From contig JAFGSY010000030.1 in the NCBI GenBank assembly GCA_016934315.1, forward strand, positions 1-64,000: DNA of 64,000 nucleotides, given 5' to 3'. This DNA comes from Candidatus Anaeroferrophillus wilburensis (GTDB lineage: Bacteria > Desulfobacterota > Anaeroferrophillalia > Anaeroferrophillales > Anaeroferrophillaceae). The position numbers and the translations under genes were made by a program. Shown one piece after another: positions 1-64,000 of this stretch. The first letter of the stretch is position 1. Every line of letters begins with the position of its first letter. The notes below the pieces were generated by a model. That model was not told where the DNA came from. It did not search any database and was given only the letters and a program-made list of their open reading frames with translations.

Positions 1-861
1 GTGAGTAACAATAACCATCTTTTTGCTGATGATGTTCTGCAACAGTACCTGAAAGAGGTGCGATCTATTCCGCTGCTCTCTGAAGAGGAAGAGATTCAAC
101 TGGCTCAACGGGTCAGAAAGGGGGATGAGGAAGCCAAAAAAAAGATGATTGAAGCCAATTTGCGACTGGTGATGCATCTGGTGAAAAAATATATCAATCG
201 GGGATTGCCCGTTGCAGATCTGGTGGAGGAGGGGAACCTAGGGTTGATTAAAGCTGTTGAACGATTTGATCCGGCCCGCAACTGTCGCTTTTCCACCTAT
301 GCCGTCTGGTGGATCCGGCAATATATGAAACGGGCAATTATCAATCAGAGCAAAGTCGTGCGGCTGCCCATTCATGTGATGGAAGAACTGAACCTGTATC
401 TCAAGGGTTGCCGGGATTTTATTATGAAATATAATCGTGACCCCTCCCTTGAGGAAGTTTCGCAATACCTTGACCACCGCTTCAGTACCATCCCCTCTTT
501 TTTGGGTTCTTTCAGTCAGATGCTCAGCTTATCGTCCGGCCGAAATGACGATGATGATCAGGGCGGCTCATTACTGCTGGATCAACTGGCCGACAAAAAC
601 GCAGTGAATCCCATGGAGCATCTCCATCGGGTTATTCGTTTGAAAACCATTTTTCTCTGGCTTAATGAACTCACCCATAAGGAAAAATATATCATTATTC
701 ACCGTTTCGGCCTCTACAATGAGGATCCTCAAACGCTTGAGGAGATTGGCCAGTCATTGGGCTTGACCCGGGAGCGTATTCGCCAGGTTGAGGGTAGCGC
801 GCTGGTGAAATTGCGCCATATTATTGAAAGTCACAAAATATCATTGGATGATCTGGTGTGA
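1..861 (+). CDS. rpoS: RpoS-like RNA polymerase sigma factor (sigma-70 family)
   Basis: Primary-like alternative sigma factor that directs RNA polymerase to stress or stationary-phase promoters. Seen: region 1.2 (about residues 9-35), regions 2.1-2.4 with EEGNLGLIKAVERFDP (76-91) and FSTYAVWWIRQ (98-108), region 3, and a region 4.2 helix-turn-helix (about 246-270) with LTRERIRQVE. The order and the RLPIHVMEELN segment fit RpoS better than RpoH or FliA. At 286 aa it is shorter than the 330 aa E. coli RpoS, mainly at the N-terminus. The reading frame begins with GTG on the first base of the window, so the upstream sequence, the SD and the true start cannot be seen. dxs starts 22 bp downstream on the same strand. 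Confidence 0.85.
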   Translation: MSNNNHLFADDVLQQYLKEVRSIPLLSEEEEIQLAQRVRKGDEEAKKKMIEANLRLVMHLVKKYINRGLPVADLVEEGNLGLIKAVERFDPARNCRFSTYAVWWIRQYMKRAIINQSKVVRLPIHVMEELNLYLKGCRDFIMKYNRDPSLEEVSQYLDHRFSTIPSFLGSFSQMLSLSSGRNDDDDQGGSLLLDQLADKNAVNPMEHLHRVIRLKTIFLWLNELTHKEKYIIIHRFGLYNEDPQTLEEIGQSLGLTRERIRQVEGSALVKLRHIIESHKISLDDLV

Positions 862-883
862 AAAACTGTTTTTGAGAGTACCT

Positions 884-2773
884 ATGAGTTTTCTGGAAAA
901 TATCAATGATCCCGCTGATCTGAGACAATTGAATATTGTCGACCTTATGGACCTGGCGGAGGAAATAAGGGAAGTGATTATCCGGACGGTGGCCAGCAAC
1001 GGCGGCCATCTTGCCCCTTCCCTGGGGGTGGTTGAATTGACGCTGGCCCTCCATTATGTCTTCCAGACCCCCGAAGATCTGCTGGTGTGGGATGTCGGCC
1101 ACCAGGCTTATGCCCACAAATTGATTACCGGCCGGCGTGACCGCTTCTCGACCCTGCGCCAGCTCGATGGCCTCAGCGGCTTTCCCAAACGTCAGGAAAG
1201 CCCCTATGATGCCTTTGACGTGGGGCACAGCAGCACGTCCATATCAGCTGCTCTGGGGATGGGATTGGCCAGGGAACAGCAGGGGAAAAAAGGTCGGGTG
1301 CTGGCGGTGATCGGCGATGGCTCCATGACCGCTGGCATGTCCTTTGAAGCCCTGAATCATGCCGGCAGTCTTGACCGTGATCTGATTGTTGTTCTCAATG
1401 ACAATGAGATGTCCATTTCCAACAATGTGGGCGCGTTGTCCAGTTATCTCAATCGCCTGATGACCGGAGAAAAAGTGAACCGTTTTCGCCATGATGTAAA
1501 ATCGGTGCTGACCCACATTCCCGGTGTTGGCAACCCCATTTTCAAGATGGTCAAACGGGCCGAAGGTACCTTTAAAGGTTTTGTTGTTCCTTTGGGTACC
1601 CTCTTTGAGGATCTGGGTTTTCAGTATGTGGGGCCGTTGCCCGGGCACAGTCTTGAAGATCTGGTTGATACCTTCAATAATGTGAAAAAGCTTGAAGGAC
1701 CGATTCTGGTTCATGTCATCACTAAAAAAGGCAAGGGGTACGCCCCGGCGGAAAAAAATCCGGCCGATTTCCATGGGGTAGGACCCTTCGACATAGATAC
1801 CGGGAGAGTGCTGAAAAAGAAAAATGCCCCCATGTCCTATACTGCTGTTTTTGGCCAGGTGCTGGTGAAGTTGGCGCGGGATGACGAGCGCCTCATGGGG
1901 ATTACCGCTGCCATGCCGGCGGGTACCGGGATGGAGGTTCTGGCGCGTGATTTCCCCGGCCGGGTCATTGATGTGGGCATTGCCGAACAGCATGGTGTAA
2001 CGCTGGCGGCCGGAATGGCAACCCAGGGTCTGCGCCCCTTTGTCGCCGTTTATTCCACCTTTATGCAGCGGGCTTACGATCAGATTATCCATGATGTCGC
2101 CCTGCAGCAGCTGCCGGTGACGTTGTGTCTCGATCGGGGCGGCCTGGTGGGCGAAGATGGTCCCACTCATCATGGGATGTTTGACCTTTCCTACCTGCGG
2201 CTGATTCCCGGGTTGACCATTATGGCACCAAAAGATGAAAATGAGTTGCAGCATCTGATGAAAACCGCCCTGTACCTGAACGGGCCGGCCGCAATCCGCT
2301 ATCCCCGGGGCAGTGGTTTGGGGGTGGAGATGGACCAGGTTCTCAGCTGTGTACCGGTGGGTTCCTGGGAGGTGCTGCGCGAGGGAGTTGATGGTGCGGT
2401 GCTGGCTGTGGGTTCGTGCGTTGAGCCGGCTCGTCAAGCAATTGAGGCACTCATGGCAGAGCGGAACAACCTTAAGCTGGCATTGATCAACTGCCGTTTT
2501 GTCAAGCCGATGGACGAAGATTTATTGTGTTCCTGTCTGCGGGAGCAGCCATTTATCCTGACGGTTGAGGAAAATTCGGTGGTTGGCGGTTTTGGCAGTG
2601 CTGTGGCCCAGTTTCAGGCAATAACCGGTGGTATTGGTGGTGCCAGGGTTGTTAACCATGGCCTGCCGGACCGGTTTATTGAGCATGGCAGCTTGACCCA
2701 GCTGCGCCATAAATATGGCCTTGATGCGGAAGGGATAACCGCGCTCCTGAAGACCTTGTTGCAAAACAGCTGA
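884..2773 (+). CDS. dxs: 1-deoxy-D-xylulose-5-phosphate synthase
   Basis: Condenses pyruvate and glyceraldehyde 3-phosphate to DXP, the first step of the MEP isoprenoid pathway (it also feeds thiamine and pyridoxal synthesis). Seen: 629 aa, the usual length; VWDVGHQAY (68-76); the thiamine diphosphate motif from GDGSMTAG (144-151) to LNDNEMS (171-177); catalytic-Glu segment IDVGIAEQH near residue 370; and the pyrimidine-domain motif RGGLVGEDGPTHHG. The ATG at 884 is chosen because MSFLENI is where family members begin and GAGAG lies just upstream. An in-frame ATG at 824 would overlap rpoS. It is close enough to rpoS for cotranscription. Confidence 0.95.
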   Translation: MSFLENINDPADLRQLNIVDLMDLAEEIREVIIRTVASNGGHLAPSLGVVELTLALHYVFQTPEDLLVWDVGHQAYAHKLITGRRDRFSTLRQLDGLSGFPKRQESPYDAFDVGHSSTSISAALGMGLAREQQGKKGRVLAVIGDGSMTAGMSFEALNHAGSLDRDLIVVLNDNEMSISNNVGALSSYLNRLMTGEKVNRFRHDVKSVLTHIPGVGNPIFKMVKRAEGTFKGFVVPLGTLFEDLGFQYVGPLPGHSLEDLVDTFNNVKKLEGPILVHVITKKGKGYAPAEKNPADFHGVGPFDIDTGRVLKKKNAPMSYTAVFGQVLVKLARDDERLMGITAAMPAGTGMEVLARDFPGRVIDVGIAEQHGVTLAAGMATQGLRPFVAVYSTFMQRAYDQIIHDVALQQLPVTLCLDRGGLVGEDGPTHHGMFDLSYLRLIPGLTIMAPKDENELQHLMKTALYLNGPAAIRYPRGSGLGVEMDQVLSCVPVGSWEVLREGVDGAVLAVGSCVEPARQAIEALMAERNNLKLALINCRFVKPMDEDLLCSCLREQPFILTVEENSVVGGFGSAVAQFQAITGGIGGARVVNHGLPDRFIEHGSLTQLRHKYGLDAEGITALLKTLLQNS

Positions 2774-2800
2774 TTTTTTGCTCGTTTTCTTGTGAACATG

Positions 2801-2843
2801 AAAAAAGGGCCTCGATGTACTCCGTCATCAAGGCCCTTTTTTT
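2801..2843. terminator. bidirectional rho-independent terminator between dxs and the OmpA-like gene
   Basis: An A-run and a GGGCCT-C-GATG arm, a short loop, then CATC-A-AGGCCC and a T-run. Because an A-run precedes the stem and a T-run follows it, it can end both dxs (+) and the convergent OmpA-like gene (-), whose stop codons flank it. Confidence 0.85.
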
Positions 2844-2857
2844 GGCTTACTATCCGG

Positions 2858-3514
2858 TTATTGGCCTGTTGCCGGCGCGATTTTTATCTCTACCCGGCGG
2901 TTCATCATCCGTCCTGACTCGGTTTCATTGGTGGCAATGGGTGAACCTTCGCCAAAGCCGATCCGTTCAATTCTCGATGAGCTGACCTGACGCTGGACAA
3001 GCAGATCCGCCACCGCCCGGGCCCGTCTTTGGGACAACTCCATGTTATACTGTTCGGAGCCTGTACTGTCAGTATGGCCTTCAACGCGGATTAAGGTTTG
3101 GGGATACTGCCGCATGATTTCTGCTATCCGGTCAATCTCCGCATATAAACCCGGTCGAATGGTGGCCGAATCAAAATCAAAGGTCAGGTCGCTTTTGAAG
3201 AGAATGGAGAGCAGGTTCCCCTCCCGGCGGATCGTAGCTGCTTCGGAGGCTGCCAGAGCCGCCCGCATATCGCGTTCCTGGTTGTCCATCATCTTTCCGA
3301 CTCCGGCGCCTGCCGCTCCCCCCAGGGCTGCGCCGATGGCGGCTCCCCAAAGTGTACCTTCGGTGTCTCCACCGATGACCTGCCCCAGCACCGCTCCCGC
3401 CACGGCGCCACCGGTGGACCCATAAAGGGTTCCCTGGCCGGTTTTGGTCTGGGGCATGCAGCCGGCCAGCAACAACGCGAGCGTGCACAAGCATAAAGCT
3501 ATTTTTTTCATCAT
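2858..3514 (-). CDS. OmpA-family lipoprotein with glycine-zipper domain
   Basis: Predicted outer-membrane lipoprotein that anchors to peptidoglycan. Seen: signal peptide with lipobox LLAGC (Cys19); a glycine-rich zipper stretch at about 34-74 (GGAVAGAVLGQVIGG, GAAIGAALGGAAGAG); and an OmpA C-terminal domain at about 105-214 with FDFDSATI, GHTDSTGS and NMELSQRRARAV, the peptidoglycan-binding Asp/Arg region. 218 aa. Two consecutive ATGs follow an AGGAGA; the second (3511) has the better spacing. The chalcone-isomerase-like gene ends 10 bp upstream, so the two are probably cotranscribed. It resembles YiaD/Pal-like proteins, but I cannot assign a specific paralogue. Confidence 0.85.
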   Translation of the reverse strand: MMKKIALCLCTLALLLAGCMPQTKTGQGTLYGSTGGAVAGAVLGQVIGGDTEGTLWGAAIGAALGGAAGAGVGKMMDNQERDMRAALAASEAATIRREGNLLSILFKSDLTFDFDSATIRPGLYAEIDRIAEIMRQYPQTLIRVEGHTDSTGSEQYNMELSQRRARAVADLLVQRQVSSSRIERIGFGEGSPIATNETESGRMMNRRVEIKIAPATGQ

Positions 3515-3524
3515 GATTCTCCTG

Positions 3525-4097
3525 TTATCCCAGCAGCGCCTCTTTCAAACGGGCATCGGCGGGATTGTTTCCCAGCCAGATGGACCATAAGGCCTGCATG
3601 AAGTCCTCACCCGGGATGATCCCCTGCTTCGTACCATTGATGGTGACCGTGGTACCCAGGGCCGGCTGATAGGTCAGTTCCACCCGGTCGCCTTTCACCA
3701 TATCACGATTAAAAAAGCCGTTGAACTGGTTGATGCGGTCCTGCAGCAGGGAGAGCTTTTCCTGAGAATTGTTAAAAAAACCATCATTCCAGGCGGCGAC
3801 AATCTTTTCCTGAGCAACCTTGCTGTGGACAAAAACCATGACAATCTGTTTGGCGGCATTGGTGGTGATTGCAACGGCGGCATCTGTGGTTTTTTTTGGC
3901 AGATAGAGACCGGTGACATAGACATTGAAAATCAGCTTTTTGCGCATGCCAATGCCGTTCAGGGTCAACTCCTGGCCTGTAACGGCAATCGTGTCAGCCA
4001 GGGTTACGCCCTTTAGCGATGCTGCCTCGACTGCTGAGCTAGCCAGTATGGAGCCGACGATAACAACCAGTAGTGTCCGAATCAGTTTTCCCATCAT
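3525..4097 (-). CDS. chalcone isomerase-like periplasmic protein
   Basis: A 190 aa secreted protein of the bacterial chalcone-isomerase-like fold. Family members lack plant-type activity and their role is unknown; lipid or fatty-acid binding has been suggested for the fold. Seen: signal peptide of about 25 residues ending AVEA; GIGMRKKLIFNVYVTGLYL, typical of the family; and a C-terminal block with NGTKQGIIPGEDFMQALWSI. The start at 4097 is chosen because GGAGGGA lies 5-6 bases upstream and the signal peptide then begins at residue 1. It lies directly upstream of the OmpA-like lipoprotein gene. Confidence 0.8.
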   Translation of the reverse strand: MMGKLIRTLLVVIVGSILASSAVEAASLKGVTLADTIAVTGQELTLNGIGMRKKLIFNVYVTGLYLPKKTTDAAVAITTNAAKQIVMVFVHSKVAQEKIVAAWNDGFFNNSQEKLSLLQDRINQFNGFFNRDMVKGDRVELTYQPALGTTVTINGTKQGIIPGEDFMQALWSIWLGNNPADARLKEALLG

Positions 4098-4211
4098 GCT
4101 TTCCCTCCTGTCAGTATGGCAACGTACATTCATGCCGGATTGGCATCCTTGCCTCTGCTTTTGTCATAATCAAATTTCTGCTGAACAGCAACGAAAAAAA
4201 GAGCAGGTTTT

Positions 4212-5072
4212 TTATGGAGCAAATTCGATTTTTACCGGTTGGGGGATGAGTCCCGCCTGGAATCCCCGGCGGAACAGCTCAGCCATCCCGGCTCTGGCTG
4301 CATCGGGAAATTCAAGGGTGTCCCGGTTGGCGTAGAGAGAAAGATAGCAATCCAGCAGCTGCCGATTATGCAGTGCACGGTCAGTGCGGGTTTCCCTGGC
4401 CAGCAGATACTCAATGACCTCCTCCCGGTGTTCCAGTGCATACCTGATGCTTTCCCGGAGCAGCTGAGAAATCCGGTTTATTTTTTCCATTCCCAGTCCC
4501 CTGCGGATGACATTTCCTCCCAGGGGCAGGGGGTAGCCGGTTTGTTCCCACCACCAGGCGCCTAAATCAAGAATTTTATAAAATCCCCGTTCGGCATAGG
4601 TCAGATTTCCTTCATGGATGACCACCGCGGCATCGACATCTCCTGATCTTAGGGCGGTAAAGGTCCGTTCAAAAGGGGTAATCGGGATAATGACCGGTTC
4701 AAACTCCGGGCAGGCAAGCTGAAAGACCAGTGCGGCCGTTGTGTCAAGGCCGGGAAGCGATATCTTCCGGCCGGCAAGCTTGTCAAGCGACCCCGGCTGG
4801 TTGGCCAGAACCAATGGGCCATAATTGACCCCGATACTGCCGCCATGGGGCAGGAGCAGGTAATGTTCGGTGAGATAGGCATAAGCATGGATGGAAACGG
4901 CGGTAATGTCGACTTGCTGCTGCCGCGCCATCTCGTTCAGGGTTTTGGTATCGTGCCGCAGATGCTCAAACGACATGGCGCCGGTATCGATTTTTCCTTC
5001 AAGCAGGGCATAGAACATGAACAAATCATCGGAGTCAACGCTGTAGGCAAGGGTGATAGGGGCGGCAGGCAT
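4212..5072 (-). CDS. MqnD-like protein (1,4-dihydroxy-6-naphthoate synthase family)
   Basis: MqnD cleaves cyclic de-hypoxanthine futalosine in the futalosine menaquinone pathway. Seen: periplasmic-binding-like fold of normal length (286 aa); FMFYALLEGKIDT (18-30); TLNEMA; VVIHEGNLTYAERGF, which holds the His corresponding to the catalytic one; and LDLGAWWWEQTGYPLPLG, diagnostic of the family. The usual SPCPNDTF motif reads SVDSDDLF here, so substrate recognition may differ and a paralogue with another ligand is possible. GGAGGAATC precedes the ATG. The gene starts 26 bp after feoB, which suggests cotranscription with iron uptake. Confidence 0.7.
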   Translation of the reverse strand: MPAAPITLAYSVDSDDLFMFYALLEGKIDTGAMSFEHLRHDTKTLNEMARQQQVDITAVSIHAYAYLTEHYLLLPHGGSIGVNYGPLVLANQPGSLDKLAGRKISLPGLDTTAALVFQLACPEFEPVIIPITPFERTFTALRSGDVDAAVVIHEGNLTYAERGFYKILDLGAWWWEQTGYPLPLGGNVIRRGLGMEKINRISQLLRESIRYALEHREEVIEYLLARETRTDRALHNRQLLDCYLSLYANRDTLEFPDAARAGMAELFRRGFQAGLIPQPVKIEFAP

Positions 5073-5098
5073 GATTCCTCCAGTCAGAGTTTTGTTGA

Positions 5099-6826
5099 TC
5101 AGGAAAAGTTCGGCAGCACCAGGTTCAGTATTCCCCCCACCGTCACCGCCGTACCCACCATAATCACGCTTGCCAGCAGCATGGCTTTTATCCCCAGTTC
5201 CCGCATCAGGACGGCAAAGGTGGCAATGCAGGGGAAATAGATGGAAAGGATTGTGGAGGCAATAATCAGCTGTTTGATGGACATTCCCAGTGGTTCCAGC
5301 ATGCCGATTGCCACATCCTTGCGGAGAAAGCCGATGATCAGTGAGGAAACTGCTTCTTTGGGCAAGCCCATGATTTTAACGATTACCGGAGCCGTTAGGC
5401 TGGCAAGACCATCAATGACGCCGGAAAGAAAGAGGATGTTCACCAGCAGCACCCCAACCAGAACGAGAGGTATCGCTTCTGCCAGAAAACCACGGATTCT
5501 CATCCACAGTTTCTTCAGCAGAGTTCCTAGATGGGGAATATGATAGGAGGGAATTTCCAGAAAAATTTCCGGACTGTAGCCGGGGATCAGGGCATTCATC
5601 AGACTACCCATCACCAGGGCAACGAGGGCCAGGGTTCCATAGATAATGGCAACATAGGAGAGCCCATAGCGGCCCACCAGGCCGATAATCATGGCCGTCT
5701 GGGCCATGCAGGGAACGGAAATGGCCATCAGTGTACCGGCAATGAATTTTTCCCGCCGGCTTTCCAGCACCCGGGTGGCCATCGCCCCCGGGACATTGCA
5801 TCCCAGCCCCAGAATCATGGGAATGATGGCAAACCCATGCAGACCGATTTTGTGCATGAAGGTGTCGATCAGAATGGCAAAACGGGGCAGGTAGCCGAAA
5901 TCTTCCAAAAAGGATAAAATCAGATAAAAACTGAAGATATAGGGCAGCACCATGGCAATGGGAACATAGATTCCGGTGGTCAAAAGCCCCAGAGATTCAA
6001 CGAAATCAGGTGAGGTGCCCAGCAGCAGATTGTGGATGAAGCCACTGGGAAAAGCGTAATTAACCACCTGGTAGATGAAGGGTCGGTAATAGGTTTCAAA
6101 AAAAGGATCAAAGACATGACTGATCAGATTCTCACCAATCAGGCGGATGAAGAAGAAGGTAAGAAAGATAACAATGGCTGCCAGCGGCAGACCGGTGAGC
6201 GGTTTGATGCTGACATCTTCCAGGCGTTCCAGCCAGGTATGGTGGCGATGGGTTACCCGCTGAACCTGCTTGATAATCATTCCCACCTGCTGCCAGAAAT
6301 CGCCATCGCTGCACTGGGGGCACGGTCTGGAAACGGTGGCTTCCGGCAAACGGGAAATGAGGTTTTTAATTCCTTCAGCGGTAACTGCTACCGTTGGGAT
6401 GACGGGAATCCCCAGCAGTCTTTCCAGGGCTTCGACGTCAATGTAAATTCCTTTATGCCGGGTTTCATCCCAGAGATTAAGGACCAGAACCATCGGCTTA
6501 CCCTGGTCCATCAATTCAAGGGTAAAGCGCAGGTTGCGTTCAAGGTTGGTGGCATTGGCAACATTGATAATCAGGTCGCCGGCAGCCATCATGTCGACGG
6601 CAACCTCCTCCGCCTTGCAGGTGGGTTCCAGAGTGTAGGTGCCGGGCACATCAATAATATCCAGGCGTTTCCCTTCATGGAACATGAAGCCTTTGGTGTA
6701 TTCAACGGTTGTGCCGGCATAGTTGGCAGTTACCACCCGGGCTCCGGTCAGCCGGTTGAAAACCACGCTCTTCCCGACATTGGGGTTGCCCATCAGGAGG
6801 ATATTCATGCCATCGCGGAGTTCCAT
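5099..6826 (-). CDS. feoB: ferrous iron transporter FeoB (short form)
   Basis: Inner-membrane G-protein-coupled Fe(II) permease. Seen: G1 GNPNVGKS (13-20), G3 DVPG (59-62), G4 NLWD (117-120) and G5-like VTAEG; then a helical linker and about eight to nine membrane segments with two Gate domains, including GLGCNVPGAMATR. At 575 aa it is clearly shorter than E. coli FeoB (773 aa), though the core is present. Its start overlaps the feoA stop by one base (TAATG), indicating translational coupling. A CPQC pair sits near residue 170 in the linker. The MqnD-like gene follows. Confidence 0.92.
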   Translation of the reverse strand: MELRDGMNILLMGNPNVGKSVVFNRLTGARVVTANYAGTTVEYTKGFMFHEGKRLDIIDVPGTYTLEPTCKAEEVAVDMMAAGDLIINVANATNLERNLRFTLELMDQGKPMVLVLNLWDETRHKGIYIDVEALERLLGIPVIPTVAVTAEGIKNLISRLPEATVSRPCPQCSDGDFWQQVGMIIKQVQRVTHRHHTWLERLEDVSIKPLTGLPLAAIVIFLTFFFIRLIGENLISHVFDPFFETYYRPFIYQVVNYAFPSGFIHNLLLGTSPDFVESLGLLTTGIYVPIAMVLPYIFSFYLILSFLEDFGYLPRFAILIDTFMHKIGLHGFAIIPMILGLGCNVPGAMATRVLESRREKFIAGTLMAISVPCMAQTAMIIGLVGRYGLSYVAIIYGTLALVALVMGSLMNALIPGYSPEIFLEIPSYHIPHLGTLLKKLWMRIRGFLAEAIPLVLVGVLLVNILFLSGVIDGLASLTAPVIVKIMGLPKEAVSSLIIGFLRKDVAIGMLEPLGMSIKQLIIASTILSIYFPCIATFAVLMRELGIKAMLLASVIMVGTAVTVGGILNLVLPNFS

Positions 6827-7050
6827 TAGAGAGGCTCCACCATGATCCGGGTGGCCATGCCATGGCCGATGGCCAGTTCCAGTTGATCAATTCTGACAAC
6901 CACCGGTCCCCGGAAAGGGTTGTTGCTTATTTTTTTGACAATTCTACCCCGCAGAAGGCCAAGATTTTCCAGCTTTTTCGTCATTCCTGGGCCGCCGGTA
7001 AAATCAGTTACCCGCGCCTGTTTGCCGCTTTCAAGTTCTGCTAATGTCAT
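6826..7050 (-). CDS. feoA: FeoA-domain protein
   Basis: Small cytoplasmic SH3-like accessory protein for FeoB-dependent Fe(II) uptake. 74 aa from MTLAELESGKQARV; contains GGPGMTKKLENLGLLRG and GPVVVRIDQLELAIGHGMA, the typical FeoA strand pattern. The start at 7050 is chosen by family length; longer upstream frames run into the A+T-rich promoter region. The stop overlaps the feoB start (TAATG). A candidate Fur box lies 78-90 bp upstream. Confidence 0.9.
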   Translation of the reverse strand: MTLAELESGKQARVTDFTGGPGMTKKLENLGLLRGRIVKKISNNPFRGPVVVRIDQLELAIGHGMATRIMVEPL

Positions 7051-7090
7051 GAGGTGTGATCTACTCCCTATTTCTTTCCAATACTTAACC

Positions 7091-7121
7091 TTATATGGCG
7101 TACCTAACAAATACCATATAA
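7091..7121. promoter_or_regulatory. inverted repeat in the feoA leader/promoter
   Basis: TTATATGG (7091-7098) and CCATATAA (7114-7121) form an exact 8-bp inverted repeat with a 15-nt spacer. It lies between the candidate Fur box and the feoA start. It could be a second operator (perhaps for a metal regulator) or a leader hairpin; its size and symmetry are all that can be seen. Confidence 0.45.
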
Positions 7122-7127
7122 CAGTCT

Positions 7128-7140
7128 GATAAAAATTATC
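7128..7140 (-). promoter_or_regulatory. candidate Fur box upstream of feoA
   Basis: GATAAAAATTATC is a perfect palindrome about its centre. It differs from the 6-1-6 Fur pattern GATAAT-N-ATTATC at one position. On the minus strand it overlaps a possible -35 (TTGATA, 7142-7137), with TATATG-like -10 sequence about 16 bases on. The position fits iron-dependent repression of feoAB. Fur binding is inferred. Confidence 0.6.
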
Positions 7141-7162
7141 AATTAAATTTTTTGAGGAATTT

Positions 7163-8473
7163 TTACAGGTCTGTTTCCATCCTGATAACAATGGCCCGAT
7201 CAGCAATGACCGGCAGCGAAGCAATCTCTTTCAAGGCGTATTGTAAATCCCTTTCAAGGGCTTGGTGGGTTTGCATAACTATGGGTACGGTGCCACCGGC
7301 ATCGTTTCTTCCTTTCTGTATAACAGAAGCAATGCTGATACGATGTTGCCCCAGAATGCCGGCAATTGATGAAAGGACACCAGGCTGATCATGGGCCGTA
7401 AAACGGAGATAATATTTGCAGCTGATCTCCTCAATGGGAAGGTAAGGCAAAGTTTTTATTGCCTGTGGCTGGCTGCCAAGAAATGGCACCCGCTGGCTGC
7501 TGGCAGGAAGAATGTTGCGGGCAATATCAATAACATCGGCGATCACCGCGCTGGCGGTCGGCAGCATACCGGCTCCCTGACCATAGTAAAGACTGGGGCC
7601 AAGCATGTCGGCGTCAATATAAACGGCATTGTAAACGCCGTCAATTTTGGCCAGCATGTGCTGTTGGGGGATCATGGTCGGATGGACGCGAGCCTCCACC
7701 TTGTTGTCATACGACTTGGCAATTGCCAGCAATTTAATCTTATAGCCGAATTCCTGGGCAAACTCCAGATCCACCGGCTGGACATTGGTTATCCCTTCAA
7801 CGTGAATGCCGTCAACATTGATTGGTGTGCCAAATGCCAGTGCCGCCAGGATAGCCAGTTTATGGGCTGTGTCAATACCCTCGACATCGAACGTAGGATC
7901 TGCCTCGGCATAGCCCAATTCCTGGGCTTCGGCAAGAACATCGGTGTACGCTCGCCCTTCATCGGCCATTTTGGAGAGAATATAGTTGCAGGTACCGTTG
8001 AGAATGCCGCTTACCGAAATGATATGATTGGCAGGCAGCGACTCTCTCATGACCTTGATGATCGGAATACCACCGCCAACACTTGCTTCATAGTAGAAGT
8101 CAACTCCAGATGCCGCCGCAAGCTGGAAAAGTTCATCCCCATGTTTGGCCAGCAGTGCCTTGTTGGCGGTGACCACCTGCTTGCCGGCTGCCAGTGCCCG
8201 GCGGATAAAGGTTTTGGCCGGTTCATAGCCGCCAATCAGTTCAATGACGATGGCAATGTCCTTATTTTCCAGCACCTCACCAACATTGGTTGTCAGTACC
8301 CCGTCAGGAAAGGTAATGCCCCGATCGGTGACAATATCCAGGTCGGCAACTTTTACCAGTTCCAGCCGGGCGCCTAACCGGCCGGCAATAAGGTCAGCGT
8401 TATCCTTCAGTACGCGGGCGACACCCGTACCGATTGTTCCCAGGCCAATTAATCCGATGCCTATTGTTTTCAT
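7163..8473 (-). CDS. hom: homoserine dehydrogenase with ACT domain
   Basis: Reduces aspartate semialdehyde to homoserine with NAD(P)H, the branch point to threonine and methionine. Seen: Rossmann motif GLGTIGTG (10-17), central signature with GYAEADPTFDVEG and DTAHKLAIL, and a C-terminal ACT domain from about residue 350 (AHDQPGVLSSIAGILG), the usual threonine feedback site. 436 aa, family-typical. The ATG at 8473 is chosen from the family start (MKTIGIGLIG); the SD there is weak, and an ATG at 8524 would add 17 atypical residues. alaC lies 183 bp upstream on the same strand. threonine synthase is elsewhere in the window. Confidence 0.95.
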   Translation of the reverse strand: MKTIGIGLIGLGTIGTGVARVLKDNADLIAGRLGARLELVKVADLDIVTDRGITFPDGVLTTNVGEVLENKDIAIVIELIGGYEPAKTFIRRALAAGKQVVTANKALLAKHGDELFQLAAASGVDFYYEASVGGGIPIIKVMRESLPANHIISVSGILNGTCNYILSKMADEGRAYTDVLAEAQELGYAEADPTFDVEGIDTAHKLAILAALAFGTPINVDGIHVEGITNVQPVDLEFAQEFGYKIKLLAIAKSYDNKVEARVHPTMIPQQHMLAKIDGVYNAVYIDADMLGPSLYYGQGAGMLPTASAVIADVIDIARNILPASSQRVPFLGSQPQAIKTLPYLPIEEISCKYYLRFTAHDQPGVLSSIAGILGQHRISIASVIQKGRNDAGGTVPIVMQTHQALERDLQYALKEIASLPVIADRAIVIRMETDL

Positions 8474-8656
8474 GGAGATACCATTCTTGATGCTTTCAAC
8501 GCCATCTTCTTCATCGCGCTGCAACCTGAGCGGCAGGGCTCTCTTCTAACCCATTCTTCAGGCTTAGCTCGCCTTGAATCTGGAGCCGCTGCTGCACCAT
8601 CGGCTTGTTAAGGGTTTTGCCAGTTAGTATGAAGCCATCAGAGTTTTGGTGAAAGA

Positions 8657-9835
8657 CTATGAAAATTTTTGCAGCATCTGGCGGATCCCCCTGATTGCCT
8701 GCTTGGTACGGTGTTCATTTTCAACCAGGGCAAAACGAACATAGTCATCGCCATACTCGCCAAAGCCGATGCCCGGGGAAACCGCCACCTTAGCCTCCTG
8801 TATCATCAGCTTGGAAAATTCCAGTGAGCCCATACCCTTAAACTGTTCAGGAATTTTCCCCCAGACGAACATGGTTCCCAGTGGCTTGTTCACCGGCCAA
8901 CCAATCCGCTGCAACCCGTCGCATAAGGTGTCACGACGTTTTTTATAGACCCCGACAATATCATCGACACAGCTTTGGTCACCGTTGAGAGCCGCAATGG
9001 CGGCAATCTGGATAGGCTGAAAAATCCCATAGTCGAGATAACTTTTAATTTTGGTCAGCGCCTGGACGATGCGCTGACTGCCAACGCAGAAGCCAACCCG
9101 CCAACCCGCCATGCTGTAGCTTTTGGAGAGGGAATAGAACTCAACCGCCACCTCTTTGGCCCCATCCACCTGCAGAATCGAGGGGGCTTTATAACCATCG
9201 TAGGTAAGATCGGCATAGGCAAAGTCATGGACGATGATCAGCCCATGCTCCCGGGCAAAATCAACCATCCGTTTGAAAAAATCGAGATCCACAACAGTGG
9301 TGGTCGGGTTGTGAGGGTAACTGATGATGACCATTTTAGGGCGCGGCCAGGTAAGCTTGGTGGCCATCAGCAGGTCGTCGAAGAAATCCCGGTCCGGGGC
9401 GATGGGGATGCTGCGCAGATCGCCGCCGGCAATAATAACGGAATAGGGATGTATCGGGTAGGTGGGGGAAGGCGCAAAGACCACATCACCGGTGTTGATG
9501 ACCGCCAGTGCCAGGTGTGAAATGCCCTCCTTGGCACCGATGGTAACAACAATTTCCCGGTCGGGATCAAGCTCGATATCATAGCGGCGTTTATACCAGT
9601 TGCCCATTGCCAGCCGGAGTTTTTCAATGCCTTTGGAGGCTGAATAGCGATGGTTTTTCGGATTGTAAATGGCTTCAGCAAGCTTGTCGACAATGTGTTG
9701 CGGGGTCGGCAGATCAGGGTTCCCCATGCCCAGGTCAACAATATCCTCACCACGATGGCGAGCGTCCATCTTAAGTTCATTGACAATGCTGAACACATAG
9801 GGTGGCAGCCGTTTGATGCGGCTAAATTCTTCCAT
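8657..9835 (-). CDS. alaC: alanine-synthesising aminotransferase (AlaC type)
   Basis: PLP-dependent class I/II transaminase making alanine from pyruvate and glutamate. Seen: 392 aa, collinear with E. coli AlaC from the N-terminal [19 protein letters not shown] to the C-terminal [12 protein letters not shown] lysine Lys238 in [20 protein letters not shown] (203-210) for the pyridine-nitrogen Asp; and the conserved NP (176-177). It precedes hom on the same strand. A role with aspartate-family amino acids cannot be excluded, but similarity is closest to AlaC. Confidence 0.88.
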
Positions 9836-10267
9836 GATAGGACTCCTGTTTAAGTAAACGCTCTGCTTGGCTAAAAGTAAGCTTCAACTACCATATTTCT
9901 CAACAGTTTTCAATGCCAACAACGAATAGCAACCGGCTTTTTCTTCGCCCTTTAGCTGACTAAGCAGAAGTTGGCAACAAAAAACATGCTGCTTGCTTGG
10001 GATGCAATCCCTTGTCAAGCAAATTCTGTGTGTTTGAAGCCGTCAAAGGCTGGAAGCCGGATCCATTTTTTGCTATCGGTAGATGCCGCAGGGCGGGAAA
10101 ACCGGTTCTTGGGGATAAGAAACCCCTGGTTTGGCTCGAGGTGCTTAAGTCTGTAGAGGTGGCAAACACTCAGCGCCGGGGATAGGTTTGCTGAAAACTG
10201 CAGGGAATGGCAGGAAAAAGGCGCCCTGGCCTTGGAAGCTGAAAAGTAACCATTGCCAGGATAAATT
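9836..10267. other. gene-free interval between alaC and the hybrid kinase gene
   Basis: No convincing gene: short open frames on both strands are low in recognisable sequence. It holds a weak terminator-like hairpin (10218-10233) after the kinase gene and a nested inverted repeat at 9991-10020: GCTTG/CAAGC outside, GGGAT/ATCCC inside. No tRNA cloverleaf was found by eye. Confidence 0.5.
10218..10233 (-). terminator. weak candidate terminator after the hybrid kinase gene
   Basis: On the minus strand AAGGC and GCCTT form a 5-bp stem over a 6-nt loop, followed by T residues. It lies 35-50 bp after the kinase stop. The short stem makes it tentative. Confidence 0.35.
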
Positions 10268-12406
10268 CTAGTGTGTTAACAGGCTTTGGATTGTTTGAGC
10301 CATCAGGTTGATTTTACATGGTTTGGGCAGCACGGCCTTAAAACCATAATCGGCGTAGTTTGCCATGACCGGATCATCACAATAGCCACTGGTTGAAATG
10401 CCGTTCACCTCGGGGTCCAGTTTATGCAATGCCGCCATGGTTTCAACTCCGCCCATGCCACCCGGGACAGTCAAATCCATAATCACCACCTGATAGGGAT
10501 CACCGGTGGCCATCGCCTGGCGGTAAAGGGTAACAGTTTCCTCTCCATCCGCTGCCGTATCAACGTTATAGCCTAAAAAATTCAGCAGCTCGGCAGTTGT
10601 TTTACGAATCATCTCCTCATCATCCATTACCAGAATCCTGCCAGAGCCGGAAATGAAGGTTTCCTCAAGGGGGTCAACTGGGGATTGAGTTTGCCGGCAG
10701 ACGGCCGGCAGATACACCTGGAATGTTGCTCCAGCCCCCATGTCAGACTGAACCGTAATATGCCCCTGGTGTTTGTGGATAATGGCATGGGAAGTGGAAA
10801 GTCCCAGGCCGATACCTTGCTCCTTGGTGGTGAAGTAGGGGTCGAAAATCTTCTGCTGGATGTCACGGGGAATACCTTGCCCCTGATCAGCGATAGAAAT
10901 GCAGACATAGCTGCCGGCAGCAAGAGGAACGGGATCATCCTCCGAGATGGTAATGTTCTGACAGGAGACCTTGATTTGACCTCCATCCGGCATTGCCTGG
11001 TCACTGTTGATAACCAGATTCTGGATCACCTGATCTATCTGGCCGGGGTCAGCCTTCACCTGCCATAGATTGTCCGGGATGGAGAATACGCTCTCGACGT
11101 TGGAGCCTGAGAGGGAAAACCGCACTGAATCATGGAGCAATCTGGCGATGGTCACATCCTGCACCACCGGCATCCCGCCTTTGGAGAAGGTTAGTAATTG
11201 CTGGGTCAAATGTTGCGCCCGGACGACGGCCTTTTCGGTTTCCAGCAGACGTCCGTTGGCCTTATTGTCAGCTGGCAGGTCAAAACGGGCCAACGTAATG
11301 TTGCTGAGGATGCCGGCCAGCAGATTGTTGAAATCGTGTGCTATGCCGCCAGCCAGGATGCCAACCGATTCCAGTTTCTGGGTCCGGCTCATTTCCAGTT
11401 CCAGGCGGCGCTGGATGGTGACATCGCGCAAAATAGCTCGAAAGGCCACCGGTTTGCCATCTGCCATCTGGCAGCTGGCGCTGCCCTCCACCTCAACCAG
11501 AGCCCCGTCTTTAGTTTGCATCACCGTACTTATGTGGTCCTGGCCGCTGCCGTTCAGGATAGCTCTGAATTGACGGCGGGCCGTATACTTCTCCTGGGGA
11601 GCAATAATATCCTGGATGGCAAGGGCATAGAGCTCATCCTGCCCATATCTCAAAGCATTGCAGCAGGCTTGGTTGACATATTGTATCTGTCCGTCGAAAC
11701 TGACAATCAGAATCAGATTGGTGGTGTTTTCAAAAAGGTTTCTCAGCCGTTCTTCACTTTCCCGCAGTGCCGCTTCGGAACGGAGCCGTTCGGTGATATC
11801 GGTAAAAACAGTTACCACACAGCTTACGTTGCCGTTATTATCCAAAATTGGGGTGGCAACCAAATCATACTGATGATTCTGCAAAGACAGATTCTTTCTG
11901 GAGCATCTGCTGCCGCTGGATGTTGCCCGGCTGATCAGGCAGCTGTCAGGCTCGCAGGGATGGTGACAAATAGCGTCATAACAGGTTTGGCCGATAACGT
12001 CACCTTGCCCCTGGAAAAGTTGTTTGGCAGCCTGACTGTTATAGGTGAGAATGCGATACTGGGCATCAACCAGAACGATGCCCACGGAAGCGGAGTCGAA
12101 AATGGCCTGCAGCTCATCATGGGTTTCCTGCAGTTTGTCGTTCGTCACCCGGAGGTGATCAAGAATCTGGGTAAAGGCATCGCTGACAATGCCTATGGGG
12201 TCGAGCTCAATGAGGGTGTCATCGTCAAGCTCTTCCGGCTTTAGCGGTATGGTGCCAACGACGCCAAGCAGTTGATTGACCTTGTCACGAATGTAGAGCA
12301 GCGACTGATGATGTTTTGTTTTCAGGACGGCGTTCTGGTGACGAAGCTGCTCAATTTCTGTCATCATTGCCTGGCGGTCTTCCTGATTCATTTTAAAGTA
12401 ATGCAT
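10268..12406 (-). CDS. hybrid sensor histidine kinase (PAS-PAS-HisKA-HATPase-REC)
   Basis: Apparently soluble signalling kinase of 712 aa. Seen in order: N-terminal coiled coil (about 8-60), two PAS domains (about 100-205 and 217-335), HisKA with phosphoacceptor His357 in GGIAHDFNN, HATPase with DQGQGIP and GIGLGLSTSHA (to about 568), and a receiver domain with MDDEE (594-598) and phosphoacceptor Asp644 in VIMDLTVPGG. No membrane segment is evident. The first PAS contains several Cys (CHHPCEPDSC, 147-156), which might bind metal or sense redox state. It follows the transporter and TusA genes by 43 bp; no separate response regulator is adjacent. Confidence 0.88.
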   Translation of the reverse strand: MHYFKMNQEDRQAMMTEIEQLRHQNAVLKTKHHQSLLYIRDKVNQLLGVVGTIPLKPEELDDDTLIELDPIGIVSDAFTQILDHLRVTNDKLQETHDELQAIFDSASVGIVLVDAQYRILTYNSQAAKQLFQGQGDVIGQTCYDAICHHPCEPDSCLISRATSSGSRCSRKNLSLQNHQYDLVATPILDNNGNVSCVVTVFTDITERLRSEAALRESEERLRNLFENTTNLILIVSFDGQIQYVNQACCNALRYGQDELYALAIQDIIAPQEKYTARRQFRAILNGSGQDHISTVMQTKDGALVEVEGSASCQMADGKPVAFRAILRDVTIQRRLELEMSRTQKLESVGILAGGIAHDFNNLLAGILSNITLARFDLPADNKANGRLLETEKAVVRAQHLTQQLLTFSKGGMPVVQDVTIARLLHDSVRFSLSGSNVESVFSIPDNLWQVKADPGQIDQVIQNLVINSDQAMPDGGQIKVSCQNITISEDDPVPLAAGSYVCISIADQGQGIPRDIQQKIFDPYFTTKEQGIGLGLSTSHAIIHKHQGHITVQSDMGAGATFQVYLPAVCRQTQSPVDPLEETFISGSGRILVMDDEEMIRKTTAELLNFLGYNVDTAADGEETVTLYRQAMATGDPYQVVIMDLTVPGGMGGVETMAALHKLDPEVNGISTSGYCDDPVMANYADYGFKAVLPKPCKINLMAQTIQSLLTH

Positions 12407-12449
12407 AATCCTTGATTATTGAAGATGCAATGATCTGTTGGTTGCTGAG

Positions 12450-12707
12450 TCAGACGGGTTGCCCTGTTACCGTTATGACATAGTAACTGCCTTCTTTGGC
12501 AACGGAAACGTTATAACCCATATTGATCAAGGCTTCGGGAATGGTTGTCGTGGCATCCCGGTTGTCGGTCAGCAGGATCAGATGTTGGCGGCCTGCTTTA
12601 ATCTCCTGTTGCCGCTTGTTGACCTCCCGCAGGGCAACAAGCAGTGAAGAGGGGCATATCTGGCCGCGAATGTCAAATTGTGGATTTTCAGACTGATCAA
12701 ACGTCAT
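12450..12707 (-). CDS. TusA/SirA-family sulfur carrier protein
   Basis: Small (85 aa) sulfur-relay protein that carries persulfide sulfur on a conserved Cys. Seen: DIRGQICPSSLL with Cys18 in the CPxxxL motif, followed by the two-layer alpha/beta pattern of TusA and LINMGYNVSVAKEGSYYVITV. It lies 61 bp after a YeeE/YedE-type transporter, the arrangement of E. coli yeeE-yeeD, which points to thiosulfate or other sulfur uptake and relay. Its SD is weak. Confidence 0.85.
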   Translation of the reverse strand: MTFDQSENPQFDIRGQICPSSLLVALREVNKRQQEIKAGRQHLILLTDNRDATTTIPEALINMGYNVSVAKEGSYYVITVTGQPV

Positions 12708-12768
12708 GGTAATGCTTTTCCCGCAGATTGATTTTAGAGAACATTACGAATCATCCCATCGATGGATA

Positions 12769-13881
12769 TCAAGAATTCATAACCAGAATGGTCAGCAAAC
12801 GACTGCCAAGCCAAGCACCGGGAAGCAGGGCGACCAGAAATACCATGCTTTGCAGACCGAAAATCGGTAGACCACCCATCAGATGCCAGACGTTGCAGGC
12901 CGGCGTCATGCGGGATGCCAGAGCCATGATGATCCCCCCGATAAGAACACTGGCATATTGGCGCCGGGGTGCCCGCCAGTAGATTTTGAATTCACCGTTT
13001 AGTATGGCTGACAGGGCAGAACCCAGGATAATCCCAATGATTACCGGACCCTGAATGTAGGCGATTGCATCAATCCTGGGGGCGGCGCCACCCTGCAGAT
13101 GCAAGCCAAGCCACGGCAAGGTGACATTCAGGGGGACTGCTTGGAAATAGCTCAGTGATTCGAGATGCCGAGGCCAGAAAAAATGTTCTCCATAAGCGGC
13201 AAGCTTGGCATAGGTGGTTGTAATGCCCAATGGCATGCCGACGATAATGTAGCTGAATAGATTGATAATTGCCAGCCCCAATGCGGCCTTCCACGGCTGC
13301 AGGTAATTATTCGCATAAGCGGTTCGCTGCCAGAGGTTTTGTTGCTGCCAGCGATGGAACAGCCAGAGCGAGAATCCGCCAATGGGAAGAATCAGCCAGC
13401 CGGGAGCGAGCTGGAGAAGGTGGGGAAGAGTGATAATCCCGGGAAAAAAGGTTGTTTTCTTAACGAAAGTACTCCAAAACGGATGGATTTCAGCGTACAA
13501 GCCACTGCCGAAAATCAAACCGATGAAAGCCACCAGGCTGAGAATGCTGCCGGCTCCCATTTTGTAAAGTGTACCAACGACACAGCCGCCGGCCAGGACC
13601 ATGCCGACCCCAAAGATGAAACCGCCGATAAGTGTTGCTACCGACAGTGCACCCAATAGTGGAAATGGATGAGATGGCAGCAGACCAAGAAGGTGTGCCA
13701 TTTCAAAAAGCACCATTGAGGTGACAACCAGCAGGAGGAGAATGCGGATTAAAAACCATGAGCGGAACAGAAAAAGATCACGAAACGTGGCGACCAGGCA
13801 GAAATCTGAGCGGTGCATCAGAAAACCACTGGCCAGGCCAAGAATCAGGCAGGTCCCGGCAATAATAAAAACTGACAGCAT
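12769..13881 (-). CDS. YeeE/YedE (TsuA-type) sulfur transporter
   Basis: Inner-membrane protein of 370 aa with about nine to ten hydrophobic segments. TsuA takes up thiosulfate through conserved cysteines. Seen: Cys28 in MHRSDFCLVATFRD, Cys100 in VLAGGCVVGTLYKMG and Cys329 in MTPACNVWHLMGG, matching the family's conserved Cys motifs. AAGGA lies 8 bases before the ATG. The neighbouring TusA-like protein fits sulfur transfer after uptake. Thiosulfate is the best guess for the substrate, but selenium or other sulfur oxyanion uses are known for relatives. Confidence 0.85.
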   Translation of the reverse strand: MLSVFIIAGTCLILGLASGFLMHRSDFCLVATFRDLFLFRSWFLIRILLLLVVTSMVLFEMAHLLGLLPSHPFPLLGALSVATLIGGFIFGVGMVLAGGCVVGTLYKMGAGSILSLVAFIGLIFGSGLYAEIHPFWSTFVKKTTFFPGIITLPHLLQLAPGWLILPIGGFSLWLFHRWQQQNLWQRTAYANNYLQPWKAALGLAIINLFSYIIVGMPLGITTTYAKLAAYGEHFFWPRHLESLSYFQAVPLNVTLPWLGLHLQGGAAPRIDAIAYIQGPVIIGIILGSALSAILNGEFKIYWRAPRRQYASVLIGGIIMALASRMTPACNVWHLMGGLPIFGLQSMVFLVALLPGAWLGSRLLTILVMNS

Positions 13882-14220
13882 GGATTAATCCTTAATGACC
13901 GTTGCATTGTTCTATTTTTAACATAACTATCGGCATGCTGGTAAATATCTTGAGAATAATCATTCAGCATCATGCATAAAAAAATACAACGCGGCAGCCA
14001 ACGACAAGGGCAACGGTCTTGCATGACATCACACCGTATGTGGCAGCATGTGATGCCGTGACTTACTGGAAAAGCGCTGGGCTGGCGAGGTGCTCTTGCG
14101 GATGACCCAACAAGGTGCCAACGGCACGGGGATTCTTTTTTATTGTCAATATTTGGGGTGATATGGTAACGATACAGGAAGCTGGCTGCAGGATGACCGC
14201 CTTGCGAAAAGGAGATGGAG
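13882..14220. other. gene-free divergent interval
   Basis: Separates the minus-strand sulfur transporter gene from the plus-strand coiled-coil gene. No gene was recognised. A CATCACA/TGTGATG inverted repeat (14027-14055, 15-nt spacer) is the only clear structure. Promoters for both sides must lie here, but I see no strong -35/-10 pair. Confidence 0.4.
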
Positions 14221-14772
14221 ATGACGGACCAAGATACTGCCACGGTTGAAACCGGCGAACCGGAAAAGAAGCCCTCGTCCCGGGGATGGATTGTGTTTCT
14301 TTCGCTGATCGTTCTTTTTGTGCTGCTGTTCCTTTTTTTCTGGACTTCAAGGTTCAGTTGTCAGATCAGCCAGCTGTCTGCTGAGCTGCATGCTCTCAAG
14401 GCCAGCAACCACCGTCTGACTCAGGTGGAAGATATGGTTGGTAAAATGGAGTTGGAAAACCGCCTGCAGACCATCGAACGTTCACTTGGCGACATATCCC
14501 GCTTGGCAGGGTTTTTCAAGCATACAGATGCTAAAAAAGCAGCTGAACTGCAGACGGTGGTTTCCTCGCTGGAAAGCGAGAAGGAACTGCTGCAAAAACA
14601 ATTGGAAAATTTTCAGCAGGCCTTGGACAGACAGCCGGAAGCAGGGGGAAGCATCCCCCGTTTTCAGGCAATGCCGGAAAATGCGGCTGCCGGAGAGATG
14701 GACAGCGTCATTGAAAAACCTTCCAGCTGGTGGGAGAAAATTGTCATGTTTCGCCTCTTCCAGGGTCGTTAA
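14221..14772 (+). CDS. membrane-anchored coiled-coil protein, unknown
   Basis: 183 aa, not recognised. A short acidic/polar N-terminus is followed by one membrane helix (about 25-45, WIVFLSLIVLFVLLFLFFW) and then by a heptad-like coiled coil (about 50-145, e.g. KAAELQTVVSSLESEKELLQ), with a Trp-containing tail. Probably a bitopic inner-membrane protein with its coiled coil in the periplasm. The ATG at 14221 is preferred over 14215 because AAGGAG is then 6 bases upstream. rlmB follows within 11 bp, so the two may be cotranscribed. Confidence 0.65.
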   Translation: MTDQDTATVETGEPEKKPSSRGWIVFLSLIVLFVLLFLFFWTSRFSCQISQLSAELHALKASNHRLTQVEDMVGKMELENRLQTIERSLGDISRLAGFFKHTDAKKAAELQTVVSSLESEKELLQKQLENFQQALDRQPEAGGSIPRFQAMPENAAAGEMDSVIEKPSSWWEKIVMFRLFQGR

Positions 14773-14783
14773 AGGTAGGGAGC

Positions 14784-15566
14784 GTGAGCAAGCCGCAGCA
14801 TCCAGATGCTGAAACAGAGATAATTTTCGGCATTAATGCCGTCAATGAACTCCTGCAGTCAGGGAATCGGGATGTTGAGGTTTTCTATTGTGAAGAGTCA
14901 GCCGGCAAGCGGATAAAGGTCCTTGAATCCCTGGCCAGGCGACAGGGCCTTCTGATCAAACATCTTCCCAAAGCGGCTCTCAGCCGGCTGGCAGGAGTTG
15001 ACCGCCATCAAGGGGTGGCAGTCAGTGTCGCCCAGTTCAATTATTCTCCCCTCGCTGCTCTCTTGCCTTCCGCAGCTGTTCAACGTCACCCATTACCGGC
15101 GATTCTGGCCCTAGATGGGGTTACCGATCCCCAGAATCTTGGAGCCATCCTGCGCACCGCTGCGGCTGCCGGGGTAGCCGGGGTTATCATTCCTGAACGG
15201 CGAGCTGCCGGCATCACGCCGGTGGTGGCCAGGATTGCTTCAGGAGGGCTTGAGTATGTGAAAATCTGCCGGGTCACCAATCTGGTGACGGCCCTGCAGC
15301 AATGTCGAGAACAGGGCTACTGGATAGCGGGTACGGTGACGGCAGCCGAAGGTTTGTCCGTGTACCAGGCAGATCTGTGCCGGCCACTGGTTATTGTTGT
15401 CGGTTCCGAAGCCAAGGGTATGCGGCCGCTGGTCCGCAGGACCTGCGATCTGCTGTTGACCATTCCACTGCGGACGTCAATCGAATCTCTCAATGTTTCG
15501 GCTGCTACGGCGGTGGTTCTTTTTGAGATGCTTCGCCAACAGGAGATGGCGGCCGTAGGCCGTTAG
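14784..15566 (+). CDS. rlmB: 23S rRNA (guanosine-2'-O-)-methyltransferase RlmB (SpoU family)
   Basis: Trefoil-knot SAM-dependent methyltransferase acting on Gm2251 of 23S rRNA (or a related RNA). Seen: N-terminal substrate-binding domain (IIFGINAVNELL), SPOUT motif 1 LDGVTDPQNLGAILRTA, motif 2 VVGSEAKGMR, and motif 3 IPLRTSIESLNVSAATAVVLFE read in two parts. 260 aa from GTG 14784, which has GGGAG 5 bases upstream; longer starts overlap the previous gene. It converges with the diacylglycerol kinase gene, and the two stop codons overlap. Confidence 0.9.
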   Translation: MSKPQHPDAETEIIFGINAVNELLQSGNRDVEVFYCEESAGKRIKVLESLARRQGLLIKHLPKAALSRLAGVDRHQGVAVSVAQFNYSPLAALLPSAAVQRHPLPAILALDGVTDPQNLGAILRTAAAAGVAGVIIPERRAAGITPVVARIASGGLEYVKICRVTNLVTALQQCREQGYWIAGTVTAAEGLSVYQADLCRPLVIVVGSEAKGMRPLVRRTCDLLLTIPLRTSIESLNVSAATAVVLFEMLRQQEMAAVGR

Positions 15567-15991
15567 CCCGACAGCAGCTGCATCAGGTAGGGAGCGAAAA
15601 CCAGCACGCCGATAATGGCCGCGCCGATTGCCGCAATCAGTACTGCGCCGGCGGCCAGATCTTTAATGACGGCAATTCGTGGATCCGGTTTGGTGCTCAC
15701 CATATCGGCCAGATGCTCGATGGCCGTATTCATGGCCTCAGCCGACCAGACCATGCTGGTGGCAATGGCCACCAACGCCCATTCAAGGGATGTCAGGGGC
15801 AGGAATATACTGACGGCCAGGACCGCTGCGGTGGCCATTGCGTGTAGGCGGGCGTTGATTTCAGTCCGGAACAGAAATTTAATTCCTTTGGCCGCCCAGA
15901 GGATACTCTGCAGACGGCCATGACCGATCCCATGCGGTTTCTCTTTGGTAAAGCGTGGCATCATAGTAGCCGGCCCAGTTTTGCTTCTCAT
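15563..15991 (-). CDS. dgkA: diacylglycerol kinase (DagK family)
   Basis: Small integral membrane lipid kinase that phosphorylates diacylglycerol (or undecaprenol in some bacteria). Seen: 142 aa, three hydrophobic helices, and the signature SAEAMNTAIEHLADMV followed by KDLAAGAVL. The N-terminus has a short basic extension. The start at 15991 overlaps the stop of the upstream 66-aa ORF (ATGA); ATGs at 15964/15961 are alternatives. Its 3' end overlaps that of rlmB by four bases. Confidence 0.88.
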   Translation of the reverse strand: MRSKTGPATMMPRFTKEKPHGIGHGRLQSILWAAKGIKFLFRTEINARLHAMATAAVLAVSIFLPLTSLEWALVAIATSMVWSAEAMNTAIEHLADMVSTKPDPRIAVIKDLAAGAVLIAAIGAAIIGVLVFAPYLMQLLSG

Positions 15992-16188
15992 GCACTGCCG
16001 GGGACAGTACTCCAGAAATGATTCCGCTTCCAGGTAAGCACATTACCATGAAACGGGCATTTCACCGTTACCTCCTCATCGGTAACGGCAATCACATCCC
16101 AATCTTCATTTTTCCCATTTCTCTGGCGGACGATACGCTGACCTACGGTGAAGGGATAGGGTGTGAAGACGATTGCATGGCTATTCAT
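15988..16188 (-). CDS. small hypothetical protein (66 aa)
   Basis: Not recognised. AGGAG lies 5 bases before the ATG, and the stop codon overlaps the diacylglycerol kinase start (ATGA), which supports translation. Content is beta-rich and basic (FTVGQRIVRQRNGKNEDWDV, then CPFHGNVLTWKR), reminiscent of a small SH3-like or KOW-like barrel, but no family can be named. Confidence 0.6.
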   Translation of the reverse strand: MNSHAIVFTPYPFTVGQRIVRQRNGKNEDWDVIAVTDEEVTVKCPFHGNVLTWKRNHFWSTVPGSA

Positions 16189-16359
16189 GGTTTCTCCTGC
16201 AGGCTGATTTGGTTTATTATTTATCTAATCTAATCCCTGGAAAAAGAGAGTGCAAGGAATAATTGCTGTGTCTTGCGGGATGGTTTCCTGGCCAGCTAAG
16301 GGGCTCTGCCGGAATATGGCTGGCAACCGGTAGCAATCTTCCAGTGAAAGTCGGAAAAA

Positions 16360-17120
16360 ATGGGCAAACAGGGAAAAAATCCACGAAACGACAATCGTTT
16401 ATCCCGGATCAGTATCGTGCTGGTCAAGCCGAAACTCGATGAGAATGTCGGGGCAGTGGCTCGGGCGATGAAAAACTTTACGGCCGGCAACCTGATTCTG
16501 GTTGCTCCCCAGTGCGATCACCTTACCGAAGCAGCGCGACGCCGCTCCTGTGATGCGGAAGAAATTCTTGAACAGGCTTGCTGTTTTACTGATCTGGCTG
16601 AGGCGCTGGCTCCCTTTCCCATGGTGGTCGGGACCACCGCCCGCCTGGGCAAATACTGCCAACCGGTTTATACTCCGGCCGATATGGCGGCAAAAATAGC
16701 TGACCTTGGTGCTCAGATTCCGGTAGCACTGGTTTTTGGCCGGGAGGATTTTGGCATGGACCGGGAAACCAGACGCCAATGTCACTACCTGAGTTCGATT
16801 CCGGTTAACCCTGCCTTTGCCTCTCTCAATCTGTCCCAGTCGGTGCTGCTCTACTGCTATGAACTGTTTCGCGAACATGGAGGCGGTCTTGCCACCCTGC
16901 CGGCCCGGGATTATGCCACCCATGCTGAGTTGGAAGGCATGTATGGCCACCTGCGTGGCACCCTCCTCGACAACCATTTTTTTGATGATGAAAATCCCGA
17001 CCACCTGATGGAATATCTGCGGCGGTTATTTGGCCGGGTACAGATGAGCCGGCGGGAAGTGAACATGATCCGGGGGATCATGCACCTGATCGACAAGATG
17101 AACAAAAGGGTTGACGGGGA

Positions 17121-17124
<4 letters not shown>
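16360..17124 (+). CDS. trmJ: RNA 2'-O-methyltransferase TrmJ-like (SpoU family)
   Basis: SPOUT methyltransferase that methylates position 32 of some tRNAs in the characterised E. coli enzyme. Seen: ISIVLVKPKLDENVGAVARAM (read from residue 17), LVFGREDFGMD as the TrmJ motif 2, and LNLSQSVLLYCYELF as motif 3, followed by a helical C-terminal extension of about 80 aa as in TrmJ. 254 aa. SD weak. It converges with the VWA gene; stop codons overlap at 17121-17124. Confidence 0.85.
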
Positions 17125-18296
<1,172 letters not shown>

Positions 18297-18313
18297 CGAT
18301 CTTGACGATTATC

Positions 18314-19165
18314 TCAACGGAAATAGGTGGGCCGCCTGGTAGTGCGGGATGTTCCCAGGTTGGCAACCTGGTCGTAGTCCTGTTCATTCTTCAATAAAGC
18401 GCCGAGGAACGGCAGTTTGGGGCCGATATCTCCGGGGCTGGTACCGGATGCCACCAATGCCTTGATCCAGTCAATCAGCTCACTGGTGGATGGCTTTTTC
18501 CGCAGATCATCCAGCTGACGCAGCTGAAAAAAGGCCTGCACGGCGGTTGACATGATTTTTTTATTGAGATCGGGAAAATGTACTCTGACAATATCCTCCA
18601 TGAAGTCTGCTTCGGGAAATTGAATGTAATGGAAAACACAGCGCCGTAAAAAAGCATCGGGGAGTTCTTTTTCCGAGTTGCTGGTGATCACCATGACCGG
18701 CCGGTGGAGGGCGGCAATGGTTTCGTCGGTTTCAGGAATATAAAATTTCATTTCATCAAGTTCACTGAGAAGATCATTGGGGAACTCAATATCCGCCTTG
18801 TCAATTTCATCAATCAGCAACACCACTTGCCGGCTGGCGGTAAAAGCCTGCCCCAATTTGCCGAGCTTGATATAGCGTTTGATATCGGAGATGTCATGGT
18901 CGCCAAAACGGGCATCATTAAGGCGTTGGACGGTATCATAGATGTAAAGGCCATCCTGGGCTTTGGTGGTTGATTTTACGGTCCAGGTCAGCAACTCTGT
19001 TTTTAACCCTGCGGCGATGCTTGAAGCCAGCAATGTTTTGCCGGTTCCCGGTTCTCCCTTGATAAGCAGCGGTCTTCCCAGGGCGATGGCAACATTGACA
19101 TCATTTTGCAGTGCCTCGGAGGCAATATAACTGCTGGTGCCGCCATATCTCTTAAAACGCTCCAT
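18314..19165 (-). CDS. MoxR-family AAA+ ATPase
   Basis: 283 aa AAA+ ATPase. Seen: Walker A GEPGTGKT (about 36-43), Walker B LLIDEIDKAD, sensor-1 segment VMVITSNSEKELPDAFLRRC with the arginine finger, and a C-terminal lid. The start at 19165 (MERFKRYGG) has AGAGGTGGGA directly upstream; a longer frame to 19330 lacks support. Probably cotranscribed with the VWA gene downstream and likely to remodel or load its target together with it. Confidence 0.88.
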   Translation of the reverse strand: MERFKRYGGTSSYIASEALQNDVNVAIALGRPLLIKGEPGTGKTLLASSIAAGLKTELLTWTVKSTTKAQDGLYIYDTVQRLNDARFGDHDISDIKRYIKLGKLGQAFTASRQVVLLIDEIDKADIEFPNDLLSELDEMKFYIPETDETIAALHRPVMVITSNSEKELPDAFLRRCVFHYIQFPEADFMEDIVRVHFPDLNKKIMSTAVQAFFQLRQLDDLRKKPSTSELIDWIKALVASGTSPGDIGPKLPFLGALLKNEQDYDQVANLGTSRTTRRPTYFR

Positions 19166-19447
19166 TCCCACCTCTTTTTTCCTGATTGAATCAATCCTGT
19201 TGAAATCGTTACTTTTTCCTTGCACCTTCGAGCTTATTTTGGATACTATCATAGGCTGTGGAGCACTGTAAAGGCAATTAGTGCTCGTCGTCGGGCCAGA
19301 ACAGTATCGATTGAAGTCAGCTCTTGGCATTCAGGAACAGTTTCAACCTCTTGTTATCAAGTGCTTTTTTTCAGAGCTGCAGGGCAGCTGGTCTCCAGTT
19401 TTCCGGAGTCGGCAACTAAAGGGGAATGCAGGGGGAAGGACGAAGCG

Positions 19448-19705
19448 ATGAGTAAACAGGCGGCGAATGTTCAGGATCAGTTTCTCAACCGGGTGCGGCG
19501 GGAGCGCGTTCGGGTTGCCATTCAGCTGGTGAGCGGCAATGTCAATGAAGGGATCATCACAAGCTTTGATAATTTTTCCCTTATTCTCAATGATGGCTAT
19601 GCCAGCCATCTGATTTATAAGCACGCTATTGCCATGGTTTCACCGCTGGGTGACGTGAGCGGGGCATTAAAAAATTTTGGGGCTGAAGCAGGCCTTGATG
19701 AATGA
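19448..19705 (+). CDS. hfq: RNA chaperone Hfq
   Basis: Hexameric Sm-like chaperone for small-RNA/mRNA pairing. Seen: 85 aa; N-terminal QDQFLNRVRRERVRVAIQL, including the rim arginines RRER (17-20); Sm1 region with GIITSFDNFSLIL; and Sm2 motif YKHAIAMVSP (57-66). GGAAGGA precedes the ATG. A short C-terminal tail follows the core. The xerD-like gene begins 8 bases before the hfq stop, so translation is probably coupled. Confidence 0.93.
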   Translation: MSKQAANVQDQFLNRVRRERVRVAIQLVSGNVNEGIITSFDNFSLILNDGYASHLIYKHAIAMVSPLGDVSGALKNFGAEAGLDE

Positions 19706-20612
19706 GCCGGATCTAATGCAGGGGTTTGCTGAACGGCAGCAGATGTTTTTGGATTATCTTGCCATGGAGCGGGGATTATCGCCAAGGACCATTCAGTCCT
19801 ACAAGGGTGACCTGGACCATTTCAAGGCGTTTGTCGACCGGCTGTCGTTGGCATCCCTGGCTGATCTGACATCCGAGCAGTTGATGGAATATCAGTTTAT
19901 GCTGCAGCAGGTCTATGCCCTGCGCAGCATCAGACGAAAGCTTTCAAGCCTGAAAATGTTTTTTCGTTTTCTGGTGGGGCGGCAGTTTATTGCCAGCAAT
20001 CCGCTGATCCATCTGGAGATGCCCCGCCTGGACAAAAAGTTGCCGCCGGTAGTTTCTTTTGAGGAAATACGGCAGCTGCTGGCTGCTCCCGATCTGGCTA
20101 CGGTTCTTGGCCAGCGTGACCGGGTGATGCTGGAAGTTCTGTATGGTACCGGAATGCGCGTCTCTGAACTGGTTTCTCTGCACTTGCTGCAATTGAATTT
20201 CAACCTGGGGGTGGTCAGTGTCATCGGCAAAGGGAACAAGGAGCGGCTGATTCCTCTTCCTTTCGGCGTTTTGGGGCGGCTCATGGAGTATCTCCAGGCT
20301 GTCAGGCCGCAACTGCTTAAACAGCGGCATAGTGACTACCTGTTTTTGAACCGCTCAGGCCGACCCCTTAGCCGTGAAGGTTTCTGGAAGAACATTACCC
20401 GCTATGCCAGGAAGGCCGGTATTCGCCGGAAAGTATATCCCCACCTGCTGCGCCATGCCTTTGCCACCCATATGCTGGCCGGAGGAGCTGATTTGCGGGT
20501 GGTGCAGAGCCTGCTTGGTCATGCGGATCTATCAACAACCCAGATCTATACCCAAGTGGACAGCCGACGATTGTTGCAGGTCTATCGGCAGTTTCATCCT
20601 CGGGAACAATAA
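19698..20612 (+). CDS. xerD: tyrosine recombinase XerD/XerC
   Basis: Site-specific recombinase that resolves chromosome dimers at dif. Seen: SAM-like N-terminal DNA-binding domain (about 10-100) and catalytic domain with Arg154 (GTGMRVSELV), Lys181 (GKGNKERL), HLLRH (His249, Arg252), His275 (LLGHADLSTTQ) and Tyr284 (IYTQV). 304 aa from ATG 19698, matching XerD length. ATG 19716 is an alternative. XerC versus XerD cannot be decided without alignment. Coupled to hfq and followed by the tRNA nucleotidyltransferase gene. Confidence 0.88.
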   Translation: MNEPDLMQGFAERQQMFLDYLAMERGLSPRTIQSYKGDLDHFKAFVDRLSLASLADLTSEQLMEYQFMLQQVYALRSIRRKLSSLKMFFRFLVGRQFIASNPLIHLEMPRLDKKLPPVVSFEEIRQLLAAPDLATVLGQRDRVMLEVLYGTGMRVSELVSLHLLQLNFNLGVVSVIGKGNKERLIPLPFGVLGRLMEYLQAVRPQLLKQRHSDYLFLNRSGRPLSREGFWKNITRYARKAGIRRKVYPHLLRHAFATHMLAGGADLRVVQSLLGHADLSTTQIYTQVDSRRLLQVYRQFHPREQ

Positions 20613-20630
20613 GGGAAAGGGATGCGGTAG

Positions 20631-23378
20631 ATGGATGTTATCATCACCCACCTCAATGCTGATTTTGACGGCCTGGCCTCAATGCTGGCCGCACGTTTGC
20701 TCTATCCTGATGCGGTGATGGTTTTTCCCGGCAGTCAGGAAAAAAGTATCCGTAACTTTTTTCTTCATTCATGCACCTACGCCTATCCCTTCAAAAGCCT
20801 GAAAGAGGTTGATCTTTCCCAGGTAACCCGCCTGATTATTGTTGATACCCGCCAGCGGGAAAGAATCGGTGCTTTTATTGACCTGCTGGACAAACCAGGC
20901 ATGGAAATATGCCTCTATGATCATCATCCGGACAGTCCCGGTGATATCCAGGCAACCCAGGAAGAGATTGTCGCCCCGGTGGGGGCAACGGTAACCGTGA
21001 TGGTTGAAAAGTTACAGGCTGATCATGTTCCTATCCCTGCCGACCAGGCAACCATGATGATGATCGGCATTTATGAAGACACCGGTTCCCTGACCTACAA
21101 CTCCACCACAGTCCGCGATTTTCAGGCTGCCGCTTTTCTGCTCCAGCAGGGAGGTAATCTGCAACTGGCGGCTGATGTCATCAATGCCACCCTGGACCGC
21201 GCCCAGGTTTCACTGCTTAATGATCTGCTGCTGTCATCCAGCGAAGTAATCGTGCGAGGTCAGCGGGTGATTATCGCTGAAGCCAGCCGGGAAAAATATA
21301 TCCCTGAAGTGGCACTGATCGTTCACCGTTTGCGTGATATGGAAAAAATGGCAGTTCTTTTTGCCCTCATCAGGATGGAAGGGAAAATTTATCTTATTGC
21401 CCGCAGCCGCAATCAGCACGTTAACGTCGGCCAGGTCCTGGAGCATTTTGGTGGCGGTGGTCATCAGTCTGCAGCAGCAGCCGTAACCCGGGAACTGACC
21501 CTGGTCCAGTGTCGCGAGCAGCTGCTGGCGGCCCTGGACGCAGAAGTTGAGCCATCGCTGGTGGCCGCCGATCTCATGACTTCACCGGTTATGACGGTGT
21601 CTGACAATGCGACGCTGGCCGATGCGGCCCTCCTGCTGACCAAATATAACATCAATGTCCTGCCGGTGGTGGTTGGCGAGTCAAAAAAGCTCTGCGGCAT
21701 TATTACCCGCCAAGTGGTGGAAAAAGGGGTTTTTCACGGGTTGCAGGAGGTGCCCATCCGGGAGTATATGACCACCGAATTTCAACCGGTTGACCGGAGT
21801 GCCGATTTATTGCGGATTCAGGAACTGATTGTGGAGCGCAACCAGAAATTTCTGCCGGTGGTGGACCGGGAAAATCAAGTGATCGGTGCCATTACCCGTA
21901 AGGACCTGCTGCGGACCCTCCATGAGCAGGTGGTCAAGGAGGGGCAGCTTCTCAATGGCGCCGGCGAAGGCCGGCTGAGGGTAAAAAACGTCACCTCCCT
22001 GTTGCGAGAGCAGTTCCCGGCCGCGATTATTGAAATACTGCATCAGGTTGGTGACCTGGCAGATGAGATGCAGCTACCGGTTTTTCTGGTGGGGGGTGTA
22101 GTCCGTGACCTGCTCATGCGGCAGAAAAATCTTGATATCGATATTGTTGTTGAAGGGGATGGCATTGCCCTTGCCCGTGCCTTTGCCAGGCTGTATCGTT
22201 GCCGTTGCCATGTTCATGCGACCTTCAGGACAGCTGTTATTGTTTTTCCCGATGGGTTTAAAATTGACGTTGCCAGCACCAGGATGGAGTATTATGATAC
22301 GCCTGCCAGTCTGCCAAAAACATCAGAAAGTTCATTAAAGGTAGATCTCTATAGGCGTGATTTTACAATCAATACCATGGTTGTCAGTCTGAACCGCAAA
22401 CGCTTTGGCGAACTGAGGGATTATTTTGGTGCTTTTCGGGATTTGAAAGAGAGAACGATCAGGGTTTTGCATAACCTGAGTTTTGTTGAAGACCCCACCA
22501 GGGTCTTCCGGGCGGTTCGTTTTGAACAAAAATTTGGCTTTGCCATCGGCCGCCAGACAGAACATCTGATTGCCAATGCCATAAAAATGGGGTTTATCAC
22601 CAAGCTGTCAGGGATCAGAATCGTTGGCGAACTGAAGCTGATCTGCAGTGAGGCAAATCCACTGCCTATTTTTCGCCGGCTGCATTATTTTGACCTGTGG
22701 TCACAAGTATTTCCCGGCATTGATATTGAAGCCGCTCTGGAGAAGATCGTTCCCTCAGTCCGTGATGTCCTTTCCTGGTATGAATACCTGTTTCTAGAAC
22801 AGAAAGTCGAAAACTGGCAGGTGTATCTGCTGGCTATCCTCAACGGGGTTGCAGCCGATCAGGCGGCCGTGCAGGTTGCCCGCCTCAACCTTCAGCAGAC
22901 GGTTGCCTATCAGTTTCTGCAGGCCAGGGAACAGGGTATCAGGGCTGCAAAGCAGTTAACCAAGGAGTTCCATCAACGAAGGATGGTCAGTAACTCGCTG
23001 GTGGCTGGTTTGCTTAAGCCGCTGCCGCTGGAAGTGATTCTCTATGTGTTAGCCGGTCATGAGCAGCGGGAAATTCAGCGGCTTATCTCAACCTATATTA
23101 CCACCTTGCAGTTTATCAGTCCCCAGGTAACCGGCCATGATCTTATTGCCATGGGGCTGGTTCCCGGGGTGCATTTCAAGGTGATTCTGGAGAGGCTCCG
23201 GGACGCCCGCCTGGATGGTCAGGTGCAAGATCGCGATGACGAGGTCGCCCTGGTGCATAGGTGGTTGGCTGATGAAGAAATAATCAATCAAGAGGGCCTG
23301 GTAACAACCGGCAAAACGCCTCGAAAACCGGATGGCACCGTCAAGGCTCCCGATTCGAAACAGGCAGAGTTTGAGTGA
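20631..23378 (+). CDS. tRNA nucleotidyltransferase (A-adding type) with DHH and CBS domains
   Basis: 915 aa multidomain protein. In order: DHH phosphoesterase domain (NADFDG 9-14, DHH 97-99, C-terminal GGGGHQSAAA 274-283), a CBS pair (about 313-435), and a class II nucleotidyltransferase head with GGVVRD (488-493), catalytic DID (502-504), RRDFTINTM (575-583) and DPTRVFRAVRF (621-631), then neck/body helices. This architecture is that of the Aquifex A-adding enzyme, which works with a separate CC-adding enzyme to finish tRNA 3' CCA ends. The DHH-DHHA1 part resembles nanoRNase/oligoribonuclease folds. A single CCA- or poly(A)-adding activity is the alternative. Confidence 0.85.
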   Translation: MDVIITHLNADFDGLASMLAARLLYPDAVMVFPGSQEKSIRNFFLHSCTYAYPFKSLKEVDLSQVTRLIIVDTRQRERIGAFIDLLDKPGMEICLYDHHPDSPGDIQATQEEIVAPVGATVTVMVEKLQADHVPIPADQATMMMIGIYEDTGSLTYNSTTVRDFQAAAFLLQQGGNLQLAADVINATLDRAQVSLLNDLLLSSSEVIVRGQRVIIAEASREKYIPEVALIVHRLRDMEKMAVLFALIRMEGKIYLIARSRNQHVNVGQVLEHFGGGGHQSAAAAVTRELTLVQCREQLLAALDAEVEPSLVAADLMTSPVMTVSDNATLADAALLLTKYNINVLPVVVGESKKLCGIITRQVVEKGVFHGLQEVPIREYMTTEFQPVDRSADLLRIQELIVERNQKFLPVVDRENQVIGAITRKDLLRTLHEQVVKEGQLLNGAGEGRLRVKNVTSLLREQFPAAIIEILHQVGDLADEMQLPVFLVGGVVRDLLMRQKNLDIDIVVEGDGIALARAFARLYRCRCHVHATFRTAVIVFPDGFKIDVASTRMEYYDTPASLPKTSESSLKVDLYRRDFTINTMVVSLNRKRFGELRDYFGAFRDLKERTIRVLHNLSFVEDPTRVFRAVRFEQKFGFAIGRQTEHLIANAIKMGFITKLSGIRIVGELKLICSEANPLPIFRRLHYFDLWSQVFPGIDIEAALEKIVPSVRDVLSWYEYLFLEQKVENWQVYLLAILNGVAADQAAVQVARLNLQQTVAYQFLQAREQGIRAAKQLTKEFHQRRMVSNSLVAGLLKPLPLEVILYVLAGHEQREIQRLISTYITTLQFISPQVTGHDLIAMGLVPGVHFKVILERLRDARLDGQVQDRDDEVALVHRWLADEEIINQEGLVTTGKTPRKPDGTVKAPDSKQAEFE

Positions 23379-23476
23379 GGCGTAACATGCCCAAGGTTGG
23401 AGCGTAACTTCCAGCAATCATGGCGCAGCAATAAATAGAGGGAGCGCCACGCGGACGGTCAGCAGGAGCAAAAACC

Positions 23477-23923
23477 GTGAAAGAAGAAATTTCCTGTCCC
23501 CGTTGCCGGTATTCATGGTCAGTGTATAAAAATCCGGTACCAACAGTGGATATTATTATCCGCTACCAGCAGGGGATTGTCCTCATTGAGCGGCAACATT
23601 ACCCTTTTGGTTGGGCAATCCCCGGTGGTTTTGTTGACTACGGTGAGTCCCTGGAGGCGGCGGCGGTCAGGGAGGCAAAAGAGGAGACCTCGCTGGATGT
23701 GGTTCTGGAAGGGCAGTTTCACTGCTACTCGGACCCTCAACGGGACCCCAGACAACATACCATCAGCACGGTTTTTATTGGCCGGGGATATGGCGTGCTC
23801 CAAGCAGCGGATGATGCCGTCGCTGCTCAGGTCTTCGGTCAGCATATCCTGCCCGTGCCCCTGGCGTTTGACCATGGCACGATTATCCATGACTATTTTG
23901 CCAGCCGGTGGGCGGCCGGCTAA
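23477..23923 (+). CDS. Nudix hydrolase
   Basis: 148 aa. Nudix box at about 50-72: [21 protein letters not shown] fits Gx5Ex7REUxEExGU, so a metal-dependent nucleoside-diphosphate-X pyrophosphatase. A short CPRC knuckle (7-10) at the N-terminus is all that is left of, or substitutes for, the zinc ribbon seen in NudC-like relatives. GTG start with AGGAG 8 bases upstream. The substrate (ADP-ribose, NADH or other) cannot be read from sequence. Confidence 0.85.
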
Positions 23924-23977
23924 GGCAGCGGTAAACATCACCGTGGAGGCCATCGGCTGGATGGATGAGGTCAGCAG

Positions 23978-25177
23978 TTAGTCCTCAAGCCGGTCGACAA
24001 ATTCCTGCAGTCGTTTCATGCCGGTTTTGATGTTTTCCAGCGATGTGGCGTACGACAGCCGAAGATAGCCGGGGGCACCGAATGCTTCTCCCGGAACAGC
24101 GGCAATTCTCGCCTCATCAATGAGCAGATCGCACAGGTCCAGGGACGACGTGATGGCGCGCCCGGCGGACGTTCTGCCGATCAGGTCTTCGACCCGGGGA
24201 AAGACATAAAAGGCGCCCGCCGGGTTGAAACAGCTGATGCCGGGAATCGCATTCAGCGTTGCCACAATGTAGTCGCGCCGCTCATTGAAAGCCGGCAGGA
24301 CGCGGGCAATGAAGTCCTGGGGACCGTCATACGCTTCCAGGGCCGCTTTCTGGGCGATGGAGGTGGGGTTGGAAGTGCTCTGGCTCTGAATTTTGGTCAT
24401 TGCGGCCACCAGGGGGGCCGGGGCGGCAGCGAAACCGATCCGCCAGCCGGTCATGGCGTAGCTTTTGGAAACCCCGTTGAGAATGATGGTCCGCTCTTTC
24501 ATCTGCGGTCCCACCTCAGCAATGCTCCGCTGGTTGAAGCCGTCATAGACGATGTGCTCATAAATTTCGTCAGAGATAACGAGGATATCATTTTTGACAA
24601 TTACCGCGGCCAGTTCCTGCAGCTCCTCCCATGAGTAGGCTGAACCGGTGGGGTTGGAGGGGGAATTGATCACCACTGCCCTGGTTTTGGTGGAAATGTG
24701 CTGCTGCAACTGTGCCGGCGTTATTTTGAAGCCGTCTGCCTCGGTCGTCGGAATAATCACCGCTGAACCACCGGCCAGCTGAACCATGGGTGGGTAGGAA
24801 ACCCAGTAGGGGGCGGGGACAATCACTTCATCTCCCGGGTCAAGCATAGCTTGGGCAAGATTGTAAAAAGAATGTTTGCCGCCGCAGGAAACAATAATTT
24901 CATCACTCTGATAGGTCAGTCGATTTTCCCGCGCCAGCTTCCTGCAGATGGCTTCCTTAAGCTCCGGGATGCCGGGTACCGCGGTGTAGCGGGTGAACCC
25001 GCTCCGGATTGCCTCTATTCCAGCCGCTTTGACATTGTCAGGGGTATCAAAATCAGGTTCACCAGCACCAAAATTTATCACATCAATGCCGGCAGCTTGG
25101 AGAGCTTTGGCTTTTGCTGAAATGGCCAGCGTGGGTGAGGGCTTGATTTGTTGAACCCGGGATGCCAGTTTGATCAT
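23978..25177 (-). CDS. aspC: aspartate aminotransferase (class I, subgroup Ib)
   Basis: PLP enzyme exchanging aspartate/2-oxoglutarate with oxaloacetate/glutamate; members of this subgroup may also accept prephenate. Seen: INFGAGEPDFDTP at the N-terminus, PAPYWVSYPPMV, NSPSNPTGSAYS, SDEIYEHIVYDG, PLP lysine in NGVSKSYAMTGWRIGF, and RLSYATSLENI for the carboxylate-binding Arg. 399 aa from ATG 25177, which has AAGGAG 8 bases upstream; ATG 25201 lacks one. Converges with the Nudix gene. Confidence 0.9.
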   Translation of the reverse strand: MIKLASRVQQIKPSPTLAISAKAKALQAAGIDVINFGAGEPDFDTPDNVKAAGIEAIRSGFTRYTAVPGIPELKEAICRKLARENRLTYQSDEIIVSCGGKHSFYNLAQAMLDPGDEVIVPAPYWVSYPPMVQLAGGSAVIIPTTEADGFKITPAQLQQHISTKTRAVVINSPSNPTGSAYSWEELQELAAVIVKNDILVISDEIYEHIVYDGFNQRSIAEVGPQMKERTIILNGVSKSYAMTGWRIGFAAAPAPLVAAMTKIQSQSTSNPTSIAQKAALEAYDGPQDFIARVLPAFNERRDYIVATLNAIPGISCFNPAGAFYVFPRVEDLIGRTSAGRAITSSLDLCDLLIDEARIAAVPGEAFGAPGYLRLSYATSLENIKTGMKRLQEFVDRLED

Positions 25178-25342
25178 GGCGCAGCTCCTTGATGTACTCA
25201 TGCTGAAAGATGGTGAACAAGACCCATTCGTCCCCTATACCATGCTCCGAAAAGCAAGTGCAATGGTAAATTGCAGTTGCTTTTAAGGATTAACTGCGAT
25301 ATGCATCGCCCTCGTCACCATCGACCGACAGGAGAATGACTG

Positions 25343-26068
25343 ATGATCATCACCGACATGACGATGAACGATTTTGCCGCCGGCCTGGAGCAGAGCAGGA
25401 CGGTGTTTATTCCTTTTGGATCAACCGAAGAGCATGGTTTTCATCTGCCGCTGGCCACCGATACGTTCCAGGTTTATGAAGTCCTGAAACGGGTGGTGGA
25501 ACGGATTGCGGTGTTTGTGGCACCGCCGGTTCACTATGGTGTCTGCCGCAGTACTGCCAATCATTCGGGGACCATCGGCATTTCTGCCGATACCCTGCGA
25601 TCCCTGGTCAAGGATCTGGTGGGCTCCTTCTACCGTCAAGGTCTGCGGTCGTTTATTCTTATTTCAGGCCATGCTGGCAAAACCCACATGAGTGCCCTGG
25701 TGGAGGTCGGCGAACTCCTCCTGGAACTGTACGGGGATATCAAAATTGCCGTTATCTGCGAGTATGACCTGGCCCGGGAAGTATGCCGGGAAGAGGTGGA
25801 AACTGCTGATGATTCCCATGCCGGTGAGATAGAAACATCACGGATACTGCATTCAAGTCCGGAACTGGTTTACGGAACAAGCCCCGCGGAATATCCTGAT
25901 TTCCCCCGATTCATGCTGGTGCGCAACAAGCAGTCCTATTGGAAAAATGGGGTTTGGGGAGATCCCGGCAAGGCAACCCGGGAAAAAGGCAAGCGGTACT
26001 ACCAACTGGTGGCCGACCGGTTGGTGGCCTTTGTCCAGGAGATGGAACAGTTCAAGGAGCGGCATTGA
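25343..26068 (+). CDS. creatininase-family protein
   Basis: 241 aa metal-dependent amidohydrolase-like protein. Metal ligands visible in FGSTEEHGFHLPLATD (25-40), SGHAGKTH and DSHAGEIETS. The family includes creatinine amidohydrolase, the archaeal FAPy deformylase and mycofactocin MftE, so the substrate here is open. AGGAG precedes the ATG. The stop overlaps the tatD start (TGATG), so they are coupled. Confidence 0.82.
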   Translation: MIITDMTMNDFAAGLEQSRTVFIPFGSTEEHGFHLPLATDTFQVYEVLKRVVERIAVFVAPPVHYGVCRSTANHSGTIGISADTLRSLVKDLVGSFYRQGLRSFILISGHAGKTHMSALVEVGELLLELYGDIKIAVICEYDLAREVCREEVETADDSHAGEIETSRILHSSPELVYGTSPAEYPDFPRFMLVRNKQSYWKNGVWGDPGKATREKGKRYYQLVADRLVAFVQEMEQFKERH

Positions 26069-26856
26069 TGCGGTTGTTTGATAGTCACAGTCATATCAAC
26101 ATGGATGCCTTCGCCGATGATTTGGATGATTTGCTGGCACGGTCTTTTGCGGCCGGCATGGCGGGCATAGTCGCTATCGGAACCACGGTCGCTGATTCAA
26201 TTAGAGGGGTGGAAATTGCCGAACAATGGCCGCAGGTCTATGCTACCGTGGGTATCCACCCCCATGAGGTCAAAGACGCTACCCTGCAGAGTTATGAGGT
26301 CATCAAATCTCTGGCTGCCAGCAGCAAGGTGGTTGCCTATGGCGAGATAGGCCTGGATTTTTTCCGCAACCATTCACCTCGAAAGGTACAGATCACAGAA
26401 TTTGTCCGGCAGCTTGGCTATGCGGGCGAACTGCAGCTCCCGGTCGTCATCCATGACCGGGAAGCCCACCGGGAGGTGCTGGAAATCATCAAAGCTGAGG
26501 AGGCCTATGGGCATGGAGGTATTATTCACTGCTTCTCAGGAGACTACCGGTTGGCTGCCGCTTATGTTGACCTGGGTTTTATGATTTCCATCCCCGGCAC
26601 CATTACTTTCCGCAATAACCAACTGCAGGCCGAGGTGGTCAAGCATCTTTCCCTTGAAGACCTGCTGATTGAAACCGATTGCCCCTACCTGACGCCGGTT
26701 CCCCACCGCGGCCGGCGCAACGAACCACTCTACGTCCACTATGTTGCCGAAGCGGTAGGCCGGCTCAAAGGCATCCCGGCAGCGGCGGTCGCTGAACAAA
26801 CCTGCCGCAACGCAACACGGCTGTTCGGTGTTGCCAGTGGTGAGTGTGAGAAATGA
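26068..26856 (+). CDS. tatD: TatD-family metal-dependent DNase
   Basis: TIM-barrel hydrolase with 3'-5' exonuclease activity in characterised members. Seen: DSHSHINMD (5-13) with the first metal histidines, GIHPHEV, YGEIGLDFF (Glu ligand), VIHDREAH, GIIHCFSGD and LIETDCPYLTP. 262 aa, normal for YcfH/TatD. Start overlaps the creatininase stop by one base; AAGGAG lies 9 bases upstream. Confidence 0.9.
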   Translation: MRLFDSHSHINMDAFADDLDDLLARSFAAGMAGIVAIGTTVADSIRGVEIAEQWPQVYATVGIHPHEVKDATLQSYEVIKSLAASSKVVAYGEIGLDFFRNHSPRKVQITEFVRQLGYAGELQLPVVIHDREAHREVLEIIKAEEAYGHGGIIHCFSGDYRLAAAYVDLGFMISIPGTITFRNNQLQAEVVKHLSLEDLLIETDCPYLTPVPHRGRRNEPLYVHYVAEAVGRLKGIPAAAVAEQTCRNATRLFGVASGECEK

Positions 26857-26892
26857 TGCTATCCGGTGACGGGTTTGGCGGTGAAGGTTTTT

Positions 26893-27855
26893 CTACAGGT
26901 CTTTTTCGGTGGCAATCATATTTTTGCCACTTTTTTTCGCCCGGTAGAGGGCATCATCGGCACGCTTGATGAGGTTGTCGACGGTATCCCCGGCTTGGCA
27001 CTGGGAAATCCCCATGCTGACGGTTATTTTGATCTTTAGAGTTCCATTTTCCGTCTCAAAAACCTTTTTACCCAGCAGCAGCCGCATTTTTTCGGCCACC
27101 TGATGTGCCTGCTCAAGGCTGGTTGATGGCAGGATGGCAATAAACTCTTCACCACCAAAACGGGAAATAAAATCAGAGGTTCGCAAGCTGCCTTTAATGA
27201 AGTTGGCCAGTTTTCTTAAAATGGCATCCCCCACCTGGTGACCGTGCTGGTCATTGACATCTTTAAAGTCATCAATATCAAGGATCAGCAGGGTGAAAAT
27301 TTCCTGGTAGCGCTCAACCCGAGAGTGTTCTTCCACCAGTCGGCTGAAGAGTGCCCGGCGATTGTAGAGGCCGGTCAATTCATCAATGGTCGCCAGGTTG
27401 GTAATCTGGCTTAGCTGCGACTGCAGTTGCTGAACCTGCTGCTGGGCTTCAGTCAGTTTATGTTTCAGGGAAACATTGCTTTCTCGAACTTGATTGATTT
27501 CATCACTGATAAGATGCCGTAAACTGACCAGATCAACGACCTTTTCCATGCCTTGAAGATTTTGCTGATTGCGTTGCAGACTTTGGTCGTGGGCCGCTGC
27601 TGATTGATCCAGGCCTTCAATGACCTCGGTGACGGCAGCAACAAGTTGCAGCGTCGCTTCCTGCTGCTTTTTCAGTTCCCGCTTGCCACCGTTGTCCTGC
27701 TTATCGATAATCTCCTTGATTTCCTGATCGACTTCATCCAGAAAAACATAAAAATACTTGCTGTAGAGGTCGGGGAGCAAAGGAGTGTGGTGGGCAACCA
27801 TGTGGTTGAGGGTCTTTTTGGCGATCCGTGCTACCGAGATGTAAAATTGTTCCAT
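26893..27855 (-). CDS. diguanylate cyclase (GGDEF protein)
   Basis: Makes cyclic di-GMP from two GTP. 320 aa: helical N-terminal sensor-like half with coiled coil (about 55-155, rich in Gln) and a GGDEF domain from about 155. Active-site motif GGEEF (234-238) is intact, and RTSD (225-228) sits exactly five residues before it, the product-inhibition I-site. The metal-binding LDIDDFKDVND is present. No membrane segment is evident. It is transcribed away from the receiver-kinase gene at 28064. Confidence 0.92.
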   Translation of the reverse strand: MEQFYISVARIAKKTLNHMVAHHTPLLPDLYSKYFYVFLDEVDQEIKEIIDKQDNGGKRELKKQQEATLQLVAAVTEVIEGLDQSAAAHDQSLQRNQQNLQGMEKVVDLVSLRHLISDEINQVRESNVSLKHKLTEAQQQVQQLQSQLSQITNLATIDELTGLYNRRALFSRLVEEHSRVERYQEIFTLLILDIDDFKDVNDQHGHQVGDAILRKLANFIKGSLRTSDFISRFGGEEFIAILPSTSLEQAHQVAEKMRLLLGKKVFETENGTLKIKITVSMGISQCQAGDTVDNLIKRADDALYRAKKSGKNMIATEKDL

Positions 27856-27932
27856 GGATGTAGCTCCAATATGGTCATCAATGATATCTATAGCGGACTA
27901 TTGACTATGAATCGACATGTAGCGAAAAAAAA

Positions 27933-27960
27933 TTGAATTTTTTTTTAGCTTTGCTATATT
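27933..27960 (+). promoter_or_regulatory. candidate sigma-70-type promoter for the receiver-kinase gene
   Basis: TTGAAT (27933-27938) and TATATT (27955-27960) with a 16-bp spacer inside an A+T-rich stretch, about 100 bp before the gene start. Matches are 5/6 and 5/6 to consensus; not tested. Confidence 0.45.
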
Positions 27961-28063
27961 TTCATCAGGACTGGTGGTTGGAATGACACTGATCGCAAGA
28001 CAGTTTGCAGCAGGCTTCCAATCAATCGAGAGACTGACAGTCATTTACCGGGTGGGCCATTAG

Positions 28064-29323
28064 ATGATTTCTTCTGAAAAAGCAGCAAGAAAACTTCATG
28101 TTGTCCTCATTGAAGACAGTCATACAACAGCGGCCGCCATTGTCAATAAATTGGTCGATGTCCATGGTTGTCGTGTTTCTCATTTTGTCAATGGAAAAGA
28201 TTTTTTTTCCGGTTTTAATCTGAATGTATTGCCGGATATTTTTCTTGTTGACAGCATTTTAAAAGACCAACAGGGCAGATTGCTGGCCAGTGGTGTAGAT
28301 ATTGTTTCCCGGATAAAAACAATAAAGCGATATCTGAACGTCCCGGTTATCATGATGTCCAGCGCTGGTGACGAACAGGAGCCGCCGTTTCAAGCCATGG
28401 TTGACAGCTTCTATTACCAGCAGAAAATCAATGGTCTGATGGCCGGAGCCGCAGATGTTATCTATAAGCCGCATAGCGCTGATCTGGAATCGAATCCAGA
28501 TATGTTCCCCTTCGATGAATTGGTTCACAAAATCCGGATGCTGACTCAAAGAAGACTGCTGCAGCAGGAACTGAAGAAGAGCAATCGGCAGCTGCGTCAG
28601 AAAAACCGTGAGCTGGCCATGCTCAACAATAATTATATTAATGTCCTCAGTTTTGTATCCCATGAACTGAGAAACTCCCTGGTGGTTGTCGGTGGTTTTC
28701 TGCGACGCCTTTCCCGGAGTATTATTGGTGATGCGGAACAGAGAGACCTTGACACCATTATTTCCAACTGTGAATTCATGGAAGATATGATCGATCGCTA
28801 TCTCATCCTGTCGCGGATAGAGATGGGCCGCCTGCGGCTGAATATCACTGATATCGATGATTTCTATCAGATGATTATTGCCCCGGTTTTTAAACGACTT
28901 GGCCGGCAGAACCTGGAGAAAAGGATCTCCTACGATGGTCAGCTTGAACTGGCTGCGGTCTCTTTCCATGCCGATCGTTACCTGCTCCAGGTGGTGTTCA
29001 GCAATCTTTTCAACAACGCTCTTAAATATGGCATCCCTGAAGGCAAGATATCATATGGTGTCACCGCCTACGACGATGGTCTTCAGTTCCATGTCTGGAA
29101 TGAAGGAACCGGGATTGCCGATGATAAGATCAATAAGGTGTTTCAAAAATTTCAGCGACTGAAAGATCAGAATATTCCTGAACAGAAAGGCATCGGTCTG
29201 GGACTCTACAACGTCAAGGAGATTGTCGAACTCCATGGCGGCAAAATCTGGGTTGAAAGCGAATACGGCCAATGGGCTGATTTTATTTTCCGGCTGCCAC
29301 GAGTGGTATCGGAATCCCATTGA
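28064..29323 (+). CDS. receiver-histidine kinase (REC-HisKA-HATPase)
   Basis: 419 aa with an N-terminal receiver domain (IEDS 16-19, phosphoacceptor Asp63 in FLVDSIL, MMSSAG, KPHS) that has an insertion before the last helix. A coiled-coil linker follows, then HisKA with His200 in SFVSHELRNS and HATPase with NNALKYG, GTGIAD and GIGLGLYNVKEIVE. No membrane segments, so it is likely driven by phosphotransfer from another kinase or by a partner. It lies beside the oppositely oriented diguanylate cyclase gene; a link to c-di-GMP signalling is only suggested by position. Confidence 0.87.
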   Translation: MISSEKAARKLHVVLIEDSHTTAAAIVNKLVDVHGCRVSHFVNGKDFFSGFNLNVLPDIFLVDSILKDQQGRLLASGVDIVSRIKTIKRYLNVPVIMMSSAGDEQEPPFQAMVDSFYYQQKINGLMAGAADVIYKPHSADLESNPDMFPFDELVHKIRMLTQRRLLQQELKKSNRQLRQKNRELAMLNNNYINVLSFVSHELRNSLVVVGGFLRRLSRSIIGDAEQRDLDTIISNCEFMEDMIDRYLILSRIEMGRLRLNITDIDDFYQMIIAPVFKRLGRQNLEKRISYDGQLELAAVSFHADRYLLQVVFSNLFNNALKYGIPEGKISYGVTAYDDGLQFHVWNEGTGIADDKINKVFQKFQRLKDQNIPEQKGIGLGLYNVKEIVELHGGKIWVESEYGQWADFIFRLPRVVSESH

Positions 29324-29394
29324 CCTGCACGGCCATTATGTACTACGGTTTTGCAAACAATCTACTGTCTTGAGCATGGAGAGGAGGTCTGCAG

Positions 29395-29715
29395 ATGGAA
29401 ATGTTTTCATTGGCCCGTAAATTTCTGCTGATGGGGGTAGGGGCACTGTCGCTGACCGAAGAACGTCTAGAGCAGCTTATTGCCTCAATGGTCAAAAAAG
29501 GGGAGATCAGCAGCCAGGAGGGGCGTGAGTTGGTTGAAGAACTGCTTGCCAAAATAAAACAGGAGAAAGATGCTTTTTCGGAAAAGATCAAAAAGGAACT
29601 GGACAGCCTGATGGCCAGAATAGATGCACCAAAACGCAGTGAACTTGAGGCCTTGAAAAAAAGAATCGAAGAACTGGAAACAAAAATTGCTTCCCACCAG
29701 CATGCTTCTGACTGA
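29395..29715 (+). CDS. phasin-like coiled-coil protein
   Basis: 106 aa. A short hydrophobic segment (FLLMGVGALSL) then a long charged amphipathic helix (about 20-103) with an LT.ERLE start, as in PHA-granule phasin-like and PhaF-like proteins. AGGAGG is 7 bases before the ATG. The ubiB-type gene follows within 10 bases. Whether it binds PHA granules is unknown; no PHA synthase gene is in the window. Confidence 0.65.
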   Translation: MEMFSLARKFLLMGVGALSLTEERLEQLIASMVKKGEISSQEGRELVEELLAKIKQEKDAFSEKIKKELDSLMARIDAPKRSELEALKKRIEELETKIASHQHASD

Positions 29716-29724
29716 TGGGTGGCT

Positions 29725-31419
29725 ATGGATATCCTGCAGATTGACCGCACATACCGAAACATCAAACGATACCGCCAGATTATCGGTGTCTTTATCAGTT
29801 ATGGCTTTGGCGGCATCATTGAACAGCTCAACATTGACTATTATCTGGCCCTGGGGAAAAGCATTGTCACCCTGAACAAGGGCGGCCGCAAAAAACTCAT
29901 CCGCTACACCAAAGCCCAGCGCCTCAGGATGGCTCTTGAGGAACTGGGACCCACGTTCGTTAAGCTGGGGCAGCTGCTGTCAACCCGTCCCGATCTTATT
30001 CCTCCTTCGATCGTTAATGAATTAAAACATCTCCAGGACCAGGTGTCGCCCTTTCCCTATGCCGATGTTGTGCAGGTGATTGAATCATCGTTGGCGCGGC
30101 CCCTTGCTGAAATGTTTCCGGAATTCAACCGGGAGCCGGTGGCTGCCGCGTCCATGTCTCAAGTTCACCAGGCCAGGCTGGCTACCGGCGAGCTGGTGGC
30201 CGTCAAAATTCAGCGGCCGGGAATTACCCAGACCATTGAGACCGACATCGATATCATGATGAGCCTGGCCTATCTGATCGCCAAACATATCCCGGAATTG
30301 CAACTCTATGATCCGGTGGGAATTGTCAAGGAGTTTGCCAAAACCATCCGCAAGGAGCTTGATTTTCAGGTTGAAGGGCGGCACCTTGACCGCTTTGGCC
30401 AGAATTTTGCTGATGATCCGACAGTGAGCATCACCAGTGTGCACTGGCCGTTCACCGCCCGGGAAGTCTTGACCATGGGCTGGATTGAGGGGGTTAAAAT
30501 CAGTGAGCGCCAGGCTTTGATTGATGCCGGTCTTGATCCGAAAATAGTCGCCCGGAACGGCGCCACCCTGGTTTTGCGCCAGGTACTGGAGTTCGGCATT
30601 TTCCACGGCGACCCCCATCCGGGAAATCTGTTCGTGCTGCCCGGCAATGTCATCGCCCCCCTTGATTTCGGCATTGTCGGCCACCTGGACGAAGAACAGA
30701 ACCACCTGGTGCTTGACCTGCTGATGGCGGTTATCAACCGCGACATCCGGCGGTTGACCAATGTCCTCTCAGCGGTCGGGGTTATCGATGAAGACCGGAT
30801 CAATATGCGGGAGCTGCGGGCCGATCTCTACGATTTTGTCGACCGCTACTACAATATTCCCCTGCAGCAGATCGAGGTGGGGTCGCTGATCAGGGATTTC
30901 ATCGCCATTACCAGCCATCATCACATCCGTTTTCTGCCCGACATGATGCTGCTCCTCAAGGCCCTGATGACCATTGAAAGCGTCGGCCGCAGCCTCGATC
31001 CTGATTTTGACATGATCAGCCATGCAACCCCTTTTGTCAAACAGCTGCTCACCAGGAAGATGTCGCCGGAATATCTTGCCAAGGTGGTCTGGAGGCGGGT
31101 GCAGGAATTTCAGTCACTGGTGGAGATGCTGCCACGGGAAACCCAGGAGATCATTAAAAAACTCAGCAAGGGCAAACTGAAGATCGAGTTTGAGCATGTG
31201 GGGCTTGACCCCCTGGGCAAAAATCTCGACCGGATCACCAACCGCCTGTCGTTCAGCCTGATTATTTCCGCCACCATCGTCGCCTCGTCGCTGATCATGC
31301 AGACCAATACCGGCTTCATGTTCATGGGCTATCCGGTGCTGGGGATTATCGGCTACCTGGTGGCCGGCGGCCTGGGGTTCTGGCTGGCGATTGCCATCCT
31401 GAGATCGGGAAGAATATGA
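29725..31419 (+). CDS. ubiB: UbiB/AarF (ABC1 kinase-like) protein
   Basis: Atypical protein-kinase-like ATPase of the UbiB/ADCK family, needed for ubiquinone or other isoprenoid-lipid homeostasis in characterised cases. Seen: KLGQLLSTRPDLIP (KxGQ motif), A-rich loop AAASMSQVHQA, VAVKIQRPG with the invariant Lys, HGDPHPGNLFV catalytic loop and PLDFGIVG. Two membrane helices end the protein (about 505-560). 564 aa from ATG 29725; a GTG at 29719 is also possible. In a likely menaquinone user it may act on another prenyl lipid. Confidence 0.88.
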   Translation: MDILQIDRTYRNIKRYRQIIGVFISYGFGGIIEQLNIDYYLALGKSIVTLNKGGRKKLIRYTKAQRLRMALEELGPTFVKLGQLLSTRPDLIPPSIVNELKHLQDQVSPFPYADVVQVIESSLARPLAEMFPEFNREPVAAASMSQVHQARLATGELVAVKIQRPGITQTIETDIDIMMSLAYLIAKHIPELQLYDPVGIVKEFAKTIRKELDFQVEGRHLDRFGQNFADDPTVSITSVHWPFTAREVLTMGWIEGVKISERQALIDAGLDPKIVARNGATLVLRQVLEFGIFHGDPHPGNLFVLPGNVIAPLDFGIVGHLDEEQNHLVLDLLMAVINRDIRRLTNVLSAVGVIDEDRINMRELRADLYDFVDRYYNIPLQQIEVGSLIRDFIAITSHHHIRFLPDMMLLLKALMTIESVGRSLDPDFDMISHATPFVKQLLTRKMSPEYLAKVVWRRVQEFQSLVEMLPRETQEIIKKLSKGKLKIEFEHVGLDPLGKNLDRITNRLSFSLIISATIVASSLIMQTNTGFMFMGYPVLGIIGYLVAGGLGFWLAIAILRSGRI

Positions 31420-31598
31420 TCCTGCGCTTCCGGTATGGTAAGCTCTCAGGGCATGGTTGCCGCTCATTCTCGCCGGCCATTCATGGCCAGTTCTGAGGTG
31501 TCAGCCGCGAATCACCATCCAGGTGGTTCGTCCGGCGCATAACCTCTGGCAACGATACCGTGGCAGCTCTAAGCAATGGTTCAGCTCTGGCTGCCGGA

Positions 31599-33008
31599 TC
31601 AGGCAGGGGAGAGCAGCTGGTCCTTGATATATTTTTTTACTATGGGCGTGCTGGCTGGCAGGATGGCAAATCTTGACGGCAGCTGCTCGATGCCCTGGAG
31701 GGAAACCGGGACCGGCGGCGGAAAGCCGATCGCTTTCTCCACCGCCTGCGGAAACTTCGCCGGGTGGGCGGTGGCCAGGCAGATGGTAGTCACCCGGTCG
31801 CTGGTACGGGGTGGATTGAGCTTGCGGGCAACCTGAACGCCGACCGCGGTATGGGGATCGAGGATATAGCCGGTCTGTTGGTAGAACTCGGCGATGGTGG
31901 CAATGTTTTCCTCGTTGCTGGAATACCCGCTGGCAAAATCTGTCTGTACCCGGGCGAACCGGTGGTTGCCGATGGCAATCCTGCCACTCTCCTGAAGCTC
32001 TGCAAACACCTTGCAGATTGCGGCCGAATCACCGTCAAGAAGATAGTAGAGATAGCGTTCAAAATTGCTGGCCACCTGGATATCCATTGATGGACTCCAG
32101 GTGGGCACCACCTGACTGCGTTCGTAGACCCCCGAGGCGATGAAGTGGGAAAGGATGTTGTTTTCGTTGCTGGCCAGGATCAGCCGGCGGATCGGCAGGC
32201 CCATCTGTTTGGCCAGGTAGCCGGCAAAAATGTTGCCGAAATTGCCCGTGGGCACGACAATGTCGACAACCTCTCTCGCCGCCGCCGGCAGTTGCAGGTA
32301 GGCGGTGAAATAGTAGACGATCTGGGCCATGATCCGGGCCCAGTTGATGGAATTGACCGCCCCCAGATGAAACTCCCGTTTGAAGTCAAGATCGGCAAAA
32401 ATCTCCTTGACGATTCGCTGGCCATCATCAAACGTTCCTTCAACGGCGACATTGAAAACGTTGTCATCAAGCACCGAAGTCATCTGTTTTTCCTGGATCG
32501 GGCTGACTTTGCCGTGGGGGTGGAGAATGAAGATGTTGATATGCTTTTTGCCGCGAACACCGTAGATGGCTGCACTGCCGGTATCACCGGAGGTGGCGCC
32601 GAGGATGTTCAGCTCCTGCTGCCGGTCGGCCAGCAGGCGGGCGAACAGATTGCCCAGCAGTGAGAGGGCGATATCCTTGAAGGCCAGGGTTTGGCCGTGA
32701 AAAAGCTCCAGAATATAGAGATCCCCCTTTTTGACCAGCGGAGCAACCAGGGGGTTGGTGAAGGTAGCATAGCTCGTTTTGACCAGTTCCGCCAGGACGT
32801 CGGCCGCCAGACAGTCACCCACATAGGGCTGAAAAATCCTCAGGGCCAGCTGCTGGTAGGAAAGTTTTCCCAGCTGCTCCAGCTCGCCGGCAGAAAAGAC
32901 AGGAATCTCCTCCGGCAGCAGGAGACCGCCATCCGCCGCCAGCCCCATCATCACTGCATCGACAAAGGAAATCGGGGCGATGCCGCCCCGAGTACTGATA
33001 TAGTTCAT
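31599..33008 (-). CDS. thrC: threonine synthase
   Basis: PLP enzyme converting O-phosphohomoserine to threonine. Seen: N-terminal MNYISTRGGIAPISF, PLP lysine Lys111 in LAFKDIALSLLG, GATSGDTGSAAIYG phosphate loop and VPTGNFGNIFAGY. 469 aa, the longer (E. coli/yeast-like) class. ATG 33008 has AAGGA 8-9 bases upstream and is the family start. It begins 20 bp after hemE, suggesting one transcript. Confidence 0.93.
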   Translation of the reverse strand: MNYISTRGGIAPISFVDAVMMGLAADGGLLLPEEIPVFSAGELEQLGKLSYQQLALRIFQPYVGDCLAADVLAELVKTSYATFTNPLVAPLVKKGDLYILELFHGQTLAFKDIALSLLGNLFARLLADRQQELNILGATSGDTGSAAIYGVRGKKHINIFILHPHGKVSPIQEKQMTSVLDDNVFNVAVEGTFDDGQRIVKEIFADLDFKREFHLGAVNSINWARIMAQIVYYFTAYLQLPAAAREVVDIVVPTGNFGNIFAGYLAKQMGLPIRRLILASNENNILSHFIASGVYERSQVVPTWSPSMDIQVASNFERYLYYLLDGDSAAICKVFAELQESGRIAIGNHRFARVQTDFASGYSSNEENIATIAEFYQQTGYILDPHTAVGVQVARKLNPPRTSDRVTTICLATAHPAKFPQAVEKAIGFPPPVPVSLQGIEQLPSRFAILPASTPIVKKYIKDQLLSPA

Positions 33009-33028
33009 CGGTGATATCCTTCTCTCGG

Positions 33029-34060
33029 TCAACGGGCTGAAAACTCATGGACCGCGTCGATCATCGCCTTGGCATGGTCAATGGGGGTGGTGGGTAGAAT
33101 GCCATGGCCGAGATTGAAGATATGGCCCGGCCGACCGGCGGCCTGATCGAGAATCCCCTTGACCCGTTTCCTGATCTCCCCGATGGGGGCAAAAAGGGTG
33201 ATGGGATCGATATTGCCCTGGATGCCGCGATCCTCGCCGATGATTTTCCAGGCAGTGGCCAGGTCAATACGCCAGTCGATGCCGAGGATATCGCCGCCGG
33301 CATCGCGGACCAGATCAAGAAACGTAGCTGCCTGGTTGGCGAAATGGATCATGGGAACATTGTAGGGCGCCAGCGCCTGGAAAATTTTTTGGCTGTAGGG
33401 GAAGACATACTCGCGATAATCAGCCGGATTCAGGCAGCCGACCCAGCTGTCGAACAGCTGAATGACCTGGGCGCCGGCTTCAATCTGGGCTGACAGGTAG
33501 GAGATGACCACCGCCGTAATTTTATCCATCAGGCGATGAAACAGCTCAGGCTCGGCATACATCATCGTTTTGATATGCTGATACTGTTTGGACCCGCCTC
33601 CCTCAACCAGGTAGCTGGCCAGGGTGAACGGTGCGCCGGAAAAGCCGATCAGCGGCACTTTGCCGGTCAGTTCCCGGCGCAGCATCCCGATGGCTTCCAT
33701 TACGAAAGGCACCACTTCACGGGCGTCAATCACGGTCAGCCGATCGACGTCGGCGGCGGTTCTGATGGGGTGATCAAGCACCGGTCCGCGGCTTTCAATA
33801 AATTCAAAACCGGCGCCCATCCCTTCCAGCGGCACCAGAATATCGGAAAAAAGAATTGCGGCATCAAGTTCCATCCGGCGCAGTGGTTGCAGGGTTACTT
33901 CAACCGCCAGCTCCGGCTGCTTGCACATTTGCCAGAATGAATATTTTTCCCGCAGAGCCCGGTATTCAGGCAGGTAGCGACCGGCCTGGCGCATCATCCA
34001 GACAGGAGTGCAATCAACCGCCTGCCGGCGGCAGGCTTGTAAGAAACGACTGTTTTCCAT
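33029..34060 (-). CDS. hemE: uroporphyrinogen decarboxylase
   Basis: Decarboxylates uroporphyrinogen III to coproporphyrinogen III in haem synthesis. Seen: WMMRQAGRYLPEYR (signature 1, 21-34), FSDILVPLEGMG with the catalytic Asp, GFSGAPFTLASY, QLFDSWVG and NLGHGILPTTP. 343 aa, typical. AGGAGA lies 5 bases before the ATG. Divergent from uvrB, cotranscribed with thrC. Confidence 0.95.
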   Translation of the reverse strand: MENSRFLQACRRQAVDCTPVWMMRQAGRYLPEYRALREKYSFWQMCKQPELAVEVTLQPLRRMELDAAILFSDILVPLEGMGAGFEFIESRGPVLDHPIRTAADVDRLTVIDAREVVPFVMEAIGMLRRELTGKVPLIGFSGAPFTLASYLVEGGGSKQYQHIKTMMYAEPELFHRLMDKITAVVISYLSAQIEAGAQVIQLFDSWVGCLNPADYREYVFPYSQKIFQALAPYNVPMIHFANQAATFLDLVRDAGGDILGIDWRIDLATAWKIIGEDRGIQGNIDPITLFAPIGEIRKRVKGILDQAAGRPGHIFNLGHGILPTTPIDHAKAMIDAVHEFSAR

Positions 34061-34118
34061 GCTATTCTCCTTGTATAATAGTTATGTTTCCATAGCATGG
34101 TACTGAAACCTGATTCAA

Positions 34119-34137
34119 GCAATTTGTGTACAATTGC
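34119..34137. promoter_or_regulatory. inverted repeat between hemE and uvrB
   Basis: GCAATT and AATTGC around a 7-nt spacer form an exact 6-bp palindrome in the divergent promoter region, 71 bp before uvrB. It could be an operator for either gene. It does not match the E. coli LexA box; LexA motifs differ among related bacteria. Confidence 0.4.
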
Positions 34138-34207
34138 ATTGATTCACCTCCTATGGTATGTAGCCGTTGACCAGATCGCTGACCATACTGATGGATGCCC
34201 GCAACCC

Positions 34208-36205
34208 ATGCCTCCTTTTGTTATTCACTCACCATTCGAACCCCAGGGCGACCAGCCGGCGGCCATTGACCGGCTGACGGAAGGTCTGCGCTTTGGGGCA
34301 AGAGCACAGACCCTGCTGGGAGTGACCGGTTCCGGTAAAACCTTTACCCTGGCCCAGGTCATTGCCAGAGTCCAGAAAACCACTTTGGTCATTGCTCCCA
34401 ACAAAACCCTGGCCGCGCAGCTCTACCAGGAATTCAAGGATCTCTTTCCTGACAATAAAGTCGAGTATTTTGTCAGCTACTATGACTACTACCAGCCGGA
34501 AGCCTATATTCCCAGTACTGACACCTTTATTGAAAAGGATTCATCCATCAATGAGCAGATTGACAAGCTGCGCCATGCGGCCACCGTCGCTCTGTTGGAG
34601 CGTGAGGATGTCATTATTGTCGCCAGCGTTTCCTGCATTTACGGCCTGGGTTCGCCGGAAGCCTACAAAGGGATGCTGCTTTACCTGGAAACCGGTCGGG
34701 ATATCAACCGTGAAGAAGTGATGCGCAAGCTGGTGGAAATCCAGTACCAGCGCAATGAGATTGATTTCCATCGGGGAACCTTCCGGGTGCGGGGTGACGT
34801 GGTGGATGTTTTCCCTGCCAATATGGAGGATACCGCCCTGCGGCTGGAATTCTTCGGCGACGAGCTTGAACAGCTGTCCCTGTTTGATCCCCTGACCGGC
34901 AGGATGCTGGAAAAACGGCTGAAGTTTACTATTTATCCGGCCAGTCACTATGTCACTCCGGAAGAGAACCTCGGGCGGGCAATCAAGGCCATTCAAGATG
35001 AATTGAGGGACCGGCTGCAGTATTTTCAGGCCAATCAGCAGTTGCTGGAGGCCCAGCGACTAGAGCAGCGGACCATGTTTGATATTGAAATGATGGAGCA
35101 GATGGGCCACTGTCAGGGGATTGAAAATTATTCCCGCCATCTCACCGGCCGGCAGCCGGGCGAACCGCCGCCGACCCTGATGGATTATCTGCCCCGTGAC
35201 CACCTGCTGATCATCGATGAATGCCATGTTACCGTACCCCAAATCCGGGGGATGTACCGTGGCGACCGCTCCCGAAAGGAAACCCTGGTCAGCTACGGCT
35301 TCCGTCTGCCCTCAGCCCTTGACAACCGGCCTTTGCAGTTTGAAGAATTTGAGCAGCTGACCAACCAGGTCATTTATGTCTCTGCGACTCCCGGTGATTA
35401 TGAGCTGGAGCAGTCCGGCTCCCAGGTGGTCGAACAGATCATCAGACCCACCGGGCTGGTGGACCCGGAAGTCATGGTACTGCCGGCCAGCAGCCAGGTT
35501 GACGATCTTCTCGGCCGCATCAGGCCGGTAGTGGAGTGGGGCGAGCGGGTGCTGGTAACCACCCTGACCAAACGGATGGCCGAAGATCTCTGCGATTACC
35601 TGCAGCAGCTGGATTTCAAGGTTCGCTACCTCCACAGCGACATTGATACCCTGGAGCGGACCGAGTTGATCCGCAACCTGCGCCTCGGAACCTTTGATAT
35701 CCTGGTGGGCATCAATCTGCTGCGGGAAGGACTTGATATCCCCGAAGTTTCCCTGGTGGCCATTCTGGATGCTGATAAAGAGGGGTTTTTACGCTCTCAC
35801 CGTTCCCTTATCCAGACATCAGGGCGGGCAGCCCGTAATCTCCACGGCAAGGTGATCATGTACGCCGACCGGGTTACCGGTTCGATGCACAGCGCTCTTG
35901 ACGAAATGGAGAGGCGGCGGGAAAAACAGCAGCAGTACAATCTGCTCCATCATATCACCCCCACCAGTGTGGTGAAAAAAGTGCAGGAATCCATTGAGGT
36001 TGGCTACGGGGAGGGAGTGCCAGCGGCTGAAAGTGGTGCCGAAGAGCTGGCAGGCATTCTGGCCAAAGGGGAAAAAGCCTGCGAGCGGATGGTCAAGCGC
36101 TGGGAAAAGGAGATGGCTGCCGCCGCCAAAGCACTCAATTTTGAGCGGGCGGCCGAACTGCGGGACCAGATCAAGCGCCTGAAAACCGAAATGATCCTTG
36201 CCTGA
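34208..36205 (+). CDS. uvrB: excinuclease ABC subunit B
   Basis: DNA-damage-verifying helicase-like subunit of nucleotide excision repair. Seen: Walker A GVTGSGKT (38-45), beta-hairpin region [16 protein letters not shown] (Walker B), helicase motifs V/VI ([26 protein letters not shown]) and a C-terminal UVR domain that binds UvrC. 665 aa from ATG 34208, where family members begin ([14 protein letters not shown]). The SD is weak. Transcribed divergently from hemE. Confidence 0.95.
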
Positions 36206-36517
36206 CAGGCATGCCGGCAGCAGAGTATCGTCATTTCAAGATGTTTGGCTGTGGTTATTGGCAGCGGATGTCCGCAGGGATTACAAAAAACCCCTTGCTT
36301 TATTCTGTAAAGAGAGTAAAAGAGATACTCATTGTAAAGTATTGCCTGTTTTTTGTTATGAGAGACTGCTGTATCGAATCGCGCAATCCTCTTGTATTGG
36401 GATCGCGCGATTTTTTTATTTTCCGTTAAAAGGCGCCTTGTCTATGCAGGGTGTTTCAGTTCTGGTTGCATCGTGATGCAATCCCCAACATACCCATCAG
36501 CAGAAAGAACACACATT
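36206..36517 (+). other. gene-free leader of the DEAD-box helicase gene
   Basis: 312 bp with no convincing gene. It contains a GCGGA/TCCGC mini-hairpin near 36267-36278, ATACT/AGTAT complementarity around 36324-36345 and a strong intrinsic terminator at 36377-36418. It could hold the uvrB terminator, a small RNA gene, or an attenuated 5' leader of the helicase. Confidence 0.5.
36377..36418 (+). terminator. strong rho-independent terminator upstream of the DEAD-box gene
   Basis: AATCGCGCAATCC (36377-36389) pairs with GGATCGCGCGATT (36400-36412) with a single mismatch: a 13-bp stem over a 10-nt loop, followed by TTTTTTTATTTT. It ends 100 bp before the helicase ATG. Too far from uvrB (170 bp) to be certain it serves that gene; see the leader entry. 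Confidence 0.85.
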
Positions 36518-38182
36518 ATGAACACATTTGCAGATTTTGGCATCAACAACGAAATTCTCAAGAGTCTGTCATCCCTGGGTTTTCAGGAGCCAACGCCGGT
36601 TCAGGCCAAAGTCATTCCCTTGATGCTGGAACGGCAAAGTGACCTGGTCAGTCTGGCGCAAACCGGAACCGGCAAAACCGCCGCGTTCGGCCTGCCGCTC
36701 ATTCAACTGACTGATACCAACAGCAGACAGACTCAGGCTTTGGTTCTGTGTCCCACACGGGAGCTGTGCGTTCAGGTCGCCAGAGATTTGACCGCTTTTT
36801 GCCGGTATATCGAGGGGATAATGGTGTTGGCGGTGTACGGCGGCGCCAATATTGAACCACAGATCAGAGCCCTGCGGCGCGGAGCCCAGATTATTGTCGC
36901 CACCCCGGGCCGCCTCAATGATCTGATCAACCGCGGTAATGTCAACATTTCAGGGGTGCGCTATGTTGTTTTCGATGAAGCCGATGAGATGATGCAAATG
37001 GGTTTTCAGGAGGAATTGAACGCCATCCTGGCGAATACGCCCGCCGAAAAAAACACTTTGCTGTTTTCGGCTACTATGTCGAGAGAAGTTGCGGCCATTG
37101 CCAGCAAGTATATGACTGATCCGGTGGAAATTACCATCGGCAAGCGCAATGCCGGTGCCGAGAATGTCGATCATGAATATTACATGGTCCATGCCAGGGA
37201 TCGCTACCTCGCCCTGCGGCGGATCATAGACAACTGTCCTGACAACTACTCGATTGTTTTCTGCCGTACCCGGCAGGAGACCCATGACATTGCCAATCAA
37301 TTGATCCAGGACGGCTACAATGCCGATGCCTTGCATGGCGATCTGACCCAGGCCCAGCGCGATCAGGTAATGGGGAAATTCCGCTCCAGAAAACTGCAGA
37401 TCCTGGTGGCCACCGATGTTGCTGCCCGCGGTCTGGACGTGAATGATCTCACCCATGTGATCAATTACAACCTGCCTGACGACCTTGCCAACTACACCCA
37501 CCGCAGCGGTCGTACCGGCCGGGCCGGTCGGACCGGCATCTCGGTGGTTATCATCCATATGAAGGAACGCTACAAGATCAGTGAGATTGAGCGGAAAATC
37601 AATAAGAAGTTCAAGCAGTGTCGGATTCCTTCAGGGCTGGAGATCTGCAAAAAGCAGTTGGTGAGCTTGGTTGACGACATTGCGAATGTTACGGTGAACC
37701 ATGAGCAGATTGATCCCTTGTACGGGGAAATTGCCGAAAAGCTTGAGTCCCTGGACCGTGATGAGCTCATCAAACGATTTGTTTCCCTGGAGTTTGACCG
37801 CTTCCTGAAATACTACCGGAACGCTCCCGATCTCAATGTCAGGGACAGCGCACCGAAACGATCCGGGCAAAGGGAACGGCAGGGGAGAGTTCCGGTTGTC
37901 CAGGCAAACCAGAAACAGAAATTCACCCGTTTTTTCCTTAATGTCGGCCGGCGCGACGGGATTATTCCCCAGGGGCTGATTGGCACGATTAATGACGTTC
38001 CTGGAGGCGGGCGGATCAAGGTGGGAAAAATTGAAATTATGCGCAATACTGCGCTTCTTGAAGCCGACAGCAGGTACACCCACCAGATTCTTGATGCTTT
38101 TCAGCGTCTGAAAATCAATGGCAAAACAGTGTCCATTAAAGTCGCCCGCGGCAACCATGCCGCCAATCAGCCCCAGGTCTAG
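36518..38182 (+). CDS. deaD: DEAD-box RNA helicase with DbpA-type RNA-binding domain (DeaD/CsdA-like)
   Basis: ATP-dependent RNA helicase for ribosome assembly or mRNA turnover, often cold-induced. Seen: Q-motif with FQEPTPVQ, motif I AQTGTGKT (47-54), PTRELCVQVA, DEAD (153-156), SAT motif, motif V and HRSGRTGRAGR, then a C-terminal basic linker and a DbpA-like RRM (about 475-545, FFLNVGRRDGI, GGGRIKVGKIEI). 554 aa. The ATG at 36518 fits the family (MNTFADFGIN); SD weak. A small RRM protein gene follows 110 bp downstream. Confidence 0.9.
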   Translation: MNTFADFGINNEILKSLSSLGFQEPTPVQAKVIPLMLERQSDLVSLAQTGTGKTAAFGLPLIQLTDTNSRQTQALVLCPTRELCVQVARDLTAFCRYIEGIMVLAVYGGANIEPQIRALRRGAQIIVATPGRLNDLINRGNVNISGVRYVVFDEADEMMQMGFQEELNAILANTPAEKNTLLFSATMSREVAAIASKYMTDPVEITIGKRNAGAENVDHEYYMVHARDRYLALRRIIDNCPDNYSIVFCRTRQETHDIANQLIQDGYNADALHGDLTQAQRDQVMGKFRSRKLQILVATDVAARGLDVNDLTHVINYNLPDDLANYTHRSGRTGRAGRTGISVVIIHMKERYKISEIERKINKKFKQCRIPSGLEICKKQLVSLVDDIANVTVNHEQIDPLYGEIAEKLESLDRDELIKRFVSLEFDRFLKYYRNAPDLNVRDSAPKRSGQRERQGRVPVVQANQKQKFTRFFLNVGRRDGIIPQGLIGTINDVPGGGRIKVGKIEIMRNTALLEADSRYTHQILDAFQRLKINGKTVSIKVARGNHAANQPQV

Positions 38183-38292
38183 CGGGAAAGACCGATATCA
38201 AGGGCTAACTAAGACTGCAGGAAGGGTTGTACAGCAAACAAGAAACCGATAGTGGCAGCCATGCCGATGCAGCAGAAACTCCAAGGAGAGTG

Positions 38293-38574
38293 ATGATGGT
38301 TATTTATGTCGGTCAACTGCCTTTCACGACGAACGAAAGTGATTTGAAGGAACTTTTTGCGGCGTTTGGTGAGATCGCCAGTGTCAAATTGATCATGGAT
38401 CACTATTCAGGCAGATCAAAAGGCTATGGCTTCATTGACATGCCGAGCAACTCGGAAGCTGATGCAGCGATCAAGGCCCTGAACAAAACCATGTTTCAGG
38501 GCAGGGAGATCAAAGTAAATCAGGTGCATAAAGAGCGCCGTGGCAAGCGTTCAAAGCGCCGTTCTCGCTATTAA
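38293..38574 (+). CDS. small RRM RNA-binding protein
   Basis: 93 aa single RNA-recognition-motif protein, like the cold-responsive Rbp proteins of cyanobacteria and many Desulfobacterota. RNP2 IYVGQL (4-9) and RNP1 KGYGFIDM (43-50) are intact; the tail is very basic (KERRGKRSKRRSRY). AAGGAG lies before two adjacent ATGs (38293 and 38296), the second with the better spacing. Follows the DEAD-box helicase. Its last 65 bp overlap the convergent endonuclease V-like gene. Confidence 0.9.
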   Translation: MMVIYVGQLPFTTNESDLKELFAAFGEIASVKLIMDHYSGRSKGYGFIDMPSNSEADAAIKALNKTMFQGREIKVNQVHKERRGKRSKRRSRY

Positions 38575-39289
38575 TCGTCTGGTCTGATGTGTTTATGGTC
38601 CATGCCAGCAGGTCACTCAGGGCGGTGGAGGCAGTGAGATAGGGCTCTTGGCTAGCCAGGGCGCGATGTTGAATCTCCCGCAGCAGCCGGCATGATGACC
38701 ACGACTCGACCTTGGCTTTCGGCCCAGGCGGAGAGTCGGATACATATCCCCACATGTGCTGCAGGGCGTTTTGCAGGCCGCTGGTCGATGGTGGCTGGCG
38801 CAGCAGCGCCGTCAGCAGCTCAGCCAGTTCTGCGCAATCATTTTTGGCCCGCCGTCCAGCCACCTGCCGACCTATTTCCCGATAAAGATTGACATCCCGG
38901 GCAAGCACCGAATATTTATGCTGGCTCCACAGCTGCTGGACATTTTTTGGTAAGGGTATCCGGCCAGGTTCCTTGTCGCGGTATTTTTCGGCCAGCAGCT
39001 GAAACTGCCGGCCGGGCAGATCAATATACGATTCCGGCCAACGGCCTTGCCCGTCCTCCGTTACCACCGGCGATCTGTCGGTAAATCCCCGCAATGACAT
39101 TTCAGCTGCCAGCAACGTGTGCCGCTGTCTCAACGCCCAGCCATAACCAACCCAGCGCAGGGTTTCGGGATGTCTCGCATAGCCTTTTTTCCCATTGGTA
39201 ATAATTGAGACAATGCCGTGCAGCTCTCGATGTTCACCAAGCAGACTTCCCCGGTTCAAATAACCCGGATTGATATCCCAAACTCTCAT
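38510..39289 (-). CDS. pyrimidine-dimer glycosylase-like (T4 endonuclease V fold) plus DUF1722
   Basis: 259 aa fusion. N-terminal about 1-75 resembles Pyr_excise/T4 endonuclease V: MRVWDINPGYLNRG start, EHRELHG with Glu22 at the catalytic-Glu position, NGKKGYARHPETLRWVG and QRHTLLAAEMSLRGF. C-terminal about 115-230 resembles DUF1722 (YbgA): KYSVLARDVNLYREIGRQV and LQHMWGYVSD. Presumed DNA-repair protein; DUF1722 function is unknown. Last gene of the minus-strand operon, 12 bp after the LysE gene. Its 3' end runs 65 bp into the convergent RRM gene, and the last ~35 residues look non-conserved. Confidence 0.75.
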   Translation of the reverse strand: MRVWDINPGYLNRGSLLGEHRELHGIVSIITNGKKGYARHPETLRWVGYGWALRQRHTLLAAEMSLRGFTDRSPVVTEDGQGRWPESYIDLPGRQFQLLAEKYRDKEPGRIPLPKNVQQLWSQHKYSVLARDVNLYREIGRQVAGRRAKNDCAELAELLTALLRQPPSTSGLQNALQHMWGYVSDSPPGPKAKVESWSSCRLLREIQHRALASQEPYLTASTALSDLLAWTINTSDQTINSENGALNACHGALYAPDLL

Positions 39290-39301
39290 GTTTTATTCCG
39301 T

Positions 39302-39928
39302 TTACTGTTTGGCTGCAATTGCAATGCCGGCCGCCATCATCACCGCCACGGCAGAGCGGTTGAGCCGGCCGATTGCTTTATGACTTGAAAATAACCGCCG
39401 GGCATAGGTGGCGGCGGCAGCGTAGACGATGAGAACACCACTTAAAACAATGGCGACAATACCAGCGATCATCGCCGCATCCGTTGCCTGCAAACTCGAC
39501 AAATCGATAAAGGTTGGCAGAAAACCGCAGTAGAAAACGATGACCTTTGGATTGGCCAAGGTGACCAACAGGCCGCTTATGAGATTAGCAGTCGGCCGCG
39601 CATCTTTTGACTGGGGAGCTGACGAAGCAAACGCGTGCGGCTTTGCCCGCCAGATGGTGATGCCAAGCCAGAAGAGGTAGGCGCCGCCGCCGATTTTCAC
39701 GACAATAAAAAGTTTCCCCAGGGTTTGCGCCGCCAGGGAAAGCCCGAAGAGGACAAACAACAGATAGATGAGGTCACCCATGACAATGCCGGCAATAACC
39801 GCCAGGGCGGAGTGAAAACCGGAGGCCAGTGACCTGGACACAGTGGCGGCCACTCCCGGTCCGGGGCTGGCCGCCAGAATCAGCATGGCAACAGAAAAAC
39901 TGACAAGTGAAAGCGTATTCATGGTCAT
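39302..39928 (-). CDS. LysE/RhtB-family exporter
   Basis: Inner-membrane exporter of amino acids or similar small molecules; 208 aa with about six membrane helices. Seen: AASPGPGVAATVSRSLASG, the family N-terminal signature, and GLLVTLANPKVIVFYCGFLP. The ATG at 39928 overlaps the ABC ATPase stop (ATGA); ATG 39922 has better SD spacing. The substrate cannot be predicted. Member of the six-gene operon. Confidence 0.85.
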   Translation of the reverse strand: MTMNTLSLVSFSVAMLILAASPGPGVAATVSRSLASGFHSALAVIAGIVMGDLIYLLFVLFGLSLAAQTLGKLFIVVKIGGGAYLFWLGITIWRAKPHAFASSAPQSKDARPTANLISGLLVTLANPKVIVFYCGFLPTFIDLSSLQATDAAMIAGIVAIVLSGVLIVYAAAATYARRLFSSHKAIGRLNRSAVAVMMAAGIAIAAKQ

Positions 39929-40593
39929 TCCGCTTGGATGCGGCCATCATTGAGATGGATGACGGTTTCAGCGTTTTCTGTGATCTCAAGGTCATGGGTT
40001 GCCATAACGATGGTGCACTGATGATCCCGCCCCAGGTCATGCATCAGTTCGACCACCAGTCGGCCGGTTGCCGAGTCCAGGTTGGCAGTCGGTTCGTCGG
40101 CCAGCAATATTCTGGGATTGTGGGCGATGGCTCGCGCCATGGCCACCCGCTGGGTTTCCCCGCTGGAAAGCTCATGGGGCAGGGCCGTTGCCGCTGAGGC
40201 AAGTCCGATCCGCTCCAGCAGTTCACTGATCCGCCGGGCCTGGCTGCTTCCCGTAATGTGATTTAAGGTAAGGGGAAAGCCGATATTTTCGGCAACGGTC
40301 AGATAGGACAAAAGATTACCCCGCTGAAAGACAAAACCCACTGAGCGGCGTTGAAACAGGCTCAGTTCGCGGGCACTGAGGTCATAGATCGGCGTGCCGA
40401 AGCAGGTGATTGTTCCGGTATCCGGCGGCTCCAGGCCGCCCATGCAGTTCAAAAGCGTTGATTTGCCCGACCCAGATTTGCCGATAATGGCGGCAAATCT
40501 GCCTGCTTCCAGGCAAAAGGAAATGTCGTTCAACGCTTTTACTTCCCGACGTCCTGATTGGAACACCTTGGTTACCGATTCCAGTTGTATCAT
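39925..40593 (-). CDS. ABC transporter ATPase (LolD/MacB type)
   Basis: 222 aa ATPase. Walker A GKSGSGKS (38-45), Q-loop FQRGNLLSYLTVAENI, signature LSSGETQRVAMARA, Walker B ILLADEPTANLD and H-loop MATHDLEIT. LolD/MacB-type ATPases pair with FtsX-like permeases and move lipoproteins, lipids or drugs, or perform mechanotransmission. The permease gene ends 4 bp upstream. No MacA-like adaptor or TolC is next to it. Confidence 0.92.
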   Translation of the reverse strand: MIQLESVTKVFQSGRREVKALNDISFCLEAGRFAAIIGKSGSGKSTLLNCMGGLEPPDTGTITCFGTPIYDLSARELSLFQRRSVGFVFQRGNLLSYLTVAENIGFPLTLNHITGSSQARRISELLERIGLASAATALPHELSSGETQRVAMARAIAHNPRILLADEPTANLDSATGRLVVELMHDLGRDHQCTIVMATHDLEITENAETVIHLNDGRIQAE

Positions 40594-40597
40594 CGAC

Positions 40598-41773
40598 TCA
40601 AATCATCCTTATAATCTCAGCGGCTTTTTTCCTGGCCAGCAGTACTGCCGGCCAGGTTGCGGCTATCAGACTGAAGCAGAGTGCGGTTGCCGGCGGTGCC
40701 AGGAGGGAAAAAACCGTCAGACGCGGATAGATGATTCCCGATACGCTGAAATAGCGGTTGTGGGAGGTCAAGGCGGTTATGTCAAGGCCGCCGGACGCGG
40801 CAATCCCCCATACCGCCAGCAGGCCGATCAGCAGGCCGACACCGCAGGCAATGATGTTCATCAACGCTACTTTCAGGACGATCAGAATGGACATTTCTGT
40901 GGTAGTTACTCCCATGGCTTTCATAATGCCGTATTCACGGATGTTCTTGATGATGAAAATGACAAAGGAGCAGGCGATGCCAACGGCAACCACACCGAAC
41001 ACCAGAAAAATGACGATGGCCATGGAGATGTACTGCAGATCAATGAGCTGCCGCAGGTCCGGCATCAGCATTTCCCAGGAGTCAAATTGGTAGCTCTCCG
41101 GCCATTGCTGCCGATAGGCGGCAATGATGTCCCTGGTGTCTTGGCCGCGCTGGAGAAAAACCGCTGCCGACCAGGTGAGGTCCCGCATCGGCAACAGGAA
41201 CAACGGGCAGAATGCGACTCCATGATCCAGCTGATCAATGTTGGTCTGGTAGATGCCGGTCACCGTCAGTTCCAAAAAACCGGCCAGGGCAGGGGAGCGG
41301 AATTGCAGGACGTTACCCACATGAATGCCCAGCTCCTCGGCAATGGGTCTGCTGATCAGCACTTGGGCAGTGCCGCTTTGCAGGTAGCTTCCGGCAACAA
41401 TCTTTTTCGGCAGAGCGGTCATGGCACTTTCGCGGCGGGGATCGACAGCGCACATCATCAGGGGTTTGTCAAGATTTCCGCGGGTGACAACTCCCGGCAG
41501 GCAGACCCGCTTCAAAACCCCTTCAACTCCATCGACCATCAGGTCCTCGGGCACAACCGAAGCGGCCAGCTTATGGCCGCTAATATGCCCCGAAAACAGT
41601 CCAATGGTATTCCGGAGCATGGCGTCGTTGACGCCGACCGCCAGGGCTGAAAGAAAAATCAGCGCCGCCACTGCGGTGATTACCATGATGGACAGGGATG
41701 CGGTGGAACGACCGGAGCGGATGAGAAACAGCAAAGCGACGCGGGCCCAGAAGCCAATACCGTTGATTCTCAT
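40598..41773 (-). CDS. FtsX/MacB-like ABC transporter permease
   Basis: 391 aa with the FtsX-type topology: one membrane helix near residues 25-50, a large extracytoplasmic domain of about 200 aa, then three helices (about 255-285, 305-330, 360-380). ECF-loop segment IREYGIMKAMGVT is diagnostic. The start overlaps the isoprenoid-synthase-like stop (TAATG). Resembles LolC/E and DevC-type permeases; a hydrophobic substrate made by the upstream genes is an inference. Confidence 0.85.
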   Translation of the reverse strand: MRINGIGFWARVALLFLIRSGRSTASLSIMVITAVAALIFLSALAVGVNDAMLRNTIGLFSGHISGHKLAASVVPEDLMVDGVEGVLKRVCLPGVVTRGNLDKPLMMCAVDPRRESAMTALPKKIVAGSYLQSGTAQVLISRPIAEELGIHVGNVLQFRSPALAGFLELTVTGIYQTNIDQLDHGVAFCPLFLLPMRDLTWSAAVFLQRGQDTRDIIAAYRQQWPESYQFDSWEMLMPDLRQLIDLQYISMAIVIFLVFGVVAVGIACSFVIFIIKNIREYGIMKAMGVTTTEMSILIVLKVALMNIIACGVGLLIGLLAVWGIAASGGLDITALTSHNRYFSVSGIIYPRLTVFSLLAPPATALCFSLIAATWPAVLLARKKAAEIIRMI

Positions 41774-42789
41774 TACCGTGCCATCCCCATGAACCGGTCG
41801 GCGCCGATTCGCTCTTTAAGAAACTGACTTGCCGGGGTTACCAGGGACTGATGGTCGGCGGAAAAAAGCAGGGAGAGGCCGCTTGCCAGAAACCGGCTGG
41901 CGGTTGCGGCTGCCTCTGACAGGCTTGCGGGGAAATCAGTTGTCAGATCCACGGTCAGCAGCTGGCGTCCCCGGGCGGCGAGCAGTTCCTGCAGCCGCTT
42001 TTTTTCCACCTGGTTCTGGCTGTGATGGATCAGCGAGACCAGGAAATTGTGCCGTTTACGCTCCAGATCAGAAGTGAAATCCACCATGTCATCCATGACC
42101 TGGCAGCCCATACCGGTACGGTAGAGTCCCTGCAGCAGTGGCGTAACGCTGGACTCATCCATCTCCTCAATGGCCAGGGGAATATCCCACGGGCAGGTGA
42201 ACAGCATTCCTGTTTTGTGGTGATGGACCGTTTGCAGCAGCTCATCCGGGGCGATAATAGTCGTTATACCCGCTTCCTCCGAAGCCTCCTGGACACCGCT
42301 TCTGGTCATTGTCCGCATTGATGCGCTTGTTGCCGCCGCAACCTGGTCCATGGTGATTTCCTGCCGGCGGCAGGCTTCAAGAAGGAGCTGGAAAAGTACC
42401 CGGTCCGAAACCATGATATCGATCACCGAACGGAAGCGGAGAGCGGTTTCTGGAATATCGGTGTCCAGTGTCTTCTTGTATTCATCGTCCAGCAGGTTGT
42501 CGCAGCCGGTAACCATGCCCCGCAGGCACTGGAGTGCGGCCGCGTAGAGGATGCGGCGCGGTTTCGGCAGCCGGGCACGGTGAAAGGAGTAGAGAAACAG
42601 AAGCGAGAAGAAATTCCGTTTAAAGGAAAAATCAGCTTCCCCGGGTGGCTTGAGTTCAACCCCGCCCTGGCGGAGAATGTCGTCGGCAATCTGCCAGTAA
42701 TCGGCAAGGCCGGCTCTCAGCTCCCCAGACAGCGTCTTCATCTGAGAAACGTTTTCCATTAAGGTAATGGGGTTCAAGGGCTTTTTCAC
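41773..42789 (-). CDS. class I isoprenoid synthase-like protein (polyprenyl synthetase fold)
   Basis: 338 aa all-helical protein. Two aspartate-rich motifs in the right order: DNLLDDE (97-103) and DDMVD (233-237, in GCQVMDDMVDF), and KTGMLF (192-197) between them, as in trans-prenyltransferases. The first motif is not the canonical DDxxD, so chain elongation may be altered, or the enzyme may use another prenyl reaction. It is not close to IspA/IspB. It is flanked by a methyltransferase (9 bp upstream) and an ABC permease (1-base overlap), suggesting modification and export of a prenyl product. Confidence 0.7.
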   Translation of the reverse strand: MKKPLNPITLMENVSQMKTLSGELRAGLADYWQIADDILRQGGVELKPPGEADFSFKRNFFSLLFLYSFHRARLPKPRRILYAAALQCLRGMVTGCDNLLDDEYKKTLDTDIPETALRFRSVIDIMVSDRVLFQLLLEACRRQEITMDQVAAATSASMRTMTRSGVQEASEEAGITTIIAPDELLQTVHHHKTGMLFTCPWDIPLAIEEMDESSVTPLLQGLYRTGMGCQVMDDMVDFTSDLERKRHNFLVSLIHHSQNQVEKKRLQELLAARGRQLLTVDLTTDFPASLSEAAATASRFLASGLSLLFSADHQSLVTPASQFLKERIGADRFMGMAR

Positions 42790-42798
42790 GATTACCCC

Positions 42799-43503
42799 TT
42801 ATAATCCTGGTTTTCTGGTCTGGAACAGGGAAACATACCCAAAATAGGTGGCAACAATTTCCGGTCGTTGAAAGCCGGCTTGTTCCATAACATCCGGCAG
42901 GACGCCGCGAATATTCTCCCCGATCTGCGGCTGCATGAAGAACCATCGGGAGGCGTGAGAGAGCAGGGCGCCCATCCAGGTGGTGGGTATGTGCATGTCA
43001 GCGATGACCAGCCGACCGCCGGGCCGCAGGACACGGAATGCCTCTGTGAAGGCCATTGTTTTTAAGCTCAGCGGCACATGATGAAAAAAAAGACTCGATA
43101 CCACGGCATCGAAGGAATCGTCCTCATAGGACAGGGATTCGGCGGCCACAACCTCAAAGATGCAATTGACCGCAGCGCGTTTTTTCCGGGCGACCTGAAT
43201 CATCTTTGCGGCTGCATCAATGCCCACCGCCATTCCACCCGCCGCCGGGTCAAGCTTATCGGCAATCATCCGTGTCAGTACGCCGGTGCCGCATCCCAGG
43301 TCAAGGACCCGATCAGAGTCCGCAAGCTCAAGCAGGGAAAGAATATGCTTATCGTAATCGGCTTGTTTCCCGAGCAGCAGAAGCGGTTCGAGAGTATCAT
43401 AAACAATGGCGGCATGATCAAGGGTCCTGCCCCGGGTCGGTACGGAATGTAATGCCATTGCTTTAGCTTCCCGTGCTGAAGTCCAGTTGTAATGAGGTTT
43501 CAC
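42799..43503 (-). CDS. class I SAM-dependent methyltransferase (UbiE-like)
   Basis: 234 aa. Motif I VLDLGCGTGVLT, acidic loop GIDAAAKMI, motif II region DSFDAVVSSLFFHHV and FRVLRPGGRLVIADMH as in UbiE/COQ5-type enzymes. Membrane-lipid or quinone substrates are common in the group. GTG start at 43503; ATG 43458 is an alternative that would remove 15 residues. First gene of the six-gene minus-strand operon. Confidence 0.8.
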   Translation of the reverse strand: MKPHYNWTSAREAKAMALHSVPTRGRTLDHAAIVYDTLEPLLLLGKQADYDKHILSLLELADSDRVLDLGCGTGVLTRMIADKLDPAAGGMAVGIDAAAKMIQVARKKRAAVNCIFEVVAAESLSYEDDSFDAVVSSLFFHHVPLSLKTMAFTEAFRVLRPGGRLVIADMHIPTTWMGALLSHASRWFFMQPQIGENIRGVLPDVMEQAGFQRPEIVATYFGYVSLFQTRKPGL

Positions 43504-43583
43504 CCCAGCCTGCCTACATTCTCCACCAGTCGGATGGCCGCCATCTCAAGCGGAACACAGCCGGCAAGCTTTGGGCTTATGGC

Positions 43584-43865
43584 TTACTGATCGACAGTTC
43601 CACCACCTGCTTTGACCTTGGGTGGACCGACCACGGCCTTTTTAACGCGGATTCTGTTGCCGGCCACATCCGTGCCATTGAGGTTCCTCATTGCCGCATT
43701 GGCCTCACCTGGCTTCGGCATTTCTATGAAACCGAAGCCTTTGGAACCACCGGTCTTCTGGTCCAGAACCAGGGAGCAGAACTGCACACTCCCGTAGGCT
43801 TCAAACATCTCTCTGAGTTCTTTTTCAGACGTGGTGCGGGCAAGATTGCGGATGAGCAGTTTCAT
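43584..43865 (-). CDS. second small RRM RNA-binding protein
   Basis: 93 aa, one RNA-recognition motif: RNP2 LLIRNL (3-8) and RNP1 KGFGFIEM (42-49), with a basic/Gly tail (VKKAVVGPPKVKAGGG). Same length and layout as the RRM protein at 38293 but clearly diverged. The start at 43865 begins the first RRM strand and has AAGGA upstream at long spacing. Likely a post-transcriptional or cold-response RNA chaperone. Confidence 0.88.
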   Translation of the reverse strand: MKLLIRNLARTTSEKELREMFEAYGSVQFCSLVLDQKTGGSKGFGFIEMPKPGEANAAMRNLNGTDVAGNRIRVKKAVVGPPKVKAGGGTVDQ

Positions 43866-44023
43866 GGAATTCCGGATCCTTCTCAATGGTTGATGTTATG
43901 GCCTCTGGAGAGGCTGATACCTGAATTATTTTTTTTAACCGCTTCTGGTACTGCACAACGTTGTTGAGTTATTTGGTTGAGAGGTCGCTGGCGGGCTGCC
44001 TTTCGATGGCCATTTTCGGGCAG

Positions 44024-44704
44024 TCACCGCCCTATGGCAAAATCCCAATCCATTTCAATCGCCAGCCACTGGGGCAGCAGCATCTGTGATCGGGGGAAAT
44101 CCAGCCCGGCATGTTCAATATGTTTTCGTATGGCCATTGAAAACGGCTGTGCTGCCGTCACTACGGCCATCAGCACCACCGGCGCCTCTTGGGGCAATTG
44201 CGGATCGCTTGCTGCACGGCAGAAAAGAGAAGGGGACGAGACAAAATGGGTCCGACAGACCACCGGTCTGACGGGATAGGCGCTGCATGCACCCTTTACC
44301 AGCAGCGGGCAGTAGGGAACATAGTTTTCTATATCAACCTGTTCACCGAAACTGTCCGTCAGGTGCCTGCCCGGCCGGGAATTGTCCCAGGCATGCCATT
44401 GCCTGGTTCGCATCTGCAGACCGTTTATCTGATCACCCGAAAACGTCCTTTTGACGTACTGCGCCAGGGTATGGGCCTCGGCACTGTTGGTCAGGATATG
44501 AAACCGGCAGCAGTGGCAGCAGCCGAGTTTGCAGGTTGGGGTGATGCCCTCTTCAGTGCGCAGTCGATCAAGGCCGTCCGCCGTCGTTTCATCCACCGAG
44601 GAGAAAATCCCCTTGATGAAATTCTCCTGTGTTTCAACGGGGCGATCAGCACCGAATCCTTCGGGGTTCACGCTAAAATGGCTCTTTTCAATCAGGTGCG
44701 CCAT
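44024..44704 (-). CDS. YkgJ-family cysteine-cluster protein
   Basis: 226 aa. Cys-rich metal-binding motif CKLGCCHCC (about 74-82) with later Cys in YCPLLVKGACSAYPVRPVVCR, the pattern of the YkgJ (zinc/iron-chelating) family, whose biochemical role is unknown. AAGGA lies 4-5 bases before ATG 44704; a frame open to 44755 is not needed. Next upstream gene is the DUF2235 protein, 97 bp away. Confidence 0.8.
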   Translation of the reverse strand: MAHLIEKSHFSVNPEGFGADRPVETQENFIKGIFSSVDETTADGLDRLRTEEGITPTCKLGCCHCCRFHILTNSAEAHTLAQYVKRTFSGDQINGLQMRTRQWHAWDNSRPGRHLTDSFGEQVDIENYVPYCPLLVKGACSAYPVRPVVCRTHFVSSPSLFCRAASDPQLPQEAPVVLMAVVTAAQPFSMAIRKHIEHAGLDFPRSQMLLPQWLAIEMDWDFAIGR

Positions 44705-44801
44705 ACATCCTTTTCGTGCCGGCATTGCAGGGTTGCATCGGGTGTCCACCGTCAAGCCGCTGGACTGGCTGGATGAAATAAACGGCGTAATCGTCGTCTG
44801 C

Positions 44802-45842
44802 TCAGGAAACCAGGGCCGGCCAGTCGCCGTTCATCTCCAGGTAGGCGGCAAGGTTGCGCGGCCGATATTGTGGCTCATTGTCCCATCGCTGTTTCACGCT
44901 GGCATGGAGCAGCACCGGTCCCTTGCCGTGGTCGATGGGCCGGTAATAGGGACTCTTGGAACGGTAGATATGGCGCCGTGAGTTGTGCAATGTAGCATCG
45001 GCGCGACCGTTCAAACTGGCCGTCAGATGGGGTTCCAGGGTCAATCCGGCCTGCTTGGCCTCAGCCATCATCCAGCCCAGCGGAATATCCGACAGCAGCC
45101 CGCCGGTTTCCTTGTCCGGCGCATAACTGCCGCCGATGTTGCTGTGCACCCCGGCAAACCAGACCTGTTTCAGGTCGAGCCCCGGCCGCGGCAGCCAGAC
45201 GGTGGGCTCGAAGTCAGAGCGTAGTTCGTCAATGGCCAGGGCGTGGCGGGCAATCTCAATGTTGGGGCCGATCTTGGTATCGTAGAATTCATCCTTTTTA
45301 TCCAGCAGGCCGAGGAAGGAGAAGGGAATTCCCAGGGCGCCCACCGTGTCCCACACCCCGGCAAAGGTCACCTGGCGGCTCGGATGGGCATGGGCCTCGC
45401 GAAAAGCAATGGATTTCTCCCCCCTGGGGGCGTAAGCCTTGCCCGGGTTTTTATAGTGCGCAAAAGCCACCTCGATGAGTCGGGCATCGGGCCGTTTGAG
45501 AATGCCGCAGTTGTATATCAGGCCGCACAAGCTGCGCACCGTATAAGCGCCGCGGCTGAAGCCGAACAGAAATATCTCGTCACCGGGGGCATAGTTCTGG
45601 ACGATGTAGCGGTAGTCGTCCATGATGTTTTTGTTCAGGCCCCTGCCGGTGGCGCCGCCGATCACCGGATCGTAATAGGAACCAATTCCCCAGTCGTAGA
45701 ATACCTGCTGCGGTTTCCCGTCGTCAGCCACCGGGCTTACGGCCCGTGCCAGACGCAGCACATTGGTGGGAAAATCGTTGCTCAGATCCTTTTCCGGCCG
45801 GTTCCAGGTGCCGTCGGCACAGATCACAATGCGCTTTTTCAT
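44802..45842 (-). CDS. DUF2235 alpha/beta-hydrolase (Tle1-like phospholipase fold)
   Basis: 346 aa. Nucleophile motif GFSRG with Ser96, Asp165 in GVWDTVGALG and His233 in GVHSNIGGSY form the expected triad; the N-terminus is VICADGTWNRP. DUF2235 includes type VI secretion phospholipase effectors of the Tle1 family, but also stand-alone enzymes. No VgrG, PAAR or immunity-like gene is adjacent and no signal peptide is seen, so a housekeeping lipase/esterase is equally possible. Confidence 0.82.
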   Translation of the reverse strand: MKKRIVICADGTWNRPEKDLSNDFPTNVLRLARAVSPVADDGKPQQVFYDWGIGSYYDPVIGGATGRGLNKNIMDDYRYIVQNYAPGDEIFLFGFSRGAYTVRSLCGLIYNCGILKRPDARLIEVAFAHYKNPGKAYAPRGEKSIAFREAHAHPSRQVTFAGVWDTVGALGIPFSFLGLLDKKDEFYDTKIGPNIEIARHALAIDELRSDFEPTVWLPRPGLDLKQVWFAGVHSNIGGSYAPDKETGGLLSDIPLGWMMAEAKQAGLTLEPHLTASLNGRADATLHNSRRHIYRSKSPYYRPIDHGKGPVLLHASVKQRWDNEPQYRPRNLAAYLEMNGDWPALVS

Positions 45843-45857
45843 CGGCTGGCTCCTTGT

Positions 45858-46301
45858 TCAATCCACCTCGACCGCTTCCTTGCACTTTCCACAGCGTCTG
45901 GCGCCGCGGAAAAGCTGCTCACCGCAATGGGGGCAATGGTAGCGCTTTTCCTCGGCTGCCACCCATTGTTCATCCCCCAGCTTTTTGCGCTCGGGAACCG
46001 CGCGGAGGATAACCTTTTTGCCAACCGGCACCGGAAAAGCTTCGATCAGCCGGCAGGGGAAATCGTCGCACTGGTGGCAGCCATCAATCTTTTTATCGGT
46101 GACGCAGGTCCGGATACCGCAGGTTTGACAGTAGCCAAACCGGTTATCTGACAAACATCCGCTGCAGGCTACCTGCTCAGGGGTGACGCCATAGGCACCG
46201 GCCAGTTTTTCCTTCAGCTTCTGGTTGTTGTCGCGGCTGGCCAGATAAATCCCGCAGACGCCGCAATAGAGCCCGCAGGGGGCCAATAATTCTTTATTCA
46301 T
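45858..46301 (-). CDS. DUF3795 cysteine-rich protein
   Basis: 147 aa with many Cys pairs: APCGLYCGVCGIYLA (8-22), CSGC, CQTCGIRTC, CHQCDDFPC and a C-terminal zinc-ribbon pair CPHCG...CGKC. Fits the DUF3795 family, of unknown function, presumably zinc- or iron-binding. GAGGAG is about 9 bases before ATG 46301. Tightly spaced between the DUF3750 and DUF2235 genes (23 and 15 bp). Confidence 0.78.
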   Translation of the reverse strand: MNKELLAPCGLYCGVCGIYLASRDNNQKLKEKLAGAYGVTPEQVACSGCLSDNRFGYCQTCGIRTCVTDKKIDGCHQCDDFPCRLIEAFPVPVGKKVILRAVPERKKLGDEQWVAAEEKRYHCPHCGEQLFRGARRCGKCKEAVEVD

Positions 46302-46324
46302 GAGCTGCATCTCCTCATCTTTTA

Positions 46325-46927
46325 TCATGAACCATGTTCATGAGCGCTGCATTCTCTTCCCATGGAAGAGTGCTTCTTGGCAAGTGCTTTTTCCCGCTTC
46401 GCATAGCCGCTGCCGATGGCCGAAAAGGGGAGCTCCAGCTCCAGCTGCGGCACCTGCCGGGCAACCCAGGCGGTAAAGGTATTGCTGTTGGGGCCTGGAA
46501 AAGCCCGGTAGGTTGTCTTCCAGGGGTAGGCATGGGCCGCCCGGTCAACGGCCTTAATCAGCCCGTCGATGCCAGTTCCCCGGTGTTCTTTGATGACCCA
46601 GGGTTTGGCATCGAACCAGATGCGATCAGGAATATCGCGGGCGATCCGCAGGACAGGCTGGCCACGGCGGAGCCGCCAGCCGACCACATCGTAAACGGTA
46701 TAAAAATTTTCACCGGCCCGTTTGGCGGCAATCCAGGTGTGAATGGCAAACCAACCCCGCCAGCCCCACGCCCTGGCCCCGTAAACCTGCAGCACCGCTT
46801 CATGGGTAGCGGCAGGGTCGGGAGCGATGCCTGCCGGTTCCCGACTGGCAGTCCGCCAGTCTTTGGCGTCCAAAGAGCTTGACAGCAGCAGGACAACCGC
46901 CAGCAATGCCGCCAGGAGCTTGAGCAT
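46325..46927 (-). CDS. DUF3750 protein, C-terminally short
   Basis: About 200 aa with an N-terminal hydrophobic signal/anchor (LKLLAALLAVVLLL). Family block VYGARAWGWRGWFAIHTWIAAK read in parts, plus WKTTYRAFPGPNSNTFTAWVARQVP. DUF3750 function is unknown. The last ~30 residues are basic and unlike what I recall of the family's hydrophobic Gly/Leu-rich end, so a truncation or frameshift near 46400 is possible. A GTG start at 46960 would add 11 residues. Confidence 0.68.
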   Translation of the reverse strand: MLKLLAALLAVVLLLSSSLDAKDWRTASREPAGIAPDPAATHEAVLQVYGARAWGWRGWFAIHTWIAAKRAGENFYTVYDVVGWRLRRGQPVLRIARDIPDRIWFDAKPWVIKEHRGTGIDGLIKAVDRAAHAYPWKTTYRAFPGPNSNTFTAWVARQVPQLELELPFSAIGSGYAKREKALAKKHSSMGRECSAHEHGS

Positions 46928-47061
46928 TATTCGCCATTTCTGCTTCAAAGAGTACCTCACCGGGCAAATACTTATGGAGAGAGCTTCCCAATAATTCTAT
47001 TTCCAATCATTAACTACTGGGTGAGGAATCTGCCGGGCAACCGATCTTTGACGACTACTTT

Positions 47062-47664
47062 TTATTTTTCAGCAGTTCCCCGGGCGGCAAGGGTCGTTTG
47101 CACCATCAGACGAAACAAAGATTCCAAACCCTGCTGTACGTCGATTGATTCGATGATGCCAAAAGCTCTCGCAATGGCCTCAAACGTCGATAAACCATAG
47201 GGATGAACCTCTTTGCGGATTCTCCATTCGCTTCGTGGCCCTTCCGGCAGGCGAACCATCTCAGCGTGTTCAATGCCGGGAAGTCTTTTTCCCATGCGGG
47301 CCGATTGGCTCCAGGTTCCGTCGGGAACAACTAAGGAGACAGGCCGGCTGTCTTGTGCCAGTAAAGAACGACTCAAGACAGGGGCCCCTTCTCCGGGGTA
47401 AAGCAGCAGCGTTCTGCGGCCCATTCCATGAAGGTCCGTAAAATCCAGGATCTCATGGGAGTTGCCTTGAACCCGCAACTCACTGTTGGGCAGGGCTGCC
47501 AGGGCAAGAGGCCCCGTTGCGGTGGGTTTGCCCTGTTCCCGACGATGCATCACCAGGATAAGGCGAGTTGCCAACATATAGTTGGGAATGAACGCGCAAA
47601 TGCACTGGTGGCTATGCATCCGACATCGCGGGCAGCGTATACTTCGTTTCGTTCGAATTCCCAC
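47062..47664 (-). CDS. DTW-domain tRNA-uridine aminocarboxypropyltransferase
   Basis: Family members transfer the 3-amino-3-carboxypropyl group of SAM to uridine in tRNA (acp3U; E. coli TapT). 200 aa. Zinc-type Cys motif CPRCRMHSHQCIC (11-23), motif VMHRREQGKPTATG, DGTW (about 115-118, the DTW core) and SEWRIRKEVHPYGLSTFEA. GTG start with AGGATG upstream. Confidence 0.85.
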   Translation of the reverse strand: MGIRTKRSIRCPRCRMHSHQCICAFIPNYMLATRLILVMHRREQGKPTATGPLALAALPNSELRVQGNSHEILDFTDLHGMGRRTLLLYPGEGAPVLSRSLLAQDSRPVSLVVPDGTWSQSARMGKRLPGIEHAEMVRLPEGPRSEWRIRKEVHPYGLSTFEAIARAFGIIESIDVQQGLESLFRLMVQTTLAARGTAEK

Positions 47665-47842
47665 GTTTCATCCTGTAAGCAGGCAGCTTTCCGGCAGGGG
47701 AGTGCGGGGCAGGCCAACAATAAAAGATTGGCTAATATAGTGATATTTTAGATTAACAATAAATATGCAACAGGTTTATATAACATGATAATTTATTGAT
47801 AGCTATTGATTCTACAGCCATTCATCAAATCCAAGGAACATT

Positions 47843-48520
47843 TCAGCCAAGAGACGCATAAATGTGCATAGCCTCATCAACAAAGCTCTTCAGCTCATTC
47901 GGTTTCACCTTCTTTCCCTGGTGATACATCAACGTCCATTGATCCATTGCTTCGACAGTCCATCCTGGATATTGCATCAGGACCTCTTGGGTTTTTTCGG
48001 CAACCAGATCGCTTACATGCTCAAGTTTGACACTGCTGAAAACGCGATAATGCTGTGCGAACTCTGGATAGAGACTCAGATCAATTTCTTCGTATCCGGA
48101 CATCCAATTGGCAAGTTTCTGCGTCAACGACCGCATGAATTGGACGGTAAATCGTTCTTTCATTTTGGTTTCAACAACCAGCTTCGGCCACTTTCCGCCA
48201 TTGGTTTCAAACAGCGCAGCAGTCTGCCTTACTGTCTGATCACGGGGGATATCGTATTCATAGTCGAAAATCATCAATTTTGGTTCGGTGCGAATAAACA
48301 CATTTTTCATGTCGCCACCCGATGGTTCAAGACAAAATAATCGGAGTGGGGCTATATCATCCTTGGGATTGGTTGCGATATACTGGTGTCGGGAAAAACC
48401 TAGCTCTGCGGCGTATGCTGTCAATTCATTGAGTCGTTTTTTGGGGAGGATAAACGACCAGTAAAAAATAGCACCACCGACAACAAGCGCGAGAATGATA
48501 AAAAGGAAAATGGTGGTCAT
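47843..48520 (-). CDS. single-pass membrane protein, unknown
   Basis: 225 aa, not recognised. One N-terminal membrane helix (about 3-25) followed by a soluble cytoplasmic-type domain of mixed alpha/beta character (e.g. PLRLFCLEPSGGDMKNVFIR, KWPKLVVETK). AAGGA is 6 bases before the ATG. The surrounding 47.7-50.5 kb is more A+T-rich than the neighbouring housekeeping DNA, consistent with later acquisition. Confidence 0.6.
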   Translation of the reverse strand: MTTIFLFIILALVVGGAIFYWSFILPKKRLNELTAYAAELGFSRHQYIATNPKDDIAPLRLFCLEPSGGDMKNVFIRTEPKLMIFDYEYDIPRDQTVRQTAALFETNGGKWPKLVVETKMKERFTVQFMRSLTQKLANWMSGYEEIDLSLYPEFAQHYRVFSSVKLEHVSDLVAEKTQEVLMQYPGWTVEAMDQWTLMYHQGKKVKPNELKSFVDEAMHIYASLG

Positions 48521-48561
48521 ATATGATCCTTCCTCATTGTCAATACGAAGATATTATCGGG

Positions 48562-48583
48562 CTCCGGGGCAAGCCCCGGGGAG
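48562..48583. repeat. GC-rich palindromic hairpin between permease and unknown gene
   Basis: CTCCGGGGC-AA-GCCCCGG-G-GAG: a 7-bp perfect stem extended by three pairs past one bulged G. It stands out in an A+T-rich gap and looks like a REP-type extragenic palindrome. No T-run follows on the minus strand, so it is not a clear terminator; it may stabilise the permease mRNA 3' end. Confidence 0.5.
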
Positions 48584-48609
48584 TTTCGCTGTCCGAGTAC
48601 ATGTGCATG

Positions 48610-49941
48610 TCAGCTACCTATTTCATGGTTTTTGCCTCTGGCATACAACCACGATCCAGCCGTTAATAATACATATATCCCCACAATAAAAAGCAACTGT
48701 CGGGGCTGATTATTAAATTCGTAATATAAAATCAGTGCTGTTCCAGATAAAAGCCCAAGAAAGGAAAGAACAGTAATAAATGCCGATGAGTTGGTTGCCT
48801 TACGGATCTGGTAATTGGCAAATGCCATCAGGAGAGATACCAGCAAAAAAGTGATGCTGCCAAATTCAAGAATAACCTCCAGCCCACCGGTAAGCACAAG
48901 TAGAAATGCCAAGATAGCCATAGTCAGAATAGCAAAAACAGGAATGTGGTTGATGCGCTTTGCCAGCAGGGAAGGGAAGTAGCCGTCATCAGCAATGACA
49001 GCCATTTGTCTTGACGCTCCAAATACCGTTCCGCTGATAGCGCTGCTTGTTGCCAGCAAAGCTCCCAGAATAACGAGTTCCGTTCCCCAATGGCCCAATA
49101 TCTTCCCTGTGCCGGCAGCAAGGGCATATTCCTTATTGCGTATGATTGAGTCAAAGGGGATTGCCAGGATCGCCCCCAGAGAAATAACCACATAAATCAG
49201 AATCGCAATGAAGATGGCGGAATAAATTGCTTTTGGAATGTTCTTTTCAGGGTTTTTCATTTCGCTGACAGCATTAATAACGAGCTGAAAGCCTTCGTAT
49301 GCCACAAAGGTGATGGAAGCAACTATGAGTATTGATACGATGCTTGTGTTGCCGTTATGCTGTAATAACACCGGCAGAGTCGTTTGACTGTTGTTAATAA
49401 GTACGAATGAGATAATTGCCAGCAGCACCAATTTGGTATAAACCATAATATCTTCGATTTCACCCATGCCTTTAACACTCCATATATTGACAAGTGTAAA
49501 GGTAAGAATGACCAATCCGGCGACAAGTTTTCTCAGCAATTCACTATCAGCATAAGAAAAACTACTGAGAGCATACGATGCGAAAGTATACGCATACAGT
49601 GCAAGAGTGCTGATGTAGCCGAAGATTACCCACCAGCCGATAAGGGATGCTGCAAAATGAGAGTTTGAAAATGTTTTTTTGAAAAAAGAGTAGGTGGCCC
49701 CCTCATCCTGATAGTAAACCCCCAGTTTGACATAGGAATAGGCGGCCAGCAGGGCAACTATTCCACCAAGAACTATCACCAATGGCGTAAATACGCCAAC
49801 CATTGCGACTGAAATCCCGAGAATGGTAAAAATTCCACCCCCCACCATCCCACCGAGGGCGATGGCAATGAGTTCGGGAACGCCGAGAACTTTGTTTCGT
49901 TTTCTATGGCATGAATGATTATGGTTTGTTGGACAAGTCAT
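48610..49941 (-). CDS. APC-superfamily amino-acid permease
   Basis: 443 aa, about twelve membrane helices. Helix 1 has the substrate-binding GGMVGGGIFTILG (about 31-43) and helix 6 the FVAYEGFQLVINAVSEMKNPEKNIPKA pattern (read in parts) typical of amino-acid/polyamine permeases. The N-terminus MTCPTNHNHSCHRKR is unusually rich in Cys/His and might bind metal. The substrate is not predictable. Precedes the unknown membrane protein gene and follows a VOC gene by 31 bp. Confidence 0.85.
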   Translation of the reverse strand: MTCPTNHNHSCHRKRNKVLGVPELIAIALGGMVGGGIFTILGISVAMVGVFTPLVIVLGGIVALLAAYSYVKLGVYYQDEGATYSFFKKTFSNSHFAASLIGWWVIFGYISTLALYAYTFASYALSSFSYADSELLRKLVAGLVILTFTLVNIWSVKGMGEIEDIMVYTKLVLLAIISFVLINNSQTTLPVLLQHNGNTSIVSILIVASITFVAYEGFQLVINAVSEMKNPEKNIPKAIYSAIFIAILIYVVISLGAILAIPFDSIIRNKEYALAAGTGKILGHWGTELVILGALLATSSAISGTVFGASRQMAVIADDGYFPSLLAKRINHIPVFAILTMAILAFLLVLTGGLEVILEFGSITFLLVSLLMAFANYQIRKATNSSAFITVLSFLGLLSGTALILYYEFNNQPRQLLFIVGIYVLLTAGSWLYARGKNHEIGS

Positions 49942-49972
49942 CTAACACCCGTGCAACTGACGTCGAGCTGGC

Positions 49973-50332
49973 CTAATTGGGCGACCAGAACTCAATCCTA
50001 TTGCCCTCAGGATCATAAAGGTGAACGACTTTAGCCCCCCAGGGATGATCTCTTGTTGGTGTTGGCTTAAGTCCTGCCTCGTGCAAATATGAATATGCCG
50101 CTTCAATATCATCGACTTCAAGCGTGATGGTAATGCCTTTGCCATCGCTGCTGTCAATAGAGGTCATCTTTTCATCTGCAATGCTTAAACGAGATGCCTC
50201 ATTTAATTCGAACTCTACGAACCATGGACGAGAAGTCGTCACCTTCAACCCCAGTTGCGTTTGATAAAATGCGACCGTCTCTTGCCATTTCCGACAATAC
50301 AAGATCGTGTTAACGGTTTTTATAGCCATCAT
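49973..50332 (-). CDS. VOC-superfamily (glyoxalase/bleomycin-resistance fold) protein
   Basis: 119 aa. Two beta-alpha-beta-beta-beta modules: TILYCRKWQETVAFYQTQLGL start and LKPTPTRDHPWGAKVVHLYDPEGNRIEFW end; the C-terminal Glu of IEFW is the usual metal ligand. Activity (lyase, dioxygenase or binding protein) is open. ATG at 50332 or 50329; SD weak. Confidence 0.82.
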   Translation of the reverse strand: MMAIKTVNTILYCRKWQETVAFYQTQLGLKVTTSRPWFVEFELNEASRLSIADEKMTSIDSSDGKGITITLEVDDIEAAYSYLHEAGLKPTPTRDHPWGAKVVHLYDPEGNRIEFWSPN

Positions 50333-50549
50333 CCAGGTTGAACCGATCCCTTGCTATGCAATCTTTAGCTTATCAAAGCGGATTTAATTTCCATATGGTT
50401 TACAAAAAACACAAAATATTGCCGCGAGTAGTAATAGATGAAATTTGAATAGAGCTCTCAGTGTTTTATTCATACTGTTTATGAGTAATTTTTGTGGGAG
50501 AGGGATCATTTTTGGATGATGTTCCACTTGAGGGGCTGTCAGGATTAAA

Positions 50550-50564
50550 AGGCAGTTTCTGCCT
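50550..50564 (-). terminator. candidate terminator after the PAS hybrid kinase gene
   Basis: On the minus strand AGGCAG-AAA-CTGCCT followed by TTTAAT, 10 bp after the kinase stop. The stem is only 6 bp and the T-run short. The rest of the 50333-50573 gap is A+T-rich with no gene seen. Confidence 0.45.
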
Positions 50565-50573
50565 CTATGACCA

Positions 50574-52475
50574 TCATGCCTTCAGAGATTCATGCACCTT
50601 TTTAGACAATTCTCGAATGTTGAACGGCTTGGAAATGAACTGAACGCCCTTGTCCAAAACACCGTGGTTAACGATAATGTTTGCTGTATAGCCGGACATA
50701 TAAAGCACCTTGAGATCCGGTCTTACTGATTTCAGTCTTTCATAGAGAACCTTGCCATTCATTTTGGGCATGACGACGTCCGTAATGAGCAAATCGACTG
50801 TGTCTTGCTCCTTGGCGAAAACGGCAATGGCTTCTTCCGGCCCAGCAGCGGACACAACCGTATATCCCAGTTCCCGTAGACTTATTTCGGTCACTTCGCG
50901 CACCATTTCATCGTCTTCCACCAGAAATACCGTTTCCGATCCAGACACCGGTTCCTGATTTTCGGCTATCTTTAACGGCTCGGCTTCACCCGTTGAAGCC
51001 GGTATGTATATCCTGAAGGTGGTTCCGCGGTCCGGTTCGCTGTAGACATTTATGAAGCCGCCGCCCTGTTTCACGATTCCGTATACGGTGGACAACCCTA
51101 GCCCGGTGCCTTTGCCGATTTCCTTTGTGGTGAAGAAGGGTTCGAAAATATGGTCGATGTTTTCTGCATCCATGCCGATGCCATTGTCGCTGACTGAAAT
51201 CTGCACGAAATCACCCGGTATGAATCCTATGTGTTTCCGGCAGTAGGCCTCATCCAGACTCACGTTGGCTGTTTCAAAGGTCAAACTGCCGCCTGCCGGC
51301 ATGGCATCGCGGGCGTTGATTGCAAGATTCATAAGAATTTGCTCGATCTGGGTCTGGTCAAATTCGATATTCCTGATATCTCGGGAGGGGAAAAACTCCA
51401 GGGTGATATCTTCCCCGATCAATCGCGATAGGTTGTTTTCGAAACTACTGATGAGGTCGTTGATGTTCAGTACTTTCGGCTCGAAAACCTGTTTTCTGGA
51501 AAAAGCCAGTAACTGTTGGGTAATTTCCTGGGCACGCTTGGTGGCCTGTTGAATCTGTTCAAGCTCGCGTATAAACTGGTCGTCTGGAGCGAGCTTGATT
51601 TTAATGAGCTCCGAGTACCCCATTATGACGCTCAGCATGTTGTTGAAGTCGTGGGCAACACCTCCGGCCAGGCGTCCGACGGACTCCATTTTCTGGGATT
51701 GAATGAGTTGGGCCTCAAGCTTTTTGCGCTCATTGTTGGCATTCACCCGGTCAGATATGTCGCGGACATAGGCGACATGGTGCACCTGATCCTCGAAGTC
51801 AATATTTGTGGAAGAAATCTCCACTGGGAATACCGTGCCATCTTTTCGCCGGTGCAGCCTTTCGAGCCGTGCACCGCCGCTTTTTCTCACGTTCTGCCAA
51901 TGCGGTCCCCACAGCTCTTGCGTAAATCCCACGTCGATATCCCACAGGTTAAGTTGCATAAGCTCGTCCCGGCTGTAACCCAGCGAACGGCAGGCTTGCG
52001 CGTTGACATAGGGGAACTGGCCTTCAGCGTTTATCCAAAACACCGCATCGGGCGACGACGCCACCGAAAGCTGGAACCGCCTGAGGGCGTCCTCTTTTGC
52101 CAAACGTAGAGATATATCCCGCACGATGGCCCACATGCCCATCGGCTGGCCATTGGGATCCTTGGCCAGGACGATCCTCAGCTCCACCGGCACGATGCTG
52201 CCGTCTTTGCGGAGGATCTCTTTTTCAAATATGTCGGAGTAACCCTTTACCAGTACCTGCTCATCGATGATCCGTTTTTCAAGACTATGCCATTTCGTAG
52301 GGGTGAGATCGAAAATGCTCAATTCAAGCAGTTCGTCCTTTGTATAGCCGACCAGATCCAGATATAGTTGGTTGGCCTCTATCACTCGGCCATTCACATC
52401 AGCAACCCCAAAGGCGTCCATCATATTTGCACAGAGTTGTTGGTACAAGGTTTCTGGATAAGTTCCATTTGTCAT
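50574..52475 (-). CDS. hybrid histidine kinase (PAS-PAS-HisKA-HATPase-REC)
   Basis: 633 aa soluble kinase. Two PAS domains (about 8-125 and 130-245, each ending in a PAC-like segment), HisKA with His275 in GGVAHDFNN, HATPase with NARDAMPAGG, DNGIGMD and GTGLGLSTVYGIVKQ, and a C-terminal receiver with EDDEMVRE and Asp near 561 (LLITDVVMPKMNG). The start at 52475 is chosen because GGAG lies 7 bases upstream. It begins one base after the stop of the 54-aa ORF, so it may be translated by coupling from the DUF4062 gene series. Confidence 0.88.
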   Translation of the reverse strand: MTNGTYPETLYQQLCANMMDAFGVADVNGRVIEANQLYLDLVGYTKDELLELSIFDLTPTKWHSLEKRIIDEQVLVKGYSDIFEKEILRKDGSIVPVELRIVLAKDPNGQPMGMWAIVRDISLRLAKEDALRRFQLSVASSPDAVFWINAEGQFPYVNAQACRSLGYSRDELMQLNLWDIDVGFTQELWGPHWQNVRKSGGARLERLHRRKDGTVFPVEISSTNIDFEDQVHHVAYVRDISDRVNANNERKKLEAQLIQSQKMESVGRLAGGVAHDFNNMLSVIMGYSELIKIKLAPDDQFIRELEQIQQATKRAQEITQQLLAFSRKQVFEPKVLNINDLISSFENNLSRLIGEDITLEFFPSRDIRNIEFDQTQIEQILMNLAINARDAMPAGGSLTFETANVSLDEAYCRKHIGFIPGDFVQISVSDNGIGMDAENIDHIFEPFFTTKEIGKGTGLGLSTVYGIVKQGGGFINVYSEPDRGTTFRIYIPASTGEAEPLKIAENQEPVSGSETVFLVEDDEMVREVTEISLRELGYTVVSAAGPEEAIAVFAKEQDTVDLLITDVVMPKMNGKVLYERLKSVRPDLKVLYMSGYTANIIVNHGVLDKGVQFISKPFNIRELSKKVHESLKA

Positions 52476-52476
52476 A

Positions 52477-52641
52477 TCAAGTCTCCAAGCGAGAGCGCGG
52501 GGCATCTACGATGGCCCCGAGCAGCGCCTTGACCTGCGGGGTAACTTGCAGGGTATCTTGCGGGGTGACTTTTCTAGTGACTTGGGCCTCATGGGCCTCG
52601 ACTTGTCCGCTCATTTGCCCGGTGGCCACACTGATATTCAT
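52477..52641 (-). CDS. 54-aa QVTPQV-type peptide, remnant of a COG2865-like regulator
   Basis: Short ORF whose ATG overlaps the stop of the DUF4062 gene (ATGA) and whose stop lies one base before the kinase start, so both junctions look translationally coupled. It contains VTPQDTLQVTPQVKALLGAI. This matches the (G/Q)QVTPQV linker that precedes the winged helix in COG2865/Fic-associated ATP-binding regulators, but the winged helix that should follow is missing. Either a decayed fragment or a small coupling peptide. Confidence 0.55.
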   Translation of the reverse strand: MNISVATGQMSGQVEAHEAQVTRKVTPQDTLQVTPQVKALLGAIVDAPRSRLET

Positions 52642-54146
52642 GGGCGGCCCTTTCCCTCTTCCAGCTGTTCCATTACCCTGCGGCCCTGCTCGGTGGTTTG
52701 GTAGCGCTGTTTGCTGCTTTTGGGCTTGTCCGGAATTGTCATCTGAACCAAACCCTCGTCAAGAAGAGGCTTCAGGACTTGGTTCCTGAACTTGGTGCGA
52801 TCCGTTCGTCCCGCAATCTCCATAAGATCACCAATTTGGCTTGCTATCAGACAGTTACGCATGATTTCGACTTGGTGCCCACTTAGTGCCAACATAGTGC
52901 CGACTTGGTGCCGACTGGGCCCTGACTGGGCCCTAGCCTCAGGATTTTTCCTCCGGATCGTCACCACAAAAAAACCGCCGTCAAGCCTGATTTCAAGCTC
53001 AGGAAGCCCGGCTTTCCGGCATCGCCGAATCATGTCACGGATACCGGTTCCCATGCGCTCAATGTACTTGGTCAGGTACATGGGCTCGGCAAGAAGCGGA
53101 TTATGAGGAACGGAGGCATGGGGGCCGCGCAATTTTTCAAGCGTCAGGGTCGGTGGCAGTGTGCCGGGGTTCCAGACCTCGAGCCGGTCCTTAAAGAGCA
53201 TGACCTGGACGCTCGCATTGCTGGTGTAGTCGCGGTGCACGACGGCATTGACGATGGCTTCGGCGACTACTTCCTGGGGAATTTCGTATTTCGTCGGAGC
53301 TTGGGTGCTTTCCGCCCGGGTTCCCACCCAGAGGTCTATCTTGGAGAGCACGAAATCCTTGGCCTGGTCCACGAGATCGAAAACCGTGCCTTTGTACACC
53401 TGATAGGAGGGAATTGGTTTTGCCACCTCATAGCCGTGGAAATGGGCGCATTTCACTTCGGAGGTGATCAGGAAACGTTGGGGCTGTTTGCCGAACAATA
53501 ATATGGCGGCATGGGTCGGCCGTCCATTGTCGAGCAGATTGAGATGTGCAAGCACCTCATGGGGCGGCGTATCCCCCGGCAACGGGAAATTACGACCGCG
53601 CCGGGCAAGCATGAGAAAGCGAGTGACCTTCTCTTCGTCAAGGTTGTCAAGCGTTGCATTCCGGCAGAATGTGGCATCGAACGGACCGGAACGGATCAGT
53701 TCCTGCTCTTCAAGAATCCTGACGAGACTCGCATACACCGCGGCGATAAGCTCCTCGGCGGAATTGATCCGGCGTCGGATAAGACTATCGGCGACATCCG
53801 TTATCAGGGCTCTCATTTTCGGATGCCGAAGGCTGTCATCGGCACCCTTGACATAGATCAGCCGGGTCTTGCCCTTTTCGGTGGCCCGATTGAATTCACA
53901 GTGTGTCGGCGAAACTCCCCCGGCATCTTCCCGACCATACTCATTGCCGAAAATACCGAGATAGATATCACAACGATCCACCTCATCGAGGTAACACTGG
54001 TCCGCCCGCTGATCGGCCGCCGGCTGATCTTCGAACAGGAAATATTCGAAAAAGCGCCTCAGCAGCAGATCGCCTGAAAGGTATTCGGCCAACGCCTTGC
54101 GTTCGGCGGCAAACTCCTTTTGCACGCTGCTGATGAAAATCTTCAT
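52638..54146 (-). CDS. DUF4062 plus HATPase_c_4-type ATP-binding regulator
   Basis: 502 aa. N-terminal DUF4062 (about 1-95: MKIFISSVQKEFAAERKALAE, VDRCDIYLGIFGNEYG), a domain associated with signalling and defence proteins. The middle is COG2865-like: AILLFGKQPQRFL, EAIVNAVVHRDYTSNASVQVML, EVWNPGTLPPTLT and the HATPase-like YIERMGTGIRDMIRRC. C-terminal winged helix (about 430-495) with GRTDRTKFRNQVLKPLLDEG. Such genes often lie inside type I restriction-modification operons, and an hsdM-like C-terminal fragment is indeed directly upstream (ATGA overlap). Degenerate HQVGT/HQVEI repeats occur at 415-430. Confidence 0.8.
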   Translation of the reverse strand: MKIFISSVQKEFAAERKALAEYLSGDLLLRRFFEYFLFEDQPAADQRADQCYLDEVDRCDIYLGIFGNEYGREDAGGVSPTHCEFNRATEKGKTRLIYVKGADDSLRHPKMRALITDVADSLIRRRINSAEELIAAVYASLVRILEEQELIRSGPFDATFCRNATLDNLDEEKVTRFLMLARRGRNFPLPGDTPPHEVLAHLNLLDNGRPTHAAILLFGKQPQRFLITSEVKCAHFHGYEVAKPIPSYQVYKGTVFDLVDQAKDFVLSKIDLWVGTRAESTQAPTKYEIPQEVVAEAIVNAVVHRDYTSNASVQVMLFKDRLEVWNPGTLPPTLTLEKLRGPHASVPHNPLLAEPMYLTKYIERMGTGIRDMIRRCRKAGLPELEIRLDGGFFVVTIRRKNPEARAQSGPSRHQVGTMLALSGHQVEIMRNCLIASQIGDLMEIAGRTDRTKFRNQVLKPLLDEGLVQMTIPDKPKSSKQRYQTTEQGRRVMEQLEEGKGRP

Positions 54147-54313
54147 GCGCCAAATCCCAGTTGCTTGAGGATGCCCCGCAGGACGTCATCGGTTTCCCTG
54201 GCCGCCAGTTCGATCGCATTCAGTTCCGCCACAATCTCGGCAATGGGCCGGTAGGTTTCAGCGTCGCCGGTGTGGATGTTGTAGTCGTTTTTCACAAGCT
54301 CCCAGTTTGCCAT
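54143..54313 (-). pseudogene. hsdM C-terminal remnant (type I restriction methylase)
   Basis: 56 aa ORF from ATG 54313 to a TGA that overlaps the DUF4062 start. It reads NWELVKNDYNI then HTGDAETYRPIAEIVAELNAIE and ends LKQLGF. I recognise this as the C-terminal helix region of HsdM methylases, lacking the SPSRYI-type residues normally found between DYNI and HTGD. Nothing of the N6-adenine methylase catalytic domain (NPPF motif) lies upstream, so it is a fragment, retained in frame with the next gene. Recognition is from memory of the family, not from a search. Confidence 0.6.
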
Positions 54314-54454
54314 CAATGCTCAGACCTTTGTTTCTCTGCGTATAGTATTATCAGGTAAATTTAACCTTATAAGTTGATAATTAAAGGGAAATATGGCATA
54401 ACTATTTTATTGAAATCATTCAAAATGATGTTAGTATAATGCCAGGTAGGGGTG

Positions 54455-54642
54455 ATGTCAACGCATAAACAGCTGATACTGCTTGAGGAGATGAGCAGGG
54501 TTATGCGGCGGCATTACTCGACTCACGCTGGGCATTCCTATTTGACCTGAAAGCGAGGAGGGTACAGGATTTTCTCACCCATCTGGCCATCAATGTGGAG
54601 GTTTATCCGGCAACTCTGAACCATTTCTTCCATACCCTTTAA
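54455..54642 (+). pseudogene. broken integron-type/phage-type integrase, N-terminal relic
   Basis: The frame from ATG 54455 encodes LLEEMSRVMRRHYSTHAGHSYLT and stops at 54550. The next frame (54532-54642) continues with VQDFLTHLAINVEV and ATLNHFFHTL, then stops. Together they resemble the SAM-like N-terminal domain of integron integrases (RHYSxRTExAY...FLTHLAV...STQNQA), with a deletion/frameshift in the middle and no catalytic domain after it. AGGTAGG precedes the ATG. A decayed fragment of a mobile element. The rest of the 54314-54673 interval shows no gene. Confidence 0.6.
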
Positions 54643-54673
54643 AAACCTTTCAATCAGCAAGCGATAACAAAGC

Positions 54674-57046
54674 ATGGGCGATCAAACCATTGTCAGATGG
54701 TTCACCATAACCTTTATCGCCTTATGTATCACTCTTTCCTTTTCATCTTCCCTGCAGGCTTTTGTGGCTGGCTCTGGCCATTCATGGTCTTTTGCCGATT
54801 TTACGACAACCATTCAATCGATCAAGATTCTCCGGCCGACCGTTGTTATCGATGTTGATGATTATAAGCCTGGCTCCCAGCCTGAGAGTGGGGCCGGGGG
54901 AGACCTGCAGCGGGTGCTCAGCCGGCTGCCTGCCGTAGAAAAGGGCTTGGTGGAACAACTGCGGGTGGTCCTGCTCAGCAGTGCAGCCGGTTGGCGGCTG
55001 ACTCTGGATACTGTCATGGTCAGGATAGATGATTTCAAGGCTGATCAGGGTGGCGCAGGAACGATTACCGCCCATTGCGATTTCCAATATCCGCAGCGCT
55101 CGCTGTCCGCCGCCGGCAGCTTTGAACTGCAGCTTGCCGTTCAGGGAAAAATGGTTGCCGGTTCCGGCATGCTGGCACTGAACGGGACCCTGAACGATTC
55201 TTCTTACACCCTTGCCATCCCGCTGGAACTAGACCGAATCTTGAAACTTTCTCCCCGGTTGACCATCGCCGGGGGGGACCCCGTTGAAAGCCTGATAACC
55301 TGCGAATTGCCGACCGATGCATCACCGTCCTGGCGGTTTGAAATCGGTGGCAAGAATGCCACTTGCAATCAACTGCAGGAAATAGTTTCTTTAGTGCAGC
55401 CAGGGTGGGCAGCCATATTGCCGGGTGCCGGCACTGCTGACTACAAGATTGCCGTTCAGGGGCGGGATAAACTTTTCCAGGCACCGTATACCGCCTTGCT
55501 TTCCATGCAGGCACAAGGTTTGCGCTATCAGTCGCCCGATGGCACGATGGTGATGGAGGAGGTCGGCTGTTCCCTGGAGGCATCCATCTCGGTACCCGAC
55601 CATGGCGAGGGTTCCCTGTCCCTTACGGTTGACGGCCATGGCGGCCCGGGCCTGTGGCGTGATTATTTCTGGGATTTCAGCGACCAGAAAATTGTGGGCA
55701 ATCTGCAGGCGGTATGCAACGTTCGTGACGGTCGGCCGGTTTTTGCTTCAGGAGTGAAGGTGGTGGGAAGGCTCAGTGATTCTCCCTTGTGGGTTGGAAA
55801 GCTGCATGGGCGCTGGACGCCGGATGAATGGTCGGCGGTTTTTGACGGCCAACGGATGGATCTGGCCCGCCTGCTGGCTGTCTGGATGCCCGAATTTCTC
55901 GGCGGTGCTCCGCCGGGCATTGTCAAGGAGTTGTCGGTGGCCGGTCATGGACAGCTTTCAGCAGCCATGCGAAAAACTGGTGACCAGATTGTCGTCACCG
56001 GTGGGACGGCAAGGCTTGCCGTCAGTGAATTTTCGGCGGGGCGCTACGGCCGGCTCCTTGACAGCAGCTTGGAAATTCCCCTGGACGGGCTGGCCTGGAA
56101 CGGCAAAACCCGAAAGATAGTCATTAAAGAATACAGTGCGCCATCGACCCTTGTCCTGGGAACGTTGACGGGCGACTATGTGGAGACAGCCGGACCACAG
56201 GATTTCCATCTTGCGTTCAGCAATGATGGCTTTGCCGTTGCCGAACCTTTGGCAGTGACCGCCCTTGGCTGTCCAGTAACTGTTTTCGGAATCCGGACCG
56301 GTGCTGCTACCGGCGAAAAAAATATCGCCCTGCAGGTGGCAGTCAGTCCGGCGATTGCCGGCCACCCGCTGCCATCGTTGCCGTTGCCGGATATCGCGGT
56401 GAATATTGTCGATGAAGTCCGCCAGGGCATCAACGCCAACCTGCAGCTGGTGCTTGCCGGCGAGCAGGTGACAACTGAAGGAAGTATCGCTTTTCCCCTG
56501 TTTCATGGCCAGGTGACGCTGGACAAGATCCGGCTTCGGCGGCCGTTTTCCCCGTCGCGGGTCATGGGCATGAACTGCCGGGCTGAAAAGCTTGATCTGC
56601 AGGAGATCACCGCCCAGGTGCCGGTTGGGTCGGCCAGCGGCATCATTGATCTGCAGCTCAACAACCTGGAACTCTCCTATGGGCAACCATCCAGTTTCGA
56701 TTTAGAAGTACGATCGGTGAAGAGGTCCGGTGTGCCCCGTACAATCAGCGTCAAAGCCATTGAGAACCTGTCCATGCTGAGTTCAGGCACCTCCGCCGGC
56801 CAGGGGCTGCTGAACGTGGGCATCAACCGTTTTTTCAAACATTATCGTTATTCCGCTATCGGCTTGCGCTGCAGCCTGCGGGATGATATGTTTCATCTAC
56901 GGGGCCTGATCCACCAGGGGGGCAGGGAATATGTAGTCAAAAGGGGGCTGCTCACCGGGGTTGATGTGATCAACCACCGGCCCGACAACCAGATCAGTTT
57001 TCGGGATATGCAGAAGAGAATCAACCGTATCTTCAACAAACCTTAA
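54674..57046 (+). CDS. YdbH-like AsmA-family protein (intermembrane lipid transport)
   Basis: 790 aa. Signal/anchor helix at about 8-29, then a long beta-rich repetitive body. The C-terminal third carries AsmA/YdbH-type blocks (GQVTLDKIRLRRPF, MGMNCRAEKLDLQEITA, GIIDLQLNNLELSYGQP) and ends GGREYVVKRGLLTGVDVINH. E. coli YdbH, with YhdP and TamB, bridges the periplasm to carry phospholipids to the outer membrane, helped by YnbE and YdbL. The downstream lipoprotein has YnbE- and YdbL-like parts, strengthening the call. ATG 54674 has no strong SD; GTG/ATG alternatives exist. Confidence 0.72.
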   Translation: MGDQTIVRWFTITFIALCITLSFSSSLQAFVAGSGHSWSFADFTTTIQSIKILRPTVVIDVDDYKPGSQPESGAGGDLQRVLSRLPAVEKGLVEQLRVVLLSSAAGWRLTLDTVMVRIDDFKADQGGAGTITAHCDFQYPQRSLSAAGSFELQLAVQGKMVAGSGMLALNGTLNDSSYTLAIPLELDRILKLSPRLTIAGGDPVESLITCELPTDASPSWRFEIGGKNATCNQLQEIVSLVQPGWAAILPGAGTADYKIAVQGRDKLFQAPYTALLSMQAQGLRYQSPDGTMVMEEVGCSLEASISVPDHGEGSLSLTVDGHGGPGLWRDYFWDFSDQKIVGNLQAVCNVRDGRPVFASGVKVVGRLSDSPLWVGKLHGRWTPDEWSAVFDGQRMDLARLLAVWMPEFLGGAPPGIVKELSVAGHGQLSAAMRKTGDQIVVTGGTARLAVSEFSAGRYGRLLDSSLEIPLDGLAWNGKTRKIVIKEYSAPSTLVLGTLTGDYVETAGPQDFHLAFSNDGFAVAEPLAVTALGCPVTVFGIRTGAATGEKNIALQVAVSPAIAGHPLPSLPLPDIAVNIVDEVRQGINANLQLVLAGEQVTTEGSIAFPLFHGQVTLDKIRLRRPFSPSRVMGMNCRAEKLDLQEITAQVPVGSASGIIDLQLNNLELSYGQPSSFDLEVRSVKRSGVPRTISVKAIENLSMLSSGTSAGQGLLNVGINRFFKHYRYSAIGLRCSLRDDMFHLRGLIHQGGREYVVKRGLLTGVDVINHRPDNQISFRDMQKRINRIFNKP

Positions 57047-57079
57047 GCTCATGGTATGAATAACCGTTAAGGGAGGAAC

Positions 57080-57679
57080 ATGATGAAGAAAGTTCAACTG
57101 ATGGCAACATTTCTGGTGGTCATTCTGGTGTCCTGTGTCACCATCAATATCTATTTTCCGGCGGCGGCGGTGGAAAAAGCGGCCGAGCAGCTTGTCGATG
57201 AGATCCGTTCGGGCATCCCGGTTCCCGAGGCTCCGGCGGCGCCCAACAACCTCCAGGAAGGTACCGAAGGCAAACCCCAGAGCTGGTTTATCAGCTTCGG
57301 CCGGCAGGCCTGGGCGGCGGAGGAGATCAATATCAATGTCTCCACGGCAACCATCAGGGGACTGCAGGCGTCAATGAAGAAGCGCTACCCGCAGCTGGTT
57401 GACTTTTATCAGCAGGGTTTTATCGGCGAGGGCAGGGACGGCCAGCTGCACCTGCAGCAGGCGGACCAGCTGGCTCTCAAACAGCGGGCCCGTTTGACCG
57501 GCCTGATCAATGATGAAAACAAGGACCGCCAGGCACTGTACATCGAGATCGTCAGTGCCAACCGTCTGGGCAATGATGCCCTGGAGAAAGTGACCGCCAT
57601 CTTTGCCGATACCTATCGCAAAAAGGCCCAGAAGGGATGGTGGATTGAAGATGACCGCGGGAAGTGGTCGCGCAAATAG
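57080..57679 (+). CDS. YdbL (DUF1318) lipoprotein with YnbE-like N-terminus
   Basis: 199 aa. Lipoprotein signal with lipobox LVSC (Cys19), then TINIYFPAAAVEKAAEQLV, similar to the short lipoprotein YnbE, a Pro/Ala linker, and a C-terminal DUF1318/YdbL domain (about 110-199) with QGFIGEGRDGQL and WWIEDDRGKWSRK. In E. coli, ydbH, ynbE and ydbL are three separate adjacent genes; here the last two appear joined. Located 33 bp after the YdbH-like gene; GGGAGG precedes the start. Confidence 0.78.
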   Translation: MMKKVQLMATFLVVILVSCVTINIYFPAAAVEKAAEQLVDEIRSGIPVPEAPAAPNNLQEGTEGKPQSWFISFGRQAWAAEEININVSTATIRGLQASMKKRYPQLVDFYQQGFIGEGRDGQLHLQQADQLALKQRARLTGLINDENKDRQALYIEIVSANRLGNDALEKVTAIFADTYRKKAQKGWWIEDDRGKWSRK

Positions 57680-57700
57680 CTGATGATTGTGCAGGGATAA

Positions 57701-57735
57701 TAAAAAAAGGGGGCAGATGACTATCTGCCCCCTTG
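57701..57735 (-). terminator. rho-independent terminator of the aldolase gene
   Basis: GGGGGCAGAT (57709-57718) and ATCTGCCCCC (57723-57732) form a perfect 10-bp stem with a GACT loop. On the minus strand it is followed by seven Ts and begins 5 bp after the aldolase stop. No T-run follows on the plus strand, so it is weak at best for the YdbL-like gene. Confidence 0.92.
57722..57734. repeat. 13-nt repeat, terminator copy
   Basis: TATCTGCCCCCTT on the plus strand (AAGGGGGCAGATA on the mRNA-sense minus strand), part of the aldolase terminator's upstream arm. An identical copy is at the ribosome binding site of the same gene (58736-58748). Confidence 0.9.
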
Positions 57736-57739
57736 GTCG

Positions 57740-58735
57740 TTATGCCCGGCCGGCACTGCCGAGGACATGCTTGTTTTTGAACATGATCATTTTGGTTAGT
57801 TCATCCCGGGCCGGCCCGAGGTATTTCCGCGGGTCGAACTCTTCCGGTTTTTCAGCGAACACCTTACGGATCATGGCGGTGACCACCAGCCGGCCGTCGG
57901 AATCAATATTGACCTTGCAGACGTTCGATCTGGCCGCCTGACGGAGTTGCTCCTCGGGGATGCCGACGGCAGCTTTCAGTTTGCCGCCATGCTGATTGAT
58001 GATGTCGACGTATTGGGGCAGCACCGAACTGGAGCCGTGGAGGACGATGGGGAAACCGGGAATCCGGCGTTCAATCTCCTCAAGGATGTCAAAGCGCAGG
58101 GGCGGGGGAACCAGGACCCCCTGTTCATTCGGTTTGCACTGCTCCGGCCTGAACTTGTAGGCGCCGTGGGAGGTGCCGATGGAGATAGCCAGCGAGTCAA
58201 CCCCGGTTTTGCCGACAAAGTCCTGCACCTGTTCCGGATCGGTGTAAATCGACTTGGCCGCTTCAACATCATCCTCGATGCCGGCCAGCACACCCAGTTC
58301 CCCTTCGACGCTGACATCATATTTATGGGCATACTCCACCACCCTGGCGGTCAGTTCGACATTCTCCTGATAGGGATGGTGGGAACCATCGATCATCACC
58401 GAGGAAAAGCCGCTTTCGATGCAGGAGACGCACAGTTCATAGGTGTCGCCGTGGTCGAGGTGGAGGGCAATGGGCATCGTGTAGCCCGCGTCGCAGGCCA
58501 TCCGCACCGCCCCTTCGGCCAAGTAGCGCAGCATCGTCTGGTCGGCATACTTGCGGGCGCCGCTGGAAACCTGGATGATCACCGGTGACCCGGACTGGCC
58601 GCAGCCGTTCATGATCGCCTGCAGCTGCTCCATGTTGTTGAAATTGTAGGCAGGGACGGCATAGCCGCCGGCCATCGCCTGCCGGAACATTTCTGTGGTG
58701 TTGACAAAGCCAAGCTTGCTGTAGTGGACCGCCAT
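57740..58735 (-). CDS. fba: class II fructose-bisphosphate aldolase
   Basis: Zinc-dependent aldolase of glycolysis/gluconeogenesis. 331 aa. Seen: VPAYNFNNMEQ, HLDHGDTYE (92-100) with catalytic Asp94 and Zn ligand His95, IDGSHHPYQENVELT, EGELG, AISIGTSHGAYKF, IVLHGSSS and KVNIDSDGR. The ATG is preceded by AAAGGGGGCAGATA, an SD-like G-run that is repeated in the terminator. A candidate promoter lies about 60-90 bp upstream. Convergent with the YdbL-like gene. Confidence 0.93.
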   Translation of the reverse strand: MAVHYSKLGFVNTTEMFRQAMAGGYAVPAYNFNNMEQLQAIMNGCGQSGSPVIIQVSSGARKYADQTMLRYLAEGAVRMACDAGYTMPIALHLDHGDTYELCVSCIESGFSSVMIDGSHHPYQENVELTARVVEYAHKYDVSVEGELGVLAGIEDDVEAAKSIYTDPEQVQDFVGKTGVDSLAISIGTSHGAYKFRPEQCKPNEQGVLVPPPLRFDILEEIERRIPGFPIVLHGSSSVLPQYVDIINQHGGKLKAAVGIPEEQLRQAARSNVCKVNIDSDGRLVVTAMIRKVFAEKPEEFDPRKYLGPARDELTKMIMFKNKHVLGSAGRA

Positions 58736-58748
58736 TATCTGCCCCCTT
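58736..58748. repeat. 13-nt repeat, fba ribosome-binding-site copy
   Basis: TATCTGCCCCCTT on the plus strand, directly before the fba ATG (mRNA sense AAGGGGGCAGATA-ATG). The SD is within the G-run. It is identical to the terminator 5' arm and fully complementary to the terminator 3' arm. Confidence 0.9.
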
Positions 58749-58793
58749 TCATCTATTGCATGAAAAACATGTCCAACGATAGTCTCGTTAAAA

Positions 58794-58823
58794 ATAGTAC
58801 ATTTGTGGGAAAAAGCAAGTCAA
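58794..58823 (-). promoter_or_regulatory. candidate sigma-70-type promoter of fba
   Basis: On the minus strand TTGACT (58823-58818) and TACTAT (58799-58794) with an 18-bp spacer. The transcript would start near 58788, giving a leader of about 50 nt. The -10 matches consensus at 4 of 6 positions. Confidence 0.5.
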
Positions 58824-58860
58824 AAAACTATCCATCCACCTAGAGCGGCAGCTATTCCTG

Positions 58861-59736
58861 CTAAGAGCAGGAAAACATGGCGATAATGACGACCCCGACA
58901 ACCATGATAGCGGCACCGAGCAGCCGTTCCCTGATCCTTTTTTCGCCGAAGACCAGCAGGCCGAAGAGGATGCTGAACAGTACGCTGGTGCGTTTGATGG
59001 CAATGACGTAGGGTACCAAGGTCAACTGGATGGCATGCATCTGCAGGATCAGCACCAGGGCGGCACTCAGGCCGATGGGTGCCAGCTTCCTGATCCGCAT
59101 CGTAGACAGCCGCCGTTCTGCAGCCGGCGACAGCAACCAGACGATGGGGGCCACGGCCACAAACGAGTCGACGGCAATGACCCAGGCAAGGGGCGATGAA
59201 CCGGTGATGCCAATCTTGTCAATATTGGCGGTGACACTCCAGATCAAGGCCACCCCCAACATCAGTCGGGGTCCCGGTTCCCGCACCAGGGCCCGGAACG
59301 GCTCGAGAAACCCTTTGTGGTATTCATGGATATTGAGCAGGTAGGAGCCCACCACAATCAGAATAATTCCCGTCATGCTGGCGGCACTGGGAAGCTCGCC
59401 AAGCATCAGCGGCGAGGTGACCAGCAGGAAGAGGGGCGTCAGGGTGATCATGGGAATGGTAAGGGACAGGTCTGAAGCCTTGAGCGCCTTGATGTAGAGA
59501 ATGGTCGCGCCGATGTGCAGCAGGCCGCCGGCAAACAGGGCCGGCCAGAACCGTGGACCGAGGGGCGGCAGGTCAATGACCAGCAGCAGGGGCAGCAGAA
59601 AGGGCAGGGCACCGGCACTCCAGGCCCAGGCAACCAGGTAAGGATTGGCAGTGGTCACCGCTATTTTGCTGAAAACATCTTTCAAGGCAGCAGCCAGGGC
59701 GGTGAGTACGGCGAGGATAAACCAGAGTTTAAGCAT
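58861..59736 (-). CDS. EamA/DMT-family transporter
   Basis: 291 aa, ten hydrophobic segments arranged as two EamA repeats (about 3-135 and 155-288), e.g. LHIGATILYIKALKASDLSL and AIKRTSVLFSILFGLLVFGE at the ends of the two halves. Drug/metabolite transporter of unknown substrate. ATG 59736 is chosen because the first helix begins there and a G-run lies directly upstream; the long frame to 59961 runs through ybaK. 8 bp after ybaK. Confidence 0.85.
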   Translation of the reverse strand: MLKLWFILAVLTALAAALKDVFSKIAVTTANPYLVAWAWSAGALPFLLPLLLVIDLPPLGPRFWPALFAGGLLHIGATILYIKALKASDLSLTIPMITLTPLFLLVTSPLMLGELPSAASMTGIILIVVGSYLLNIHEYHKGFLEPFRALVREPGPRLMLGVALIWSVTANIDKIGITGSSPLAWVIAVDSFVAVAPIVWLLSPAAERRLSTMRIRKLAPIGLSAALVLILQMHAIQLTLVPYVIAIKRTSVLFSILFGLLVFGEKRIRERLLGAAIMVVGVVIIAMFSCS

Positions 59737-59744
59737 CCCCCCAA

Positions 59745-60230
59745 TTACCGCGCCGCCTGAACGGCAATGGGCTTGAGCAGGTTTATGAGATCGGCCGGCA
59801 GGATCTTCACCAAAAGTCCCCGCCGGCCGCCGTTGATGTAGATGTACGGCAGCCGGACAATGCTTTCCTCCATGTAAACCGGCAGGGCTTTTCGGGTGCC
59901 GAAGGGCGAAATGCCGCCAACCTGGTAGCCGGTATGCCTGGTGGCCGCGGCCGGCTGGCATGGGGTGATGCTTTTGACGTTGATTTCCCTGGCCAGGGCT
60001 TTAGTGGAGACCTCCTGGTCGCCGTGCATGAGGATCAGCAGCGGCTGGTGATTTTCATCTTCCATTACCAGGGTTTTGATTACCTGGTGCTCGTCAACCC
60101 CCAGCTCCCGGGCGGCGACCGCGGTACCCCCGTGGTCTTCATAGGCATAGGGCTGCAGCTCAAAGGCCGCCTGATGCTGCTGCAGCATCCTGATGGCCGG
60201 TGATGAGGGAATGTTAGCGGTCTTTGCCAT
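59745..60230 (-). CDS. ybaK: YbaK/EbsC-type Cys-tRNA(Pro) deacylase
   Basis: Hydrolyses mischarged aminoacyl-tRNA, typically Cys-tRNA(Pro). 161 aa. Seen: invariant Lys52 in QVIKTLVM, TPCQPAAATRHTGYQVGGISPFG and KALPVYMEESI, the YbaK hallmarks. In a minus-strand series 33 bp after the DUF4388 gene. Confidence 0.88.
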   Translation of the reverse strand: MAKTANIPSSPAIRMLQQHQAAFELQPYAYEDHGGTAVAARELGVDEHQVIKTLVMEDENHQPLLILMHGDQEVSTKALAREINVKSITPCQPAAATRHTGYQVGGISPFGTRKALPVYMEESIVRLPYIYINGGRRGLLVKILPADLINLLKPIAVQAAR

Positions 60231-60263
60231 TGTCAGGGATATGGAATGAAGGATATTGCTGTC

Positions 60264-61256
60264 TCAGCGTTCCTGGAGCAGCTTTTTGGCGTTCACCAAA
60301 ACCTCCTGCTCCCGGGCCGTAAATGAGGAAAGCGCATCGGTAAAGGCAGTATACGGCTGTTGTTTCATCCATGAAGGAACCCAGGAAATGGGCATGAATG
60401 CTGAACAGCAGAAAACGATGTTCATGGCAATCAACAGGCAGATCAGCAGATCAGCAGACGCATATTTCCAGGCATCATCGCTGTGTCGTTTGGCTTTCAG
60501 CTGTTTTTTGCCTTTTTCGGCAATAATCCCCCGTTTGAGAAAGCCGGCCAGGATGCGGTACACATTATAGCGGCCATGCAGGCTCCGATCAATAATCTCC
60601 TGGACGGTAAGGTGCTGCTTCACCAACGCCAGAATCTGCTCCTCTTCAGCGGTAAGCTGCTCTCTGAAATCAGCCAGAAAGAGAGCATCATCGCTATCGG
60701 CAGCAAAGGTTGAACATGGCTCATAAATCGCTTCCAGGGAAGCAACATGCTTCTCAAACAGGGACAACTCATCTGTTTGCCGGAGAATTTCCAGGAGAAT
60801 ATAGTCGGACGGCTGAGGCTGCAGATAGGGAGTTTCATAGAGGCTTCTGGTCGGCTCAAAAGAATATGAACCCTTTTTCCAGCCGAGCATGGCGGCCAGA
60901 ATTTCAAACAGCCGCATCTGGTTGAATGCTGCCATCTCTTGATGACTTAAAATGCCGTGGTCAACCAGTACCCGTTCCATGGAGGTTTCCCGGCGGATCT
61001 GTTCATGGCGCATGGTGCTGGACTGGGCGGGAGACAGCCGCCCTGACTTTTTCATCATCTCTTCAAGGTCAAAAGCATGGTTTGCCAGGCTGCTGCTCAT
61101 GCCGACAATCATGCCCTCCTTGAAAAACCAGGAGCAGTTGCCCTCGGAACTTTCAACTTTCAAAATGCCGGTTTTCTGCTGCTGAGAGATCAGCTGCAGG
61201 ACATCCGTCAGATCAAAACCACCAAGATAGCCTTTAAGTTCATTGTTTTTAGGCAT
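60264..61256 (-). CDS. DUF4388 (PATAN) protein with one membrane helix
   Basis: About 330 aa. N-terminal DUF4388/PATAN domain (about 6-105, LKGYLGGFDLTDVLQLISQQQKTGILKV), a second helical segment with NQMRLFEILAAMLGWKKGSYSFEP (read in parts), then a membrane helix near 272-292 and a short tail. PATAN domains occur in Desulfobacterota/Myxococcota signalling and motility proteins; the exact role is unknown. Start ATG 61256 or GTG 61262. Follows the TPR gene by about 25 bp. Confidence 0.72.
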   Translation of the reverse strand: MPKNNELKGYLGGFDLTDVLQLISQQQKTGILKVESSEGNCSWFFKEGMIVGMSSSLANHAFDLEEMMKKSGRLSPAQSSTMRHEQIRRETSMERVLVDHGILSHQEMAAFNQMRLFEILAAMLGWKKGSYSFEPTRSLYETPYLQPQPSDYILLEILRQTDELSLFEKHVASLEAIYEPCSTFAADSDDALFLADFREQLTAEEEQILALVKQHLTVQEIIDRSLHGRYNVYRILAGFLKRGIIAEKGKKQLKAKRHSDDAWKYASADLLICLLIAMNIVFCCSAFMPISWVPSWMKQQPYTAFTDALSSFTAREQEVLVNAKKLLQER

Positions 61257-61282
61257 GAGCACGCATCCGGGGCACCGTATCT

Positions 61283-63481
61283 TTATTGGGAGACTGTCTG
61301 CCGCTGCCGACAGCGTTTACTCCAGCTGTAGATGTTTATTGAATAGAGTCCGACGACCAGCAGCAGGGGGAAAACTTTTATTCCCCATGGGGATCCAGGG
61401 GGAAACAAACCACAATGGACAAGCTGGTGTCTGGTCAGGAAGATGACAACTGCCAGGACGAACCCGCCCCAGAGCATAAAAAAGCCTTTGATGGTTTCTC
61501 CCAAAACCAGTTGGTAAGTTCCCGGAATCAGGAAACCGCATACCAGCATCAGGCGATCGGCAATCCAGGTGAAGACCCTGATTTTTTTGCGCTGCTGGAG
61601 AGCAAATGAATCATTGTCAGCTTTTCTGGCAATATGCAGGCATGATGGACAGGCATGAAAGGCCCGGCCTATACCATGGAAGGTCGTGCCGCAGAGCGGG
61701 CAGAATGCTCTGTTTTTGTCCCGTTTGATCCAGAGGACGGCGATAATCACTCCCACCGTCACCAGAAAGGCAACATAGAGCAGCAGCGCTCCCCATGGAG
61801 CAAAGAAAAGCCGGTAGAATTCGTTTTTGTCCCCGGTGGTTAGGAGCTGCTCGGTCACCAGTCGGTAGGTATAGGACCATGGCAAAGGTTCGTGAATCAG
61901 AACCGGATCGTTGGCACGCCGTTCTTTCGCCAATTGTTCCTGAATCATTTTGGGAGATAATTCCCACGCATGAATGAAAGATGCTTCGCTTTCAGCCAGT
62001 GAAAATGATTCTTTCATGTAGGCATGATTCAGGTTGTAGTGATAAATGCCGCTGGCCGGCTTGCAGGCGATGGCTTTTTTATAGGTGTTGATCGCCTTTT
62101 CACTCTCATTATTGAGAAAGTAGAAGTTGGCCAGGTTATTGTATGCCGCGGCTTCCGGTTGCGGATCAATGGCAATAAGCTGTTCCAGAGCGGAGATTGC
62201 GGCGGTGATATCGCCGGCATTGCCAGCGGCAACAGACTGGGAAAAAAGGGCCAGAACCTGTTCTGCATTATGCTGGCTGCCGGCTGCCAGCATATGCTGT
62301 TCCTTGGAGCCATAGCTGTCAAAATTCACCTGCAAGGCCGGGCGTAAGATTGGTGAACTGAGACTTTTGATTGTTTGCAGTCCATTTTGATAGGCAAAAG
62401 GGGAAAAGAACAGCATGACCAGGGTCAGCAGATAAGCCAGCCGCTCTTTGAGCGTCATGAGGTGAAAAAGGCAGATGAACAACAGGAAGAGTCCCGGAAG
62501 GAGAAGGATAGAACGAAAAAACATCATGGCACTGGCAGCCAGCAGAGCACAAACAAGAAGCGATGGTGTCAGCCGATTAAACCGACGTTCCAGGGTTTCC
62601 CGCAGTGCCTGGATATACCGCAGCAGCAGGGCAAGGGTCATAAAGGTCATCAGCCAGAGAGGCAGGTAAGCTGCGCTGAACCACAGAAGTGCAATGGCCT
62701 GCAATCGTTGTCCCTGGTTGCTGAACAGCCGGCCAATGGCGGCAAAAAAGGAGGCAAGAGAAGAGAAAAAACGTTTTTTACTGAAGGCCAGACTACTCTG
62801 GGACTGGTAAAATGCGGAAAAATCCGGCGAAAGGCGGAGGGCATAATCGGTCAGGGCCTGGGTGCCGGTTGCATCTTGCCGGGCGTTTGTTTCTTCAGCG
62901 AGAGCCAGGAGAGCCAGCGAGTAGGGCCTGGTATTGGCAAAGCCCTCTTTGTCCCTGGCGGCCAGCAACAGATCCAGATTTTTGCTGACCAGATTCAAAT
63001 CACGGTGCCGGTATGCGCTGAGAAATTGCTGCCAGGCAGCCTCCATCAGACTTTCGTTTTCCGCCAGCAGCGCCTTCGGTGCAGCCTGTTCGTCCTTGGT
63101 GTAACTCTCCCGTTCAATTTCAGTTGGAGGGGCGGCAGGTAAAGGAAGACCATCTCCAGAAGCACGGGGCGGAACGATTCTGGTTGCTGGAATATCTGGC
63201 AGATGTTCTGTTTCTGCAGGAATGCTGTCATCTTCCCGGCGGGGATCAATGGCGGGAACAATGATGGTTCCGGGAAACTCATGCTGTCCATTACTGCCCG
63301 CCAATGCCGGTTCCTCATTCTGGGAAAGCGCAGTTGGCTGGTTTATTGTCTGCTGTTCGGTGGAGGGAAGCGTTGTATCAGGTGGAGGTTCGGCTGCCAC
63401 TGTTCCGGAAGCACCAATCCATAGGACGGCAACGGCAATAACGAAACCGCATCGTATCCGGGATGAGATACTGGTTTTCAT
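61283..63481 (-). CDS. TPR-containing multi-pass membrane protein with zinc ribbon
   Basis: 732 aa, not assignable to a named family. Signal peptide (1-30); low-complexity Pro/Glu region (about 31-110); helical segment; three to four membrane helices (about 255-375); TPR repeats (about 395-500, NNLANFYFLNNESEKAINTY); another helix near 560-585; a zinc-ribbon pair CPLCG...CPSC (about 596-615); and two final helices. An envelope protein with a periplasmic TPR region is likely. Start overlaps the upstream gene (ATGA). Confidence 0.65.
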   Translation of the reverse strand: MKTSISSRIRCGFVIAVAVLWIGASGTVAAEPPPDTTLPSTEQQTINQPTALSQNEEPALAGSNGQHEFPGTIIVPAIDPRREDDSIPAETEHLPDIPATRIVPPRASGDGLPLPAAPPTEIERESYTKDEQAAPKALLAENESLMEAAWQQFLSAYRHRDLNLVSKNLDLLLAARDKEGFANTRPYSLALLALAEETNARQDATGTQALTDYALRLSPDFSAFYQSQSSLAFSKKRFFSSLASFFAAIGRLFSNQGQRLQAIALLWFSAAYLPLWLMTFMTLALLLRYIQALRETLERRFNRLTPSLLVCALLAASAMMFFRSILLLPGLFLLFICLFHLMTLKERLAYLLTLVMLFFSPFAYQNGLQTIKSLSSPILRPALQVNFDSYGSKEQHMLAAGSQHNAEQVLALFSQSVAAGNAGDITAAISALEQLIAIDPQPEAAAYNNLANFYFLNNESEKAINTYKKAIACKPASGIYHYNLNHAYMKESFSLAESEASFIHAWELSPKMIQEQLAKERRANDPVLIHEPLPWSYTYRLVTEQLLTTGDKNEFYRLFFAPWGALLLYVAFLVTVGVIIAVLWIKRDKNRAFCPLCGTTFHGIGRAFHACPSCLHIARKADNDSFALQQRKKIRVFTWIADRLMLVCGFLIPGTYQLVLGETIKGFFMLWGGFVLAVVIFLTRHQLVHCGLFPPGSPWGIKVFPLLLVVGLYSINIYSWSKRCRQRQTVSQ

Positions 63482-63981
63482 TCTTCATTAAGAAGGTGGT
63501 TAATCGTTAATGAGATGTCAACCGATAACAGCTGGTTTCGATTCTCATTGACTGCAACTTGCAGGGGAACGGTAATCGTATACGGATCGTTAAGGATAAC
63601 CTTGCCGACCCGGACGACTTCAGGCTTGAATCCGCCAGCCGGTGACAGCCGGACGCCAGGTGGCTGCAAACCCATGTTGGGGAGCTGTGATGACATGGCC
63701 GCCTGCATCGGGGATTCCAGATGGGGGGGGGCGCTCATGCTGCTGAGAGTCGGTGTGGCTGCCTTCTGTTCTTGAACATCGATTGACGGTTTTGGCGGAA
63801 AATCCGGTGCTGTTTTTGCGGTCGCAGAACCCTTGGTTTTCAAGTTTTGCAAAACCATTTTGCAGCAGCTGGTCAGGGCGGGCAACACACCACTGCCTTT
63901 TACCGCCACCGATTCGAAGCAGGGTAGTCCTTTGGGATTAAGCTGGGCATTGAGTTCGGCAACACTGAGGATGTCAGGCAT
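63478..63981 (-). CDS. hypothetical protein upstream of the TPR gene
   Basis: 167 aa, not recognised. N-terminal segment (PDILSVAELNAQLNPKGLP), Pro/Ser/Met-rich centre (about 50-115) and a beta-rich C-terminal block (EVVRVGKVILNDPYTITVPL) ending NHLLNEE. No signal peptide. ATG 63981 lies 19 bases from the window edge, with GCGGGAT before it, so an upstream start cannot be excluded. ATGA overlap with the TPR gene suggests a joint function. Confidence 0.55.
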   Translation of the reverse strand: MPDILSVAELNAQLNPKGLPCFESVAVKGSGVLPALTSCCKMVLQNLKTKGSATAKTAPDFPPKPSIDVQEQKAATPTLSSMSAPPHLESPMQAAMSSQLPNMGLQPPGVRLSPAGGFKPEVVRVGKVILNDPYTITVPLQVAVNENRNQLLSVDISLTINHLLNEE

Positions 63982-64000
63982 ATCCCGCTTGTTATACTGG

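Follow-up and report, generated by a model that had tools for sequence, protein, structure and literature searches.

We propose that four adjacent genes of Candidatus Anaeroferrophillus wilburensis (Desulfobacterota), encoding a SAM-dependent methyltransferase, an isoprenyl-diphosphate-synthase (IDS)-like protein, a permease and an ATPase, form a conserved cassette whose proteins make a small isoprenoid-derived lipid, methylate it and expel it from the inner membrane, a reading to which we give a probability of roughly 0.48. A first-pass annotation of the window (the whole 64,000-nucleotide stretch of contig JAFGSY010000030.1 analysed here) had put forward a similar make-methylate-export idea; what stands of it is the quartet, which is conserved, and the isoprenoid or lipid substrate, which fits its neighbours in related genomes, while chain building by the IDS-like protein and a part for the last two genes of the local operon are not supported. 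The cassette offers a testable gene set in anaerobic bacteria, and includes an IDS-fold family that has seemingly turned single-substrate or acceptor-switched, a route on record for insects and rust fungi but one that we did not find for this bacterial group in the open-licence literature. If our reading is true, then Lol extraction machinery, freed from LolA, is reused here for non-lipoprotein lipids, and there is an isoprenoid product to seek, possibly diagnostic for these bacteria.

The locus consists of six consecutive minus-strand genes, all borne out by the list of open reading frames, and our reading of the DNA agrees with the junctions given in the first-pass annotation: +9 bases, a 1-base TAATG overlap, +4, a 4-base ATGA overlap and +12. 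Pfam matches uphold its calls of a methyltransferase for the first gene (Methyltransf_25, 80 bits; UbiE-like, 58 bits; also Methyltransf_11), of an FtsX-type ABC exporter (FtsX, 42.6 bits, for the permease; ABC_tran, 116 bits, for the ATPase) and of LysE for the fifth gene (39302..39928, LysE/RhtB-type exporter, 115 bits). The last gene (39289-38510), labelled ‘endonuclease V-like’, deserves that name in the T4 sense and not as an Nfi-type endonuclease V: it encodes a pyrimidine-dimer DNA glycosylase fused to a DUF1722 domain, with Pyr_excise (PF03013, which we take to be the T4 endonuclease V / DenV type) scoring 81.6 bits at residues 1-74 and PF08349 scoring 37.1 bits at residues 125-185. 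A scan of the locus for promoters and terminators gave matches no commoner than in shuffled sequence.

The IDS-like family was found at 35 loci, where the methyltransferase gene adjoins it in 25, the permease gene in 24 and the full quartet is present in 18, so that the neighbourhood which the first pass had set as a test is indeed conserved across related genomes. The core gene order recurs in many genomes at 29-67% protein identity, and the local layout is therefore not due to chance; a branch that is 29% identical, from the source organism's own taxonomic order, has the genes arranged alike, and the methyltransferases of relatives share 63-80% identity in the main clade and about 41-45% in distant members. 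There are departures from this pattern: at five loci (L067, L069, L070, L072 and L078) the IDS-like gene stands without methyltransferase or permease, and the genome of the closest relative (L012) lacks a near copy of the permease. Neither the LysE nor the glycosylase gene had a match at any relative locus examined, and for this reason we do not regard them as parts of the pathway. Thus the ‘six-gene operon’ holds as a local layout, while the conserved unit appears from gene neighbourhood to be the four core genes, with the other two as local passengers; these four keep company in sulfate-reducing bacteria and their relatives. A gene of the YceI polyisoprenoid-binding type comes first in the operon at L019, L021 and L022, and an ICMT-like membrane methyltransferase gene comes first at L068, L074, L075, L076 and L077, neighbours which fit an isoprenoid or lipid substrate. 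We found no description of the cassette in the literature searched, which comprised open-licence papers.

The 338-aa IDS-like protein (42789-41773) is predicted to adopt a trans-isoprenyl-diphosphate-synthase fold (AF2 model, pLDDT 92), and a Foldseek search with the model matched GGPPS and octaprenyl synthases at E-values of 3e-6 to 5e-4, though with TM values of only 0.5-0.6. Also counting against our reading, its PF00348 (polyprenyl_synt) match, at 29.1 bits just above a cut-off of 27, covers the C-terminal half best, and several relatives score under the cut-off. Comparison of 30 family members with 17 canonical enzymes, all from one phylum, showed that the first Asp motif (D97, N98, D101), rightly called non-canonical in the first pass, is an invariant DNxxD without RRG in 30/30 members, as against DDxxD and RR in 17/17 canonical enzymes. 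The Arg of GGKxxRP is replaced by Phe in every member, and the IPP-binding His by Arg (26 members) or Met (4), neither change occurring in any of the canonical enzymes; an independent profile alignment paired the same IPP-site columns. The second Asp motif is an intact DDxxD, and residues D97, D101, D233, D234 and D237 are invariant throughout the family, which lies opposite the canonical enzymes across a single 100/100 branch of the tree. Since the IPP site, used for chain extension, is gone in every member, the earlier proposal that this protein makes isoprenoid chains is not supported; the residue changes predict instead a terpene-synthase-like enzyme acting on a single substrate, or a prenyltransferase with an acceptor other than IPP. 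The first pass had also asked whether it was the housekeeping octaprenyl synthase, which is a different gene (G000:C12), one of two housekeeping prenyl synthases in the source genome; these separate genes, with the separate branch, rule out a housekeeping octaprenyl or FPP synthase, and with them present there is no need for the cassette to supply a bulk prenyl diphosphate.

The criterion for an IDS-derived terpene synthase (TPS), namely an IDS fold, both Asp motifs and substituted IPP motifs, fits the 338-aa protein, with the first motif being DN and not DD. In a fungal GGDPS, replacement of the Arg at the GGKxxR position by Pro abolished IDS activity and gave TPS activity (PMC7484799), and insect TPSs are marked by loss of the IPP-binding motif (PMC10962984). 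Like the enzymes of insects and rust fungi (LlTPS, PsTPS1, MliILTPS), the 338-aa protein has replaced its IPP-binding residues, including the GGKxxR Arg; unlike them, it belongs to a bacterial family with a fixed DNxxD, encoded within a methyltransferase/ABC cassette, and its activity is a predicted one. The two groups are very distant in sequence, and their likeness is one of fold and motifs. Judging by its residues, the protein would use an allylic diphosphate that the housekeeping synthases have already made, for instance FPP or GGPP; Mg2+ held by DNxxD and DDxxD would bind the diphosphate, ionisation would follow and, without an IPP site, the cation would be quenched internally, in the manner of a terpene synthase, with no addition of IPP. 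The Asp to Asn change in the first motif could, however, mean weakened instead of redirected catalysis.

Relatives align from the Met encoded at 43458, which is preceded by GGGAAG, and for this reason the methyltransferase (called at first as 43503-42799) probably begins at that ATG (42799..43458, 219 aa) rather than at GTG 43503. It shares a superfamily with the UbiE/MenG quinone methyltransferases, but scores 78.4 bits against the curated MenG/UbiE cut-off of 158, and 99 against 180 for CpaM; the true MenG sits elsewhere in the source genome and passes its cut-off at 264 bits, ruling out a housekeeping MenG identity. From its family and its strict co-conservation, this UbiE-like soluble enzyme may methylate either the diphosphate or the product, and in some lineages an ICMT/PEMT-like membrane methyltransferase may do so too. 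A methyltransferase paired with a class I-type enzyme is a logic that the cassette shares with bacterial clusters for C-methylated terpenes, which draw on different methyltransferase families and on terpene synthases of the classic kind, and none of which, to our knowledge, has a LolF/LolD exporter. In the 2-methylisoborneol, sodorifen and grimophan clusters, a SAM methyltransferase acts with a class I cyclase (PMC13022886).

The permease (391 aa, 41773-40598) and its own LolD-type ATPase (222 aa, 40593-39925) resemble LolDF and LolCDE. Profile matches of the permease, a type VII ABC protein, were to LolF (5e-36), LolE (7e-32) and MacB (1e-6); its AF2 model has 4 helices of transmembrane length and a short loop at 160-165, and gave a Foldseek match to LolCDE of 8e-20. 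In contrast to LolDF and LolCDE, the pair falls under the curated cut-offs (LolCE, 59.7 versus 362 bits; LolD, 201 versus 307.75 bits), and in each of the 11 genomes examined, including the source genome, a single canonical LolF passes the curated cut-off; on this sequence evidence the cassette permease is an extra LolF paralog. Within the one phylum compared, the LolA-docking Hook is missing from 17/17 cassette permeases, whose hairpin is 5-10 residues short, and is present in 11/11 canonical LolF proteins. In E. coli the Hook recruits LolA and is essential for lipoprotein trafficking (PMC10865981). This absence lowers the case for a canonical lipoprotein transporter; a MacB-type tripartite efflux system was set aside on the weaker profile match and the lack of a membrane-fusion protein gene in the operon of the window. 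By family, the ABC pair would draw a lipophilic product from the inner membrane and, because the permease lacks the LolA-recruiting Hook, this cargo is probably not passed to LolA; in some lineages the YceI-type carrier, encoded first in the operon, could receive it.

Among other explanations, the IDS-like enzyme might prenylate a non-IPP acceptor (a peptide Trp, free Trp, or another small molecule or lipid), with the methyltransferase modifying the product and the ABC pair exporting it, for instance as a signal. Repurposing of the acceptor site is known among IDS-fold enzymes (PMC13290415), and the Trp prenyltransferases ComQ, PalQ, the ChrPC P domain and Ord1 share with the 338-aa protein the fold and a Gln at the second Asp motif; Ord1 structures were also among its Foldseek matches, and two-component genes lie upstream of the cassette in L012, L014, L024 and L026. 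That Gln, invariant directly before the motif in all 30 members, is non-discriminating because all 17 canonical enzymes have it too; the two-component genes are not general; and, where ComQ/PalQ-type systems have a peptide substrate gene, the cassette has a methyltransferase and permease/ATPase, and the 700 bp on either side of it, at 26 loci, contain no small peptide ORF that is conserved. We consider this rather unlikely. Continued chain elongation, with the protein acting as a prenyl diphosphate synthase of altered chain length, would accord with the shared fold, with the Pfam score over cut-off and with the KTG and DDxxD region kept in the main clade, but is made very improbable by the loss of the GGKxxRP Arg, IPP His and RRG in 30/30 members, in a genome that already has two canonical synthases. 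Hardly any better founded, and if anything less probable, is a non-catalytic subunit that tunes a housekeeping synthase. Plants have such IDS-like small subunits, and Asn does stand in place of an Asp in the first motif; the five metal ligands, needless in a subunit of this kind, are nevertheless invariant.

Alternatively, the ABC pair, being of the LolF/LolC/LolE family, might sort a diheme-cytochrome outer membrane lipoprotein, while the IDS-like enzyme and the methyltransferase support an accompanying electron carrier, for instance an unusual quinone. Where LysE overlaps LolD by ATGA in the window, nine relatives place a gene for a protein with a lipobox Cys and two CxxCH motifs, and in several loci this gene and the LolD stop share a 4-base overlap; Desulforhopalus sp. 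IMCC35007 (L028), a cultured carrier, combines this gene with the quartet, and three of the four strong matches to this diheme family among 395 genomes are in cassette-bearing genomes. Against this, the Hook is missing, most cassettes and the source genome, in which a search for YceI also found none, are without the diheme gene, and the 18 kb examined around the copy in G392 are free of cassette genes, making such sorting distinctly improbable. The diheme lipoprotein at nine loci does, though, suggest a redox role for which a plain terpene would not account, a point against our main reading. The make-methylate-export reading could be extended, at long odds, to a new bacterial terpene-synthase family (DNxxD, no IPP site) whose methylated product is exported by the Hook-less LolF/LolD pair, via YceI or another carrier, to the outer membrane or surface; in some lineages of these anaerobic sulfate reducers and relatives, that product would be an extracytoplasmic redox lipid working with the diheme lipoprotein.

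PADLOC gave merely generic methyltransferase and ATPase matches, nothing that would indicate a defence system. The GC content of the cassette (0.53-0.59) is similar to that of its flanks, ruling out a horizontal island by composition. A search of plasmids returned a lone distant relative in Fusobacterium varium, bearing a DN-type motif and standing outside any cassette.

The six minus-strand genes running from 43503 to 38510 are present, and the junctions reported between them in the first-pass annotation (+9, a one-base TAATG overlap, +4, a four-base ATGA overlap and +12) are borne out. Pfam assigns them, in order, to methyltransferase, polyprenyl_synt (the 338-aa protein, at 29.1 bits against a cut-off of 27), FtsX, ABC_tran, LysE, and Pyr_excise (PF03013) with DUF1722; the last gene belongs with the pyrimidine dimer glycosylases of T4 endonuclease V type. 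For the methyltransferase, ATG 43458 is the most likely start, because relatives align from there and GGGAAG lies upstream. Two inverted genes for RRM_1 RNA-binding proteins, 41% identical over 76 aa, bracket the cassette (38227-38574, plus strand; 43584-43886, minus strand), the latter about 80 bp from the GTG first taken as the methyltransferase start and on the same strand; these flanks are a possible landing or recombination site. The gene at 44802-45842 (minus strand) encodes a protein whose catalytic domain is of the T6SS Tle1-like phospholipase type (PF09994, 277 bits).

The first-pass annotation had read the operon as a cassette for making, methylating and exporting a prenyl lipid, with the DNA-repair-like last gene left unexplained. 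Its observation is confirmed and this reading is partly supported and sharpened: a cassette of four genes (methyltransferase, isoprenyl diphosphate synthase (IDS)-like, permease and ATPase) is real and conserved, while LysE and the glycosylase gene, neither of which has a match in the relative loci compared, are unrelated passengers in the window genome. With the 338-aa protein as query, 84,980 species genomes gave 18 loci, nearly all in delta-proteobacterial or Desulfobacterota MAGs, with Desulforhopalus sp. IMCC35007 in addition; among 395 genomes from the phylum of the window, 24 hits at E<=1e-8 came from a profile search, some of the weakest being probably ordinary prenyl synthases. Neighbourhoods were mapped with profiles made in this analysis and counted by hand over 35 non-duplicate loci, mostly from MAGs, several otherwise incomplete loci ending at contig edges. 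The IDS-like gene is accompanied by the methyltransferase, adjacent and on the same strand, in 25 of the 35, by the permease in 24 and by the ATPase in 20; all four stand together in 18. The window's gene order (methyltransferase, IDS, permease, ATPase) persists even in a 29%-identical branch (L079, L080) belonging to the same taxonomic order as the window, and two families (f64, f83) have the order ICMT-like, IDS, methyltransferase, permease. Within the open-licence literature the cassette is apparently undescribed.

The IDS-like protein is, by its model, a distant member with the correct fold: the AlphaFold2 model (19 family members; pLDDT 92, pTM 0.90) is in essence all-helical, and Foldseek matches it to GGPP, octaprenyl and decaprenyl synthases and the Trp farnesyltransferase Ord1 at TM 0.5-0.6. 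We compared 30 family members with 17 canonical synthases of the same phylum position by position, at less than 25% identity; a separate profile alignment matches up the same columns. All 30 members have Phe for the Arg of GGKxxRP and Asn for the second Asp of the first Asp motif, and all 30 lack RRG; in place of the IPP His, 26 have Arg and 4 have Met. Every member (30/30) retains the catalytic Asp residues of the two motifs as well as the Gln preceding the second one. These residues indicate that the IPP (chain-extension) site is lost in the family. In the maximum-likelihood tree a 100/100 branch sets the canonical synthases apart from this family, and the window genome separately encodes FPP-type and octaprenyl-type synthases that carry every canonical motif.

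Loss of IPP-binding residues has a precedent in published IDS-derived terpene synthases: in a fungal enzyme, replacing the Arg at the GGKxxR position by Pro abolished IDS activity and conferred TPS activity, which makes this residue decisive there (PMC7484799), and insect terpene synthases are marked by IPP-motif substitution (PMC10962984). Alternatively, the enzyme might use a switched, non-IPP acceptor, an outcome known for this fold in ComQ, PalQ and Ord1, where the acceptor is Trp (PMC13290415); however, no conserved peptide gene was found beside the cassette in 26 loci, which counts slightly against this and so slightly favours, without deciding for, a terpene synthase.

By profile comparison the permease is much closer to LolF (5e-36) and LolE/LolC than to MacB (1e-6). 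Its model, which has a periplasmic domain besides four TM-length helices, finds its best Foldseek matches in LolCDE. Eleven genomes (the window's own and ten others) each have one canonical LolF above the curated cut-off, which makes the permease of the cassette an additional paralog. The segment carrying the Hook, the LolA-docking element, is 30 residues long in 11/11 canonical LolF and 20-25 in 17/17 cassette permeases, and the model shows just a short loop at this place; the Hook has been lost. Since the Hook is essential for LolA recruitment and lipoprotein trafficking in E. coli (PMC10865981), the cassette pump, LolF-like in build, probably does not feed LolA. Comparison sets for both the IDS-like and LolF families come from one phylum. 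We read the cassette as encoding a predicted IDS-derived, terpene-synthase-like enzyme and a putative Hook-less Lol-type exporter. A ready-made prenyl diphosphate would be ionised, then cyclised/quenched or transferred to an acceptor other than IPP; methylation would act on the product or its precursor, and the ABC pair would extract the product from the inner membrane. In the three loci (L019, L021, L022) whose first operon gene encodes a YceI-type protein (PF04264, 76 bits), this protein may serve as the carrier of the product.

The methyltransferase METHYLTRANSFERASE, 63-80% identical within the main clade, changes slowest among the four proteins. It is distinct from MenG, and it scores above cut-off in none of the best 25 NCBIfam models listed. 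An ICMT/PEMT-like membrane methyltransferase opens the operon in L068, L074, L075, L076 and L077. Directly after LolD, nine loci encode a diheme c-type lipoprotein of ~80 aa (lipobox Cys, two CxxCH motifs; GxHGPSI...ECLECH...HPxFxGCLKCH); it is recorded at L015, L016, L020, L023, L025, L026, L028, L065, L066 and L147. Its presence may point to a redox role for those cassettes that have it, not to a general one. LysE occupies this place in the window, with an ATGA overlap of the same kind; the lipoprotein is absent from the window genome and present in one other (G392) with no cassette gene in the 18 kb around it.

Some loci depart from this arrangement. A second branch of the DNxxD family (f45: L067, L069, L070, L072), with Met at the IPP His position, has its IDS-like gene among unrelated genes (HtpG, a phosphotransferase-like gene, a dipeptide-type ABC operon), without the full cassette and with no methyltransferase or LolF-like gene beside it. 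In the genome of the closest relative, L012, there is no close copy of the permease. In CP070694.1 (L024/L147) the cassette is divided: the IDS gene is broken into two fragments that overlap (residues 5-256 and 156-335) and lie ~29 kb apart, with permease, ATPase and diheme genes adjoining the second, which suggests an insertion or assembly rearrangement. A frameshift or TGA breaks the gene at about 2321-3354 of the MAG contig L022. A very divergent, long-branch member (L078, 8632-11960) neighbours genes for an RND/MMPL-like transporter and a multiheme-type cytochrome. A distant protein annotated as hypothetical on Fusobacterium varium plasmid AP017969.1 (L149, 6860-7768; 23% identity) has the NFF, CLR and TDNxxD features of the cassette family, and the DN-type family therefore extends outside Desulfobacterota.
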